Below are positions 1 to 64,000 of a stretch of 64,000 bases of DNA, piece by piece. The stretch comes from Pochonia chlamydosporia 170 (taxonomy: Eukaryota > Ascomycota > Sordariomycetes > Hypocreales > Clavicipitaceae). The position numbers were made by a program, and so were the translations under genes. The DNA lies in NCBI RefSeq assembly GCF_001653235.2, contig NW_019154045.1, positions 558,001 to 622,000 of the forward strand, read 5' to 3'. Each line of letters opens with the position of its first letter. The stretch's first letter is position 1. Under the pieces are notes generated by a model, which had not been told where the DNA came from, ran no database searches, and saw nothing but the letters and a program-made list of their open reading frames with translations.

Positions 1-1
1 G

Positions 2-370
2 CAGTCCATCTTTTGCGGTGACGCCATTATTCTCGCGGAGAGAGCGAAGGAGGAACGACCGCTAGCGGCGCACCACGTACCCCAAGCTATAGTGTCTGCG
101 TGGTGTGTCACAGGAGATAGTAAGACAAGAGAAAGGCTACGGCAGCTGATTGAGGATTACCGAAATACATATGCAATGGCCAAACTTCTACAACACATTT
201 CATACTGGCAGGTGGCGCCAACCCGGCTGATGGAAATACCTTGGTTTCGATTAGACTGTACAAAGCAGAATAGTCAAGGCGCGGGAGATGAGACAAGCAT
301 GGATAGAAGGACAGACAGACGGACAGAAGGAACCAGCAGGGAGGTGCAAGAGTTTTGTTGCATTCTATGA
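2..370 (+). CDS. 3' end of an unidentified gene entering from the left edge
   Basis: The frame is open from base 2 to the TAA ending at 370. Its first 70 or so codons read like real protein (residues such as AWCVTGDSKTRERLRQLIEDY), then the composition becomes less gene-like after a CAG/GTGGCG junction near 210 that could be a splice donor. The arrangement, a hydrophobic Trp/Cys segment followed by a charged helix, resembles the C-terminal end of fungal Zn2Cys6 regulators, but I cannot assign it. The start lies outside the window, and the true end may differ from 370. Confidence 0.35.
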   Translation, partial: QSIFCGDAIILAERAKEERPLAAHHVPQAIVSAWCVTGDSKTRERLRQLIEDYRNTYAMAKLLQHISYWQVAPTRLMEIPWFRLDCTKQNSQGAGDETSMDRRTDRRTEGTSREVQEFCCIL

Positions 371-1730
371 CCTGGCATGGGATGACGACACGACTATACA
401 ACTTGAGTCTGGGATGGCCATCTCATGTTTGGGTGAATGAGACTGGCGGCACTCAATTGTATGTCCTTGTAGTTGACGACGACCTTAAACGACAATCAAC
501 ATAGCGATATCAACCTCAGCTTCAAATTACACTGCCTATTCAGCATGAGAGCAACAAGTTCCATGGCCAAGAGCACATGATATGCGCAGGGCTCTAATTA
601 TGTGTACTCTTATACCCGATTCAAGTACACTAGTTGATACCTGCAAAGTAAAATAGTTGACGCATATAAGATGATGTTATGAATTTCACTAGCAGGACCT
701 TGACTGAACCAGGTGTATACCTATACTTGTTAGATAATTCTACTTGACAGTATTTGACGCGAGTTGGGCTTGTTGGCTGTTGGGGGCATTTATTACCTTA
801 GTAGCTGCATGTGCAGCTGCATAAGTCAACCAGACTTGACTGAACCAGGCCAGAACAGCATTTGGGTGTTGATGTTTGCGTATGATCAATCAAGTCAAGC
901 CTCTACAGCTTCAGTTGACGTCTAGTCTTGGAGGCTACATGCAAGGGCAGTCTGGTCCAGTCTGGCTTGGTTCGGTGCTCAAGTGCTGCCAGGCACCGAT
1001 TGTGCATGTGCCCCAGTGCCCTCCAGTCTCCAGGCCCACATGCACCAGATTCAATCAATTAATGTCAACTGGTCTGGTCTGGTCAACAGGATGGAATTTG
1101 ATCAATTCAATGCTATGTGCCAGGCCGTCTGGTCCAGTCTGATGTCTGGTCTGGTTGACCCCGCCAGCATTGACACTTGAACCACCTGCAGACATCTGAC
1201 TGGAGCTGTTCGGCATGCGCTCCGCTGTGTCCCCGCTGTTGGACGAGGCACTGGGGGCTTAGGGACATGGGTGTGGGCTGGGTCCATTGGTTCATCGACA
1301 CTAGACCCCAGTGCCAGCGCCTCAAGTGCTGCCGGCCAGCCAGACAACACCAGACTGATGCACCAGACATTGAGTCCAGTCGCCAGTCCCAGTTGAGCAG
1401 GTCCTGGCTTGGTCAGTGCATGGGCTGGTCAATGCCTATCAAATGTCCAGATGTCAGTGCTGGTCTGGCCTGGTCAAGTCAACTGTTGCCTGGCCGAGTT
1501 CCATGTCAGACCAACAACTTTTTTTTTTCTCCAACTTTGCACAACAAACTTGGCCTCTTCCCGTCCTACGAAGCTCCTCATGTCGAGATTTCGCCGGTGC
1601 ATGCGAACTGGCTTTCGTCCGTCGCCAACCGTCGTTACTCACATCTGATCCTGCCCGCATCGATTCGCGCAACCCGACACGCCGAACGCAGCATTCGACG
1701 CCAAGACATCAAATCAAATTGACGAAGACA
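371..1730. other. Intergenic region rich in CTGGTC/CCAGAC motifs
   Basis: No convincing gene is present. From about 945 to 1500 the sequence is crowded with imperfect copies of TCTGGTC, CAGTCTGG and TGGTCAA on one strand, including direct doublets near 1070-1085 and 1128-1155. Short open frames here follow from this biased composition. A T-rich tract sits at 1518-1530. The stretch is upstream of the MFS gene and would contain its promoter. Confidence 0.6.
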
Positions 1731-3509
1731 ATGGCGACCACCGAGGCTGGCGGTGGAGACATGGAACGCCGCCCATTGTTGAGACGCTCCTCTACTGGCC
1801 GCAACACGGTCGAAACTGCCGACAATGTGTCCCTTAAAGAGCATACCAATTTCTCAATTTACATCGTTGTATTATTGCTTGCTATATTCGCAATGTTTCT
1901 TGGCGAGTCTTTTCAAGAACCGGCCTTTGGGGAGATAGAAGAGGGCATCTTTTGTCGGGAATACTTTTCCAACGTCACCGACACCGCAAATGACCCGCGA
2001 TGCAAGGACCAGCGCATTCAGTCGAATATATCCATGTTGGAGGCTGTAGAAGCGACCATTAGATTTGCAGTTTCTCTTCTTACCGGTATTCCTTATGGTA
2101 TTGTTGCTGAGAGGTTCGGTCGCCGACGCGTACTTGTCGTTAGCATGATTGGCATGGCATTGAGATACCCACTTGATTTGATAGTTTGTGCGTATTTCCA
2201 GAGCGTCTCTCGACTTCCCTTTTTTTTTTTCTTTTTTTTTTTCTTTTGTCACGCCTATGCGACGACAAAACAACAACGCTCAAACTAACATGGAAGCTCT
2301 AGTCAAGCTTTTCCCCATACGATTTTATTGGCTTGTGGCCCTTGTAACTGGTTTGGGAGGAGGAATTACCGTCTTCATGGCGATAGTATACACCATTCTA
2401 AGCGATATAAGTACCCAAACACAACGGTATGCGCCCGAATTCTATTTTGGTCTCAACTTTTCTCAGTGTATCACTAACACAACATCTACAGTGCCACCGT
2501 CTATTTTTATGTTTCTGCGATATTCGCTGGTACACCGATTATTGGAAATCCTCTTGCATATCTTGCAATGAAGCGTGGACCGTGGTTTTCGTCTTATATA
2601 TCGATTGCTTGTAATCTTGTTGCAGTTCTTTTAACACTTCAAATCCCAGAGACGAAACATGTCGCGAGTTCGCAGAACGGAGGCTTAGAGAATGATAATA
2701 GTGCGGAAACAGAGAACTCGTCAAGCCAAAACAATGAAACACTTCCCACACTTTCCAAAGCCAACATTCTATCTTCAGCTAGAGATGGCATTATCTCGTT
2801 ACGCGGTATCATTTGGGACAACAAAAGATTAAGCACTGTATTATGCTCAACCCTGTTTACGAGGTTGGGCAGCTATACACATGCTTTGCTAATGCAGTAC
2901 ATCGCGAAACGATATTCAATGAAATGGTCCGAGGTTAGCAGTCTCTTACCCTGGTTTGCTCGCTGTGGGCGGGCCTATAGGACGCACACCATGCTAACAA
3001 TACTTTTGGCACAGGCCAACTTGGTAATAACGCTCAGGTTCTTGAGTAAGCTAATACTCGTCCTGTTCGTCTTGCCTGTTGCTAGTCACCTTCTTCTACG
3101 GGCCCATGTCTCACCGCTTGCCAAGGACCTGCTGCTGGCGCGATGTTGCATCGTGATTACAGCTGTAGGAGCATTTGGCATTGCGTCAGCTGCCACACCA
3201 GCTGTACTAGTAGTGTTTCTTGTCCCCTTTGCTTTTCTCGAGGGATTCAATGCAACCGTGAAGAGCTTCCTAGCACAGCTTGCGGGAGGCGACCGAACTG
3301 CTATTGTTTTCACGGCAGTAGGTGTATTAGAGAATGTGGGAGTGTTATTGGCTGGCCCAGCTATTGCTGGCACATTCAGCGTTGGCCTTCGGTGGGGAGA
3401 ACAATGGTATGGGCTCCCTTTTGCGGTAGCTGGGGCTATGTTTAGTGTTGCTGCTGTCATGGTCCTGAGCATCCGAATCTACAGCGAAGATGCAGCTGAG
3501 CGGGAATAA
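1731..3509 (+). CDS. MFS transporter
   Basis: Plasma-membrane major facilitator protein of about 505 residues. My exon model is 1731-2187, 2303-2426, 2492-2933 and 3015-3509, with all phases consistent. The N-terminus is hydrophilic with a charged RRPLLRRSS stretch. The first helices follow at IYIVVLLLAIFAMFLG, and the loop GIVAERFGRRRVLVV (about residues 123-137) is the conserved MFS A-like motif between helices 2 and 3. A central Ser/Asn/Glu-rich cytosolic loop separates the two six-helix halves, and the last helices end in a short acidic tail. Intron 1 contains a T/C tract of more than 30 bases. The N-terminal half resembles uncharacterised fungal multidrug/peptide-type MFS proteins, and the substrate is unknown. 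It lies 0.8 kb from the UstYa-like oxidase and may be a transporter of that locus, which is inferred only from position. Confidence 0.8.
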
Positions 3510-4339
3510 TCCGAGACTTACGTCTTGCTATTGTCTTAAACCATGTACTATATCGTATACGAGATATGATACTGTGACGTTATTTTCCTGCTACTGACGG
3601 ACGGTCCCGCATTTTAGACTGGGTGTTCAATAGCTATTCTATGGCTGCAACAGATGTGGCCAAACCACCAGACGGCCAAAGCTATTTGCCTTGACATATG
3701 TCAAGTAGCTTCCCCACAAGCATTTTAACATTTTACAGGCTAACAATGAATCGGCCAACATGCATTGACAACTCAGGCACAACGGATAAAGAGGAATTAC
3801 TACAGGTACAGCATGCGAACAAAGCGCAAGCCACCGACTTTGCCGATGTGGCTTCCGACCCTTTTTCAACGGGCCGAGACGGAGTTTTTCCCAACATCTG
3901 CATGAACCGCAGCAGGTGGCGCAATCTGAGCCTGTTGGACACCACCTGAGGGGGAACTTTTGTCTCCAGATGTCAGCCAAGACAAAAATTTTGGCCTTCT
4001 GCAACCCATTGAGACACCTCAAGCTGGCTGCTTGCCCTGGTTGGTAGAAGAATTCAGTAGCCGAGAAATTAGAGTTAGGAGGTTAGGCCCTCGACGTTAC
4101 GATCAATTGATGCGTGTAGTTCGACAACGGCAAAGGAAGATGTGAAGGGGATAAAAGGAGGGTAAAAAAAAAAGTAGTAGTGCTAGGGTACGGTTTCTCG
4201 GTAACACATTCAGAGGACATGACCTGTCGGTTTTATAGAATGTATCGTAATTAAGGTTCTGCCACAATACATACTTAGGTACATAAGCTGCTAAGGTTAA
4301 AGTACAGGATTACCAGTGCTTGTCAAATTGCTGCGCTAA
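3510..4339. other. Intergenic region between convergent genes
   Basis: The 3' ends of the MFS gene and of the minus-strand UstYa-like gene face each other here. I see only short frames without domain features, an A-run at 4165-4174 and no RNA gene. Confidence 0.5.
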
Positions 4340-5421
4340 TCAATGATTTTCATCTTTAAGTTCAAGTTGGAAGCCATTCTCCTTCACATAACTCACAATC
4401 TTGTCGAAATCTCGACACTTGTGGAATGTGTTGAAGTCGGCCGAGAATCCTAATGTTCTCTCCTTGTCATACAAGTATAGCAGCGGCGTGACGTCTGCAG
4501 TGCACATTAGACTTATTCTCAGGGTTTCTATACAATGATCAACGTGCATCCGAGTCATTACTCGGTCTTTGAAGAGAGAGGGGTAAAGCAGTTTTGGCCA
4601 GGACGGATCAAACTTGCTCAGGCCCCAGGAGTGCTGACGTAGCACATTCTGCTCAGATAATGGATGATTAGTTTTGATGTGGTAAAAGAGGGACTGAAGT
4701 CATGGTGAAAGTCATGATAGAAACTTACAAGGCAATGTAGCTGGTGAAACACCTCTAGATAGGCGCCATACTGCGGATTGGCAGGGTCACTTCCCAGAAC
4801 CTCGACATGCTTGCCACGGTGAGTCTGGTTCAATGCCTCAAGGCTGGCCTTGTCAATGGGAAGTACATCTTCTGAATAGCGAAAAATGATCAGCCCACAG
4901 GTTAGTCATCGTCCAAATAGAAAGGAACATTGAGAAAACGACGGATGTTAGGCGACTTACGATACCAGAGTGCGTGCCATGCCTGCTCACGTTCGAGTGT
5001 AGGTGGCCCACGATATATTGATGAAACATTGAATGCGTTATTGAACGACCCTTCCCAGTATTGTACTGCATCCCAAGCAGGTGCTGGAAAAAACAAAAGT
5101 CAATAATGTGTGACCAAGACAAGGCAGATGGAAACGGGAGAATAGAGACAAGTACTCACAGTATGTTGAGACCTTTTTTGCACATTCCAAGTCTGATAGG
5201 GCAGGTTTCTTGCCAAGGGATATTAGTAATACACATAAGGATACTAAAAGGATGACGATATTGGCTGCAAAAGCCATGGTTGCTTGTTTGCGCGTCCACA
5301 TGGGTTGCTTGGAAGCTGGCATGTTTGCCAGATCCAGGTCGTCGTCGCAAGCCGATTCCGATTCATGCTTCTGGATGGAGATGGGCTCCAGGGGCTCGTA
5401 GCGACCGCGATCTGCAGGCAT
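4340..5421 (-). CDS. UstYa-like (DUF3328) oxidase
   Basis: Predicted membrane-anchored protein of 278 residues in four exons: 5421-5160, 5083-4961, 4871-4729 and 4648-4340, all in phase. An acidic cytosolic head is followed by one transmembrane segment (FAANIVILLVSLCVLLIS, about residues 48-65). The luminal domain carries both family signatures, HQLHC (about 173-177, split from the following NVLRQ by intron 3) and HVDHC (about 207-211). UstYa-family proteins in ustiloxin, cyclochlorotine, phomopsin and asperipin clusters catalyse oxidative cyclisation, hydroxylation or chlorination of peptides, and the HxxHC motifs are thought to bind the metal. The gene diverges from a small secreted peptide gene 0.6 kb away, which makes that peptide the natural candidate substrate; this last point is inference. 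Family membership is strong, exact chemistry unknown. Confidence 0.88.
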
Positions 5422-6024
5422 GGTGAATGTCTATGGTACTTGGTGCTGGCCGTCAATGGCCAAGTCGAATCTAGATACAAGAAGAGCAAGAGAGCCAGCT
5501 GGAGGGTCGTATTGTATTTGTTTAGAGTTAGGTAGAGTTGAGGCGAAGGAGCAGGGATCAATTCATGTCATGTCTGGTCAGGCGTGTCCATGTGGGATTG
5601 TGGATTCCATGTTCAGACAGTCTGGTGGACTTTGGAGCATGCAGTCTGGTAGTAAAATATCTCATCTGGCTGGGGCCATCAGTCAATCGATCAATTGATC
5701 CTTCTGTAACCCAAGCTCGACTTGGCGAAATCTGGACGCTCACACCATCCTTGCACCGTTCATACACCATCCATAACTCATCCATGCATTTGGACCTTCT
5801 TGATATCGCTTAGCGCGCGTGGGGTGCCTTGGATAACTTATTGTATCAATGCAACATTGCTTATATAGGCCGGACCGTCCCCCCCTTCAAAGTCAAGCGT
5901 CTGCTCTTAAGTTCCATCAAGCCTTTTTTTGTTTTACCTTTTGGGCACGGCTCTCATCATCACGCTACACAAAAGTCACTTTTTTTTGAAGCGTCAGCAT
6001 CTCAAAAAATAAAAACCCGTCACC
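5422..6024. promoter_or_regulatory. Shared promoter of UstYa-like and secreted-peptide genes
   Basis: The two genes are transcribed away from each other from this 603-base interval. A TATATA box lies at 5862-5867, about 160 bases before the peptide ATG. The peptide start sits in a strong context (CACCATGG). Three CAGTCTGG/GTCTGGTC motifs occur at about 5573-5650, the same motif found upstream of other genes in the window. A bidirectional promoter would give co-expression of oxidase and peptide. Confidence 0.5.
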
Positions 6025-6301
6025 ATGGTTCTGTCCTCCACTGCTTTCTGGGCCGTCATGGCTGCCATGGCCGCATCCGTTGCTTATGCCCGTCCAGGTA
6101 TGGCCGACCGCTGCCTTTTGTTTTCACGTTTGATCTCAAATCCATTCAATTGCTCTAACTGTGCCGTTTCTCAATACAGTCTCCGAAGTCGTTAGTGGTG
6201 TTAGCTTTCCTGGCACTGCTGGCGTAGATCTCATGGCATACAGCAACAAGGACGGCGCCCCCAGCGCTAAGGAGGCTGCCGCTATCCTTGGAGAGAAATA
6301 A
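6025..6301 (+). CDS. Small secreted peptide, candidate precursor for the adjacent UstYa-like oxidase
   Basis: Two exons, 6025-6097 and 6180-6301, joined by an 82-base intron (GTATGG...ACAG, branch-like CTAAC), encode 64 residues. Residues 1-22 form a clear signal peptide (MVLSSTAFWAVMAAM...VAYA with an AYA-R cleavage site). The mature part is about 42 residues, Ala/Gly/Ser/Val-rich with one Phe (33), one Tyr (44) and no Cys. It ends in a Lys/Glu-containing helix-like tail (SAKEAAAILGEK). It lacks the tandem core repeats and the KR/KK Kex2 sites typical of ustiloxin-type precursors, so if it is a precursor it carries one core. It diverges from the UstYa-like gene and is followed by an ABC exporter. 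Alternatives are a small effector or a signalling peptide. The gene structure is well supported, the role is not. Confidence 0.65.
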
Positions 6302-7331
6302 GCTGCGACAAGAGGTCGACACTCAATCCCAGTGGGATCTTCCACTGTAACACCGGATCTTTTGTGTGTCAGGAGGGAGTGATTGCTGAACACGGAGATG
6401 GCATGCTGACTGGCGGCCGAGTGAGTGGAGCTTAGCTAGGGGATTGATCGACAGGTGGGGGATGGATGGGCTGGTTGTTGTTGTATGTACAGTATGTATG
6501 TATGTACTCCGTATGTATCTATCTATCTATCTATGTATGTATGAATGTATGTACGTATGTATGTACTCTGCATTCTGCAGGTGGGGGATGTATGAATGAA
6601 TGTACGTCTGTTTGTTTGTATGTGTACTCCGTCGTCCGATGTCCGAGTCCGTAGACTCCGCATAGTTAACGTACATGTAATGTCTCGGGTGGACCGATGA
6701 GACAAGATGGGGAATACAAATGCCAACACAAACACAAACAGGAACACAAACAGACAGACCGGAGTAGCAGTTGTGCCACCTGCCCGTACCAGAACGTCCT
6801 TTTGGGAGTTGCGGGCTTGTTGGACAACTCCTTTGTCTTGTAGATGCAGTGCATGCCGCACGGGTCATTGTCATCTTAATTGACCCAGATAATGATTGGT
6901 GTCTGGTCTGGTTTCTGGTCAACTCCATGGTCATGGTCCTTGTCGCCACGCCGCGGCTTGACTTGAAATAGCCCGTAACCGACTTGGCTTAGACCAAAGT
7001 GAAAGTTCCAGATGTCCCTTGTAAGTGGGGACTAATGTACAAATGCAGTTATCAATGCATTTCCATTACGACCACAGAGTGAACCCAACGGCCCGAGGAA
7101 TTAGACCTGCCTAGTTAGGGGGTAGCGACCTGCGTCGTTTTGTGAATTTGTGATGGACAGTTAGTGCTGTTGGATCAAATACCCGCAGATTCCCATTGAC
7201 CAAGGCACGTCCGTATTTCTCTCCAATTCTTTCAACTTACTTGACTATTTATTAATACCAAGCCCCGGCTGCGACACCATCGGGGCCGGCTTGGACGGAC
7301 GGCCACGTAGCTGATTGTTTTCCTCTCAACC
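6302..7331. other. Intergenic region with GTAT microsatellite and reversed CA-rich tract
   Basis: Downstream of the peptide gene lie GTAT/CTAT/GAAT tetranucleotide tracts (6484-6625), then a (CA)AACA-rich stretch at 6718-6757 and TGGTCTGG motifs at 6900-6925. The apparent open frames here are products of these repeats. No gene is supported. The last few hundred bases should hold the ABC transporter promoter. Confidence 0.5.
6484..6625. repeat. Tetranucleotide microsatellite (GTAT/CTAT/GAAT)
   Basis: Runs of GTAT units at 6491-6504 and 6513-6565 are interrupted by four to five CTAT units (6517-6533) and by GAAT units near 6541 and 6592. The palindrome-like ACTCCGTA occurs inside it at 6506-6513 and a related copy at 6626-6632. 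Confidence 0.8.
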
Positions 7332-10300
7332 ATGGCCACGGTACTGAGGGCCGTTGGCGTTGGAGTTGGAATGAGCAACCTGGATAACTCTTTTGGCCCG
7401 CAGCTGGGGTCGCAGTTCGACTTTACTCTGCTGTTTGAGGATTCAATCTTGACTATCCTGCCCGCAGGCCTGTTCATTGCCGTAACTCCATTTTTCTTCT
7501 TGCACTACCTGAAGCTACCGATATACATCTCCAGCGGCCTTCTTTTATGGACCAAGCTTGTAAGTTGACCCATGTCTTCAGCCAGTCTTGATGATTCCAG
7601 TCGTCGTTGCCTTCTCTCACACAACTTCGCGCCACACATAGGCCATTGCGGTGGCGCTTCTTGGCGTTGACATCGCCAAGCTGGGGTTGTGGAGCACATT
7701 GCCTGCCTTGCGATCTCATGGTACTTTGCCGGGGGCTGTGCTGGTATGCATCAGCTCTCTCTGCTTGGTCGCCATCCTCAGTCTCGAGCACCGGCACTCG
7801 CTGCGATCGTGGGCATTTACGAGCCTCTACCTTAGCTTGACCCTGTTGCTGGATATCGCAAAATCTCGAACCTACTTCTCCAGATCTGGCCTCGACGCAA
7901 TTGCGGGTTTGTCGACTGCATCATGCATAGGCAAGTTGGCTCTTCTCTTGTTGGAGGAGGTCCCCAAAAGAAGATACATCAAGGTTCTTGCCCTCAAGAA
8001 CTCGTTGAGCCGGGAGGCCATTAGTGGATTTTGGACGAGAGCCTTGTTTCTTTGGCTGAATCCAACGTTTTTGTCGGGGTACAAGACACTTTTGCAGGTT
8101 GAGAGTTTGGGGAATCTAGGAGATGACTTCGCAGCTGATCACCTCTCGGCAAAATTTGAACTCGTTTGGGCAAAGTGTAAGTTGTACACATAAATTGCCA
8201 AAATTTCCAACACCGTGGTAGTGGAACGTACCTCTCTGTAGGATGCTAACATCATCATCAGACAACCATGTATCAAATCCGCTCATCTGGTCAACTGTTG
8301 TGACACTTCGACGCCCATTTTTGGCTGTCTTCATTCCGCGAATACTTTACACGGCGTTTACATTTAGCCAACCTTTATTATTACAACGTATTGTTCGATT
8401 CGTTGGCGAGAAAGATCCCCCAGCAACCGTTCGCAATGGCCTTATAGGAGCGACCGTTCTTATTTACTTTGGAATAGCGGTATGTTTTTGTGTCCATAAC
8501 CCGCGCGCGCCGATATTGGCACAATAAGCCTGATTGGCATCGTAGATTACCAGAGCCGGCTTCAATCACGCCAACTATCGTTCAGTTACTATGCTTCGTG
8601 GTGTGCTCGTCTCGGAGATATTTAAAAAGACCTTTGCACTTGAGCAGACAAATGCCAAGGAGCTAGCTGCAGCGACCCTAATGAGTACAGATATAGAAGG
8701 CATTTCCATGAACCTTCTCAAATTTCACGAAATCTGGGCCAATATTATCGAGTTTGCTCTGGGGACATACCTACTCACAACCGTAATTGGCAAGGCAACA
8801 ATTCTGGTTATATTTCCAGGACTAAGTAAGCAGCTTTTCGCTTTTGCCAACACCTCATATTCACACGCGTTTCTATTTCCATCTTCTGTTGCAAATTTAA
8901 CATGTAACTAGTTTCCGCGGTAATTGGTTTCGTTATTGGCCAACGAATAGGCCCTGCGCGAATGGCCTGGAATAACGAGATTGAGCATCGAGTCTCAATT
9001 ACCTCAGATATGCTCCAACAGATCAAGACCATAAAGATGGTTGGCCTGGCGCCCTCTGTGTCTGATCTAGTTCAAGACCTTCGACATTCAGAGATGGAGC
9101 AGTCCAAGCCTTTTCGAATTTTGTTCACAATAATGCAAGCCTCTGGTATGGGCTTCCCTACTAGCGGATGTTGAGGATGAGCCTAATTTTGCATCTAGTT
9201 TTACTTTGCTATCAAATTACGCCTGTTATTATAATTACTGCCGCAATCCTCTGGACAGGCTTATCCAACGGATTGAATGCTACCGATACCTTTACGGCCC
9301 TAGCATTTGTCACCATGACGGCACTGCCAATGGCAAAGTTATTGGCTGCGTACCCGAAATTTATGTCTATATTAGGCTGCTTCAAACGGATTGAGGCATA
9401 TCTTTTACTAGAAGAACGCCTGGACAGCCGTGTTGTCATCGACAATCCCAAAAGTCGCGGCTCTGAGAAAGACGACTCCGAGAAAGATCTTTCCAACTGT
9501 TCAACGTTGGAAACCAGCCAAGTTGCGAATGAACCATGCATCCCGCATGCTCCCGTCGTATTTTGGAACGCATCTATTGCTCCGCCTGGAAAAGGCCCTA
9601 TACTAAAGGGAGTAAATATCTCAGTAGCTCACTCAACACTTGTGATGGTTCTCGGCCGCACTGGCTCTGGCAAATCCACGTTTTTGAGAGCCATAGTCGG
9701 CGAGGCTAATTTAACAGACGGAGCGATCTACATAGAGCAGCGTCAAATTGCCTATTGTGACCAGGCCTCTTGGCTAAAAGGTCTTTCTATTCGAGAGAAT
9801 ATTATCGGAGAAAGGTCGTACGATGCAGACTGGTACGAAACCGTGCTCAATGCATGCCTCCTAATCGAGGACATTCGACAACTTGTACACGGCGATCAAA
9901 CAATGTCCGGAGATGGTGGTTCCAACCTGAGTGGTGGGCAGAGGCAAAGAATTGTACGTCACAACCCTTTCTAAAAAAGATCCTTCCTCTGACAATATCA
10001 CTCTAAGGCTCTTGCTAGAGCTGTCTATTCACAGGCCCCTCTGCTAGTCCTGGACAATGTGTTGAGTGCCTTGGATAGCAACACAGCAGACGCTATCTTC
10101 CATAGGCTTATCGGCTCGGGTGGCTTGCTACAACGGCTGGGTACCACAGTCATTATGACTACCCACTCAGGTAATACCCTCATTCTACCTACAATAGTCT
10201 TATTGCTAACACTCGAGCAAGCCAAATACGTTGACTCCGCTGATCAGGTCTTGCTCATTGGGGAGGATTGCACCATAGAGTCTGTGTCGAGATCAAGAGA

Positions 10301-12521
10301 TGTAGTGCACGGCGAGAAGGATATGGCTCGACTGCTTTCAGCCACTTCTCAAGATGAGAGTATAGAGAAGACCAAAGTCACTGATTCATCTCAGGACACT
10401 TCCAAGGATGATTGTGTCAGCCCTGATGAGAAGCCGCTGGTGCGACAGCGAGGAGACTTTGGCCTTTATGTATATTATCTCAATTCGACAGCCAAATGGC
10501 TCTGGGCAATCTGGGTGGTTGCAGTTGCGCTATGCGCATTTTCGGAAAGGCTCCCTGGTAAGGAAAATGCAAATATGGATATACGCCAAGTATACTAACC
10601 CCTTTGTTAGAAATCTTCCTTCGTATTTGGTTAGATGTCGCCCCTGGCAATAAGACATACCTTGTAGGGTATATTATATTCGGATTTGGTAGTTTTGTGG
10701 CCAGCGGACTATCAAAATGGTAAGATATGGATGCATGTCGATTGACTAAATCTGGCTAATATTGTAATAGTTTGTACTTTCTTAAAATCGTTCCCGATAG
10801 TTCACAGAATTTGCACCGCAGTCTTCTGCAAAAAGTCATGGGGTACAAAATATACACTTTGTCAACATAATGAAGTTTCTAATGCTGGTCAGGTCCACCT
10901 TATTATTTCTTTCCTCAACAAATACCGGATCTATTCTCAACTTGGAAGTATAATCCTATCACCGTTTAATGTTACGTATTCCTAACTGCGGTGCAGGTTT
11001 AGCCAAGACATGAGTCTTATTAGCCAGGACTTGCCAATGTCATTTTCTCTTGTAATATACTGTATGCTCTCTCCCGTTTTACCATGAACTTCGGGAACGT
11101 CATCTAACAAACGAAATTATAGCTTTTTTCTTGTTGGTCACAGATGTAGGCATCATTGCATCTGGGGCATCCTACGTTGGCATTACAATACCCTTCATCT
11201 TTGCCTGCTTGTATATTATTCAACACTTCTACCTACGAACATCACGACAAATGCGGCAACTTGACCTGGAGTCCAAGACGCCCCTTTATACCCAGTTTAC
11301 CGAAATTACCGCTGGTTTGATGCACATTCGAAGTTTCGGATGGCAAATTCAGTACCTGTCTCAAAGTCTACAAATGCTGGACTATTCCCAAAAGCCATTT
11401 TACTATATGTTTTGTATCCAGCGATGGCTTGGCCTGGTGTCGGACCTCTGCGTGCTTGGCGTGGTGACTATTCTAGTCACGGTTGCATTATGCCGCCAGG
11501 ACTCAACGTCGCAGAATGCCATTGGCCTGGCGCTGCTAATTGTTATTCAATTCGGCGACTCCATTGTTGCCCTACTTACGACCTGGGTGGATATAGAGAC
11601 TTCACTAGGTGCTATTGCCCGTGTACGAGCCTTCAACGAAGCTACACCAACAGAGGAAGACCACGGGGGCGCCGAACTACCTTCTGGCTCCTTTAAGCAG
11701 GGAGCAGTAAAGATGGCTGATGTATCAGCCACTTACAAGTAAGAACATCGGTTGTCTCAGTCCCTAACTCCCCAATGTCCGCCGTGTGAACTAATAAGCG
11801 CGTTTTGAAGTCCCTCAAATAGCTCGGTCACGGCTCTTCGTAACGTGTCACTTGACATTAAGCCTGGACAAAAGGTCGCAATCCGCGGCCGAACTGGAAG
11901 GTGCGATCTTTCACGTATGCGCTCGATGTTTCGGCGACTAATCATGAGTGTAGTGGGAAAAGTTCCCTCATTTTGACGCTCTTAAATTTCTTAGAATATA
12001 CAGGGATAATAGAAATTGATGGTACAGACATATCTACCATTTCACGACAACAGCTCAGGTCTCTTATCACGACGATCCCCCAGGAGATACTGGAGCTTCC
12101 AGGAACATTGCGCTACAATCTCCTCCCAGCAAACGGAAAGCAGCCACCGGACGATGTTGTGATTGCTGGAGTACTAGAAAAAGTACGACTACGGGATCAT
12201 GTGGATGCCCATGGTGGACTTGATGCTCCCCTAGTGAACATGGGCTTTTCGCATGGTCAAAAACAATTGCTTGCCATTGCACGAGCAATACTGCATAAAC
12301 TGGCCAACAAAAGCGGCCTATTGTTAGTGGACGAGGCCACGAGCGGTATGGATCATGAAACGGCCGACGTAATGCAGGAAGTCATGAACGAAGTTTTTGG
12401 TAGTTGCACGGTGATTTCGATTTCACATCGACCTGAAAGTATTCGGAATTCAGACGTAGTCATCGACATAGATGATGGAAGGGTTGTCTGCATAGCCGAA
12501 CATGGGTCATCAGAGACCTGA
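7332..12521 (+). CDS. ABCC (MRP-type) ABC transporter, possibly with one broken exon junction
   Basis: Full-size exporter of about 1,440 residues in about 15 exons: 7332-7559, 7642-8176, 8262-8479, 8546-8825, 8912-9145, 9199-9953, 10008-10170, 10222-10557, 10611-10719, 10771-10842, 10893-10947, 10997-11061, 11123-11738, 11811-11900 and 11954-12521. A hydrophobic TMD0 of five or so helices precedes TMD1. NBD1 has Walker A GRTGSGKST, signature LSGGQRQRI and Walker B LLVLDN, with Asn where a carboxylate is usual. NBD2 has Walker A GRTG/SGKSS split by an intron, signature FSHGQKQ and Walker B LLLVDE, so only NBD2 looks fully competent, as in many fungal ABCC proteins. The junction between exons 11 (ending TGSILNL) and 12 (starting FSQDMSL) is out of phase by one base with every GT-AG pair I can find. 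The product may export the metabolite of the neighbouring oxidase/peptide pair (inference). Confidence 0.85.
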
Positions 12522-13185
12522 TGGAGAATTGACTGCACCTTGTACATCATGAGAGTAGTAGACTCGATTGGATAAAAAGATATAGCATTCGTAATGTCGG
12601 CATAAACAATGGTCAATATGCCAACGAACATCTTGGACAGGGTTGATAAGTGCGGCCACACTGAGGCAAAGCGAGGGTTCGAGGCAGGCTTACATCTACG
12701 GGAATGATGTGGACGGCGATGGTTATTGTCGCTTCTTCAACCTAGAGACTCGATACCTTGCAAATAGCGTATTGATTGACGAAAGACCCCCAGGGCTCAA
12801 TTACGCATCAGACACCAATACCGTGACAAGTCAGTTCACACAAGCCTCTGCCAGTTGGTGGGGATGTTGGGTTATTTGGGGGTTGCTTTGAGAAACAGCC
12901 CAAGGTATTTCCGTACATGCCTGGTCGTACAAACAAGCTTCCGATTAGCACAAAAGCTCAAATAGCATGCATGTATCGTAAATTTGTTTCACCAAATTCA
13001 CGTCGCGGGGCCGAGCTAAACAGTTTGACACGATTGGCAACCCCCGGCCAGTTCAGCTGATGCGGGCAAGCAAGGATCCGCGATATCGTCTCCCCAGGCT
13101 GCAAGGTGGCAATCACACGCGTCTTCTCCTCGTCAAATGTGCAGAACTTGATCCATCACTCATTTCGGGTGGATGCCAAGCTACA
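12522..13185. other. Intergenic region
   Basis: Nothing supported. A short frame at 12643-12891 has no recognisable features. The reading frame of the next gene is open upstream to 13060, but the signal-peptide-like start at 13186 is preferred. Confidence 0.45.
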
Positions 13186-14658
13186 ATGCTTTTCACAATC
13201 CTGCTGTGGCTCTCCATATCATGCCTCGCGGCAGCCTCTCTACCATGGGGTTCGCAGGATGTGACGCCGGGAGTCAAGACATCGGGTCCTGTATCCTTTG
13301 ACCCGTTGGCCATCCTCGCGATCCTTTGGAATCCCCGCGCCTCGGTGAGCGCATCAAGACTGTATGCCCAGCCCTATCATTACGGAAGGAAACGGCAACG
13401 ATGGCCGCATCTCATGCAAATCGGCGCTGTTACTGTGCCTGTCTCAGTCCTCGTCAACCATCTTACACGCAACTACCGGTCTATTCATCCTGCGCTGGAA
13501 ATGTTCATGGGCAATGTGGACAATCTCAATGTCAAGTCGACCATTGGAAAAGTGGTCAACTTGTTTCCAACACTACCAGTAAGCGGGAGCGAATCGAGCT
13601 TTGTTGACTCTCTAGCATTTCGACCCTCAAAGCACCCAAGGAACGATATCATGGTTGTTTCTCTCCTGCGACCTGGGATGAGAGTGTTTGGCACAGGTGA
13701 AGATGACTCAGAGGTGCAACATGCCGATACAGCAGACAAGAAAAACAGACGACTCAGCAAGACCATTTTTGGACTGACTGAGGTAGTAATGGGGGTGCTG
13801 GTATCTGGCGGATTAACAATCAGTGTTTTGCTGTACGACATTTGGGGCGTTGTGCTGTTTGGTTCCTACTTCTTGCATTGGCTGGCGTCGACAGCTGCTT
13901 CGCTTTGCCAGTTAGTTGAATCAGATACTTGGAAAGAAGAACTGAATATCCGGCAAGACAATGACATTGTTTTTGCAATTTATGAGCGACCATCGGGAGG
14001 GTGGGTCATCTTTAAAGGCACACAGGAGACCATGGAGCGATGGGCCCGGACGTCGTGGAGATTTGTCGACAACAAACCACACAATCGCCTAGTTCACTGG
14101 GCTTGGATGATGACAGGTCTCTTCGCAGCCCTCTCTTCGGTTGCCAACATGATCAATATGACGGGATACATGCAATTGGGCTTCCTTGGCGTGTTAGTGT
14201 ACGGTTCAGTTGCAGAGCTTTGGTTGACAGTGTTGGATCAAATGTCTCAACCCGACTCAATGAGTTTTCTTGGTCCGTACAGCACGCACACAGTGGCGGC
14301 AAATGACAAGAAGTATAAGAGTATTGTACAGGCTTGTCTCAGCCTGGACAACACGCACCGTCTCGGCCCAGTACCGTGGACTGAACTAGGGCTTCTTCCC
14401 AAAAGAGAACCGTTCCTTGCTTTAGAGCAGATGATTCAAAGTTTACACAGCGCAGCCTTGGCTAATGGAGACGTTGCAGACGAAGCAAGCCTGGACGCTG
14501 CCCTTGTACATTTTGACCATTCGTGCAAAGATTTGCACCAAGATGAGGTTGACTACCAGCAGGGCATACGTAACGAGGTTGAGAGGGTGTGGCGAGAGCG
14601 GATTCAACAGGAGCAGAAGGAAGCACAACCGAAGGCGGCGCCGCGACTCACCGTATAG
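13186..14658 (+). CDS. Secretory-pathway multi-pass membrane protein of unknown function
   Basis: Single-exon gene. The frame is open from an ATG at 13060, but I prefer the ATG at 13186, because the protein then begins with a typical signal sequence (MLFTILLWLSISCLAAAS) and is 490 residues long. Further hydrophobic segments lie at about residues 90-106 (IGAVTVPVSVLVNHL), 204-250 (two helices around SGGLTISVLLYDIWGVVLFGS) and 312-362 (two or three helices, AWMMTGLFAALSSVANMI onwards). The C-terminal 130 residues are soluble and charged, ending in a Lys/Glu/Gln-rich probable coiled coil. I do not recognise the family; similar uncharacterised membrane proteins are common in ascomycetes. It follows the ABC transporter on the same strand. 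Confidence 0.7.
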   Translation: MLFTILLWLSISCLAAASLPWGSQDVTPGVKTSGPVSFDPLAILAILWNPRASVSASRLYAQPYHYGRKRQRWPHLMQIGAVTVPVSVLVNHLTRNYRSIHPALEMFMGNVDNLNVKSTIGKVVNLFPTLPVSGSESSFVDSLAFRPSKHPRNDIMVVSLLRPGMRVFGTGEDDSEVQHADTADKKNRRLSKTIFGLTEVVMGVLVSGGLTISVLLYDIWGVVLFGSYFLHWLASTAASLCQLVESDTWKEELNIRQDNDIVFAIYERPSGGWVIFKGTQETMERWARTSWRFVDNKPHNRLVHWAWMMTGLFAALSSVANMINMTGYMQLGFLGVLVYGSVAELWLTVLDQMSQPDSMSFLGPYSTHTVAANDKKYKSIVQACLSLDNTHRLGPVPWTELGLLPKREPFLALEQMIQSLHSAALANGDVADEASLDAALVHFDHSCKDLHQDEVDYQQGIRNEVERVWRERIQQEQKEAQPKAAPRLTV

Positions 14659-14871
14659 CTGGTTGTGACCTGTTTTAGTTGGTCAAGTGCTGGGTTACGG
14701 CCTGTCACAGAGGTGTCGCCGCTACGATATCGAGGGTTTTGCATGGATTGGAAAGCTGACAAAGTAACGTTTATAACCTGTGTTCATCCCATTAATAGAC
14801 ACGATACGCCGCGGCATGATTCCTTTGACTTTTTCAGATATAGCCCCCATATTCTCAGCCAAAGTAACTGA

Positions 14872-17199
14872 CTACCTAGTCCTGCGCCGATCCCACTGGT
14901 GGACCAGGCTCTTATCCTTGCGCTGAACTTCATCCCACAACTTGCCGGTTAGAAACTTGTAAATGAAAGCACTAGCGCCATGGAAACTGATGCCGTGATC
15001 ACTGTCTGTGAAGGCCATCATCTTGAATTTGTTTGGCGAGACTCCATTGTCCACAAGTAGGTCTGCCAGTGTTGCTGCATTCTGGTAGTGCACATTGTCA
15101 TCACCCGTACCATGCATCAATGCAAACGTTCCAGCAAGATTCTTGAATCCGTCAGTCTTTCGAACAGCCGATTTGTTGTATCCGTCTCCGTTGGTAGCTG
15201 GTGTTTTCATATATCGCTCAGTATACATTGAGTCATAAAACCGCCAGTCCGATACGGGTGCGGTGCTCAGACCAAATGTAAAGGTACCAGAGTCAGCTTC
15301 GACTACCTTGGCCGTAAGATAGCCCCCAAAAGACCATCCCCAGATACCAACTTTCTGCGGGTCTAAAAATTTGTTTCGTGAGACAAGTCGTTGAGCAGCC
15401 CAGATCTGGTCTTTGGCCTCATAATCACCAAGACGCTTCGTAACGGAGCATCGGAACTTTCGGCCCTTGTTCCCCGTGCCGCGGTTGTCGACTGTATAAA
15501 CAATGTATTGAAGTTCAGGCTCGGATGCAATATAGGCCTTCCAACCAAGAGGCTGAAAGCTCTTGGTCACTGATTGGGAACCGGGACCACCGTATGGGGT
15601 GAACAAGGCGGGATACCTCTTGCTCGCGTCAAAGTTTGGCGGAAGTTGCTGCATCACGTTCAACGAGAAGCCATCCGGGTGCTGGAGCTCAAAGTAAGTG
15701 ATGTTTGGAAGGTTATATTGCTTAATTTGCTTGTAAAACTCGGCATTGGAAGTGATGGTACGCAACGGCTTGGCTGTGTTGTTGGAAGCGTACAACTCCT
15801 GATACGGGACGTCGGGGCCAGAGTACGTCAAGATATAGTATCCTCCATTGGAAGAAAAGGACGCACCCCAAACAGCCGGTATTTTGTCATTCACAAGGGC
15901 GGTGATCTTTTTGGTGCTGTACGACACACTGTACAGGTGCTTCTCGGTGCTGTGGCGCATTGTCGACTGAAAGTAGATGAGCTTCTTGGATGTATCGACC
16001 TTCAAAATGGACACGACCTCCCATTGACCAGATGTCAACTGCACAGCTTTGCCACCATTGACAGGGAAAAGATAGATGTGTGCCCATCCAGACTCATCAG
16101 ACAAGTCCACATAGTAGGTGCTGTTGCAAGAATTCCGGACTTTTCCCACATATGATATGGCCATGGAATTATCCAACCAACCATCGGTTCCATCCCGTTT
16201 TCGTACAATCTTGGTGGCCAGGGACTGGGGGTTAACTACGACGAGTTGCTCTCGGTCTTGAACGCGATTGAAGACGCGGTAAATGAGTGCTGAGTGTTTA
16301 TCAGTCACCCAAGTGACCTCACCAATGATGGCGTCGTCCTTGGGGAAAGCATTGACGGGCACTTTGGCAACCTTTTTTGTCTCCACGTCCAAAATGTTCA
16401 GTTCAACACTGGGATTCGTCGATCCAACCTTGGGATAACGCAGCTTCAGCTCCCTTGGGTAGGGTGGAGCAACCTTTTGTCCGGCCATGTAGTAAGGAAT
16501 TGTAAAAGTTTCCACGCCCGTTTCGTTGAAGCTCAAAAAGGCAATAAACTTTGCGTCGGGGGAATACCACAGAGCAGACCGATCACCAAGAATTTCTTCC
16601 TCGTATACCCAGTCAGGCACGCCATTGAACATGTCGGGGCTCCCATTGCTGGTGATCTGATGGATCTTGCCAGCTTCGTCACGAAGATGGACATTGTTAC
16701 CACGGACAAAGGCAACCGTGGTTCCGCTAGGTGCCAGGGTGGCGTATTGAATGTCCCCGATCTGGTCGTCTACAAGAGGAGACTGCTTGCCGGTCTTTAC
16801 GTCAACAAGAAGGTAGTTTGCGAAATAGGAATGGCGATATTGCTTGGTGTAATTGGTAGCGACCAAAAGCGTCTCCTGGTCATGTCGGATCCAAAAGTCG
16901 TGCAGGCCCTTGGGTTTCTTCTCAGCTGCTAGAAAAGTGGTTTGCTCATTGGTAGCAACATTTACCAAGACCAAGTCGGAATTGTTGTTGGTGGTGATGT
17001 ACTGCCCATCATCACCAGTGGTTGCCCAACGCACAGAGATTGTGGATGGACGGAGCTTGGGCGAAGGCGTTGTTTCATTGTATGTGAGAAGACGATCGCC
17101 ATTGCCAGATGGCTGGTGTGGTTTGCGAGGCTCGATGCTTTCTTGAAGACTGAAGCTCGCAAAGAGCGACAGAGTAAACACCAACTCTGTCACCCGCAT
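14872..17199 (-). CDS. DPP4: Secreted dipeptidyl peptidase IV (S9B)
   Basis: Single-exon, 775-residue secreted serine exopeptidase that removes X-Pro or X-Ala dipeptides from N-termini. The frame is open to an ATG at 17283, but the ATG at 17199 starts a good signal peptide (MRVTELVFTLSLFASFSLQ), so I choose it. Residues of about 50-470 form the beta-propeller with the conserved DWVYEEEILGDRSALWYSPD block (about 210-229), whose Glu pair binds the substrate amino terminus. The C-terminal alpha/beta-hydrolase domain has DNRGTGNKGRKF, nucleophile GWSFGGY, Asp in GTGDDNVHYQN and His in DSDHGISFHG, so the triad is complete. Several N-glycosylation sequons are visible. Such enzymes are secreted by insect-, animal- and plant-associated fungi and by saprotrophs. 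It is convergent with the membrane-protein gene. Confidence 0.95.
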   Translation of the reverse strand: MRVTELVFTLSLFASFSLQESIEPRKPHQPSGNGDRLLTYNETTPSPKLRPSTISVRWATTGDDGQYITTNNNSDLVLVNVATNEQTTFLAAEKKPKGLHDFWIRHDQETLLVATNYTKQYRHSYFANYLLVDVKTGKQSPLVDDQIGDIQYATLAPSGTTVAFVRGNNVHLRDEAGKIHQITSNGSPDMFNGVPDWVYEEEILGDRSALWYSPDAKFIAFLSFNETGVETFTIPYYMAGQKVAPPYPRELKLRYPKVGSTNPSVELNILDVETKKVAKVPVNAFPKDDAIIGEVTWVTDKHSALIYRVFNRVQDREQLVVVNPQSLATKIVRKRDGTDGWLDNSMAISYVGKVRNSCNSTYYVDLSDESGWAHIYLFPVNGGKAVQLTSGQWEVVSILKVDTSKKLIYFQSTMRHSTEKHLYSVSYSTKKITALVNDKIPAVWGASFSSNGGYYILTYSGPDVPYQELYASNNTAKPLRTITSNAEFYKQIKQYNLPNITYFELQHPDGFSLNVMQQLPPNFDASKRYPALFTPYGGPGSQSVTKSFQPLGWKAYIASEPELQYIVYTVDNRGTGNKGRKFRCSVTKRLGDYEAKDQIWAAQRLVSRNKFLDPQKVGIWGWSFGGYLTAKVVEADSGTFTFGLSTAPVSDWRFYDSMYTERYMKTPATNGDGYNKSAVRKTDGFKNLAGTFALMHGTGDDNVHYQNAATLADLLVDNGVSPNKFKMMAFTDSDHGISFHGASAFIYKFLTGKLWDEVQRKDKSLVHQWDRRRTR

Positions 17200-20043
17200 C
17201 TTGTGCAGGGAGTTGATATTACGAGTGATATCGAGACTCCGTTTTGACCCGTCTGCCTCTAGGATCTTAAACAGAATGGACAATTTGCTTCCTCGGTATT
17301 CCGTGACGATTCAATTGCGGCTGTTGCCTCCTGGCTCAAGCGCAACCGAGAAGGGGGGAAACAATTCCAAAGGGTTGGAAGAGCTTGACTTCTAATTATA
17401 AACGGGGATCGTGTCGGTGTCTGAACCGGCGGATTGACCAGTGAATCGTGGATGGCAAAGCGCTGTGATGGTGACATGGACCATTTTAAATTTCAATATG
17501 CAAAGATCCCTGCATTCAGTGGCTGCAAATACAAGGTGCATCGACTAATCGCGAAGTCAAGAGGGGGTCAATTGCAATCATATTCTTATTACTCCACGCA
17601 GTGTAGTACCAGAAGTACCAGGTTTTACCTGAGAATATGCCAGACACATGGTCATGGAGTGGACACTGGTCGTGTTTATGTCGTGTTGGACCAAAGTCTG
17701 TCAGAAGCTACAGTCCCCGACTTTTGGACGACCTTCTTAATCTGGATGGTAGTTGACAAGTCCCCTGGCAGTTGGTTTCTTGGCTTTCTTGGCTCGTTGA
17801 TTCCCTAGTCTTTTGGTGGCCAAAAGTGCCAATACCAGCAACTAACCAGAACTGGATGTGGCACGGTGTATGGTGGATGAGATTGACCATGGCCAGATCC
17901 AAGCATTGATCCTGCAATGTCTTTTGTTGAAGTTCGTGCGGAGTGCCCCAGCAGATGTATTTATACTGCATACAGAACGTGGCAATCCTACCAAGCATGG
18001 AGTACAAACACTTGGAAATCTGCTTGTACCATAGCTGTGCCCGCTTCTGGAGCTACGACAAAGCAATTGACACGAAACCAAACTGATTTGCCTGCGGATA
18101 GACAGACAGGTGAAGTGGCCGAAATTGACAAAGTCACCGCAAAACTGTCTCACCCAACAGCCCACCTAAGCGAACTGCTGACAACGCGAACCCGTGTTAA
18201 AAAAGCACATCCTTGAGGTGCACAGAGTCAAATATCCCGCAAAGTTCCCATTGATGATCGTTGATAGCGCAGGTAGCCTAACTTTAGGTCGCGTGTGACA
18301 GCAAACAAGCAGCCCACCAAGGAACCAGACCTTGGAAAGCTTTTAAAATCGGGCATGCCAAGTTAGATAGATACTATACCTACAGATTCTACATGCCCAA
18401 ATAAATCATCGCCTTTAGCAATGATCTAAGGCACTAGATAGACTATTTAACTTTGCGCCCCTCGAGGTTTTAGTGCACATTGATCCTGACTAGACTGTGT
18501 GTGTGACCTTAACCCATAAGCCCCTGCCAGAATCAGTGTCTTGTGACTCCTGTTCCATCAACGACATAACCCGCTACTAATACTCGCTTCATCTGAGTCT
18601 CTACGAGCAATCAAATCAAGTCCTTCCTAGCCATCTTCAAAAAAGCAAGACTAACGCCAACCATTGTCTATGACGATGCCTTTGACAACGACAGCGAGAC
18701 TACCGGTTGATCCCAAATACTACATCATCACTGCAGTCGACATCGTACACATGAATCACTTGATGTGAGAGATTCGCCTGTTTTGATTTGGCTGTGTTCG
18801 GAGCTGCATCGCCTCTGAAGCACACTGCAGCGTCCACACAACCTTTCGAGCCATTGATGCCGGTCAAGAGGCAGAGAGAAGAGCCATCGCTACTCATTTT
18901 CTGTCCGAGCATTGGGTATTTGTTTGCACAAAATGGACATCCTGCCCAAAGCACCCCCCGATGCTACTGGTCTCCTGCGAGAGTTACACACATAGCTGGG
19001 CCTGGGAGCCAAAAACCAAGGACCAGTATGTGATCACGAGCAGCCCCATGCTGCGTAGACTGTAATGCTACTGGCTCGGTGCCCCGAAGCATGCATGTGG
19101 TCCCCGGCAACTGAAACAGAGTAATAAAATATTCCGGATCAGTCGAATATTGTTCACTGGACAGCAGCCGCCTACTCACTCATCTCAACCCCCATTCTCA
19201 AATCCCAGAGCCCCCAAATGCACGGCTTGGCCAGACGACAATGGACAGCAATGTATTTCAGCGATGTTTACTCTGGCGTTAGCTCCCAAGACATTCGCTA
19301 AATCAACACACCAATATTTTTCATGGCTGCTTGGACAGACTGGCATTCCGGCAAGCACCCAGTATGATACAATGCGGCTGAACTGAAGGAGACCAGATAC
19401 GCCTAGTAGCAGGTTCAAATATTGACTTCGATCTGCCTTTTGTTGACTCAAAATCGTCATCCGCCGCCTTCACTTCCTCTTGCGACACGCAGGGGTGGCA
19501 AAAGACTCTGGACGCTTCAGTGGGTTATTCAGCATAAATCGAAGCCATTGGGTTGCAATGTCTCGTCTCATCTGTCGATTGAAGTGAGTGCCACCAGAAG
19601 ACCAGAAAGAATTGGCATCAAGGTCCACTGCTTCCACTGCATGATGCAGTCGCGCGTCTCTGTCATGCAGGGCTTTTCGGTTCCAGGAAGAAATACGTTG
19701 ATCATGGAGTTTGGTGAAAGAAAAAAATTGATTGCAAAGCAGAAAAAGACCGACAATTCGGGCCCATCGAATCACCCCTTCAATGGGGAGGTACATATGC
19801 AGCACCAAACCAAAGCAACATGTCGATCCTGTCTTGGCTGCCCTTTCCCTTGTCTCGCCGATGAAGAAGCCATCTTGGTGACGTGGAAAGTCATCGTCTT
19901 GCCAGGCTGAATGTTTTGTGCAACTCATAGAGATGGGGACAGAGAAGACTGATGCAGACATTGAGATGATAAATGATCAGTAGCCACCCTCCTCACCCTT
20001 TTCTTACCCAATGGGAAACTTCGAGCTTCTCATTTCGCCGTGA
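17200..20043. other. Long gene-poor region
   Basis: About 2.8 kb without a supportable gene. Several frames of 60-160 codons on both strands (for example 19422-19961) lack domain features and overlap each other. The first 300 bases would contain the DPP4 promoter. No tRNA, rRNA or mobile-element signature was found by eye. Confidence 0.45.
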
Positions 20044-21368
20044 ATGATGGAATGGAACTTTAGAGGCTTAGTATTGACGATTTTGGTTCTTCTTGCACAT
20101 TTTGCAGCTTGTGCGTTTATAAAAGCAGGTATACTGGAAGGAGCAATATCTGGGGACTGGCCACAGTCAAAACGCAACCCTGATGCGTACACTTATACCT
20201 CTCACAATTTGGGGCCAAATAATGAGGGCGAGGTACAGAGAAAAGCCCAGACAATACCAGACATAAAAACGGTCTCGCAGCTAACAAAACTTCGCTCGCA
20301 TTGCAGGATCACAATGAGCTACAGTCCCCCGCTGGCTCCGAGATACGCTCAATCACAGTTTGTCGCGGGGAAAACACGTCCGTGGCAGCGTACCAAACCA
20401 AGGCTCCGGAAGCACGCTTTGCCACCCACGCAATCATTGTGATACATGGAAAGCGCCGAAATGCAGACACCTATTGGTCGACGTTTAATAAGGTGCTGCA
20501 GAAGGCGAGGGAGGATCAAATACACGGCTCCGACAGAAATGTTATTGTCGTTGCACCCAAATTCTTCTCGACAAAGTACAATTCCGGACAATATACCCGA
20601 AACCAACTGGCCTGGGGCGATGTGAACGCATGGGAAGCTGGATCTACCGCAACACACCCGGATGGCACCAACTGCACATCAATTGACGCCCTTGATGCAT
20701 TAGTTGCTGAATTCTCCAGCAGAGATAAGTATCCAAGGGTGGAAAATGTAACCATTGTTGGCCATGGCGGTGGTGGTCAGCTCGCTCAACGATATGCCAT
20801 GCTTGGTGCGTCACCACCATCACATGTACACGTTCGATACATTCACGGCGATCCCTCATCGTGTGCATACTTTACGACTGATCGGCCGACCTCGACCGAG
20901 GAAAAGCTGCCAACTGCGCGAAACTGTAAGCTTTACAATGATTGGCGATATGGCTTCCACAAATTCCCAGGTACCTCTGACGGCGTCATGGATCCCAAGG
21001 AGTTCTTCAGACGATACGTTACCAGGGACGTCATTTCGATTATCGGGTACAGAGATGTGACTAAACAGAATGGAGATCAATTTTGCATGGCTAGAATACA
21101 AGGAGGGAGTAGACGACGCGATCGCAACTTGACATGGTATCGATATGTCAACACATTAGCAAGGACAAACGAGACACTGGAGGGATTCCCGGGTAGATTT
21201 GAGAATCTCCCAGATTGGAGCCACATTTCCCAAGGGCGAACGAACATGCGGCTCGGCATTGTCGAAGACGCTTCCCATGATGTGAAGAAGGTTTTCGAGG
21301 GCAAGATTGGACAGTCGGCGTTATTCAACGATGATGATATAGAAGAAGGATGGCGACCAAAGCAATAG
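20044..21368 (+). CDS. Secreted alpha/beta-hydrolase-like protein lacking the nucleophile serine
   Basis: Two exons, 20044-20232 and 20307-21368 (74-base intron, GTACAG...TGCAG), encode 416 residues; two consecutive ATGs open the frame. A signal peptide (GLVLTILVLLAHFAACAF, about residues 8-25) is followed by an alpha/beta-hydrolase fold: strand AIIVIHGKRRNADTYW with an oxyanion-type HG (about 105-120), VIVVAPKFF and then the elbow strand VTIVGHGGGGQ. The usual elbow is G-H-S-x-G, and here the Ser position is Gly (GGC). A downstream ASHD motif (about 388-391) fits the position of the catalytic His, and an NxT sequon precedes the elbow. This is a family of poorly characterised fungal secreted proteins; this copy is probably catalytically dead or has another role. 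Confidence 0.8.
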
Positions 21369-21996
21369 ACACCGGACTGGATAACGAATACATAACATTG
21401 AAGGTAATGACATTCGGAGTAATAGCCGACTAGTTCCGTAATCGGACTACAACCAAGGCAAAACTGGAATCATAGATTGCAACCTTAGACAAAATACGAT
21501 AGATACACATGTTTTCCATCTTTTGTTTCTTTTGCACCCGCTGGTTTGTCACCTTTGTTACAGCCAACCGACCAGCAGTTTGCCCTGAGTCCGTGACTAC
21601 TCCGTCAACTACAAGTTGTGGAATCCCAAATAGGCAACTCCGCTGCCAAGCAAGCCTTAGCTGAGGGTGCTATTTGTGAGCTGGCCATTCGCGATCTGGC
21701 GTAATTGTACGAAGCATCAAACTAATGAATGGCAGAAACCTGTAATATGGCTCGTTTTGGAACGGAGCATAGTCATTGCCAGGTCGTTGCAACGTAACAC
21801 CCCCATATGAACTTCACAGCTTCCGACCACCGGAGTTGGAGTCGACCCGCGCGTAAAAGAACATTCAAACTTATAAATAAGGATTCCTCCGGCAAATGAT
21901 GTACGAGACCCATAGGCTGTCGACTTTTTGAGGAGTATCTGACAATACAAGACCTTGCCCAAATTCTCAGGGTTGCCGCCCTTTACCATCCATACC
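21369..21996. other. Intergenic region
   Basis: No gene supported. It contains the 3' flank of the hydrolase-like gene and the promoter side of the nitrilase-like gene; TATAAATAA at about 21871-21879 could be its TATA element, about 120 bases before the ATG. Confidence 0.4.
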
Positions 21997-22941
21997 ATGG
22001 CTGATCTCCGTATTGCATCTGTTCAATTCGAAAACGCTCCTGGCGACAAGATAGCCAACTTGGCCACCATTCGCAAATTATCCGCCAATGCCGCTTCGCA
22101 GGGATGCAACGTCGTGGCTTTTCATGAATGCTCAATCACGGGGTATACCTTTGCCTCTAAATTGACTCGCGATGAGCTTATCGAAGTGGCAGAGGAGGTG
22201 CCATCCGGTCCCAGCACACAAGAACTAGTTGCCGTTGCCAAAGATTATGCTCTCACCGTGCTTGCGGGCTTATTTGAATACGATAAGGCTCAAGATACCA
22301 TTTACAACACCTACATATGCGTAAATGGGGACGGCATGGTTGCCAAGTTTCGCAAAATCCATCCATTTATAAGCAAACACTTGTCTCCAGGTAACGAATT
22401 GGTCGTTTTCAACTTACTCGGCTGGAAGGCTGGTATACTCATCTGTTATGACAACAATGTCGTCGAAAACGTTCGTGGGACAGCATTATTGGGCGCAGAA
22501 ATCTTGTTCGCGCCACACGTTACCATGTGCACGCCATCAACTCGACCAGGAGCAGGTTTCGTTGATCCAGTGTTATGGCGAAACCGGGATAAGGACCCGA
22601 CATCGCTACGGGCAGAGTTCGACGGTCTCAAGGGTCGGTCGTGGCTCATGAAGTGGTTGCCTTCAAGAGCGTACGATAATGCCATGTATGTTGTGTTTAG
22701 CAATCCAATCGGTATGGACGATGACCAGCTCAAGAACGGCTGTTCTATGATCCTGGATCCATTTGGGGATATCATGGACGAGTGTCGAGCTCTTGGGGAG
22801 GACATGGCCATCGCAGTGTGTACGCGGGACAAATTGCAACTGGCTGGTGGCTTTCGGTATAAAAAGGCACGTCGTCCTGAGCTATACAGTCGTATCATTA
22901 CGGCGGCAAATGAGTCTCAGCTGAAAGTTGCCTGGATGTAG
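21997..22941 (+). CDS. Nitrilase-superfamily amidohydrolase
   Basis: Intronless gene of 314 residues; the start at 21997 (ATACCATGG) leads directly into strand ADLRIASVQFENAPGD. The three catalytic residues of the carbon-nitrogen hydrolase superfamily are recognisable: Glu in AFHECSITGY (about residue 43), Lys in VAKFRKIHPF (about 117) and Cys in GILICYDNNVV (about 151). The length matches single-domain members. The GYT after the Glu resembles N-carbamoyl-amino-acid or omega-amidase branches rather than true nitrilases, but the substrate cannot be read from sequence. Likely cytosolic, as no signal peptide is present. No functional link to neighbours is evident. Confidence 0.85.
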   Translation: MADLRIASVQFENAPGDKIANLATIRKLSANAASQGCNVVAFHECSITGYTFASKLTRDELIEVAEEVPSGPSTQELVAVAKDYALTVLAGLFEYDKAQDTIYNTYICVNGDGMVAKFRKIHPFISKHLSPGNELVVFNLLGWKAGILICYDNNVVENVRGTALLGAEILFAPHVTMCTPSTRPGAGFVDPVLWRNRDKDPTSLRAEFDGLKGRSWLMKWLPSRAYDNAMYVVFSNPIGMDDDQLKNGCSMILDPFGDIMDECRALGEDMAIAVCTRDKLQLAGGFRYKKARRPELYSRIITAANESQLKVAWM

Positions 22942-23728
22942 CCCGAGCATCGATACAAGCGTAGGTCATTACATCAAGGATGATCAGGACGGAAGCAATT
23001 CAATGTTGTTAATAGTTTGCCGTCACCATCAAATCTGCTCAACATTGAACCCTCCCGCCCTCTGCCGGAGGCTCCGTGCGCCCAATCAACTGTTGATGTA
23101 TTGATGGTAGAAGTGTTATCGGTGGGAGCTGCTACAATGGATCAGTACAGTGCAATCAAATACTATTGAAACAATCCTGACAGGTTAGACTTCCTGTGTC
23201 GCACTCTGACACTAGGTTGCATCCCACGCATAGCAATCAATTTGCCTTGTCCGAATGCGAAGTGATGTCGTTGTGGCGCAACACTTGAGCAAATCATAGC
23301 TGTTGAACACACACCATGAAGAGGACATGGAGGCTTCAAATATTACAGCGGGTGACACTTCCATGGCTGCACAGGGCTGAAGGCGTTCTCACAATTCGCT
23401 ACCCACCTTGTTCACGGCCAAGTGGTCCTACGGCAGTAATGTTCACGCGATGCATTGAAACTACAATCACCGGTGGCGACGCCATGCATTGGATGAGGTA
23501 GTAGGCGTCTTCAGTTTCACGACATGCATTCGATTCTTTCAACAACCGCTGCAATACTAAAGTAAAACTGAAGGACAGAAACAGAGCAAAGCACCAAATT
23601 TTCAACTATAAAATGGCTAGATCCAGTGAGCCTTGAGATCATTCATTGAGGCTGTTCTGTGCTCATCAATCGCCATCCAACAACTCACACACAACCAAAG
23701 GAAATCTGGCACACCGGATCGGAACAAA
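22942..23728. other. Intergenic region
   Basis: No gene supported. ACTATAAAATGG at 23605-23616 is a TATA-like element about 120 bases before the next start codon. Confidence 0.4.
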
Positions 23729-24518
23729 ATGTCTACTACTGAGCAAACGATTAAGAACAAGGTGGGAAGTCTCGGAAACTGTGAGGTATAGTCCTGCTAA
23801 GTCACTAGAACAGGTCGTCAACCGGGAAGAATGGCTCGCCGCACGGAAGGCTCTCCTTGAAAAGGAAAAAGAGCTGACCCGGGCGAATGACAGTCTCACT
23901 GCACAGAGAGCCGCGCTCCCCATGGTCAAAGTCGACAAGAGTTACACATTCAAGGATGAAAACGGATCAAACGTCACGCTAGCAGATCTCTTCCAAGGGA
24001 AGCCGCAGCTAATTGTGTACCATTTCATGTTTGGTCCTGATGAAGACGCTGGTTGCCACGGATGTTCTCACATTGCAGAAGCTCTTCCCGACGTGCGCCA
24101 CTTGCGTTTCAAAGATACAAACTTGGTGTGCATTTCTCGCGCACCAGTCGAGAAGTTGCGAGCCTTCAAAGATGCCAATGGTTGGGCGTGGTTGTGGTAC
24201 TCGAGTCAAGAATCTGACTTCAACTACGACTTTCACGCAACCATCGACGAGTCTGTGTGTCCTGTTGAGATGAATTTCAGGACCAAGGAAGAAATGGAGG
24301 CCAAAGGGAAACGTTGGTGGACAGGCGACGTTCCTGGATTTAGTGTATTCTACAGACAAGGTGATGAAATTTTCCACACGTATTCAACTTGGGAGAGAGG
24401 CGGAGATAAGATTATGCCCACGCTACAGCTGTTGGATATGACGCCACTAGGAAGAAGACTGTACAAATACGGACCCGCAGAGTTTCGACTAAAGTATGAG
24501 TATGACGAGGAGGTCTGA
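23729..24518 (+). CDS. DUF899 thioredoxin-like protein
   Basis: Two exons, 23729-23761 and 23814-24518, with a 52-base intron, giving 245 residues. The short first exon (MSTTEQTIKNK) joins in phase to VVNREEWLAARKALLEKEKELTR, the usual N-terminal helix of DUF899. The core then shows VDKSYTF, the strand LIVYHFMFGPDEDAGCHGCSHIAE with a CxxC, VCISRAPVEKLRAFKDANGW and PGFSVFYRQGDEIFHTYSTWERGGD, followed by a C-terminal LLDMTPLGRR. All are family landmarks. DUF899 proteins adopt a thioredoxin/peroxiredoxin-related fold; their activity is not established, although a redox role is plausible because of the CxxC. No secretion signal. The frame is also open upstream to 23646, but the intron model gives the expected N-terminus. 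Confidence 0.88.
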
Positions 24519-27115
24519 AGAGCTGTCGATAACATGACGCCTTCATGGCTCAAGGCGCGGCTTCGGTATACAACTGCATACTTTTTGCTCTTCATGGATT
24601 CAGTAATTGAACTATGTTGCAACCCATGGGTGAGGCGTTCATTCCAGTTCTTGGACTTTTTCTGTTATTGCTGTGACGCGGACATCCTAGGCCTTGACTT
24701 ATGCAATTCAGGCCCTCATTCTCTGTTGCCCACGGTAAGTCCCTTTTCGATGCCTGTAATTGTTGCAGCCAACGTCATATCGATTGCAGGCAGGCAAAGG
24801 AGGAAGAGACCCTGAAACGGGTTATCGGGTGACCTTGTGCATCTGTATTTGATCCATTCAGGTGTTTGGGTCACTTCTGATCCCTCCTGTCGCCAAACTC
24901 CAAAAGTACGACTTGAAATAGAAGCTCAGTTCATGTACAATTGATGCTTCTTTGGCTCGTTCTTGGTAAGATTGCTGAAGGGATCGCAAATGCAGTGGTC
25001 GCGGCAGCTGCCACTGCAGCGAAGAAGCAGAGAATCATAACTGATCAGAGTTTAAGTCAACGTACTCAAGCACTTCAGGATATGTTGGAGTGTGAGGCGA
25101 AAACAAGGCAGCAAGACAGGCAGCAAGACGGCACCCAGCATTTAGACTTCAAAAACCGAACCCTCGCAAGACGTCGTAAAACCAGTGGTTCTAGACAGTG
25201 TTGTAGCCTGGTGGATGTTGATAGTACTCCACATGTTGTCAGATCGTGGAATTATCCCTACTCGAAGCTTCGTTGACTGTTAGAATATGCTACTCTGCAT
25301 GATTTTCTACAGGGAGCGAAGTTGGGGTCCACTCACGAGTTATGGAGAGACAATGCCAATACGCAGACTACCGGTGTAAGCCGGAGGAGTTATTTTTATG
25401 CCTGCAAGACGTCACAAGGCTCAATATGATTAATCGCTGACCTATTCGTCAAAGGACTGTGGCTAGTAAGTCATTAAATGCTTCATTTGCCATTCCTTCT
25501 AGCTTGCTTCTTGGAGGCTTTCTCCCAGTTCGGCATGTTAAGTTGACGTATTTGTTCTTTTTCGGCTTCCTACCTGCGCCGTTCACCTGGTGTTGAGACA
25601 TATTTACTCTTCATTTGTATGACCATCGCACTTATAATCAGGCATTATAAGGTGGACAAAGGTGTCGCAATCTCCGCAATAAGAACCTCTGGCTTTCGTG
25701 CATTCTCGGGATTGGGACCGGCCACAGGGCTCTAAGCAATGACTCGCAAATGGCGAAACGGGAGGCCAGCAATCTTGCCATTGAGCTCATTTGCCCTCCA
25801 GAACCGTACTTCACTTCTTCGCAGCTGTATATCCTCCTCGTTGGATGACGTAGAGCTTTTTATTGGCAGCGAACGGGTTCTATGTTGGTCGAGCGTTATG
25901 GTAGACTACAGACTACTTAACCGCGGGAAAAGGCAATAAATTAACTGTAATCGTGAATGAAAAAGGAATATCAACTCTTCCTGGTGAAGTCGAGTAGAGT
26001 TACTTGTACGCTTTATAGGTGTGAATCACTCCTTCAACATGATCACTCGTCTTCCATCGCAGCCAATGGATGAGTTGAAACCGCCGGCGCAGCCTAGTTT
26101 TTTGGTAGCAGTGATAATAAGGTAAGGATTTGCCAACTATTTCTGGAAGGTGTCTGACGGATGTGTCAGCCAAGCTAAGCTGCCCAAGAGCACCAGTAAT
26201 ATTTGGCAAACACCAAGGCGCCAATGTGCAGTGATGGCAACGTCCTGCGACTTGTATCAGTCGGGTTTGTGTATCATGGTCAAGTCACGAAATGCCCATT
26301 CTTTGTGCAGCCGGATTTATCGGGACTGTTGTAAACTCGTAACCACAAACCTCTTTGATCCCCACAGAGGGATCCCACATTGTGCTACGCCAAGACCGGA
26401 ACAACAGCCATGATTGTGGGAACCTGTGATTTCGGTGTGTGGTGCCCAGTTGGTGTTGGGATCGGACGCGCGGCTCTTCCAAGACTTTATGACCACCAGC
26501 AGATGCACCTTGAATGCAAGCTTAAGCTGGTGTTGTGGTGGCTGAGTGCCGCGTATGTGCCGGCTGTTGCTTACAATTGCTGATAGATCGTCCGATTGGG
26601 TCCAACGATGCACGACATGCTGTTCGTGACAAATCTAGCAGCTTTTGACTACGATTTAAGCCTAATATCTCGTCGGACATACTTGACGACTGCTAAAGCC
26701 GAATGGGATAGGCAAGCACGCTGATAGAAAGCCCTCAGAGTCAACGACTACGTCGGAGAGGCTGTGTTTTGAGGCTATTGAGGGGTCGCCTCACCACACA
26801 TTTTGACCTGACTGGATACTGCTGAGAATGCCCCTGGCAGTGTGGTGTGTGCAGCAAGGCCAGTGCGAGATGTTTATCTGAACCTGGGGGTCTTTGCGGA
26901 TTCCATTCCTCTTCTCTGCCACATATGCTTGGCCTCGAGTCCGGTCGAGGAACCAGACGTCAAGAGTGGCTATGAAAGTCTTGGCTTCCATGAGCAGTCG
27001 GCAACAGTGTCGGTCTGTACCCAGCCCAGATCGGAGACATATATAAGATTCTGCGTTGCATTAACCCTTGACAAAGGCTATCGTGAAGAATTATCCTATG
27101 TGTTGGTGTAACAGG
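24519..27115. other. Long gene-poor region
   Basis: About 2.6 kb with no supportable gene. Short frames such as 24941-25276 (Ala/Gln-rich, with a hydrophobic start) and 25739-25939 have no domain features; I would not annotate them without transcript evidence. Confidence 0.4.
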
Positions 27116-29553
27116 ATGCAGATACCCATTCGATTCTTTACCTGCGGAGCTGTGACGTCGCTCTTAATAGGGCATAGCTACGGTGTGTGCTATTCCCCCT
27201 CCCCCTCTTGGGCTTCACTTGCCTGTCACATGTATGTATTGACAAAATTTCGCCAGGGGAGTCTTTTCGCAATGATAACCCACGCGAGGTGTTTCGACTG
27301 GATGACGTGCGATATTCGGGGTCTATAACCGGTGAAACCCCAGAGAATGCTTGGATGTCATTCTCTCTTGGTAGTGGTCCGCATCAAAGAGTTATTTTCG
27401 ACCTTGAACGAAATGATGACCTTTTCTCGCAGCCAGTCCTTGTGCGCAATCTTGGGCAGGACGGTTCTGTGCAGTCGGTTCACACCGTTTCCGCAGGCAT
27501 TCATCTAGCATTCCGCGGTAGAGCGTGGGTTGAGCAAGGAAGAGGCGGTAGGACAGAGACAGGAGGACAATCAGGGTGGGCAAGAGTGTCAATTTTTGAC
27601 AAAGACGGAGAACAGGTCGCAGAAGGCGCTTTTAGCATTGGTGGTGCTGAATATCATGTCATGACCGATTCCACATACCGCAAAACCATTTCCGTCGGGG
27701 AACCAGACATTCCGTCCGAAGAGGGCCGGCCATACATGGTAGCATGGAGAGAATCCACGAAAGTATCATTGGACGATCAAGAACTGAAGAAGCGACAGAC
27801 GGAAAATTCGACGTGTTCTATCTCTGACGTTGAACTCAACCAAAAAGTGCTGCACATGCCTCTTCACAGTGGGAATCTCTTGACACGGCAGAACCGGGGC
27901 TTGAACAGTCTAAATCTTGGTAGTTTGGTCGGATCAACGGCAGGGTGTCCAAAGTCGAAGCAGATTGCGCTCCTTGGCATCGCTACTGACTGCTCCTACA
28001 CAGCGCAGTTCAACTCGTCAGACGAGCTGCGCCAACATATCTTGTCCCAGGTGAACACGGCATCTCGGCTGTATGAGCAGAGCTTTAATGTGTCACTAAG
28101 AGTTCAAAACATAACAATAAGTGATCGAAACTGTCCCAGTAGCAGCAGTTCGAGCTCGACGCCTTGGAACCTGGGCTGTGGTAGCAATACGGCCATCTCG
28201 GACCGACTTCAACTCTTCACCACCTGGAGACAGGGTCTTGGGAGCGATGGTAATGCCGTGTGGTCCCTCTTCAGTACATGCAACTCTGGGTCAACGGTTG
28301 GCATTGCATGGATCGGGACCGTATGTAGCGGCGCCAGCGGCCGCACTCAGGGGACTCCGGGAACCAACGTGGTTGTTCGGACTCGTTCGGAATGGCAAGT
28401 TCTCGCACACGAAATTGGACACAACTTTGGGGCCGTTCACGACTGCACCGAGGATTGCGACTCGGGATCCTCTGAGCGTTGTTGTCCTCTGAGCCAGAGC
28501 AGTTGTAACGCAAATGGACAATACATTATGAACCCGGCATCTTCAACCAGGATGACAGAGTTCTCGCCATGTACCATTGGAAACATATGTACGGCAATGG
28601 GTCGGAACCTCATCCGCACAACGTGCCTATCAGGAAACGAGAATGTGACGACCATTTCGAGCGGCGTATGCGGCAACGGCATCGTCGAGCCTGGCGAAGA
28701 GTGCGACTGTGGAGGAACTGAAGGCTGCGGTGCAAACAGCCGATGCTGTAATCCGACAACTTGTCAATTTGCCCAGGGCGCGGCGTGTGATCCATCCAAC
28801 GACCAGTGTTGCACATCACAATGTCAGGTCTCGGGGCTTGGCAACGTTTGCAGAGCGAGCATCGGGCCGTGTGATCCTCAGGAAGTGTGCGACGGGTCAT
28901 CGCCGTCTTGTCCAGCAGATGTTCGTCTCCCGGATGGACAATCTTGTGGCCAAGGCGGCAACGACACCAGATGCGCGTCTGGACAATGTACCTCGCGTAG
29001 CATGCAATGCAGTATGGCCTTGTTCAACTCGACTGGCCAATCCGGCAGCACTTCAGCTTGTAATAGCAATACTTGTCAGATGAATTGCTCACCCGGGGAC
29101 TCACAGTCATCGTGTCAAGTCACGGGCGCAGACTTTTTGGATGGCACGCCTTGCGGCAGCTCTGGACAGTCTCTCTGTTACAGCGGCGAGTGTCGCGCGT
29201 CGGGAAACCGTGGAGGAGGAGGCGACAACGGCGGCGGCGGAACCAGTGCTTCGTCTTGGATTGATCAAAACAGGACCATTTTCATTGTCATCGTGGTCGT
29301 GGGATCTTGTGTCATCTTGCTAGCAGCTTGGTGCTGCATCGCATGCATCCGTCGAAGGTCGAGTCGCAGTCGCCGGGCAGAGACCAGTCAGGCAAGAATG
29401 GCGACGCTGCAGCATGAAGAGCCAACATTGGGATCGGGACAATCCATGCATGTGTCCATGTCACCACCACATGGATCCATGGCCACCTACCCCAGACCTC
29501 CACCACCATCTCGACTCTCACGATCAACCACACTCACACACCGATATGCCTGA
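27116..29553 (+). CDS. Membrane-anchored ADAM-type zinc metalloprotease with disintegrin domain
   Basis: Two exons, 27116-27182 and 27257-29553, give 787 residues. Exon 1 encodes a signal peptide (MQIPIRFFTCGAVTSLLIGHS). The prodomain runs to about residue 215 and ends in a dibasic KKRQ. The reprolysin-type catalytic domain has HEIGHNFGAVHD at about 407-418, with three zinc-binding His and the Glu, and a Met-turn-like YIMNP. The disintegrin region begins at CGNGIVEPGEECDCGG (about 494) and is followed by a Cys-rich part, a Gly-rich spacer and one transmembrane helix (about 695-718, IFIVIVVVGSCVILL). A basic, Pro/Ser-rich cytosolic tail ends the protein. Fungal ADAMs are type I membrane proteases, probably shedding or processing surface proteins. 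The intron-1 model rests on phase and signal peptide only. Confidence 0.92.
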
Positions 29554-30205
29554 ACGGCTGTCAACTTGTTTATTGATGATCCGATGAATAGTATCATTAT
29601 TTTCTGAACTGATTTTTTTTTAATGTGTTATTAGTCGCATATATCATGAATTCCTCAGTGAGTAGATCTATGGCAACAATTTTATTGTAAAATTGCATCT
29701 GGAGAGTTCATTGTAAGCCTTTATGCCAGCAGACGCTACATTGCACTCCCCCTAGTATAGTGACGGAATCAAATACAATAGGTACGTATCAATTAATGTC
29801 TTTGGCTAATTCTCGTGCTTAAAACAACGCCCTGTGCCTCGTCCAGACACCTTGTACTTGACAAGTAAAGCTGACTATACTTTGGCCCATGGTGAGCAAA
29901 CAACCAGACATCAATTGATGGACTGGACCTAACCCTGACCCCACATGTGCACCATGACATTCAGTGTTGAATGATGACAAACCATCAAATCAATTCGACA
30001 TGGATTGGATAGCCCCACCACCACCGCCAGATCCGAGGTTCAATGTCTGGTACTCCGTAGACTGGTCATTGATGAAGAACGCCCCAACATCGCCTCAGAC
30101 AGTACGTGCAGCTTCGTCCTCAGCATCCGCAATTCCGTCTCTTGTCGATAATCCACGACCTCTCCATAACCTAACCATTTGTTCTTGAAGTTCTAAGCGT
30201 TGGAT
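29554..30205. other. Intergenic region, possible upstream exon of the bZIP gene
   Basis: A Pro-rich open frame at about 29964-30188 contains MDWIAPPPPPDPRF and could belong to a longer bZIP protein, but I found no phase-compatible splice to the next exon. A TACTCCGTA motif lies at 30051-30059. Confidence 0.35.
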
Positions 30206-31868
30206 ATGAATCACCACATGTATGCGCGAGGCTTAGGGACTGGACCCGTTGATGAATCCCCCTTCTCAACATCTCCAGCTGGCTCACAACCCATGGCGGA
30301 TTTTGATGTGAGCAACGACCAGCTTATGTCAATACTCTCAGCACGGAAGTATTACGCCCCCGATACGGCGAATGGCCCTTCCAGCAAACCAGATTGTAAC
30401 ACCGTCCAATCATTACCACTGGGATTTGGCGTTGAAGGTGACAACTCTGCGGGTCTGTATGGAGCTGGTGCGGAAGGACTGGACTGCCTAATAAACGGCT
30501 CTGAACAACAGTCTTTATTCATTCTAGAAGACCAATCCACTATGTCTTCAATCGGAAATAATAAATCACAAAAGAGGCCGGCTGAAGGTAGCAGCGAAGG
30601 CCCCAAGGAGGTTAGTTCCTGGGTCAAGACTTGTTCCCATCGAGTCCAATGGCTTACTGTACTACACATAGAGGAGAAAGAAGCAGATACGAGAGGCACA
30701 AAGAGCATACCGACTGCGTAAAGAGTCGAGAATTTCGTTTCTCACAAAAAGAGTTTCTCAGCTAGAGCAGGTTATCGAGGATATGAGCACCACGATAGCC
30801 ACTTTCAGCGACTCCCTCCTCCAATCTGGAGTCCTCGCACCCCACGCCAACCTCACACAATGCACGCGAGAGACTCTGGAAACATGCTTACAGCTAGCGA
30901 GAACAACTAATGTCGATGATGATGGAGCTTCAATCGCCAACGGCAACCAGTCAGAGGTGCCTCCAACACCAAGGGAGGATTCAGACCAAGCTAGCAGAGT
31001 GGTCAGACAACCACAAGTGGAATTCTCGCATTATGTGCAACCATTACTGTCACAGCCTTTGAGTCCGTCGAGCACGCCAGACTCAGACACTCCCTCGCAC
31101 CTCCAATGCTCTACATTCATGGATCAACTGCACATGGCCATTCTGTATCGTGGATACTTGACTCTTTCCAACCCTTCCATCTCTGCAGATGGCGTTCGGC
31201 AAAAATTTCGACTCTTGTACCCCGCCATGGATCGTGGCCTCCTAGCCTCATATTTTGCGGCTGCCCTTCATGCCAAAATTAGCAAGGTCGACCTCGACAA
31301 ACAGTGGAGATCAGTTCCATTCTTTCAGTTAGGAGGTGCTGGAACACACTACGCCTGGCCACCCGAGCTTGGCCCGTATACCCGTCGATCTCGCCATTGG
31401 CACTCAATATCTGTTCCTTTGTCACATTTCTCGTCGGACATACAAAGGGACCTCCATGGCGATTGGTTCGACATGCAAGATCTGGAGTGCTTTCTCATGG
31501 AGAGGAAGGTGCAGCTTGTGACAGCTCCTGGCGCTGTAGATTCGGCAGTGGTGAACAAACCACATCGACAAACCCTTATCAATGCAAGAAAGCTAATCAC
31601 TGGTAAGTTTTTGCAGATCACATTCTTATGAATAGCCCCTTCTAAGACAATGCGGCACTAACGACGCCCGTATAGCTTTGCTGCATAAAGCTCTTTGTTT
31701 AGGCAGGTCAGCCGGCTTTCGACGTTCGGACGTAGAGGCGGCATTGAGCGGGTCATCCTTATTGTGAGCAATTGTCTTGGGTACTGGACGTAATGAATAA
31801 TTTATCTTTCATGAAGATATTTACAGCATCATGAGAAACGATCGCCGGAGCGGTTCTATTCGTGCTAG
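30206..31868 (+). CDS. bZIP transcription factor
   Basis: Four exons in phase: 30206-30610, 30672-31602, 31676-31763 and 31817-31868, giving 491 residues. The Ser/Gly-rich N-terminal region is followed, exactly at intron 1, by a bZIP basic region, RRKKQIREAQRAYRLRKESR (about 136-155). The basic-region core is REAQRAYRLRKE, typical of Yap-like or related fungal bZIPs with an A-Y pair. A short leucine zipper follows (FLTKRVSQLEQVIEDM). The C-terminal half has the FMDQLHMAILYRGY and FRLLYPAMDRG-type segments seen in ascomycete bZIPs with an uncharacterised C-terminal region (DUF3425-like), ending in EKRSPERFYSC. It acts in the nucleus as a DNA-binding regulator. Targets are unknown, and an upstream exon is possible. 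Confidence 0.85.
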
Positions 31869-34800
31869 AGCAACACGAAAGCTACAGGATTAGCGGGTAT
31901 TACTGACCGTAATTGTTAAGCTTTCTCGAGTGCATTTCCTTTGCTCTGTTGTCATTGATCAAGCTATTCGGGACAATGGGACCGATCAATATGTATTGAC
32001 TACGAGGGAGTTGATATCCATCGTCTTTCTGGGGTTTCTAGTAGGTGGTTTTGTCCCTAGGCGTTTGTTAGCATGGCTACAGCTAGTATGTCGCTAGAAC
32101 GACAGAACACTGGGACCAGACCTATTTGCAAGACCCCGATTTGTGCGCCGCTACAAGCACACCCAAACTACATCAACCAAAGAGCCTTGTTACTCAAACA
32201 TCAGCCACTCGCATGATTGTCCACACTCGTTGAACGGGATCTAGGAGTCGGAAATGACGACATATATATTCGGGTCAAGCGTGAGATCCAGGCGGATTTG
32301 CCGTCGTATGACTTCTCGCCAACCTGTCGCAAACACAAACGGTTACCACGGTAAGCTGCTCAGTCTTGTACTTGAGCCGTATCGCTTAGTGGCCATTTCC
32401 ACACACACAAGGTGAGATGTGAGTGACTTAAATTGCTGAACTAAAATAATGAGCATCGTTTTGATATGCTTCCAACCCCTTCTTTATGGAGAATGTTGCG
32501 GCAATGGCTATAAGAAATGTACGGTTGTTCTGGCAAGAAATCTTGAACGCAAACTCCGATGCCCACCTTTGACCAATCGCCACTGGAGTGAACAGGTAAA
32601 CATCGATCCGTTATGCACCAAGGCCTATCTCGGAGCTAAGATGGCTGCAACTACCGAGATCTTATTTGCTGTTCGGTCGTTGTAGCGCAAATTGTATGTA
32701 GCCGCTGTCGTGGACGACTGTTGCAGATGGCCTCATGCAAGTCAACCTTGAAGGGTATTAGGATTAGACGCTTTCAGTGTGTCAATCACTGTCAATGAAA
32801 GAGGATGCAAAGCCAAACGTGGTTTCCAAGTCCGCCAAACAACGCTTACTGTCTTCTCATGTTGGTGAAGACCTACGGGAGTAAACGACGCGCTAGCTGC
32901 AAGATATCCACGACCGCCATCCCGGCAACGATTTGTGCCTCATATTTAACCGGGCTGGACCCTGGTCTGCCTTTGTAAGAAGCATTCGACCAGGAAGCCT
33001 GTGTAACCTCGCAATTTACACCTAATAGAATGGTTCTAGAATTTCCCTTCATGCAGCCGGCATCCGCGGGGACCAACGGTGCTGGAGAGAGTCGGATGTA
33101 GCTACAGCGGAGTGAACCCCTGCTCTAAAGGAGCTTTCGGGAGTGGCGTTGGGGCTGGCAGATTCGAAAACAAGTTGCATCTGTTTGCGATGTCTACAAT
33201 ACGTTCTATTTTGTTGGGCAGAGTACAGTGCTCATCTGCATCCAGGATGCAGTGTTGTCGGGAAACATCAGCTGTTGCGAGTTTTCTCTTCCTGCTCGAA
33301 TCAGCTCGACAATTTCGGACGCATTACTTTGTCATAGCGTTCCGGTTGGTTCGATCTGTGGCTGACCAAGCCATTACTGACTTTTCTTGTGCACCGGTGG
33401 TCAGGGCGAAGAGTACAATGTAGCAAGTCAATCCAGAAGAGCGAGTATCAACAGTTCAACCCTCGGCGGATTTACGGCACTATTTGTCTAGTCATTATGG
33501 AAGAAGAATAAAGATGCGAATATGTTCCGAACTACTCTGTACAAACAGAGTTGGCTCTGTGGTGCGGTTCGCTTCACGGTGGAGTTTACCCCGTACACAG
33601 CCAAGGTTTAGCACCCTTCATTATTGGATCTGGATACTCTCGGCGCCTTTGCTTGCTCGTGCTTTCACTGCACGGAGAATGGCGCTAGGCGATCTTGTTA
33701 CCCCATCACCAACTCCGGTTCATGTGTGGATTGGTACACGCAGAATGCTGCCAACGCATAGCTAGGATCCAACGGGTTGACGTACTAAGAGGGTAGCATG
33801 TGAAAGCTTGAAGCGAACTCCGCTACGGCGGAAACCATACAGTTCATTGTATCCAACGGGAAATCTGGGTGTTCCCCCCGTTGGGCATCGGATGCAACGG
33901 GACATTTTTGGGTGCATCAGAAAGTTGAAAGGATTCAACATTGATGAATGTTCGCTTGGCACCTCCCAGTTTAAGGAGCCGGATGTACTCGACAGTCAGG
34001 ATGCAGAGATCATTGCCATGGTCGTGGCTAAAAGGAAAGCCGTACCTAGGAGAGAAGTTGCACGCCGGAATTCCTCAACCAACAGTCTGGATGGAGAGTT
34101 TAGAGGCAAATGAGGTAGGATCACCCATCCACCCATGCACACTATTGTACACGGGCTTGAATGAAGATGGTGGGTTGATGGCCAACAACCCCACTGCCAA
34201 CGTGGTAGTGCTAGAGACCGGTTCACGAATTAATTGGTTCAAGTAGCTTGCTGGCTTGAAGATGTGTCTGGTTCGAAGAAAAACCTGAGTTCTGGTGGGA
34301 CTTGGAAGCGGGAACACTGACGCCAAATGGCATGATGGATGGGATGAGACGGGAGAAGACCCGACCCGACCAGACTTGACTGACCCTCTCTAAAACGCCA
34401 TTATCGAAGACAAGGGATGTTTCCATTGCGGGCCGACACGGGAGAAACCAGGGGGAGAAGGGAGAGGAGAGAGGCGCTGGGGCTGGGGCTGGGACGGGGG
34501 TTTGCAAATTGAAATTTGAGTCAGCATCAAAATGCCAGGTTCTTATCCTCGGAGCATGAGCCTTTCCAGGGTCCCAACTCTGGTTTGCGAATCAATTCAT
34601 GGCAGACCCTGTCGCGACAGTGATGTTGGATTGGTTCTAATTCTTGGAACAAGTTAGCAGGCCAAGCTCAATCCTAGGCTTAACTTCAAATGCTAGCTGC
34701 AATAAGATGACATGGAGGCCTGGGGTCAAGTTCGACTACAGGGACTGTCAAAAGTCAAGACGCACCAGACCAGACCAGACCAAACTCGTCCATTGATCCT

Positions 34801-35017
34801 ACAGTACAAACTTGACTCTGCTCATGCCTTATAAAATAAAATCAAGCCACAGCCGCTCGGTGTGCCCCCAAGGCTTCCGACCGTCATCGCAACATTGAGT
34901 CTTTGCCTGCCGCTCTTTGCAACAGGCATTGAAGCATTGACATCACCACGCCGACTGGGCGAAGCAGTCTTGAATCAAAGTTGACGCACCAACGAGTGCG
35001 ATTATGCTGCTGCTGCG
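31869..35017. other. Long gene-poor region with a patatin-like scrap
   Basis: About 3.1 kb without an intact gene. Near 34158-34245 a short plus-strand frame contains NEDGGLMANNPTANVVVLE, which resembles the DGGxxxNNP block of patatin-like phospholipases, but I see neither the glycine-rich oxyanion motif nor a GxSxG elbow nearby. Near 34360 and 34766-34790 are CCAGAC direct repeats, and a Gly-codon-like GGGGCT repeat lies at 34477-34495. The 3' part is the promoter of the NCS1 gene. Confidence 0.35.
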
Positions 35018-37349
35018 ATGGACCAAACAGCAAAGAAATCACTAAAAGAGCGACTTCAATGGTTCGCAAGCCTACCGCGATTTATCTGCCTCCAATCTAG
35101 CTTTAACCTGGTAGCTAACTTTTCTTCCCGTCGCAATCAGTCCGAAGGATGACGACCCCAATTACGACAACACCACCTGGTGCAATAGAGACTTGATTCC
35201 CATACCTCCCGAAAGGCGAACTTACGGCTTCGTTTCATACATGGGTAAGGCATCTGAATGCGCCCATCATTTGGTGATGTCATGTCGCAACACAATGGTT
35301 GCTGACATTTTACAGCATATTGGACCGTTTCTGGCTCCAACATTTCGGCATGGACGGTGGGCAGCACGTTGCTGGCCTTTGGGCTCACTCCGCAACAAGC
35401 CATCGCTGCAGTTGTAAGAAGATTCAATCGCGCCCCTCGAACCATCACGTATGCTGACACTTGGCGCTTTAACCAAAAGGTTGTCGGAGGAATCATCACC
35501 GGCCTTCTCGCTGTGGCATGTGGCTGGATGGGCGCCAAACACTACATAGGCTACACAGTCTCCAGCAGATTCTCTTGGGGAATGAGAGGCTCATATTGTT
35601 TGTTCATGCTGTAGACCTTGCGCGGCATAAAGGCCGAGAAACTAACTCAACAAAACTATTTAGTCCCCGTCATTTTGCGTGTCTTTATTGCATCAATGTG
35701 GTTCGGCATGCAGGCATTTTGGGGCGGCCAGGCCACTCGAGTCTGCATTGGAGCCATTATTCCCGGTAATGCTGAGTCTCATTTCTCATGTTATTTCTAC
35801 TGTCCTTGCTAATGCCAACTCTGCAAGGCCTCGCACACTTGCCGAATTCCTTCTCCGCTAGCTCACACCTTGAAACCAAAGATTTTATTGGTCTCATCAT
35901 TTGGATGTGCGCGTTTATACCCGCAGTCCTTATCCGACCCGAGCGTCTACAAATTCCATTTGCTGTTTGCTTTGTCCTCTTTTGTCTCACAGCTTTTGGA
36001 TTGCTCATTTGGTATAAAATTTGAACCCGGAGCATTGGTGACTCCGTACTTACGAGCAGTTGTGCTAACCGAGACTGCAACAGGTCGGTGAGCCAGGCCC
36101 ATGGACCCGGAGCCATGTTCCATCAACCTGGCACAGCACCCAATGTTGGATGGGCTTTCATGTTTAGCTTGACTGCTATCATGGGAGCCTGGGGCGGAGG
36201 TACTTTGGGTCAGTCAGATTGGACTCGCTATGCCACGAAACAAATGGCACCGGTACCATCACAGCTGATTGCCTCGCCACTTACGATAACCGTCACCGCT
36301 GTCATTGGAATCGTCGTTACCAGCGCTTCCCGAGATATTCTAGGCGGCGAGCTAATTTGGAACCCAATTTACCTCCTCGCTGCCATGCAGGAGTATTATG
36401 GATCGAATTCTGGTGTTCGTGCTGGTGTCTTCTTTGGAGGCTTGGGGCTTGTTGCTTCCCAGCTCGCGGTAAGAGCTTAAAGTGACACCTAAATATTCCG
36501 CTCCACAAGACTAACTACTCATTACCCAAAGATTTCAGTTGTTCTCAACGCCATGTCGTGTGGTATGGACATGGCCGGACTTTGGCCCAAGTACATTAAT
36601 ATTCGACGTGGGGCAGCAATTATGGCGGTTATCGGCATCGCAATCCAGTGAGTGCTATCAGACCAGATCCTTCTTACACTTCTCAGCTTGTAGTCCATTT
36701 GTTGAAACGAAATAGGCCATGGCAACTTCTGGCCACCGCTGCCAAATTCCTGCAAGTCCTCAGCGGCTTCGGAGTGTTTTTGGCCCCCCTAACGTGAGTA
36801 TCAACCCTTGGTGCGCCTGGCAAAAACAACCACAAGTCTAACATGCTCTGCAGAGGTATCATGCTTGCGGATTATCACATCATCAGACGACGCAAGCTCA
36901 AAGTAAACGATCTGTATTGTGGCGACAGTTCGTCTATATACTGGTACCATGGCGGCTTTAATTGGCGTGCACCAGTTGCTTTCATCATGGGTGCGTGGCC
37001 GATGCTTCGTAAGTTTCTCTTAAAAAAGCCGCAGGTGTATACTGAAAGCCTAGAATGTTTTCTGACCGTGATTCTAGCTGGTTTGGTTGCCTCTGTCAAT
37101 GCATCAACAGATGCATCGTGGGTTGGCTGGATCCGACTCTACAATTTAACCTTTATCATAGGTCTTGCTATAGCCTTTGCTGTATTTTTGGGGCTGAACC
37201 TAGCCATTCCCCCCCCTGGACTTGGTGAGGAAGGAGAATTTGAACCCATTAACCACAGTAGAGCACCGTCATCTGATGGTGCAGGGGATGCTCGCTTTGG
37301 TAGCCAAGATGGGCAGCACGAGAAGACGGCACCAGTCTACGCTGTGTGA
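35018..37349 (+). CDS. NCS1-family nucleobase/vitamin-type permease
   Basis: About 551 residues in eleven exons, all in phase: 35018-35061, 35141-35244, 35316-35413, 35480-35597, 35664-35765, 35828-36011, 36084-36468, 36532-36647, 36716-36793, 36854-37008 and 37078-37349. The family hallmark NRDLIPIPPERRTYG opens the conserved region. It is followed by SNISAWTVGSTLLAFGLT, FSWGMRGSYFPVILR, WFGMQAFWGGQ, SQSDWTRYA-type segment GQSDWTRYATK and a last GIMLADYHIIRRRKLKVNDLY block. These match Fur/DAL-type NCS1 transporters (uracil, allantoin, uridine, thiamine or nicotinamide riboside), with twelve helices. The precise substrate cannot be chosen. The first intron (donor GTTCGC) is the weakest part of the model. 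The HET gene is convergent downstream. Confidence 0.9.
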
Positions 37350-37489
37350 CGAAACGCTGATGGCGCCGAATTTCCCAAGACGTCGTAGCATTCCATATAT
37401 CATTAGCCTCTTCTTTCGCGATTACAATCAAGGAGCTTCCAATGGGCTTGGTGTGCCTCTGTTTCGCAGGATGCAAAATTGGTGACAGC

Positions 37490-39492
37490 CTAAACTAGTA
37501 CCAGCGTTTGTGGTTCAGTACATACTGCCTCATGTAGCACATCACAGCCATCTTGATGACGCATCTTGAGAATGCCTATTCTGTGGTATGCTTTGTCTTT
37601 TAGGGGCACTGGGGCAAGCAGTAGCCAAATTTCTTCATCGCACCCATGTCGATACACGCCACGCCGTATCGCTAATCTTGCACATAACGTTTCAGACTCA
37701 GCGTTTACAATGTCTTGACAATCAAAAATTACCTGTACCCCATCTCGAAAGACGGCTTCCAACGCGCCCGCTGTCCCTTCGGAGATTGGGTGTACGTGAT
37801 GCTGACCCTGGAATAGAGAAAGTGGCTGCAGGGCCGCCACAAGTTGAAGTTCGCCGTGAGAAACTTCACCAAACAAGTCACCGGGCTGCAGCGGAGTGCA
37901 CTTTGCAGACAAAACTACACCCAGTTCATCTACAGTCATGCACTCTCCGTATGCGATTTGTGCTCCAATGGACAGCCACGACCAAGATGGTACATGCGCA
38001 TAGTTTTGATGACGCAGGCTTGAGCCCTTTCTCTCCCAGAGTAGATCGGTCACCAAACCAACTCTCCAGAGCCCAGCAAGGTACTCCCCATTTATATACG
38101 GTGAGAGTCTTCGCGCCGCGCCCGAAATTGCAGGCAGCCTATCTCTGGCCAGTGTCAACCGCAAACGAGAATACTCTTGGGCGAGTTGCCGCCATCTTGC
38201 TTTGATATCCTGTCTCGTCGCCCTTTTCAGTATGGGCTCGTGCAAGAGGTCTTTGTCAAATGGAACGTGCCCTGGTGACCACAAAGATCGAATGCAGCCG
38301 CATTCGCAGGTTGTCTGTTCCATACACTCCCAAATCAACTCCTCATGGGTGAAGTGAACAACCCGTGGGGAAAGCAACCGTTCCTGTAGCACCCATCCCC
38401 TTTGCAACAGTGGAAGTGGCATGTCTCCATGGCCATGGCCAAGCGTCTTCCGAACGTAAACGGCACTACCATCAAATTCTTGAAGAACAGTTGATTGGTA
38501 GGCGCTTTGAGCTTCAATAAAAAGATGATTCTTATCACTTGTTGCCAGAGATGCCGCAATCGTGAGAGTGGCGTTGGCATATATGTCAGCCATTTTTGCA
38601 GACTCATTTTGCCAGTCAGCTTCCATATTCTGTATGATACAAAGGGAGTCGATCCAGACATATGGTATCCCCAAATTAGAGATCATTGTGATTGCATCCT
38701 GAAATGTTTTCGGCAGTGTATCCCACGCTATGGAATGCTGGTACTGGCAAATGTTATCCGATGTTGTACGCAATGTAGGTGCGTCGCCCCAGCAGTGACT
38801 CAAGCAAGCGTAGAGTCCTTCTTCACCGATTCGAGAAACGTGAAGCGATAGTTGATCTAGACCTCGCACGTCAAGGAGTCGTGTTGGCAGCTTAGTGTGT
38901 TTGACGGTGAGACACGAGTGTTTCTGACTACAATTCTCAATCCAATTTTTAACAGACGAAAGCGCTCTTTCCGAGCCAGTAAAGCCTGAAATTGCGGTTG
39001 GTCTTTCGGCATGCTTAGTCTGGTGCCAGGGATAGTTGTTACCTATCATCAGAATTTGCGTCAGTTAGTTGATACTCGGTAGGTAAACTTGGAGAAGTTT
39101 GGGATACCTTCCGTGGCGTACATGTCAATGCCATATCGGAACTGGTTCAACGAACAACTTCCCACCGCAATTCGCAGCCCTTGAATCCTCATTGTATCCC
39201 ATGCCACCTTGATATCACCAATGTCCGTATCGTTAGCCTCAATTGCCAGAACGGCGCGGCTTACAAGTGAGCAGGTCTTGCATCCTAGCGACGACTGCTT
39301 CAGGAGCGACGATAGATTGGAGCCGGGTTCAATTGGGACCGCTCTTGCAAGATTCTTGCAAACCGCACAAGCGTCTCGTTCAGTCTCTTGCAACTGTCTT
39401 GTTGGTAGGGGCATGGGCTTTCTCATCAAGTGATGCATGCTGTGCTTTTGGTAAATTTGTGCGGAGAGCGGTTCCTCTATCTTGGTGATCAC
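37490..39492 (-). CDS. HET-domain protein
   Basis: Two exons, 39492-39108 and 39042-37490, with a 65-base intron, encode 645 residues. A Cys-containing N-terminal segment (DACAVCKNLARAV, SSLGCKTCSLVSRAV) typical of HET proteins is followed by the HET domain. Its motifs are LYACLSHCWGDAPTLRTT, ISNLGIPYVWIDSLCIIQ and WQNESAKMADIYANATLTIAAS (about residues 205-320), then RGWVLQERLLSPRVVHF. HET proteins of filamentous ascomycetes act in heterokaryon incompatibility and other self/non-self recognition, where HET-domain activity triggers cell death. No STAND NTPase or repeat domain is attached, so this is a stand-alone HET protein, the commonest class. Its partner is unknown. Confidence 0.92.
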
Positions 39493-40362
39493 GCTCCACT
39501 ATGGCTTGTCTAGACTCCAAACCGTCAATGGCTGATGGCAGGAAAATTCCCCAGCCTTGTCAATTGTAAACATTTGAAGGTTTTTCGTTTTGCAGGTGAG
39601 GTACGAGATGTCCGGTCTGGTCATTTGTTGGTGAATGTGCTACTTCTCACGCGATCTCGATTCTCAACAATTTAGGGGCGGCATGCTTGATAGACATTCA
39701 CTACCAACAACATTTTTATTCCGAGACTTCAAATCGCTGTTTCCAAATGATGCGAAAGTCATCAATGATTAGAATTCCCTCTTCTGATTTAGCAAAGACT
39801 TCAACCAATCATGCTGCTTTATTGCTGAAAGCGACTCAAGCAATCGTATTTTTCGTAAAAGTGTTCCAAGAACACAGCATGTATCAGCCAAGTCAACCCG
39901 GGCTGACCTAGGTATGCAGTAGATGTGCATATTAGGGCAAAACCTTTCACAAACTTGGCCATCACATTCCAAGAATGGGGGCCGTGCCGGATGGTATCGA
40001 GACCTTTGCGGATTTTTGCCTTGAAGTGCCTCACTTCTGACCTGAAGAAACACCTGGGAGCAACCCACCACAAACGAAGGTCAACATGTAACAGTGGACC
40101 ACCAGAGACCTTAAACGAAGCCTTAGCCACGCAGATGGTCAGCACCGGGGCGAAGTCACTCCGCCTCTAAACTAGTTTCAGGCATCAGCCGTGGTAGGGC
40201 TGGATGTACGCCTTCCAGACGGCGTACGCAGCCGGGATCGATGGAAAAGGCAGGACCCGGTGACTTCGCCAAGAGATGTCATCGCATGTTGCATATCCAA
40301 ACACCGGATGCTTTTGGTCGAATCTACTTGCTTTTAATCAATTGCTATATATCCTGACGGCA
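39493..40362. other. Divergent promoter region, HET gene and Zn2Cys6 gene
   Basis: No gene supported in 870 bases; overlapping short frames near 39687-40170 lack features. The two flanking genes are transcribed away from each other. Confidence 0.4.
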
Positions 40363-42079
40363 ATGGTGGGCGTTCCAGGCAGGTCCAAGGGATGTAAAAC
40401 ATGTCGCCGACGAAAGAAAGGGGTAGGTCAACGAAGCCGTTTCCAGGGAGCAAGCTCTGGAGGGGATTGCTAACGAATATGCTGCAACAGTGCGACCTGA
40501 CCCGGCCGGGATGCAACCGATGCAAAGCGGCAGGGCTCACCTGTGAGGGCTACACAATAGAGCGTCATTTCGTGAATGGTGGTGTAAAAGGAGACAATCA
40601 AGCGCCGGCAAACTCGAGGCAAATGACGCCGTCGCAGGAAAAACGGCCATGGCTCGGACGCTATACAACAAGAGCTGATATCAGCAAATGCAAGGATTCA
40701 AATATCGTGTCATCGGATTCACTAGTTAGAACTGCTCGACAACAACTATATTTGGGACATCTTTGGACAACGATGCTCCCCAAAGGTGGCCACTTCTCCT
40801 CCGAGACCTGGCGACTATCCGCTCCTGGCTGGGCTGGCTTGGTATCGATGCTCTATGATACGGAGCCAAGTCTCAAATATGTCACCTTTGCCATGGCGCT
40901 GGGATGCCTGGCCACGCAGTGCAACGACAATCAAATGCGACTCAAGAGCCTCCAGACGTACAACATGGCAGTTCAGGAGCTTAGTACAACACTACAGCAG
41001 CGAGATGCACACAAACGGGATGGCTTAATAGTGGCAGCTGGTTTGATGGCTTCTTTTGAGGTTTGTCTCTTTGCTGCCGCAACAATACATGGATCACTAA
41101 GTGTCTTCTGCAGCTTATCTTTGTTCCAATTGATGAACCAAGAGTCATGGCTTGGAAATACCACACCGACGGGCAGCAAAGCTTTTTCCTCAACAGAGGT
41201 CCAATGGCATTCACCTCGGGGTCAGCCCATCAATTATTTGTGGATAGCCGCATCAACATGGTATTTGGCCCATTACTCACCCAGTGCTTGTATCTAAATG
41301 TCCCCATACACTAATGATGCCACCGCTGTTAGGCGATGCTAGCTATTGGCAAACGGTGCGGCTCGCCATTCAGTAGCCACGAGTGGAAAACCATGCCCTG
41401 GGCTAAAGAAACAAAATCCCCCAAGGATAGACTAATGGATATAATGCTAGAGATACCAATGCTCTTGGAGACGATGAAAGAGTTACAGTCTAACACCTGC
41501 CTCATCACGACAGAAATGGCGCAAGAGCAATTGTTAGGACAGTGCATGGTACTTGAAAAAGCGATGAGAGTATGGGCGGCAAAGATGGGCACTGATATTC
41601 TGAGGTTTGATTATACATTCATTGGAGAGTCAATCCCTTTACCCCAGAAGGAAGGCGAGTTCATCTTGCTTCATCTCTCTATAGTGTACTGGTTCATCGA
41701 GATGATGTTGCTTTCTATTACATGCTTTGTATCTCACAAGGCCGCAAACAAGGCAGCAGAGGCAGAAAGACGGCTAAAGCTGGCAGCCCAAAAGAGTGCG
41801 CGGGCATTACCACTTCTTTTTGATCCATCAGGAGGACTCGCGCAAAATATCACTGGACTACTTGCGCTTAGTATTGCCATGCGATACTTTCAAACAATGG
41901 AACAACGTGGGGAAAGAAGCGCAGAATCTGTCATCCTCGAGAGTTTGCTCGACCAAGAACTTAATGGCTCAAGTATTGGAACCTTCTTGGCACGGATATA
42001 TGGCGAGAGCCATCTGCGGCTATTTCAGAACCCTAATTCGGATATACATCACCCTGCAAATATAGTCTGCTGGTTCTAA
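40363..42079 (+). CDS. Zn2Cys6 transcription factor 1
   Basis: Four exons in phase: 40363-40422, 40491-41060, 41114-41260 and 41333-42079, giving 507 residues. The zinc cluster spans intron 1: CKTCRRRKKG then CDLTRPGCNRCKAAGLTCEGY, six cysteines with C-x2-C-x6-C-x6-C-x2-C-x6-C spacing. The N-terminal placement (residues 11-37) and the long helical C-terminal region (LYLGHLW..., MALGCLATQ, LIVAAGLMASFE) match fungal regulators of the DUF3468/Fungal_trans_2 type. It likely acts in the nucleus and may control the methyltransferase 450 bases downstream and the epoxide-hydrolase-like gene beyond it; this is inferred from clustering only. Confidence 0.88.
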
Positions 42080-42530
42080 TGCCAGGTTTTAGTCGAGTAG
42101 TCCCTAACGTTTTTCACACTAGTGAAAAGCCACAGACTGCTCTAAACCCATAAAATATGTAGCACCAATCATGCCGTGTCTGAGCCTTTAATTTGTTAGC
42201 CATAGTAGTAGGAAGATAACTATCAGCAACAAGCTAAATAAGACATGCCTTTATTACTGAGCTGGGCACAAGAGCTTGGAAAGCCCAGAAGGACAAGTAA
42301 GAAGTAGGGTGTAAAACCCTAATATGCATATGCACCTTAAATTTGCGTGCTGCATAGAATACAAAACAGTTACAACTCGTGCCACCAAGCCATTCCACGT
42401 GACAATGTCTCACAGCACAACAAATATGTATTGTTTTTACCCTGGGGACAAGACACTTCAACCTGTTCATACCACAAGTTTTCCACTTATCCCGGCAAAG
42501 AAAACATTATACTTATATTGACAGCTTATA
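42080..42530. other. Intergenic region
   Basis: No gene supported; it should contain the promoter of the methyltransferase gene. Confidence 0.4.
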
Positions 42531-43331
42531 ATGGTCTCGTTACAACCAGAGACGGGTATTAGCAATGCGGCTCTTTACAACCTCGAGAGGGTGAGGAGAA
42601 GCTTAGATACGCTTGCTAGTAAGCCTACATGGCAGCTTAGCGATACTTCAGATTTTGATTGCATGCACTATTTGGGGGATGCAGCTTTGGATAAAGCTTG
42701 CCAGACATTAGGCATGAAATATGGACAAACTGTCGTCGACATCGGCTCGGGTTTCAGTGCCACTGGCCGCTACATGCATAAGAACTATGGTGTTGACGTC
42801 ACTGGTGTCGAGTTGCAACCGGAAATTCATGCGCTCGCCGAGATGATCACCGAAAGAAATGGCCTTTCCGCTGGCGTACACTCAGTCAACACAGACTTCA
42901 CGAAGTTCGACATAGATGGTCCTGTCAACTATATTGTCTCGTTTCTATGCATTCTCCATATCCCTATTAGGGATCAAGTATTCCAAAAAGCAGCCAGCAT
43001 CCTAAAGCCAGGCGGCAAGGTTTATATTGAGGACTTTTTCGCTCGAACAATACTTAGCCAAGACACTCGCAGCAAACTCCACAATGTAGTTTGCTGCCCC
43101 TACCTACCCAGCCGGGATCAATACATCAATGATCTGGCAAATGCAGGCTTTCATAGCATTCAGTTTGAGGACGTGTCAGAGGATTGGGCTGATTTTGTAC
43201 ACAAACGTGCAGTAAGCAACCAACAAAAAGGAACAAGTGAAGTAGCTCTTACATTGTTCTATGATACAGTAGACGCATTATTTGCTAGTGGTCAACTAGG
43301 TGGTGTATGTATTAATGCTACTAAAGCATAG
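42531..43331 (+). CDS. SAM-dependent methyltransferase
   Basis: Intronless gene of 266 residues, class I methyltransferase fold. Motif I is VVDIGSGFSATGRYM (about residues 68-82) for S-adenosylmethionine, followed by the acidic VTGVELQPE at strand beta-2, a DFTKFDIDGPVNYIVSFLCILHI motif-IV region (about 123-145) and KPGGKVYIEDFF (about 161-172). This KPGGxxYIEDF ending is typical of phosphoethanolamine/sarcosine-dimethylglycine or sterol-type N/C-methyltransferases and of small-molecule methyltransferases in fungal secondary metabolism. The N-terminal segment DFDCMHYLGDAALDKA resembles the substrate-facing lid. No signal peptide. It sits between a Zn2Cys6 regulator and an epoxide-hydrolase-like gene, which suggests a small biosynthetic or detoxification cluster. 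The substrate is unknown. Confidence 0.85.
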   Translation: MVSLQPETGISNAALYNLERVRRSLDTLASKPTWQLSDTSDFDCMHYLGDAALDKACQTLGMKYGQTVVDIGSGFSATGRYMHKNYGVDVTGVELQPEIHALAEMITERNGLSAGVHSVNTDFTKFDIDGPVNYIVSFLCILHIPIRDQVFQKAASILKPGGKVYIEDFFARTILSQDTRSKLHNVVCCPYLPSRDQYINDLANAGFHSIQFEDVSEDWADFVHKRAVSNQQKGTSEVALTLFYDTVDALFASGQLGGVCINATKA

Positions 43332-43622
43332 GAAGTAAGGTACATGTAGTGGTAACTAGTCGCTCTATCAGGTAACTAAATACAGCCTTGATAAACTGTA
43401 TCAATGTTTTCCTCAACACCATGCTCTGCCTAATGTAACTGTTTCCACCAAGCTTGTACTCCCAGCCCTGAAAACCTTATATTTTTTGATGCTTTTCGGT
43501 ACGGACTCATGCCAATCTCCCTGGAGCAGGTCCAGACCCTCTTTATCCAACAACACAACAGTCCAAAAGTAATACATGTGTTTATTGTTTTAATAGCCTT
43601 CTAATTCGCCGCTAATAGCATT

Positions 43623-44660
43623 TCAATTAACTTTGTTCTGCAGTTGGGATACTTCCGCAATTGCATTCACAAACGCCTGAGGCTGCTCGAGAGGAATGTT
43701 CTCTCCACAACCCTTGACAATGTGATGAACCCTTGGTCCAGTGAAGTATTTGGCGGTTGAGCTACCATTCGTGAACGGAAATACAATAGCTTCATCAGGG
43801 TCAAGTGTGACCGATGGTACCCCGATTGGAGGCTGCTTGTCCAATCGATAGGCCAGGTCCGCATACGCAGGATCTCCGGAAGCATAGAGCAAGCGATTGC
43901 GATAAAAGTTGGTTGCAATATTGACATAATCTTGGTTCTGAAATGCCGGAACAGCTGCATCAAGCTGTGCTTGGGTATACTTCCAGTTGGGGCTGTTCTT
44001 GGACCATAATGCCTCAGCCCAGCCCCTCGTGTCATTGGCAAGCGCGCTATAGCCTTGCGGTGTAAGAAATACGTAGAAATACCATCTTGTGGCCAAGGAT
44101 GCCGGTGGTGCAATAGCCCACGCCGTGTTGCGATTCTGAATAAGATACGAGTTGGCGGCAACCATGCCTGCACATCTTTCCGGCCACAGGGCAGCCGCGG
44201 CATTCACAGCAACAGTTCCCCAGTCATACCCAGCAAAGATGGCCTTTTTAATACCAATAGAGTCCATCAAATCGATAATATCTTTGCCCAACGCAGCTTG
44301 CTCAGCACTTCGTGGTGTAGCTGGGGAGAGAAAACGGGTGGCGCCATAGCCTCTCAGGTAAGGGGCGATAACACGGAACCCCAGGGCAGTAAGTTTTGGA
44401 GCTGTGTAAACGTAGGAGTCGATTGAGTATGGAAAACCGTGGACGAGTACAACAACAGGCGCTAAAGTATTCCCTGGTGCTGAGTCGTAGTAAGCTATCG
44501 TAAGAGTAGAAGTATTGACTGTATGAGTATAAGGCAACGTCGGAGACCCGTTGGTGACCTTGGAGCTTGACTCGGGAACGATTTCGGACCCAGTAGCAAG
44601 TCCAAGTAGTAAGAGAACAATAACGCTAACAAAGCCGAATGCACGTGTAGACGGAAACAT
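43623..44660 (-). CDS. Secreted epoxide-hydrolase-like alpha/beta hydrolase with altered catalytic His
   Basis: Intronless, 345 residues, with a signal peptide (RAFGFVSVIVLLLLGLATG). The alpha/beta-hydrolase core is clear: oxyanion HGFPYSIDSYVY (about residues 73-84), RVIAPYLRGYGATRF (about 94-108), then GYDWGTVAVNAAA with the nucleophilic Asp (about 144) of epoxide hydrolases and haloalkane dehalogenases. A cap domain follows with aromatic residues. Near the end the family normally has G-x-G-H-N with the catalytic His; here the sequence is KGCGENIPLEQPQAF, with Glu (GAG) in the His position. Two His lie just before it (RVHHIVKG). The enzyme may be inactive, stop at a covalent intermediate, or use another residue. 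It is convergent with the methyltransferase gene. Confidence 0.88.
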   Translation of the reverse strand: MFPSTRAFGFVSVIVLLLLGLATGSEIVPESSSKVTNGSPTLPYTHTVNTSTLTIAYYDSAPGNTLAPVVVLVHGFPYSIDSYVYTAPKLTALGFRVIAPYLRGYGATRFLSPATPRSAEQAALGKDIIDLMDSIGIKKAIFAGYDWGTVAVNAAAALWPERCAGMVAANSYLIQNRNTAWAIAPPASLATRWYFYVFLTPQGYSALANDTRGWAEALWSKNSPNWKYTQAQLDAAVPAFQNQDYVNIATNFYRNRLLYASGDPAYADLAYRLDKQPPIGVPSVTLDPDEAIVFPFTNGSSTAKYFTGPRVHHIVKGCGENIPLEQPQAFVNAIAEVSQLQNKVN

Positions 44661-46950
44661 GATAGAAATGGCCTTTACGGAAGAAATATGGATGATGTCC
44701 CGTCGTCTAGAGATGGGATGTGACTACGAGTATACGTACCCTTAAATAGCTGACAATGGATCTCTTTGCCGGCTACAGCGGCATCTTTATTGCAAGTCTG
44801 GTTGTATTCTTACGGGACTCTTGTCGAGACTTAGAACAAACCAGCGGCTATCGGGGCAGTTTTTGGAGAGCCAGCGAGATGTCTCAACTTTTGATTGACG
44901 TGCAAGTTATTTCGTGGGTTTAAGCAACCCACTTGATCTCATGTCGCCTGCAGACCCATTGTAAGGCTGTGTGACTGAGGCTTGCACTATCGACTGCCGG
45001 CGGGTTGGGATGCGAATTCAGGGCCTGCATTGAAAGATCCTTGCAACCCAGCCTTGTTTTTGCAAAAACAACGACCTCCGGACGGATCTTCTACACTGTC
45101 AATTGTGGCTGATTTTCGGCCAACGGCCGTGTGAGATTTTAGGGTGTTGATTTGGCGCCACTGGAGATGCCGACCCGCGTGGGCATGCTTGGATGTTAGT
45201 AGCGCCAAGATAGAATGCCTTGGTGGAACAAGCATGACACGCAATACTGGCCCAATAGACGACCTAAGTAACTAGTACGACGTTTTGCCAAGAGCTTATC
45301 AGGATCAATGCGCTTGACGTTTTGTTGGCGAAGTGCTCCCCAAAAAAACAGGCGGGGAGTGTGCCATTGGCAAGCTTTCAGGTGCAAGTGAGTGCACAGT
45401 TGTTGCCAAAAATCGTACAAGGCTGGGTGAGGAGAATCGTAGGTAATTTCCGATCTTTTGCTAACAACCAAGGAGGCATGCATCCTGCCATCGTATGAAA
45501 ATAGTGGAGAAGATCAAGGCATACCGCGTTGTCGTTGAAGTGGTTGCGGGATTCTCGAGATGCCAACAAGAAGACCCCAATACAGTTGTCGATAAAAAAA
45601 CGAAAACTGTCACCGTTGAAGTGCTATGTCTGCCTTCCTAAGGCTGTTTTGGACATGCCGCTGGTCGAACGTTGGAGATGCGCAAGGTCAGTTAGTGAGG
45701 CGTGCCATTATTAGTGCAAAATCAACGCTCCCCAGTAAAAGGGTTACAATTATAGAAATACAGTTTTGCCCGCACCTTGGGAACGTCAAGCTCTTAATTG
45801 GGATCCAGAAACTCCATATAAAGCACGCATGACAAATATTTCATCGTTCTACGCAAGGCAGGAGAAACGTGGTGCACATGAGGTCACGCCTATCTGGTGG
45901 GAGACGCTTCGTAGTAAACAGCAACGCGGCGCACGGGTGCGGCGCACGGGTTGTATCAACCAAAGTAAGGGGATAATTGCTTCATCCAATCGCGAACAGG
46001 ATTTAGTCCAAGAGCTTACCATGTATGGCTTTGTATGGTCATTGGCACAAGTGACTTTGCAAAATGGGGTCACAGATATTGCACATACGAAAGAGATATA
46101 AAAGAACGAAGACGTCATCAGAGTGCCATATTCGTGGCAACTGGAACTTCGCCTCGCAGGGCTGTTTTGTAGTGCCTGGTGGACATCGGTGAGACCGCAA
46201 GAGCTCGAGATCCCTGTTGATGCGTCTGTTGACGACAGCCAAAGAAGAAGGCTTCACCCGGGTGAAGACATCGTGAGTGGCACCAGCATAGCCTATGAAC
46301 ACCATCGACAACCGAGATACATGTGTCGTGTAATTCTCCGCGGTTAATGTTTTGGGCGAAGCCCTTCCATCGGGAACACAACATTTCCCCTCCCTCCTCA
46401 CCTGCTCTGAAACCCTTGTTCCGCGGGATCTAGTGGCACGATAGCCTGGTTGCTCATCACATTCGTCAGTCAGTTGCGTGTAAGCGATGAACTTTTGAGC
46501 CATTCCACTGCATGATGTGCGAAATTGATACCTCCTACCAGGCTGGAAAAAAATAGACACAAATTTACAGTCCAAAGGGTGGATCCCAGGTGTCAAGTTT
46601 GTTTCCCGTAGATTCCGTATGATCTAACCTGATTGAGATGGGAGCTGAATGCACGCGCCCGACCAGTTTCCGTCTGGTCACTCAGCGAAAGGACATCAGG
46701 AATCATTTGTGGCTGCGCAAGAGCATTTCTTTGTTCATCTCGCCACCTCAAGCTCTACAAAGGTAGCGTAGTGGTACTCTGTGCCGACTGTGTGTGTGTG
46801 GCTTAAGAGCTTCCCGTTTGGCGATAATTGCCTGCCGGAATGCGACCAAACTTCTAGCGGTTTTGATTTCCTTTTTCAGCATCAGTCCATCCCAGCTTAA
46901 AGGTTCACAAGTAGAAACCTGGCTCTACTGATATGCTGACTCTGCAGGTC
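44661..46950. other. Long gene-poor region
   Basis: About 2.3 kb without a supportable gene. Overlapping frames on both strands at 45196-45569 and 46039-46596 have no recognisable motifs. The left end carries the hydrolase promoter and the right end that of the second Zn2Cys6 regulator. Confidence 0.4.
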
Positions 46951-48476
46951 ATGTCTCGGGTCAAGCATGTGGTTCGCCAGAGCCATCGAAAATCGAGACA
47001 AGGATGCCAAACGTGCAAACGCCGGCATGTCAAGTGCGACGAACTGCGACCAACTTGGCAAGTCACTGGTGCTGGATGGGAATAGCTTGTGAGCATGGCG
47101 GACTAATGCTTTGACCAGCAAAAGATGCATAGACAGCAAGCAGGAATGTGTTTACGTTGTGCGAGAAGACTCGGCAAGCCCAGAGCCGGACGCTAAACTG
47201 GCGTGGCCCGATGCAATTCAGACGGCCTGCGATGAGTGGAAGGCGTCTGGTAGACCTCCATTTTCACGTTTAGTCTTGCCTGGATCACCAAGTTGGCACA
47301 ATATGCGAATGGCTGACTTACGATATATATACCACATGGCTCTTGTGGATGGTATGCTAGATGCAAGCGGAACGAGCAACATGTGTCTCTTGTGGGGTGA
47401 GATTCGAATGTAAGTTGCAACACAGCACGCATTAGCGTCTTGCTCGTCAATCCCACATGCGCAAGACTTGATATAACAATGAGTAGAATGATCCAACTAG
47501 CAACGAGCTTTGACTTTGTTGCCCATACCCTTGCGGCTACGTCGGCAGAACGACTTGCAATCTTGACTAAATCGCAAGAAGCATCCCATGACGCGGCGAG
47601 ATATCGGGTACTTGCACTTAGCGGGCTTAGCCGGGAGATACAAGTATTTTCCAGGCATAATGCAGACGCAATACTCAGCTCGTACTTGGGATGCTCATTT
47701 ATCATGTCTGACTAGTATGTTTTGACCCTGACGTTGCAATTCCTCCTGAAAACTAACGACAGCCAACCTAGCCGCGCAGTGATGACTGTCACAAAAAGCA
47801 TAGCGTTGGTAAGATAGCTCTGAAGATTGTAACATTGATTTAATCTGATTTGAAACAGGTGGCTGCGCGAATGCAGCACTGGTCTGACCAGTCGGCATTT
47901 CGACATCTTTTCGATTACGATCGTCTACATGGTCTGGACGTTGGAGATGAAGCATATCTCATGACACTACTGAGCCCCAAACACATAAGCCAGGATGTGC
48001 CCGGTATGCTCCATCAGGGACTGAATGCTTTGAACAAGCTCTCGCATTGCTTACGTCATGATTTGAATCTTGCTGCTGTTATAAGACAGCTCCGAGATGT
48101 CTTGCGACTCGCCAATGATCAATTGGATGACGAGATTCCCAGCACAACACAATACCGCCTTATATACCCATTCATATCTTGGTATAACAAAAATGCCGCG
48201 TCGTCGTATGTAGCTATCAGCGAGAAAGATCCCTCCCTACTTGTGTTTCTGCTACACATGTACTCTGCCTTTATATCCCTAGCAGTGGCACTACCAGCAA
48301 CAAACCTCCCACTATTTACAGCGTTTAGATTCCGTGCCGCTATTGAGATAAACCGCGAATTGGAGCAAAGGGGAGGTCTTGAATGCCCTGGGTGCAATAC
48401 TTTTCATCAGTACAACGAGCTAGCCACATTCCCTCTACATGCTGTGCAGGTATACCGAGCTCACAGAGCTTTATAG
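46951..48476 (+). CDS. Zn2Cys6 transcription factor 2, with a GC-AG intron inside the zinc cluster
   Basis: Five exons in phase: 46951-47057, 47119-47409, 47487-47714, 47763-47808 and 47859-48476, giving 429 residues. Exon 1 ends in CQTCKRRHVKCDELRPT plus two bases of a Cys codon. No GT donor works, but GCAAGT at 47058 with AG at 47117-47118 gives a 61-base GC-AG intron that restores CKRCIDSKQECVY. The full C-x2-C-x6-C-x6-C-x2-C-x6-C cluster is then present (residues 19-45). Without this splice the frame stops within nine codons. The remainder is the helical fungal regulator domain of the type found in sterol-uptake-control (Upc2-like) proteins, with MADLRYIYHMALVDGML and LALSGLSREIQVF. A nuclear DNA-binding regulator of unknown target. 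Confidence 0.85.
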
Positions 48477-48817
48477 CAAAGCAATGGGATGCGGCGATTG
48501 ATGAATAATGGGAAACCTTGATTTTCGGACGGTCTCAGATATGTAACAGTTAGATTTGAGTTTTCACTTTGTACCAAAACAATAAAACCCTTTGCACAGG
48601 GGAGCACCTCCAACTCCAACAGACTAGTGCAGCGTAATCCCGTCTTCGCTTCCGTGCCAGCAAGCACAACGACGCGACAATGACCAGCCCTTGCAGCGGC
48701 AGAAAGAAAACGATGATACGGAACGACTTTGTTAGCTTTAATAAACCTATCTAACTTGTCTGCGATTTTCTGTGCCGGGACAACGATGGCCTCCGGCACA
48801 GTACGACCCCAACCCAG
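48477..48817. other. Intergenic region between convergent genes
   Basis: Nothing supported; 3' flanks of the regulator and of the tannase-family gene. Confidence 0.4.
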
Positions 48818-50407
48818 CTAGAGACAACTGTAGCTCTCAGCGATAGCAGTGCTGCCGCATCCGCGGTATTTTGGCTGCAGAGGGTATCTGCAGATCTTAC
48901 GAGTAAAATGTGTAGGCGCATTAGCAGGCGTCTCGCCCTTAAGCATGTCTGGTGCAATTCCATCCTCAACCCACGAAACCACAGCTGCAAGGGGATCTAT
49001 CGGAGCAGCACCAGCAGCACCATATGCACAGTGGTCCACACCTGGTGCAAGAAAGAGACGAAAAAACTGGCCTGTGTGATCTCTGCCCCCGAGCTTGTGC
49101 TCCACCTCTTTCAAATATTTGATACTATCTTGGGGATAGATGAGCTGGTCAGCAAGACCATGCCAGACTAAGAGCTTGCCTCCGGAGGCTTTAAAGACAG
49201 ACAGATCGGGGTTGGCAGAGCCAATGAGATTATCAAACTTGCTGTATGATTCGGCGAATATCTTTTCGAAGTCCGTGGCTGTGAGTGCACCAACGTTGAA
49301 TTTCGGGTCTCTTTTGACAAAAAACTGCACCCATTCCTCTGCGAGGAAGAAAGGCTTTGGACCATTGGTGCCGTTGACTGGTTGCGTGCCAGCTACGATG
49401 TCGAGCCTCGAGCCAATTGGCATTCCGGACCATAGGCTGACTCCTTTGGAACTCTTCGGTCCATCCCATATTTTGCGAACAATGGCGGCGGTTTTGGCCG
49501 TGACGGTAAGGTTCACACCGTCGTCACACTGAAACTGAGTGCCAACGAGGGAAAATGGGTCAAATGTGCACGAAAATGGATCCGTTATCACGCTGTCTTT
49601 GACGCGGTCTTTTGTGTCACATGCCTCAACGGCTCTTGCCACAATCGTGCGAAATTCGCAAGGTAGCGGATAGTAGTTTGCTTCTCTCATTACTACCTGC
49701 GGCCACAACTCCGCAACAACATACTGAGTCCAGTATGCTGCGGGAGCACCAGCTGAGATACCGTCAAAGTCGTAAGGGTATTGTTGGGCAGCGACAAGCC
49801 CTTGCCTTCCCCCGGTTGAGCAGCCATTCCAGTAGGAGTGCTTCGGCTGCCGGCCATAAAATGAAGACGTAACAGCCTTGCCAACAACAGCCATATCATG
49901 AATGGATTGAGAAGCAAAGTTGGTAAGGAGAGGAATGTTGACGGAGCCGTCCAGTGTCAGAGCCCATCCAGCTGGCGTCCCTGGATTTGCATTAGTAAGG
50001 CCAGCGTCCGTCGAAGAAACAGCATAACCTTGGGTTGCTGGCACAGCCAGGTCAATAGCTCCTTGTCCGGCAAGCCAAGCACCTCCACCGATTGCTGCAA
50101 ATCGGTTGTTCCAATTTTTGACAGGTAGCCACGTCTGCACAAGCACAGAGTCTTTGGCCTCGGGATGCGACAGTGTCACGTTGACTTCGCACACGTTGAT
50201 GTTGTAAACGTCGTAGTTGAGTGTAGGCGAGGAAGACAGGACCGTGCCATTAGAAATGAGTCTGCTAGCAATTGAAACCACTCTTGCGCCTTCAACGTGA
50301 GGTTTGGGAATGCTTGAGCAAGCAGAGGTTGCTTCGTCAATGGTAGCAGCCCGAACAGCGCACGCTGCCAACGCCAGGACAAGTGAAGTTTGAAGCAGTG
50401 GAATCAT
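48818..50407 (-). CDS. Secreted tannase/feruloyl esterase-family protein
   Basis: Intronless, 529 residues, with signal peptide MIPLLQTSLVLALAACAVRA. The family motifs are complete: GGGAWLAGQGAIDL (about residues 109-122) near the oxyanion region, nucleophile YWNGCSTGGRQGL (Ser about 197), Asp in LVWHGLADQLIYP (about 421) and His in APGVDHCAYG (about 462). The Cys preceding the Ser and the Cys following the His form the CS-D-HC arrangement that is diagnostic of fungal tannases and type B/C feruloyl esterases, where a disulfide brings Ser and His together. Many NxS/T sequons are seen. It is secreted and hydrolyses ester links of gallate or hydroxycinnamate plant phenolics; which of the two cannot be told. 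The C-terminal Cys-rich end (CRYPLQPKYRGCG) is also typical. Confidence 0.93.
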   Translation of the reverse strand: MIPLLQTSLVLALAACAVRAATIDEATSACSSIPKPHVEGARVVSIASRLISNGTVLSSSPTLNYDVYNINVCEVNVTLSHPEAKDSVLVQTWLPVKNWNNRFAAIGGGAWLAGQGAIDLAVPATQGYAVSSTDAGLTNANPGTPAGWALTLDGSVNIPLLTNFASQSIHDMAVVGKAVTSSFYGRQPKHSYWNGCSTGGRQGLVAAQQYPYDFDGISAGAPAAYWTQYVVAELWPQVVMREANYYPLPCEFRTIVARAVEACDTKDRVKDSVITDPFSCTFDPFSLVGTQFQCDDGVNLTVTAKTAAIVRKIWDGPKSSKGVSLWSGMPIGSRLDIVAGTQPVNGTNGPKPFFLAEEWVQFFVKRDPKFNVGALTATDFEKIFAESYSKFDNLIGSANPDLSVFKASGGKLLVWHGLADQLIYPQDSIKYLKEVEHKLGGRDHTGQFFRLFLAPGVDHCAYGAAGAAPIDPLAAVVSWVEDGIAPDMLKGETPANAPTHFTRKICRYPLQPKYRGCGSTAIAESYSCL

Positions 50408-51752
50408 AGCGTAGATAAAAAGGGTTATTATTTTGGTGATGGACTAGTTGGCTATGCCCCAAAAGTGCCTGGGAAGCCGGGACAGTCGAATTTCGACGAC
50501 GATGCTGGTGCATTATGAGCTTTTGTAGAGACTTGACAACCCCATGTCAAGGCACACACTCGACAATGAAAAGCGTCAGCTGCTTTCTAACTAACTTCAA
50601 GTATTGTGCTGTTGTCCACGACGCAAAACTTAGCGTTCAGGTGGTATGCTGATGCGGATTTCCGTTGCGTTTACGCTGGTGTGCTTACACATTTAAAATC
50701 TGACACGGAGATGGAGGCGTTGTCAGCCACAATCAAGATACGGAGTACGGAGTAGTGACGGGAAATTCCCACCGTCCCGCATACACGTACTCCGTACAGA
50801 CGGCCGCGCTTACAGTTTGCAGGCACGGGTACTTAGGTAATCAAGTCAATCTTGTGCTATGAACGACATCTCCAATTGAGGTTTGTGCTTGGTGACGTAT
50901 GCGCAGGGACCACACATAACTTCACCACTTCACCTGCTGCCAGAGCCAGAACGAAAGGGTCATCAAAGATGTCAAGGAACGACTGTGCACGAGGTGCCAT
51001 TCCGTTCCGTTTTGGTGCGTCTTGCAGCTGTGGCTTTCAGCCATATTCTGGCCATGTCAACACTCCCAGAACCGTTCTCAATGTTGTGCTGCCTGACAAG
51101 GACATGGACTTGTCTGGTCAAGGTTTGGATCGAGTCTGTGCAGTCAAGAACTGTGGGGCCGTCTACTTCTGCTGCCGCGTCTGATTGGAAGTGACCAATA
51201 TCTGTTGCCTCAAGCGGTCTGGTCTCGCCTGGCTTGGTCGGGTACCTAGGTACTAGGTACTCAGGGGCTTTCTGGTGCCTGAATTGAAGCCACCAGTTGA
51301 CCAGTCAAGTCTGGTTCTCCTTCGTGCCCCTTGTTGCTGCTTGTTGGTCTTGACTTGCACATGGTTCAATGTCTGGTTGGTTGGGTCAAGTTGGCCGCCC
51401 AAGGGGGAGACGAAATGTCACACACCACCAGAAAAAGTCATCGTCAGTTTGTTCTTCTCTAAACTCGCGCAACCTTTCGCTCATTAGCCGCATGGCAGAT
51501 ATTGCATCCTTGCGATCGCAAAATCGCACTCGCTCATTCTTTTCCACTTGGTGGCGCTAAATACTCACGTTCTCTTGAATCGATTAATCGACCAATCGAC
51601 CGACAGTCGCTTCGTCATCGCTGTCCAAGGCAGGCGTACCAGTGTCCGAATTTCCGTCGTAACCAATTGTCCTTGTCCCGTCTGGTCAAGTGCTTGTGTG
51701 CCCTCGCTGGTACAAATCCTATCAGACCAGACCCCAAAAGCATCAAAATCGC
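50408..51752. other. Intergenic region with palindromic and CTGGTC motifs
   Basis: Divergent promoter region of the tannase-family and GPI-protein genes. ATACGGAGTACGGAGTA at 50738-50754 and GTACTCCGTAC at 50787-50797 form an inverted set. GTCTGGTC and TGGTCAAG motifs cluster from about 51110 to 51400 and again at 51680, and GGTACCTAGGTACTAGGTAC lies at 51241-51260. No gene supported. Confidence 0.45.
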
Positions 51753-52562
51753 ATGCGCATTCCTTCCGTAGCCGCGACGGGCTTGTCCCTGTCGCTGCCG
51801 TTGTCTCATTTGACACCAGACTCCAACATCGCAAGAAGCAAACGCGACGACACCACCACTATCTGGGCCACGCCTCATGATAGCTACTCCTCGTCTATTG
51901 GAGTTCCCGGTTGCAAAATTAACACAAATCGCGTGGCCTACTGGCCGCAATCCGTCGACTGTAATAACATTTGTGTCTCGCTTGAGTACCAAGATCGCCA
52001 AGTTTACCTTCTCCGAATCGATCAATCCGCCGGCGCGCATGATGTTAGCTACGATGCATGGAACTACCTTTACACTGGCAAATCAGCGTCCGACAAGCCA
52101 ACTTCTGGCGGTGCAGTGGCAATGCAGTACCACAACGTCGATGCCTCGAAATGCAGATCACTCTTACACACCAAAGACGGCAAGTTGCCGCTTAGCGCTG
52201 CCAACAGCATGAATTTCCTCACCAGCTGTCTGGCTCAACCTCAAAGTTGGGTGGCGCGGAACTACATGACGCTCAATATTGTCGATTCAATATGTACACT
52301 GGGTGTTGACGAGCAGTGTAAATTGAATTGGCCCGACGCAAATCAGCCATCTTGTCCACACATTCTGGGCGGACTGGTGTCTCTTAAGAACGCACCCGTC
52401 TACAATATCCAATACCCTTCCGGCAAGAAGGTGTTGGCATCATCTGGCGCATCTGCTATTGGCACTGGAAGTGGCAACGGCAATGAGGAGAATACTGCCG
52501 GCCATATTCGACAGCAATGGTGTTTTATCAGCCTAGTTGTTTTGACCTGTTTAATGCTCTAA
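51753..52562 (+). CDS. Secreted, probably GPI-anchored protein of a fungal family of unknown function
   Basis: Intronless, 269 residues from the ATG at 51753. The N-terminus has a weakly predicted signal (SVAATGLSLSLPLSHL) followed by KR, a possible Kex2 site, before the mature domain. Residues of about 35-210 carry eight or so Cys with IWATPHDSYSSSIGVPGCKIN, VAYWPQSVDCNNICVSLEY, GGAVAMQYHNVDASKC and a PHILGG end. This pattern resembles barwin-like/double-psi beta-barrel secreted proteins of fungi. The Gly/Ser/Asn spacer and the hydrophobic C-terminus (CFISLVVLTCLML) with upstream small residues (SGASAIGTGSG) suggest a GPI-anchor signal, so the protein is likely at the cell wall or membrane. 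The function is unknown. The frame is open upstream of the chosen ATG, without a signal there. Confidence 0.75.
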   Translation: MRIPSVAATGLSLSLPLSHLTPDSNIARSKRDDTTTIWATPHDSYSSSIGVPGCKINTNRVAYWPQSVDCNNICVSLEYQDRQVYLLRIDQSAGAHDVSYDAWNYLYTGKSASDKPTSGGAVAMQYHNVDASKCRSLLHTKDGKLPLSAANSMNFLTSCLAQPQSWVARNYMTLNIVDSICTLGVDEQCKLNWPDANQPSCPHILGGLVSLKNAPVYNIQYPSGKKVLASSGASAIGTGSGNGNEENTAGHIRQQWCFISLVVLTCLML

Positions 52563-52880
52563 TGACTTGTCTGTTGGTTGCTCTTTCTTCCCTGTATATA
52601 AAAAACCACTTTTAACGAGATACCACACAAAAATACATTTAGTTATATGGCTCCTCTGTAAAAACAGTCTGTTATATCGTCCTTGTAAAGGTCTGGGCTT
52701 AAAGCCCAGTCTTCAGTGTGTGCGCAACTGAGGGAGCCTGTATGGTGCTAGATTGAGCAGTCACAAGGGACTAGTTCAATTCGTACTCTTTTGCTGTAAT
52801 GGCCAAAGGGCCCGAAGCAACCGGTATGTCTCCGGCTAGCACCCGCGATGGCCCAATCGGGCTAGACCATAACAGTCCTA
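52563..52880. other. 3' flank and boundary of the TA-rich block
   Basis: Base composition is still balanced here; the shift to TA-rich sequence occurs at about 52,880-52,930. No gene supported. Confidence 0.4.
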
Positions 52881-53453
52881 CAGTATTGGATATTAGATTC
52901 TTGGCTACTTTACGCAGCTATTACTAACACGTTTGCAATAACTCGCAGAAGGAGTACTTTGTAGTTACCGCAACTAACACGCTAACACAAGCTTGTGCCC
53001 AACTTTAACAACTATATAGCGCACGACGCGCAGGAATTAAACTGCAATAGATAAGACTAGCTATTATAGCAGTAATGTTATAAATTCGAGCGTAGTGGTG
53101 CTTAGATCTTAAGGGAGAACGGCAGCAAGTACGCTAAGAAAAAGGGGCCTCTAAGAACCTGCTACGGGTTTTTACCAGAGCTTAGCCAAACCCTATAAGG
53201 GCTCTCTATAGGGCTACATTAATCTCTCTCTCTTTCTCTTTTCTCTCTCTATAAGAAAAGTTACTACTATTAATGCTAGCTCGTAGACACTACTAGTCTA
53301 GCGTCTTACGGGTAACTATCTTATTTTTATTACTATTATTTATTTATACTAGAAAGCTATTTATAGCTATTTAGGTTATTACTTTGCTAGCTTAACTACT
53401 AGCAATAATCTATAGCTTATTATGTAATAATATTAGGTAAAATATTAATTAGA

Positions 53454-53525
53454 ATAAGGTTTAAATAGCTTTAAAGTTAATTGCCTTAATATAAGGTTTA
53501 AATAGCTCTAAAGTTAAGTGCCTTA
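53454..53525. repeat. 37-bp tandem duplication
   Basis: Two head-to-tail copies of a unit beginning ATAAGGTTTAAATAGCT (53454 and 53491) differ at two or three positions, mostly T/C or T/G. Confidence 0.75.
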
Positions 53526-54290
53526 GTAGTAGACTTTGCTTGTGATAGAGATATTCTCTTTTTATAGAGGCTCTTTCTCTTATACTATCCTAAAGGTCTA
53601 GCTCTAAAGCTAAGGCCTATTACGGTTGCCCTCTATTCTAAGACACCGCCACGTCTAGACCCTCTAAAGCTAGACCTAGATCCTGCTGCAAGGCTAATTC
53701 CACCTAGCAAAAGTCCTAAGTAGAGCCTTAGCAAGGGCAATCTTAGCTATAAACTCTTACTAGCAGGCTAGAGCTACGCAGTTAGCCATGCAACAAGATA
53801 ATTAATTAGAGCAACAAATAATACTTAGAATAGTAAGAGAGTAAGGGAACTAAAAGAGATTATATAACTTATATTTAGTATTTAGAGCAAATAGAAGAGA
53901 TAAGAATACTGCTATAGCTTAGCTAGATATAGCAAGCGTGGTTTTAACCCTAATTAGTAATTTGTCGGGGGAAAAGACACACACCCAGTAGCAAGGCTAG
54001 ATGCATGGGTTTCGTTGTCTAGGGCCTTTGTAAGCTGGGAGGAATCCAAGAAAGTCAGGGAATTCAGGGAAGTTAGGAAGGGAGGGAGGCTTCCAAAGGA
54101 ATAGTAGGGAGGGAGGCAGAAAGGAATAGCTCTATCAAGTAAAGTCAAGTCATATTATGAACAAACAGCTATATAGCTAGAAGGTTATAGCTAGAAGGTT
54201 TAAGATCTAAAAACTAGCTAAAGCTTATAATTGGGTTTTTTATTCGCAAAATAAGTGGGTCCCCATGTGATTAAATGTATGGCCTAGGCT

Positions 54291-54340
54291 AGTGTGGCTT
54301 AGCGTGGCTTAGCGTGGCTTAGCGTGGCTTAGCGTGGCTT
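54291..54340. repeat. Decamer tandem repeat, AGCGTGGCTT x5
   Basis: Five consecutive ten-base units; the first has T for C (AGTGTGGCTT), the next four are identical. GC-richer than the surrounding block. Confidence 0.9.
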
Positions 54341-55027
54341 AAAAGTCCTCTATAGCTGTGTGCACTAAACTGCCCACATAGTAATAGTTCTCTCTAGTAA
54401 AAGCTCTATTTTGAGTTGTTTCTAAGTTAGTAATATCCTCTCTTAATTGTCTTACTTGTGTCTTTAATATAACCTTTATTATACACACATAGTAATATTA
54501 ATAGCTTTATATTAGAATAAAATAATTATATAGTACCTTAGCTCTACTAAGTAGTAACTAAGAAAAATAGGGGTTATCTATTATCTAGTAGTATAGCTGC
54601 TATACACGCACAATAGACTAGGTCTCGCGTGCAAATCTAGATATTATCTATAGTTAAGAATAATTGCGTTAAGTCTTACAATAATACTACTTTCTTATTG
54701 TGCATACTAATATTATTATTGTATTTTATAGTATTTCCCGCAATTATAGATAATTGTCTTAGCGCTATGCCTATAAATAATAGAGCTATATATCTTAAAT
54801 AATTACGCGCAGAATAAGAAAAAGTAATAATATCTATGCTAAGAGAGATATAAATCTAAATAAGACTGTAGGCCTTAGAATCTAGCATATAAATGAGTTA
54901 TAAAGCCCCTTTTACTTTAGCACTATACTTTTTGTACTCTTATTCTTAACCTAGTTTTAGCTCTAGCAACTTAAGCTACTATCTCTTATCTTTACTCTTT
55001 TCTAACTCCTATCTCTTAGCCTCTAGA

Positions 55028-55411
55028 ATGCAACTCTATCTTATTTATGCTGTTACTATGGCAGTTCTCATGGTTTCGCCAGCAATAGCAACTACAAGTC
55101 AGTCGCGAAAGCCTCTGCCAAATAGGCGGCCGACGCGGCCTCCTTCACCGCCCCAACTAACTGCGGCACTTTCCCCATATCTTCTCGCGAGACCGCCGTG
55201 GGCGGCACCAATAAAGAAGAAGGCGCGTCCAGAAACAAAATTTGCGCTAAAGCCGCGTGCCCCTCCGCCCGTGCAACCTCCTCGTTCGCCTGGCCGTCTG
55301 CCTCCGCCGCCTCCTCTCCGTCATATCTGGCCGTCTCTAGTTGTACGCCCGCCTATGGCGACTCTCCAGCCTCACCCTCCCCGTATAACTGGAAATAATG
55401 GAAAGGTATAA
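55028..55411 (+). CDS. Putative secreted proline-rich basic protein inside the TA-rich block
   Basis: Open frame of 127 codons. A strong signal peptide (MQLYLIYAVTMAVLMVSPAIA) is followed by about 106 residues with roughly 30 Pro, many Arg/Lys and no Cys (for example RKPLPNRRPTRPPSPPQ, then LPPPPPLRHIW). From about 55075 to 55390 the DNA is GC-normal, while both sides are TA-rich, so this segment looks maintained or newly inserted. The frame ends AAGGTATAA, and GTATAA could also be a splice donor, so a further exon is possible. No family recognised. Alternatives are a chance frame in a GC-rich remnant, or a fragment of a larger gene. Confidence 0.45.
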   Translation: MQLYLIYAVTMAVLMVSPAIATTSQSRKPLPNRRPTRPPSPPQLTAALSPYLLARPPWAAPIKKKARPETKFALKPRAPPPVQPPRSPGRLPPPPPLRHIWPSLVVRPPMATLQPHPPRITGNNGKV

Positions 55412-56760
55412 CTCCACAATATTTAAATATATATAACGCGGTCTAGTTATTCTGCTCTAGTTACCAGTTAACCCTTTTATATTTTCTGCACTTACTAATT
55501 ATCTAAAATAATAATAGTGCATCCCATCAGCGCATAGCCCTGGGACTTGCCACACGTTAGTAAATGGCAAGGATAAGAATTTACCATGTGCTAATGTATC
55601 GCCAGTACGTTAGGTCTTAAGTGGTTCTAAATACTAACACTTAAAGATCTATCTAAGCTAATTTGCTTTTATACTAGTGTTCCCAAAAAGAAGGCGCAAA
55701 CCGCATTTGCATTATGCTAGATACATACGCTCTATGTAAACCTCTAAGGTAATTTCTAAGACTATACTAGAACTTTTAAGAAATTATTAGAAGCTAATTC
55801 TAATTGCTATAATCTAATAAAGGGCGCCAAAAACCCCTAGCCTAGCAACTAAATAGCGGCCTAAATGCTGCAATTATTTCGGAATATCTAATTATCTTTA
55901 ATAATTATAGCCTATAAAGCCTAATTATTAATAATAATTGGAATTCTGTTTCTAACTAGCCTAGATATATATTCCCTTTCTAGTATCTAATTTTAGATAG
56001 CTAGTTAGTCTTTAATATTATTAAAGTAACCTAATTGCCTAGCCTAACCTGCTTTATAAGCCTATATTATAAACTAATCTATTATATATTAATAGAGTAT
56101 TATTTGTAGTATAGTTAGTATAGTTTTTAGAGGTTACTTATAGTTTTAGTATAGTTTTTTAGAGGCTACTATAAGGGGCTAGCCTAGTAGCTTTTACAAG
56201 CTAGTATTACTAATAGTTTATTAGCCTAAAAATAAATACACCTAAGAGCTTAGAGTACTCTAAGAAATGTTATACTTATATATAGCTTATTAGTAATTTA
56301 GTCTAAATTAAATTACTTCTCTTTAGTTTAAGTAATTAGAATTCGTTTAATTCTCTAAATTAAATAGTATTTAATTCTTAAATTGGAGTGGTTAGTAGGG
56401 TTAGAGTTAGCAGGGATACAGGTAAGTAGTTAGAGCAAAAGAGTAGAGTAGAGTAGAGAGATTTATATAGGCTAAGATAGCAGAAAACTAAATTAGGTAG
56501 GCTAGCAGAAAAGTTAGTCTTTTATTTAGAGAGAGGCTAATTAAAATTTAATAATTGCTGGATAAACTTTCTACAGGCAGTTTACTAGGCTTTTTTAAAG
56601 GTAGCTAGAATAGGTAGTTGCTTATTTATTATAATTAAAGGATATTAGATAGAATATTTCTTGGATAACTAAGAGTGTTAACGCTACACAGGCTTTACTA
56701 GCTGCTGACAATTTGCTTGCAACACATACCCAATTACAGGTTGTTAAGTCTGAGGTGCAA

Positions 56761-57568
56761 GAGCCTGATTTGGTTAGGCTGCTCTCTGGCGATGGATGTT
56801 GGGCGAAGTGACTGGGTTAGATGAATGGGTGCAGCTAAATAACGTTACCTGCTAGACCTGTCGTACAAACAGGCTAGCTTTGTCACGTCTGCGATGGAAT
56901 ATGTGACTGCATGTCCCCTTTGGCCCTTGTTTTGAGAAAGTTCATTCGGTATTTGGAGAGGCGTGTGGGGTGTGGTTGCCATCAATGTTGGCGTCCACTC
57001 GAGAACGTATTATACGTGCCATGAGCTTCAGCCGGTAACGCGGGCGAGCAGTTCCGCCCTATCCGAAGTAGAACAGTGAAGAAGTCTTGAAAAGTATCCG
57101 AATCCAAGGCCAGCGGACGGCCTTGGGTGGAAAGAATGAACCCTGTGAATGAAGCTGAACGTGAGAGCTTTTGGGATATCATGCCCCAAGCGCCTGATAT
57201 CATGAAGGCCAAACCGATGCACAGCACCGGCTGCTTGAATTGCCGACCATTCGTCCATTTGGATTCACAGGGCCGCTAAAACATTTTGTTCTTGGAAGGC
57301 GCAAAATCCTACTTTAGTTAGCTTCAGTTTTTGAACAGTGGCGCGCTAAAAGATGACCTTCGGGGTTACTCCATAATCCGTTTTTGCAAACTCCAAATCG
57401 GGCAGAGGCTGTCTAGGCCTTCAAACAAGCATACGAGAAGAGACAATAATAGATGCAAATGCGATATAAAGGGACCCAATGACCCGTTGGTAATGTATGT
57501 GTCTTTGATACCAACCTTTCCTCGTTATCATCCTCTTCAGTACTTTTCAAAGTGTATATTCTCAAAAG
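56761..57568. other. Intergenic region before the aldo-keto reductase
   Basis: Normal composition from about 56,750 onward. Frames at 56982-57258 (minus) and from 57331 (plus) have no domain features. Promoter side of the reductase. Confidence 0.4.
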
Positions 57569-58738
57569 ATGGGCAACCAAGTCCCGCAATCCATAATCAG
57601 GCTTTTTGGACCAGCTCCTTAGCCAGAAAGCTCCTTGAGACGATATCGCATTCTCGCGCCTCTTTGTCCCATTCGAGTTTCTCCAATTCATCTCGGCACA
57701 ATGTCATTTGGAACGGCTTGGGATCCCCATTTTGGTGGCGTGGACCGTGATGCAGCTTTCCAGGTGTTAGACGCATACTTTGCGGCGGGTGGAAACTTTC
57801 TTGACTGCGCTAATAGCTATACTGATGAACAATCTGAAACGATTGTCGGCGAGTGGTTACAAGATAGAGGGGTTCGAGACCGTATGGTCATCGCCACAAA
57901 ATTCACCCTGGATTACAAGTTCCACCAACATGGAAAGAACCAGGTTGTCAACTACGGTGGCAACTCCAAAGTATCCATGCATCTAAGCTTGCGAGATAGC
58001 TTAAAGAAGTTACAAACGGACTGGATTGACATATTTTACCTCCATTCATGGGACTACACCAGCGATATTGCAAGCATTATGGATGCTTTACATCTCTTGG
58101 TGCAGCAAGGCAAGGTTTTGTACCTGGGGATCTCAAATGCGCTTGCTTGGGTCGTATCAGCAGCAAACACATATGCTAAAGCTCAAGGGAAGACTCCATT
58201 CTCTGTGTATCAAGGCATGTACAATGTCACCCAACGCGACCTGGAGAATGACATTATACCAATGTCTCAAGCTATGGGACTGGGAGTTACCGCTTTTGGG
58301 GTGCTGGCATCAGGAAAGTTGAAAAACAAGTCGGCCATTGCGGAGCGAAAGCGGTTGGGCAGAGAAGTATTTCGACTTCTCCAATCACAATCCCCCGCAG
58401 AAGAGAATGCCTGCAAAGCCCTGGAAGCTATCGCGGAAGAATTAAAGGCCAACGCAGAAACTGTTGCAATTGCTTGGACGATGGCAAAGTTCCCCTACGT
58501 CTTCCCAACAATTGGAATTCGTGAACCAGAACAATTACAGGACGTAATGAAGGCAATATCGCTTCGACTCACTCCGGAACACATCACGCTGCTGGAGAAC
58601 TCGTGTCCATTGACGAAACCATACCCGCATTCTGTTCTTGGAGGAGACGCTGCACAGACTGGAAAGTTGATGGCAGCATTGGCTACACCGGCCACGGCGG
58701 ACATTGTAAAAACGAGCAAACCCATTGGTTATGAGTGA
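57569..58738 (+). pseudogene. Aldo-keto reductase with an in-frame TAG near the start
   Basis: From the ATG at 57569 the frame runs MGNQVPQSIIRLFGPAP, TAG (57620-57622), then PESSLRRYRILAP... and continues open to 58738 (390 codon positions). The part after the TAG contains the first strand VSPIHLGTMSFGTAW of the AKR barrel, so the lesion lies inside the expected N-terminus; the next ATG (57701) would delete that strand. Otherwise the enzyme looks intact: catalytic Asp and Tyr in NFLDCANSYTDEQSE, Lys in VIATKF, His in IFYLHSW, and the NADPH-binding C-terminal half. It resembles the AKR9 group of fungal reductases, such as norsolorinic-acid-reductase-like or aryl-alcohol dehydrogenases. An unseen intron could remove the TAG, since AG at 57621-57622 would suit an acceptor. 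It lies next to the sugar transporter and fuconate dehydratase. Confidence 0.8.
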
Positions 58739-58890
58739 ATTATAGTTAAATGAAGAACTGGCACGCAAACTCCAGTGATTGTGTTTGTTGTGGTTCCTGC
58801 CCTAGCTCATAATACGATTCGGTCACATTTCAGCCCTCCTTCAGGAATAGTGCAAGAATTAACAGAGAATAGACATTGAACGGAAACAAA

Positions 58891-61143
58891 CTAGACATCT
58901 TGTGAGGCTTGCATCCGAACTTTGTTTTGTATGGTTTCTTCATCAAATACAGTTAGTGCCTCACCGTGAGCCAAGTCCCGCTCAAATAAGGCGCCAATCT
59001 TTGTCGCCTCCTTGTCCAACATGGTAAATGGGGTTCGAGATTTGGCGAAGAGGAAATCCATTTCTTCCAATGTTTTACCAGCAGATTCCTACCATCATTC
59101 TCAGTCAGCTGGCTCGGTGAGGAGTGAGGCGGCATGAACATACCGGATAGAACATAAATACGACCACCGCCATCAAAAAACAAAGAGACATAAAAATAAT
59201 GTAGAGTTTCCAACTTGCATCCCCTGTCATCAGCCTGGCCGAGCAAATGGTAGCACAGAGTTTACATACCTAATCTCTTTCATTGCGGTTGGTATGTATA
59301 AGGCGAACCAAAAATTCTCAAACAATATCAGCTTGGTGTTCGAGAAAAGTGTATGAAGAAACCGCTGCGCTTACCACAAACCAGTTTGTCGCGGTTGTTA
59401 TTGACGTTGCACGACCACGCATACTCATAGAGAAGATCTCTGGCGGATACACCCAAGCAACACAAGCCCAGGTGATTGCGAACACGGCCACATAGACATA
59501 AACAAAGGCAATTACGGTTTGGGAAGCTGCGGGTGAAGAGAAGTCGAAATTGGTTTTTTGGGTTATTGGGTCATAGATGGGATTTCCTGGTTATTTCGGA
59601 TGTGTTAGTGTTACACCTGGGAGACAAAATGGAGTGTTTGGTAACTCTTGTCTCACCACCCGTTTTCATGACAACACCGATTATCAGCATTGAGATCCCC
59701 ATGCCAATACCACCAATGATCATGGGCCACCGACGCCCCCATTTGTCCATGTAGTACATGTTAGGATAAGTGAAGAGGTTAAGTACAACTCCTTGCAAGC
59801 CATTTGCTAGGAGAGATGATGAGGTCTCGCTTAGTCCGGCTTGTTGGAATAAAAAGACTGCGTAATACATAATTCTGCCAAGTGTTAGTGTGTGTAATAG
59901 AGGGTTCAAGGGCAATGCTGTACTCATACACATTGATACCAGTCATGGATTGCCAAAATTGCTGTCGACCGATTAGTGGTCTGAAAGCTGATTGCCACCT
60001 GCTTTGTGATGATACTTACTACTCCTATGCCAATCCACATGCGCCGCCTCTCGCTCCCTAACAAGAGATCGAAATAACTTGGCGGCGGATGGGACTTCTC
60101 AAAAGCAATCTTGGCTACGATCTCTGAAAATTCGGCGTGCACATAAGCATCGTCAATATCGCCGCCCGCATGGACTTGGGCAAGAACACGAAGAGCGTCG
60201 TCTTGGCGATCTTGTTGGATTAGCCATCTGGGCGATTCTGGCATGAACCACATGGTTATGTGTAGTGTGATGGTGGCCTAAATGAGTTTGCTTTTGGTTA
60301 TCTTCTTTGTCGACCTGGTAAAGCAGCGACAAATAATACTTACAACCATTTGCAAGCCCATTGGGAGCCGCCACGAAGCATCACTTCGAATGTGGCTGGT
60401 TCCGAACTGAATCCAAAAGGCGATAAGTATACCAAAGTTCACAAAGCACTGGAATATACTAATGATTCGTCCCCGAATCCTGAAGAGTGTCAGCCAAGAA
60501 TCGAGCAGTGGAAACAGTACGGCTTACTCTCGAGGTGCAATCTCGCTTTGATACATGGTTACCTATACCTATAAAGTTAGTGATAGCAACGGATGTGGCT
60601 AGGAAGCTAATTGTACCATCATAGTTAAGCAGCCATTGCCAAGACCATTGATGACTCGACCTGCGACGAGGGCTTCGACATTGTTCGCCGCACACGAAAT
60701 GGCACAACCAATGGTAAAAACGGTCGATCCTAACAAGATGGTGTACCTGCGGCCAAGTCGGTCTGCAAGAAATGCACCGGTCAGAAGAGACCCAGCGAAA
60801 GCTCCAGCCAGGATTGCTGCTGTGATGCCACCCTGTAAGAAGTTGCTTGGATGATGGAAGAATTCGAGAAACTGAGGCATCGCCAGGATGCCGCCTTTTG
60901 TTATTAACGAAAGATGTCCGTTAGTATCGAACAGTAGCAAATCAAATTCACACATACTCATTGAGCCGGTATCCTAGGTGAGGTTAGCAATAGTGCACGA
61001 CAAGCGAGATTAGAGCTGGGGACTCTCACATAGCCAAAAGCCAGCCCGCCAGTGCATGGCGCGATGCCATACAAGTAAACTTCCTAGGAGAGCTTGTAAG
61101 TTGTGACTACGTTTGTAGAGGTTATATGACATACCTTGCGCAT
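58891..61143 (-). CDS. MFS sugar transporter
   Basis: Thirteen exons, in phase, give 527 residues: 61143-61135, 61083-61030, 60973-60958, 60894-60617, 60562-60528, 60479-60344, 60277-60020, 59961-59930, 59874-59657, 59586-59375, 59316-59270, 59234-59144 and 59088-58891. Family signatures are GIAPCTGGLAFGYDTGSM at helix 1, ADRLGRRYTILLG, YQSEIAPREIRGR, MPESPRWLI (PESPRWL), QQFWQSMTGINVIMYY spread over two introns, DKWGRRWPMI and ESAGKTLEEMDFLF (PETKGxTLEEMD) at the C-terminus. It is a plasma-membrane sugar:proton symporter; the substrate may be L-fucose, L-rhamnose or another sugar, judging from the divergent dehydratase gene. The intron at 59269-59235 is only 35 bases if the frame is kept; a 46-base alternative (acceptor at 59224) breaks it. 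Confidence 0.88.
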
Positions 61144-61647
61144 TTTTGCTGTATATTAGTTAAAGTTGACGAACATATTTGGCGTTTCAAGCCGATCATT
61201 TACAAGACATCTCACCCTTTTAAAGCAATTTGTTCGTAATAAGTTGCAGCCCACAACCTGGTCCTCCAGGTTTGGCGCCACTCCAAAGAACCGAGTAACC
61301 GATGATGTCGCGATGATTGGCTCTTCAAAAGATGGCTCCCAATTTTGGATGATCAGCCACCGTGGCTAAAAGTCTGGTGGAGCTGCATTTTATTCAACTT
61401 GACGCTAATGTTTGGGATCCGGGGAAGGCTATGGTCATTTTACCGAAGAACCGATTAAAGATCAGGCATTGGTGCCATTGTTCGGACCATATGTGAAGTT
61501 GCTCACTTGACGGCTGACAATGGTTCAAGACGTATGAGACGTATAAGACGTATCTCATGGTGGCTCTTTTGAGTCTGCAAACTATGTTTAGAGGGACATT
61601 TTTTTAATCGTGCTGCCCATTTGAACTGTAGGACATCATTCGCCGTT
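61144..61647. promoter_or_regulatory. Shared promoter of sugar transporter and fuconate dehydratase
   Basis: The two genes diverge from this 504-base interval. Short frames inside it have no features. A common promoter would fit co-regulated sugar uptake and breakdown. Confidence 0.45.
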
Positions 61648-63238
61648 ATGGTAACCACGATGAATTGCAAAGAGCCAAAGTTATTAGATGGGGATAGCCA
61701 CGGCCATGGCAATAACTGGGTTCCTCAAACGTCTACAGACATATTCGATATCGTTATCACAGCATACGAAACACATGGTACGTACACCCTTCTCCAACTG
61801 ACGGAATTGAAGCCACTAACTAGCCAAGACCTGCGGTTTCCAACAAGTCTGGACTTGTCAGGGTCCGATGCCATGAACCCAGGACCGAATTACAGTTCAG
61901 CATACATAATCCTCAAAACAAACACTGCGTTGAAAGGGTACGGTTTTTCGTTCACTATTGGCAGAGGAAACAACCTCTGTACGGAGGCCGCAGGGATGAT
62001 AGCGGAAAGGCTAATTGGGAGGTCGCTTGGCGACTTGACACAAAAGATGGGCAAAACTTGGCGCCATCTTGTATCTGACTCACAACTGCGTTGGGTCGGC
62101 CCAGAGAAGGGTGCCGTGCATCTTGGACTCAGTGCATGTGTCAATGCGCTGTGGGATCTTTGGGGTCGCTTTCTGTCAAAACCGGTGTGGCAGCTGGTTG
62201 CGGACATGACTCCAGAAGAGTTCGTAGACTGCATTGACTTCCGTTATATTCTGGATGCCATTACTCCCGCCGAAGCGGTTAGGATATTGCAGCAGCAGCA
62301 GACGACCAAAGCAGCGAGACTCGAGGATGCAAGACTGAGCAGAGCTGTACCGGCTTATACCACCCAAGCCGGTTGGCTTGGCTTCTCTGACGAGAGAATG
62401 ATACAGCTTATTCGGTCTAACATTGATGCAGGCATGGACAAATTTAAGTTCAAGGTCGGTGGAAATCTGCAAGACGACAAACGCCGCTTGAAGATTGCAA
62501 GAGACGCAATTGGGTATGACAGAATGCTCATGATGGATGCGAATCAAGTCTGGAGTGTTCCGGAAGCCATTGAATACATGAGGGAGCTAGTACAATTTAA
62601 GCCCAGGAAAGTTGCAACTAGCACAGGACATTCCTATTTCGCAAACTAATAACATCTTGTAGCTTTATCGAGGAACCGACCTCTCCTGACGACATTCTTG
62701 GCCATGCAGCGATTCGCGCGGCGTTGAAGCCACATGGAGTTGGCGTTGCAACTGGAGAGCATTGTCAAAATCGAGTCATGTTTAAACAGTTACTACAGGC
62801 TGGCGCGATTGACTACTGTCAAATTGACGCCTGTCGGCTGGGAGGCGTAAATGAAGTACTGGCAGTCCTGCTGATGGCGAAGAAGTAAGTATCGACCCGT
62901 AAAGCGGTGTGGCTGGAACATGATGCTGATGTAGCAGATTTAATGTTCCCATTGTGCCACATAGTGGTGGTATTGGCTTGAACGAATACACGCAGCATCT
63001 TGCTTTGATTAACTATCTTTCTGTTTCGGGGGAGAAGAGCCTACTGGAGCATATCAACTCTTTCCGAGAGGTTTTGATCAATCCCGTAGAGACAAAGAAC
63101 GGCTACTTCGTCACACCGTACGAGGCAGGGTATAGCGTACAATACAAGCTGGATGCGATGGAACGATACGCATTTCCGAATGGCAGCTTCTGGACTAGCC
63201 CAGCCGGACAAGCAATTATCCACGGACCACAGGAGTAG
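61648..63238 (+). CDS. L-fuconate dehydratase (enolase superfamily) with an altered splice donor
   Basis: Modelled exons 61648-61777, 61829-62606, 62663-62884 and 62938-63238 give 476 residues. All mandelate-racemase-type residues of the fuconate dehydratase subgroup are visible: [15 protein letters not shown] at the capping domain, KFKFKVGG (Lys-x-Lys), MMDANQVW (metal Asp), [10 protein letters not shown] (Glu), ATGEHCQNR (Glu) and [12 protein letters not shown] (catalytic His). The enzyme converts L-fuconate to 2-keto-3-deoxy-L-fuconate. In intron 2 the only donor position that keeps the frame (62607) reads AG/GAAAGT instead of GTAAGT; the acceptor (62661-62662) and a CTAAT branch site are normal. 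Either the donor has mutated, making this a pseudogene or a low-efficiency gene, or a GA-AG intron is tolerated. It is divergent from the sugar transporter. Confidence 0.88.
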
Positions 63239-63268
63239 CTGACGCACATGGGAGGGCAACTAATGTAT

Positions 63269-64000
63269 TTAAGCTGAAGGAAAATCGTAAAAATACTCAA
63301 AGTCGTTTAACCAGTCCTCAATTCGAAACACATTTCCATCTGGTAGACCTGTAGTCTGGCCCATGGTTTCATTTGGAGGCTCATCACATAAGTTAGCCGT
63401 ATCACGAGGACAATCGGCAAATGCTACTAACTGTTCTGAGCCTGCAACGGCCGGCCAGCGGGATGACATTCTGTTACAAAACGTATTGCCAAGTTCTTGG
63501 CTTGGCCATGGCTGAATTGACCGAAGGTCGGTCAGCTGGGACGTGTTGGTCTCAAGATGGGACTGCAGCCATTGCCTGCTATTGTCGGCGTACTCGAAGC
63601 GGTTTCCACCTGTGTACGCCTTGCATATGGAATGCGCAAATATCTTGTGATAAAAGCTAGCATGCCAATACGTTCTTCCCAACTGCCCCAGTAGTGCCAT
63701 GCAAGTATTGAACTGGGTCAAATCGACTTGTGCAGTATTTGAAGCGTTTAGGCGGGCTTGTAAAAATTGAACTATAAGGGGAGGCAGAATGGCCGTGACA
63801 CTGAGGCGGTTAGCCGTCATTTGCGCTGTAGAGCTTTGCCGCCAAGTCGAAAGAACATACCATATTGTCGGTGCAAGGTGAATGGTGTCCAGCTCAATAA
63901 GTTGTCGAGCTAGGTGTGTTGAGGAGTTTGCTAATGCGACCACTTGTGGCAATGGCAGTTCTCCAGTCTTGTCTTGGGCGCAACCGTGAAAATGAAAGGA
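63269..64000 (-). CDS. C-terminal part of a fungal transcription regulator (cut by the window edge)
   Basis: The frame is open from the right edge to the stop at 63269, so the N-terminus with the presumed Zn2Cys6 domain is outside the window. Visible are the helices of the fungal-specific regulatory domain (LSVTAILPPLIVQFLQARL, FNTCMALLGQLGRTYWHASFYHKIF) and an acidic/aromatic C-terminal tail ending NVFRIEDWLNDFEYFYDFP, an arrangement typical of activation tails of Zn2Cys6 proteins. It directly follows L-fuconate dehydratase, in convergent orientation, and would be a fitting regulator of the sugar cluster. That role and the missing zinc cluster are inferred. Confidence 0.7.
   Translation of the reverse strand, partial: SFHFHGCAQDKTGELPLPQVVALANSSTHLARQLIELDTIHLAPTIWYVLSTWRQSSTAQMTANRLSVTAILPPLIVQFLQARLNASNTAQVDLTQFNTCMALLGQLGRTYWHASFYHKIFAHSICKAYTGGNRFEYADNSRQWLQSHLETNTSQLTDLRSIQPWPSQELGNTFCNRMSSRWPAVAGSEQLVAFADCPRDTANLCDEPPNETMGQTTGLPDGNVFRIEDWLNDFEYFYDFPSA

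What the first reader, a model, noticed from the sequence alone, without database searches (positions are those of the whole stretch)
4340..6301. UstYa-like oxidase divergent from a 64-residue secreted peptide: candidate new RiPP-type pair
A DUF3328 protein with both HxxHC motifs shares a 603-base promoter with a tiny two-exon gene encoding a signal peptide plus about 42 residues. UstYa proteins modify ribosomal peptides in known dikaritin pathways. This peptide has no repeated core and no KR/KK Kex2 site, so if it is the substrate it defines a precursor unlike ustiloxin, asperipin or phomopsin types. The gene structure is seen directly; the pairing is inference from layout.
Basis: partly seen in the sequence, partly recalled or inferred. 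Interest (0 to 1): 0.78.

Follow-up and report, generated by a model that had tools for sequence, protein, structure and literature searches.

The report
Fungal oxidase beside orphan secreted peptide
A copper-oxidase-family gene and a tiny secreted-peptide gene of a mould sit back to back and both look real, but nothing yet shows that the enzyme works on the peptide.

Summary
A UstYa/DUF3328 gene (four exons, 5421-4340, both HxxHC motifs) diverges from a two-exon gene for a 64-residue signal-peptide protein (6025-6097, 6180-6301), 603 bases between the ATGs. The peptide gene is almost certainly real: 15 bits of coding signal; no model reached 10 bits in 2.56 Mb of random sequence. The RiPP pairing is not shown, nor excluded. 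The genome has at least 27 UstYa loci. Nine repeat-type precursor candidates (one tentative) all lie within 2 kb of a UstYa match; non-repeat small secreted genes do not cluster there (4 of 8 within 2 kb, about 3.5 expected). The peptide has no repeats, dibasic sites or second copy, and no homologue was found. New here: UstYa and the ABCC gene beyond the peptide have consecutive locus tags in Conoideocrella and Hirsutella and equal contig lengths in Metarhizium rileyi. No condensation, ketosynthase or P450 match lies within about 126 kb. Most likely: a conserved oxidase-exporter module beside an independent orphan secreted protein. Live minority reading (about 0.27): a single-core, non-repeat RiPP precursor.

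The parts
4340..5421 (-). UstYa/DUF3328 oxidase gene, exons 5421-5160, 5083-4961, 4871-4729, 4648-4340, 278 aa, HQLHC171 and HVDHC211
   Evidence: splice model; PF11807, 148.9 bits
5422..6024 (.). shared divergent promoter region, 603 bases; TATATA at 5862 on the peptide side; 12-base palindrome at 5689
6025..6301 (+). 64-residue signal-peptide protein, exons 6025-6097 and 6180-6301, 82-base intron
7332..12521 (+). ABCC-type transporter gene; first 934 residues modelled over 7332-10560, the rest read only as frames and translated matches
2478..3509 (+). last coding frame of a transporter-like gene downstream of UstYa; MFS-like by eye, Pfam match below its cut-off (17.5 against 27 bits)

Best explanation
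The locus holds a conserved pair of a membrane-anchored, lumen-facing, copper-dependent UstYa oxidase and an ABCC-type transporter, with an independent, lineage-specific small secreted protein gene in the gap between them. The oxidase most likely works in the lumen of the secretory pathway on a peptide made elsewhere (lumenal copper chemistry is shown for the relative CctR and inferred here), and the transporter exports or stores the product (inferred). The 64-residue protein is most likely cut after its signal peptide and secreted as a plain peptide of about 42 residues that is not the oxidase's substrate (inferred from base rates). Shown: the two gene structures, the motifs, the UstYa-ABC linkage by locus tag in two other fungi. 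Inferred: every functional step.
For: PF11807 and both HxxHC motifs; both motifs invariant in 50 homologues; AlphaFold model of the M. rileyi homologue P0002 (mean pLDDT 79.4) has a long N-terminal helix 45-72 and the motifs on helices 169-183 and 205-226, as described for CctR. UstYa-ABC linkage: QQS21_007458/007459, HIM_08686/08685, and equal contig length in M. rileyi. Non-repeat small secreted models sit near UstYa at chance level, 4 of 8 within 2 kb against about 3.5 expected, while 9 of 9 repeat-type candidates do. Peptide single-copy and without found homologue.
Against: At the stricter setting the only three small secreted models in 292 kb were this peptide and two repeat-type precursors, each beside a UstYa gene. 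No other substrate source was seen at the locus: no repeat precursor in the window or 9 kb upstream, no condensation, ketosynthase or P450 match within about 126 kb (the P450 search scored 92 of 183 candidates). The peptide lies exactly between the two linked genes. The base-rate test is small and the sorting was by eye.
Confidence: 0.57

Rival explanations
1. The 64-residue peptide is the UstYa substrate: a single-core RiPP precursor without repeats or dibasic Kex2 sites, oxidised or cyclised (perhaps at Tyr45 or Phe34) in the secretory pathway; the product is exported by the adjacent ABC transporter.
For: Divergent pair with a 603-base promoter; real gene; between two genes that are linked in other fungi; only small secreted model kept in the 64 kb and one of three in 292 kb at the stricter setting; UstYa genes of this genome often have a precursor within 2 kb (9 repeat-type candidates in 9 of 27 loci); no local NRPS/PKS/P450.
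Against: No repeats and no dibasic sites; proximity of non-repeat small secreted genes is at chance level; no homologue found, none annotated between UstYa and ABC in two fungi; no comparable peptide at L022 or L026.
Confidence: 0.27
2. The UstYa tailors a nonribosomal peptide or polyketide made by a local cluster, as CctR does in cyclochlorotine.
For: A UstYa paralogue (L026) lies about 3 kb beyond a giant NRPS frame elsewhere in the genome; DUF3328 is found in NRP and polyketide clusters.
Against: On this contig condensation matches lie at 20-26 kb, a ketosynthase at 70 kb and the nearest P450 match at 435 kb, against UstYa at 562 kb.
Confidence: 0.06
3. The peptide gene is not real; the frame and intron are chance.
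For: No homologue found; no transcript data.
Against: 15.0-bit coding score against no model of 10 bits or more in 2.56 Mb of random sequence; codon adaptation p = 0.008; consensus intron signals and TATATA.
Confidence: 0.03

Closest known systems
Dikaritins (ustiloxin, phomopsin, asperipin-2a, epichloecyclin, victorin)
   Same: UstYa homologue beside a signal-peptide precursor candidate.
   Different: No repeated core, no dibasic Kex2 sites; no modified product known. Described in PMC10512285 (passages) as made from Kex2-processed repeat proteins.
Cyclochlorotine hydroxylase CctR and kin (DUF3328 in NRP clusters)
   Same: PF11807, two HxxHC motifs, N-terminal helix and motif helices in the homologue's model.
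   Different: No NRPS near the window's gene.
Lichen UstYa clusters without recognised precursor (PMC12048977, passages and section 22)
   Same: UstYa without a repeat precursor; its authors raise a single core peptide or an unlinked precursor.
   Different: Here a specific small secreted gene sits beside the oxidase and a linked ABCC transporter; no comparison with those clusters was run.
Orphan small secreted proteins of fungi
   Same: Under 100 aa, signal peptide by a simple rule, no homologue found.
   Different: Lies between a UstYa gene and an ABC gene that are linked in other fungi; no Cys.

Membership tests
UstYa/DUF3328 oxidases | PF11807 match | tested here: met
   148.9 bits against a cut-off of 25
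UstYa/DUF3328 oxidases | HxxHC(x)nHxxHC motif | tested here: met
   HQLHC171, HVDHC211
UstYa/DUF3328 oxidases | N-terminal membrane helix and lumenal helical domain | tested here: inconclusive
   AlphaFold model of the homologue P0002 has helix 45-72 and the motif helices; the window's own protein was not modelled
UstYa/DUF3328 oxidases | Binds two copper ions and oxidises a substrate | not testable with these tools
   shown for CctR only
Dikaritin RiPP | Precursor is a Kex2-processed repeat protein (3 or more repeats of 8 or more residues between KR/KK/RK/RR) | tested here: not met
   no dibasic site and no repeated 3-mer (definition)
Dikaritin RiPP | UstYa homologue near the precursor | tested here: met
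   603 bases between the ATGs
Dikaritin RiPP | Cyclised or oxidised peptide product | not testable with these tools
   no chemical data
NRP-tailoring DUF3328 (cyclochlorotine type) | NRPS in the cluster | tested here: not met
   nearest condensation matches on the contig are more than 500 kb away
Orphan small secreted protein | Short, signal peptide, no found homologue | tested here: met
   64 aa; hydrophobicity and -3/-1 rule met; no hit at E <= 1

The most novel reading that the evidence does not exclude
A new fungal RiPP type: a conserved UstYa-ABCC pair whose precursor is a short, single-core, non-repeat secreted peptide without dibasic Kex2 sites, missed by annotation because it is tiny and spliced.
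Probability: 0.25. Interest if true: 0.8.

Novelty: new member of a known kind. Interest (0 to 1): 0.38.

Why it matters
In this genome repeat-type candidates were seen at 9 of 27 UstYa loci, so many UstYa genes have no recognised precursor beside them. If single-core precursors exist, repeat-based mining misses them, and the gap between the linked UstYa and ABC genes of related fungi is a small, well-defined place to look. If not, the case shows that adjacency to a UstYa gene is weak evidence in a genome with at least 27 such loci.

Tried and rejected
Peptide not real: rejected. Hidden repeat precursor in the window or in 9 kb upstream: none found. NRPS, PKS or P450 partner nearby: no match (the P450 search scored 92 of 183 candidates). 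Shared promoter element with the ABC or MFS-like genes: no shared 11-mer; 1 and 6 shared 10-mers, not followed up. Second peptide copy: none in the genome, none comparable at L022 or L026. UstYa relatives (query P0002) in viral contigs: two pattern matches, none confirmed. Solved structures by sequence: best match to the UstYa profile E = 0.014, to a viral surface protein, which I treat as chance; none for the peptide. Folds: none at E <= 0.001, best E = 2.1. NCBIfam: nothing for UstYa, the MFS-like frame or the 558-aa protein. The DNA of the UstYa-ABC gap in other fungi could not be read: the tools hold no other fungal genome. A non-UstYa control set could not be fetched, so the only control sequence is the rest of the window and L037.

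Full report
What is there. UstYa is four exons on the minus strand (5421-4340), 278 aa, with HQLHC and HVDHC and PF11807 at 148.9 bits. The peptide gene is two exons on the plus strand (6025-6097, 6180-6301), 64 aa, with 603 bases between the two ATGs. Its mature part has no dibasic site, no repeated 3-mer, no Cys, and one Phe and one Tyr.

Is the peptide gene real? Its codons score 15.0 bits against the window's trinucleotide background, with a table from 12 other frames of the window; codon adaptation beats a synonymous null at p = 0.008. In 2.56 Mb of 4th-order Markov sequence, signal-peptide models (with or without an intron) reached 8 bits 7 times and 10 bits never. The intron has consensus ends and a CTAAC, and a TATATA lies 162 bases upstream of the ATG. 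I take the gene as real; no transcript was seen.

Conservation. The peptide search returned one candidate and no hit at E <= 1 among 5.8 billion proteins; the genome holds no second copy. Tiny spliced genes are often not annotated, so absence there is weak evidence. The UstYa has 177 homologues at E <= 0.001, of which 120 were listed. In a FastTree of those 120 plus three proteins of this genome, the window's UstYa falls in a 12-member clade (support 0.98) whose named members are from Metarhizium, Conoideocrella and Epichloe; inner branches are weak, 0.38-0.53, except a pair with an unnamed metagenome protein at 0.99. The host is therefore probably a Clavicipitaceae mould (inference; its name was not given).

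A linked partner. The gene beyond the peptide, 1030 bases past its stop, is an ABCC-type transporter. Its relatives include Conoideocrella QQS21_007459 and Hirsutella HIM_08685, which carry the tags next to UstYa genes QQS21_007458 and HIM_08686, with equal contig lengths; and a M. rileyi protein whose longest contig (422,531 bases) equals that of the M. rileyi UstYa. I compared the two 120-row listings by eye and found these three; the M. rileyi case rests on contig length alone. The Hirsutella UstYa is not in the window's clade, so the linkage may be older or repeated. Consecutive tags mean that no gene is annotated between the two. In this genome more distant ABCC relatives also lie in UstYa loci L012, L017 and L029.

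Base rate. PF11807 gives 48 exon matches in 27 loci, lower bounds by the tool's own caution; all 27 loci were read: 20 stretches of 9.9 kb, 6 of 5 kb, and the window, 292,026 bases. Repeat-type precursor candidates stand in L011, L013, L014 (tentative), L015, L017, L020, L023, L024 and L030. By eye only L013 and L030 clearly meet the strict definition of three or more repeats between dibasic sites; L011 and L017 show two clear copies, L020 is degenerate. Left out as not precursor-like: a long repeat frame in L028, a second repeat frame in L020 (7782-8345) and frames antisense to counted ones. All 9 lie within 2 kb of a UstYa match. The small-secreted scan (8 bits or more, up to 130 aa) gave 16 models: 4 of the repeat type, 8 non-repeat that I kept, and 4 that I dropped by eye (L025, L036 and window 59318, likely pieces of larger genes or chance; L034 2003-2368, a UstYa piece). 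Of the 8 kept, this peptide included, 4 lie within 2 kb of a UstYa match, where 44% of the bases are, so about 3.5 are expected; one of the 4, in L034, may itself be the start of a longer protein. Sorting was by eye and after the fact, and the two kinds came in part from different scans. Against my reading: at the stricter setting only three models remained in 292 kb, this peptide and the repeat precursors of L011 and L017, all beside UstYa genes.

Other substrates. On this contig condensation matches lie at 20-26 kb, a ketosynthase at 70 kb and the nearest P450 match at 435 kb, against UstYa at 562 kb (the P450 search scored 92 of 183 candidates). No repeat precursor was found in the window or in 9 kb upstream. 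A local NRPS or PKS product is thus unlikely, and the peptide is the only small secreted candidate kept in the window. This keeps the RiPP reading alive.

Mechanism. CctR, a DUF3328 enzyme, is a membrane-associated homodimer with two coppers per monomer at HxxHC(x)nHxxHC, placed by its authors in the organelle lumen (PMC12435403, parts 1 and 2 of 3). The motifs are invariant in 50 homologues of the window's UstYa, and the AlphaFold model of P0002 shows the same layout, without a counterpart among solved folds at E <= 0.001. I infer the same chemistry for the window's protein.

Literature. Dikaritins are described as RiPPs made from Kex2-processed repeat proteins and cyclised by UstYa homologues (PMC10512285, passages); genes of 22% of 7878 such proteins are accompanied by DUF3328 genes (PMC7329392, abstract and sections 7 and 13). 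PMC12048977 (passages and section 22) found UstYa clusters without repeats, suggested an unlinked precursor or a single core, and notes that DUF3328 is not exclusive to RiPPs. PMC7099791: outline and abstract only. In the listings (titles and abstract starts; one search listed 30 of 513, 20 of 48, 20 of 24) I saw no proven non-repeat UstYa precursor; this is not an exhaustive search.

Verdict. Observation confirmed; the pairing is a plausible minority hypothesis that one look at the UstYa-ABC gap of related fungi could settle.

Noticed in passing
L011 1514-1892, L013 4416-5009, L014 6974-7312, L015 6410-6676, L017 4757-5016, L020 6192-6599, L023 6915-7202, L024 2937-3191, L030 6417-6638: Repeat-type precursor candidates beside other UstYa genes of the same genome: a rich set of dikaritin-like loci; L014 is tentative and L020 degenerate.
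   Followed up: partly
G000 C1 about 412-440 kb (-) and 468-497 kb (+); L026: Two open frames of 10,062 and 10,009 aa full of NRPS condensation domains. About 3 kb beyond the second lies a UstYa paralogue, with a hydrolase-like gene (by eye) between.
   Followed up: no
12982-14655 +: A 558-residue open frame with likely membrane segments (by eye) and no Pfam or NCBIfam match, just beyond the ABC gene.
   Followed up: no
P0001 (Metarhizium album MAM_06892): The database protein holds one stretch of about 40 residues twice in tandem: an annotation slip or an exon duplication.
   Followed up: no
51663-52559 +: Cerato-platanin match just over its cut-off, 24.6 against 24.4 bits.
   Followed up: no
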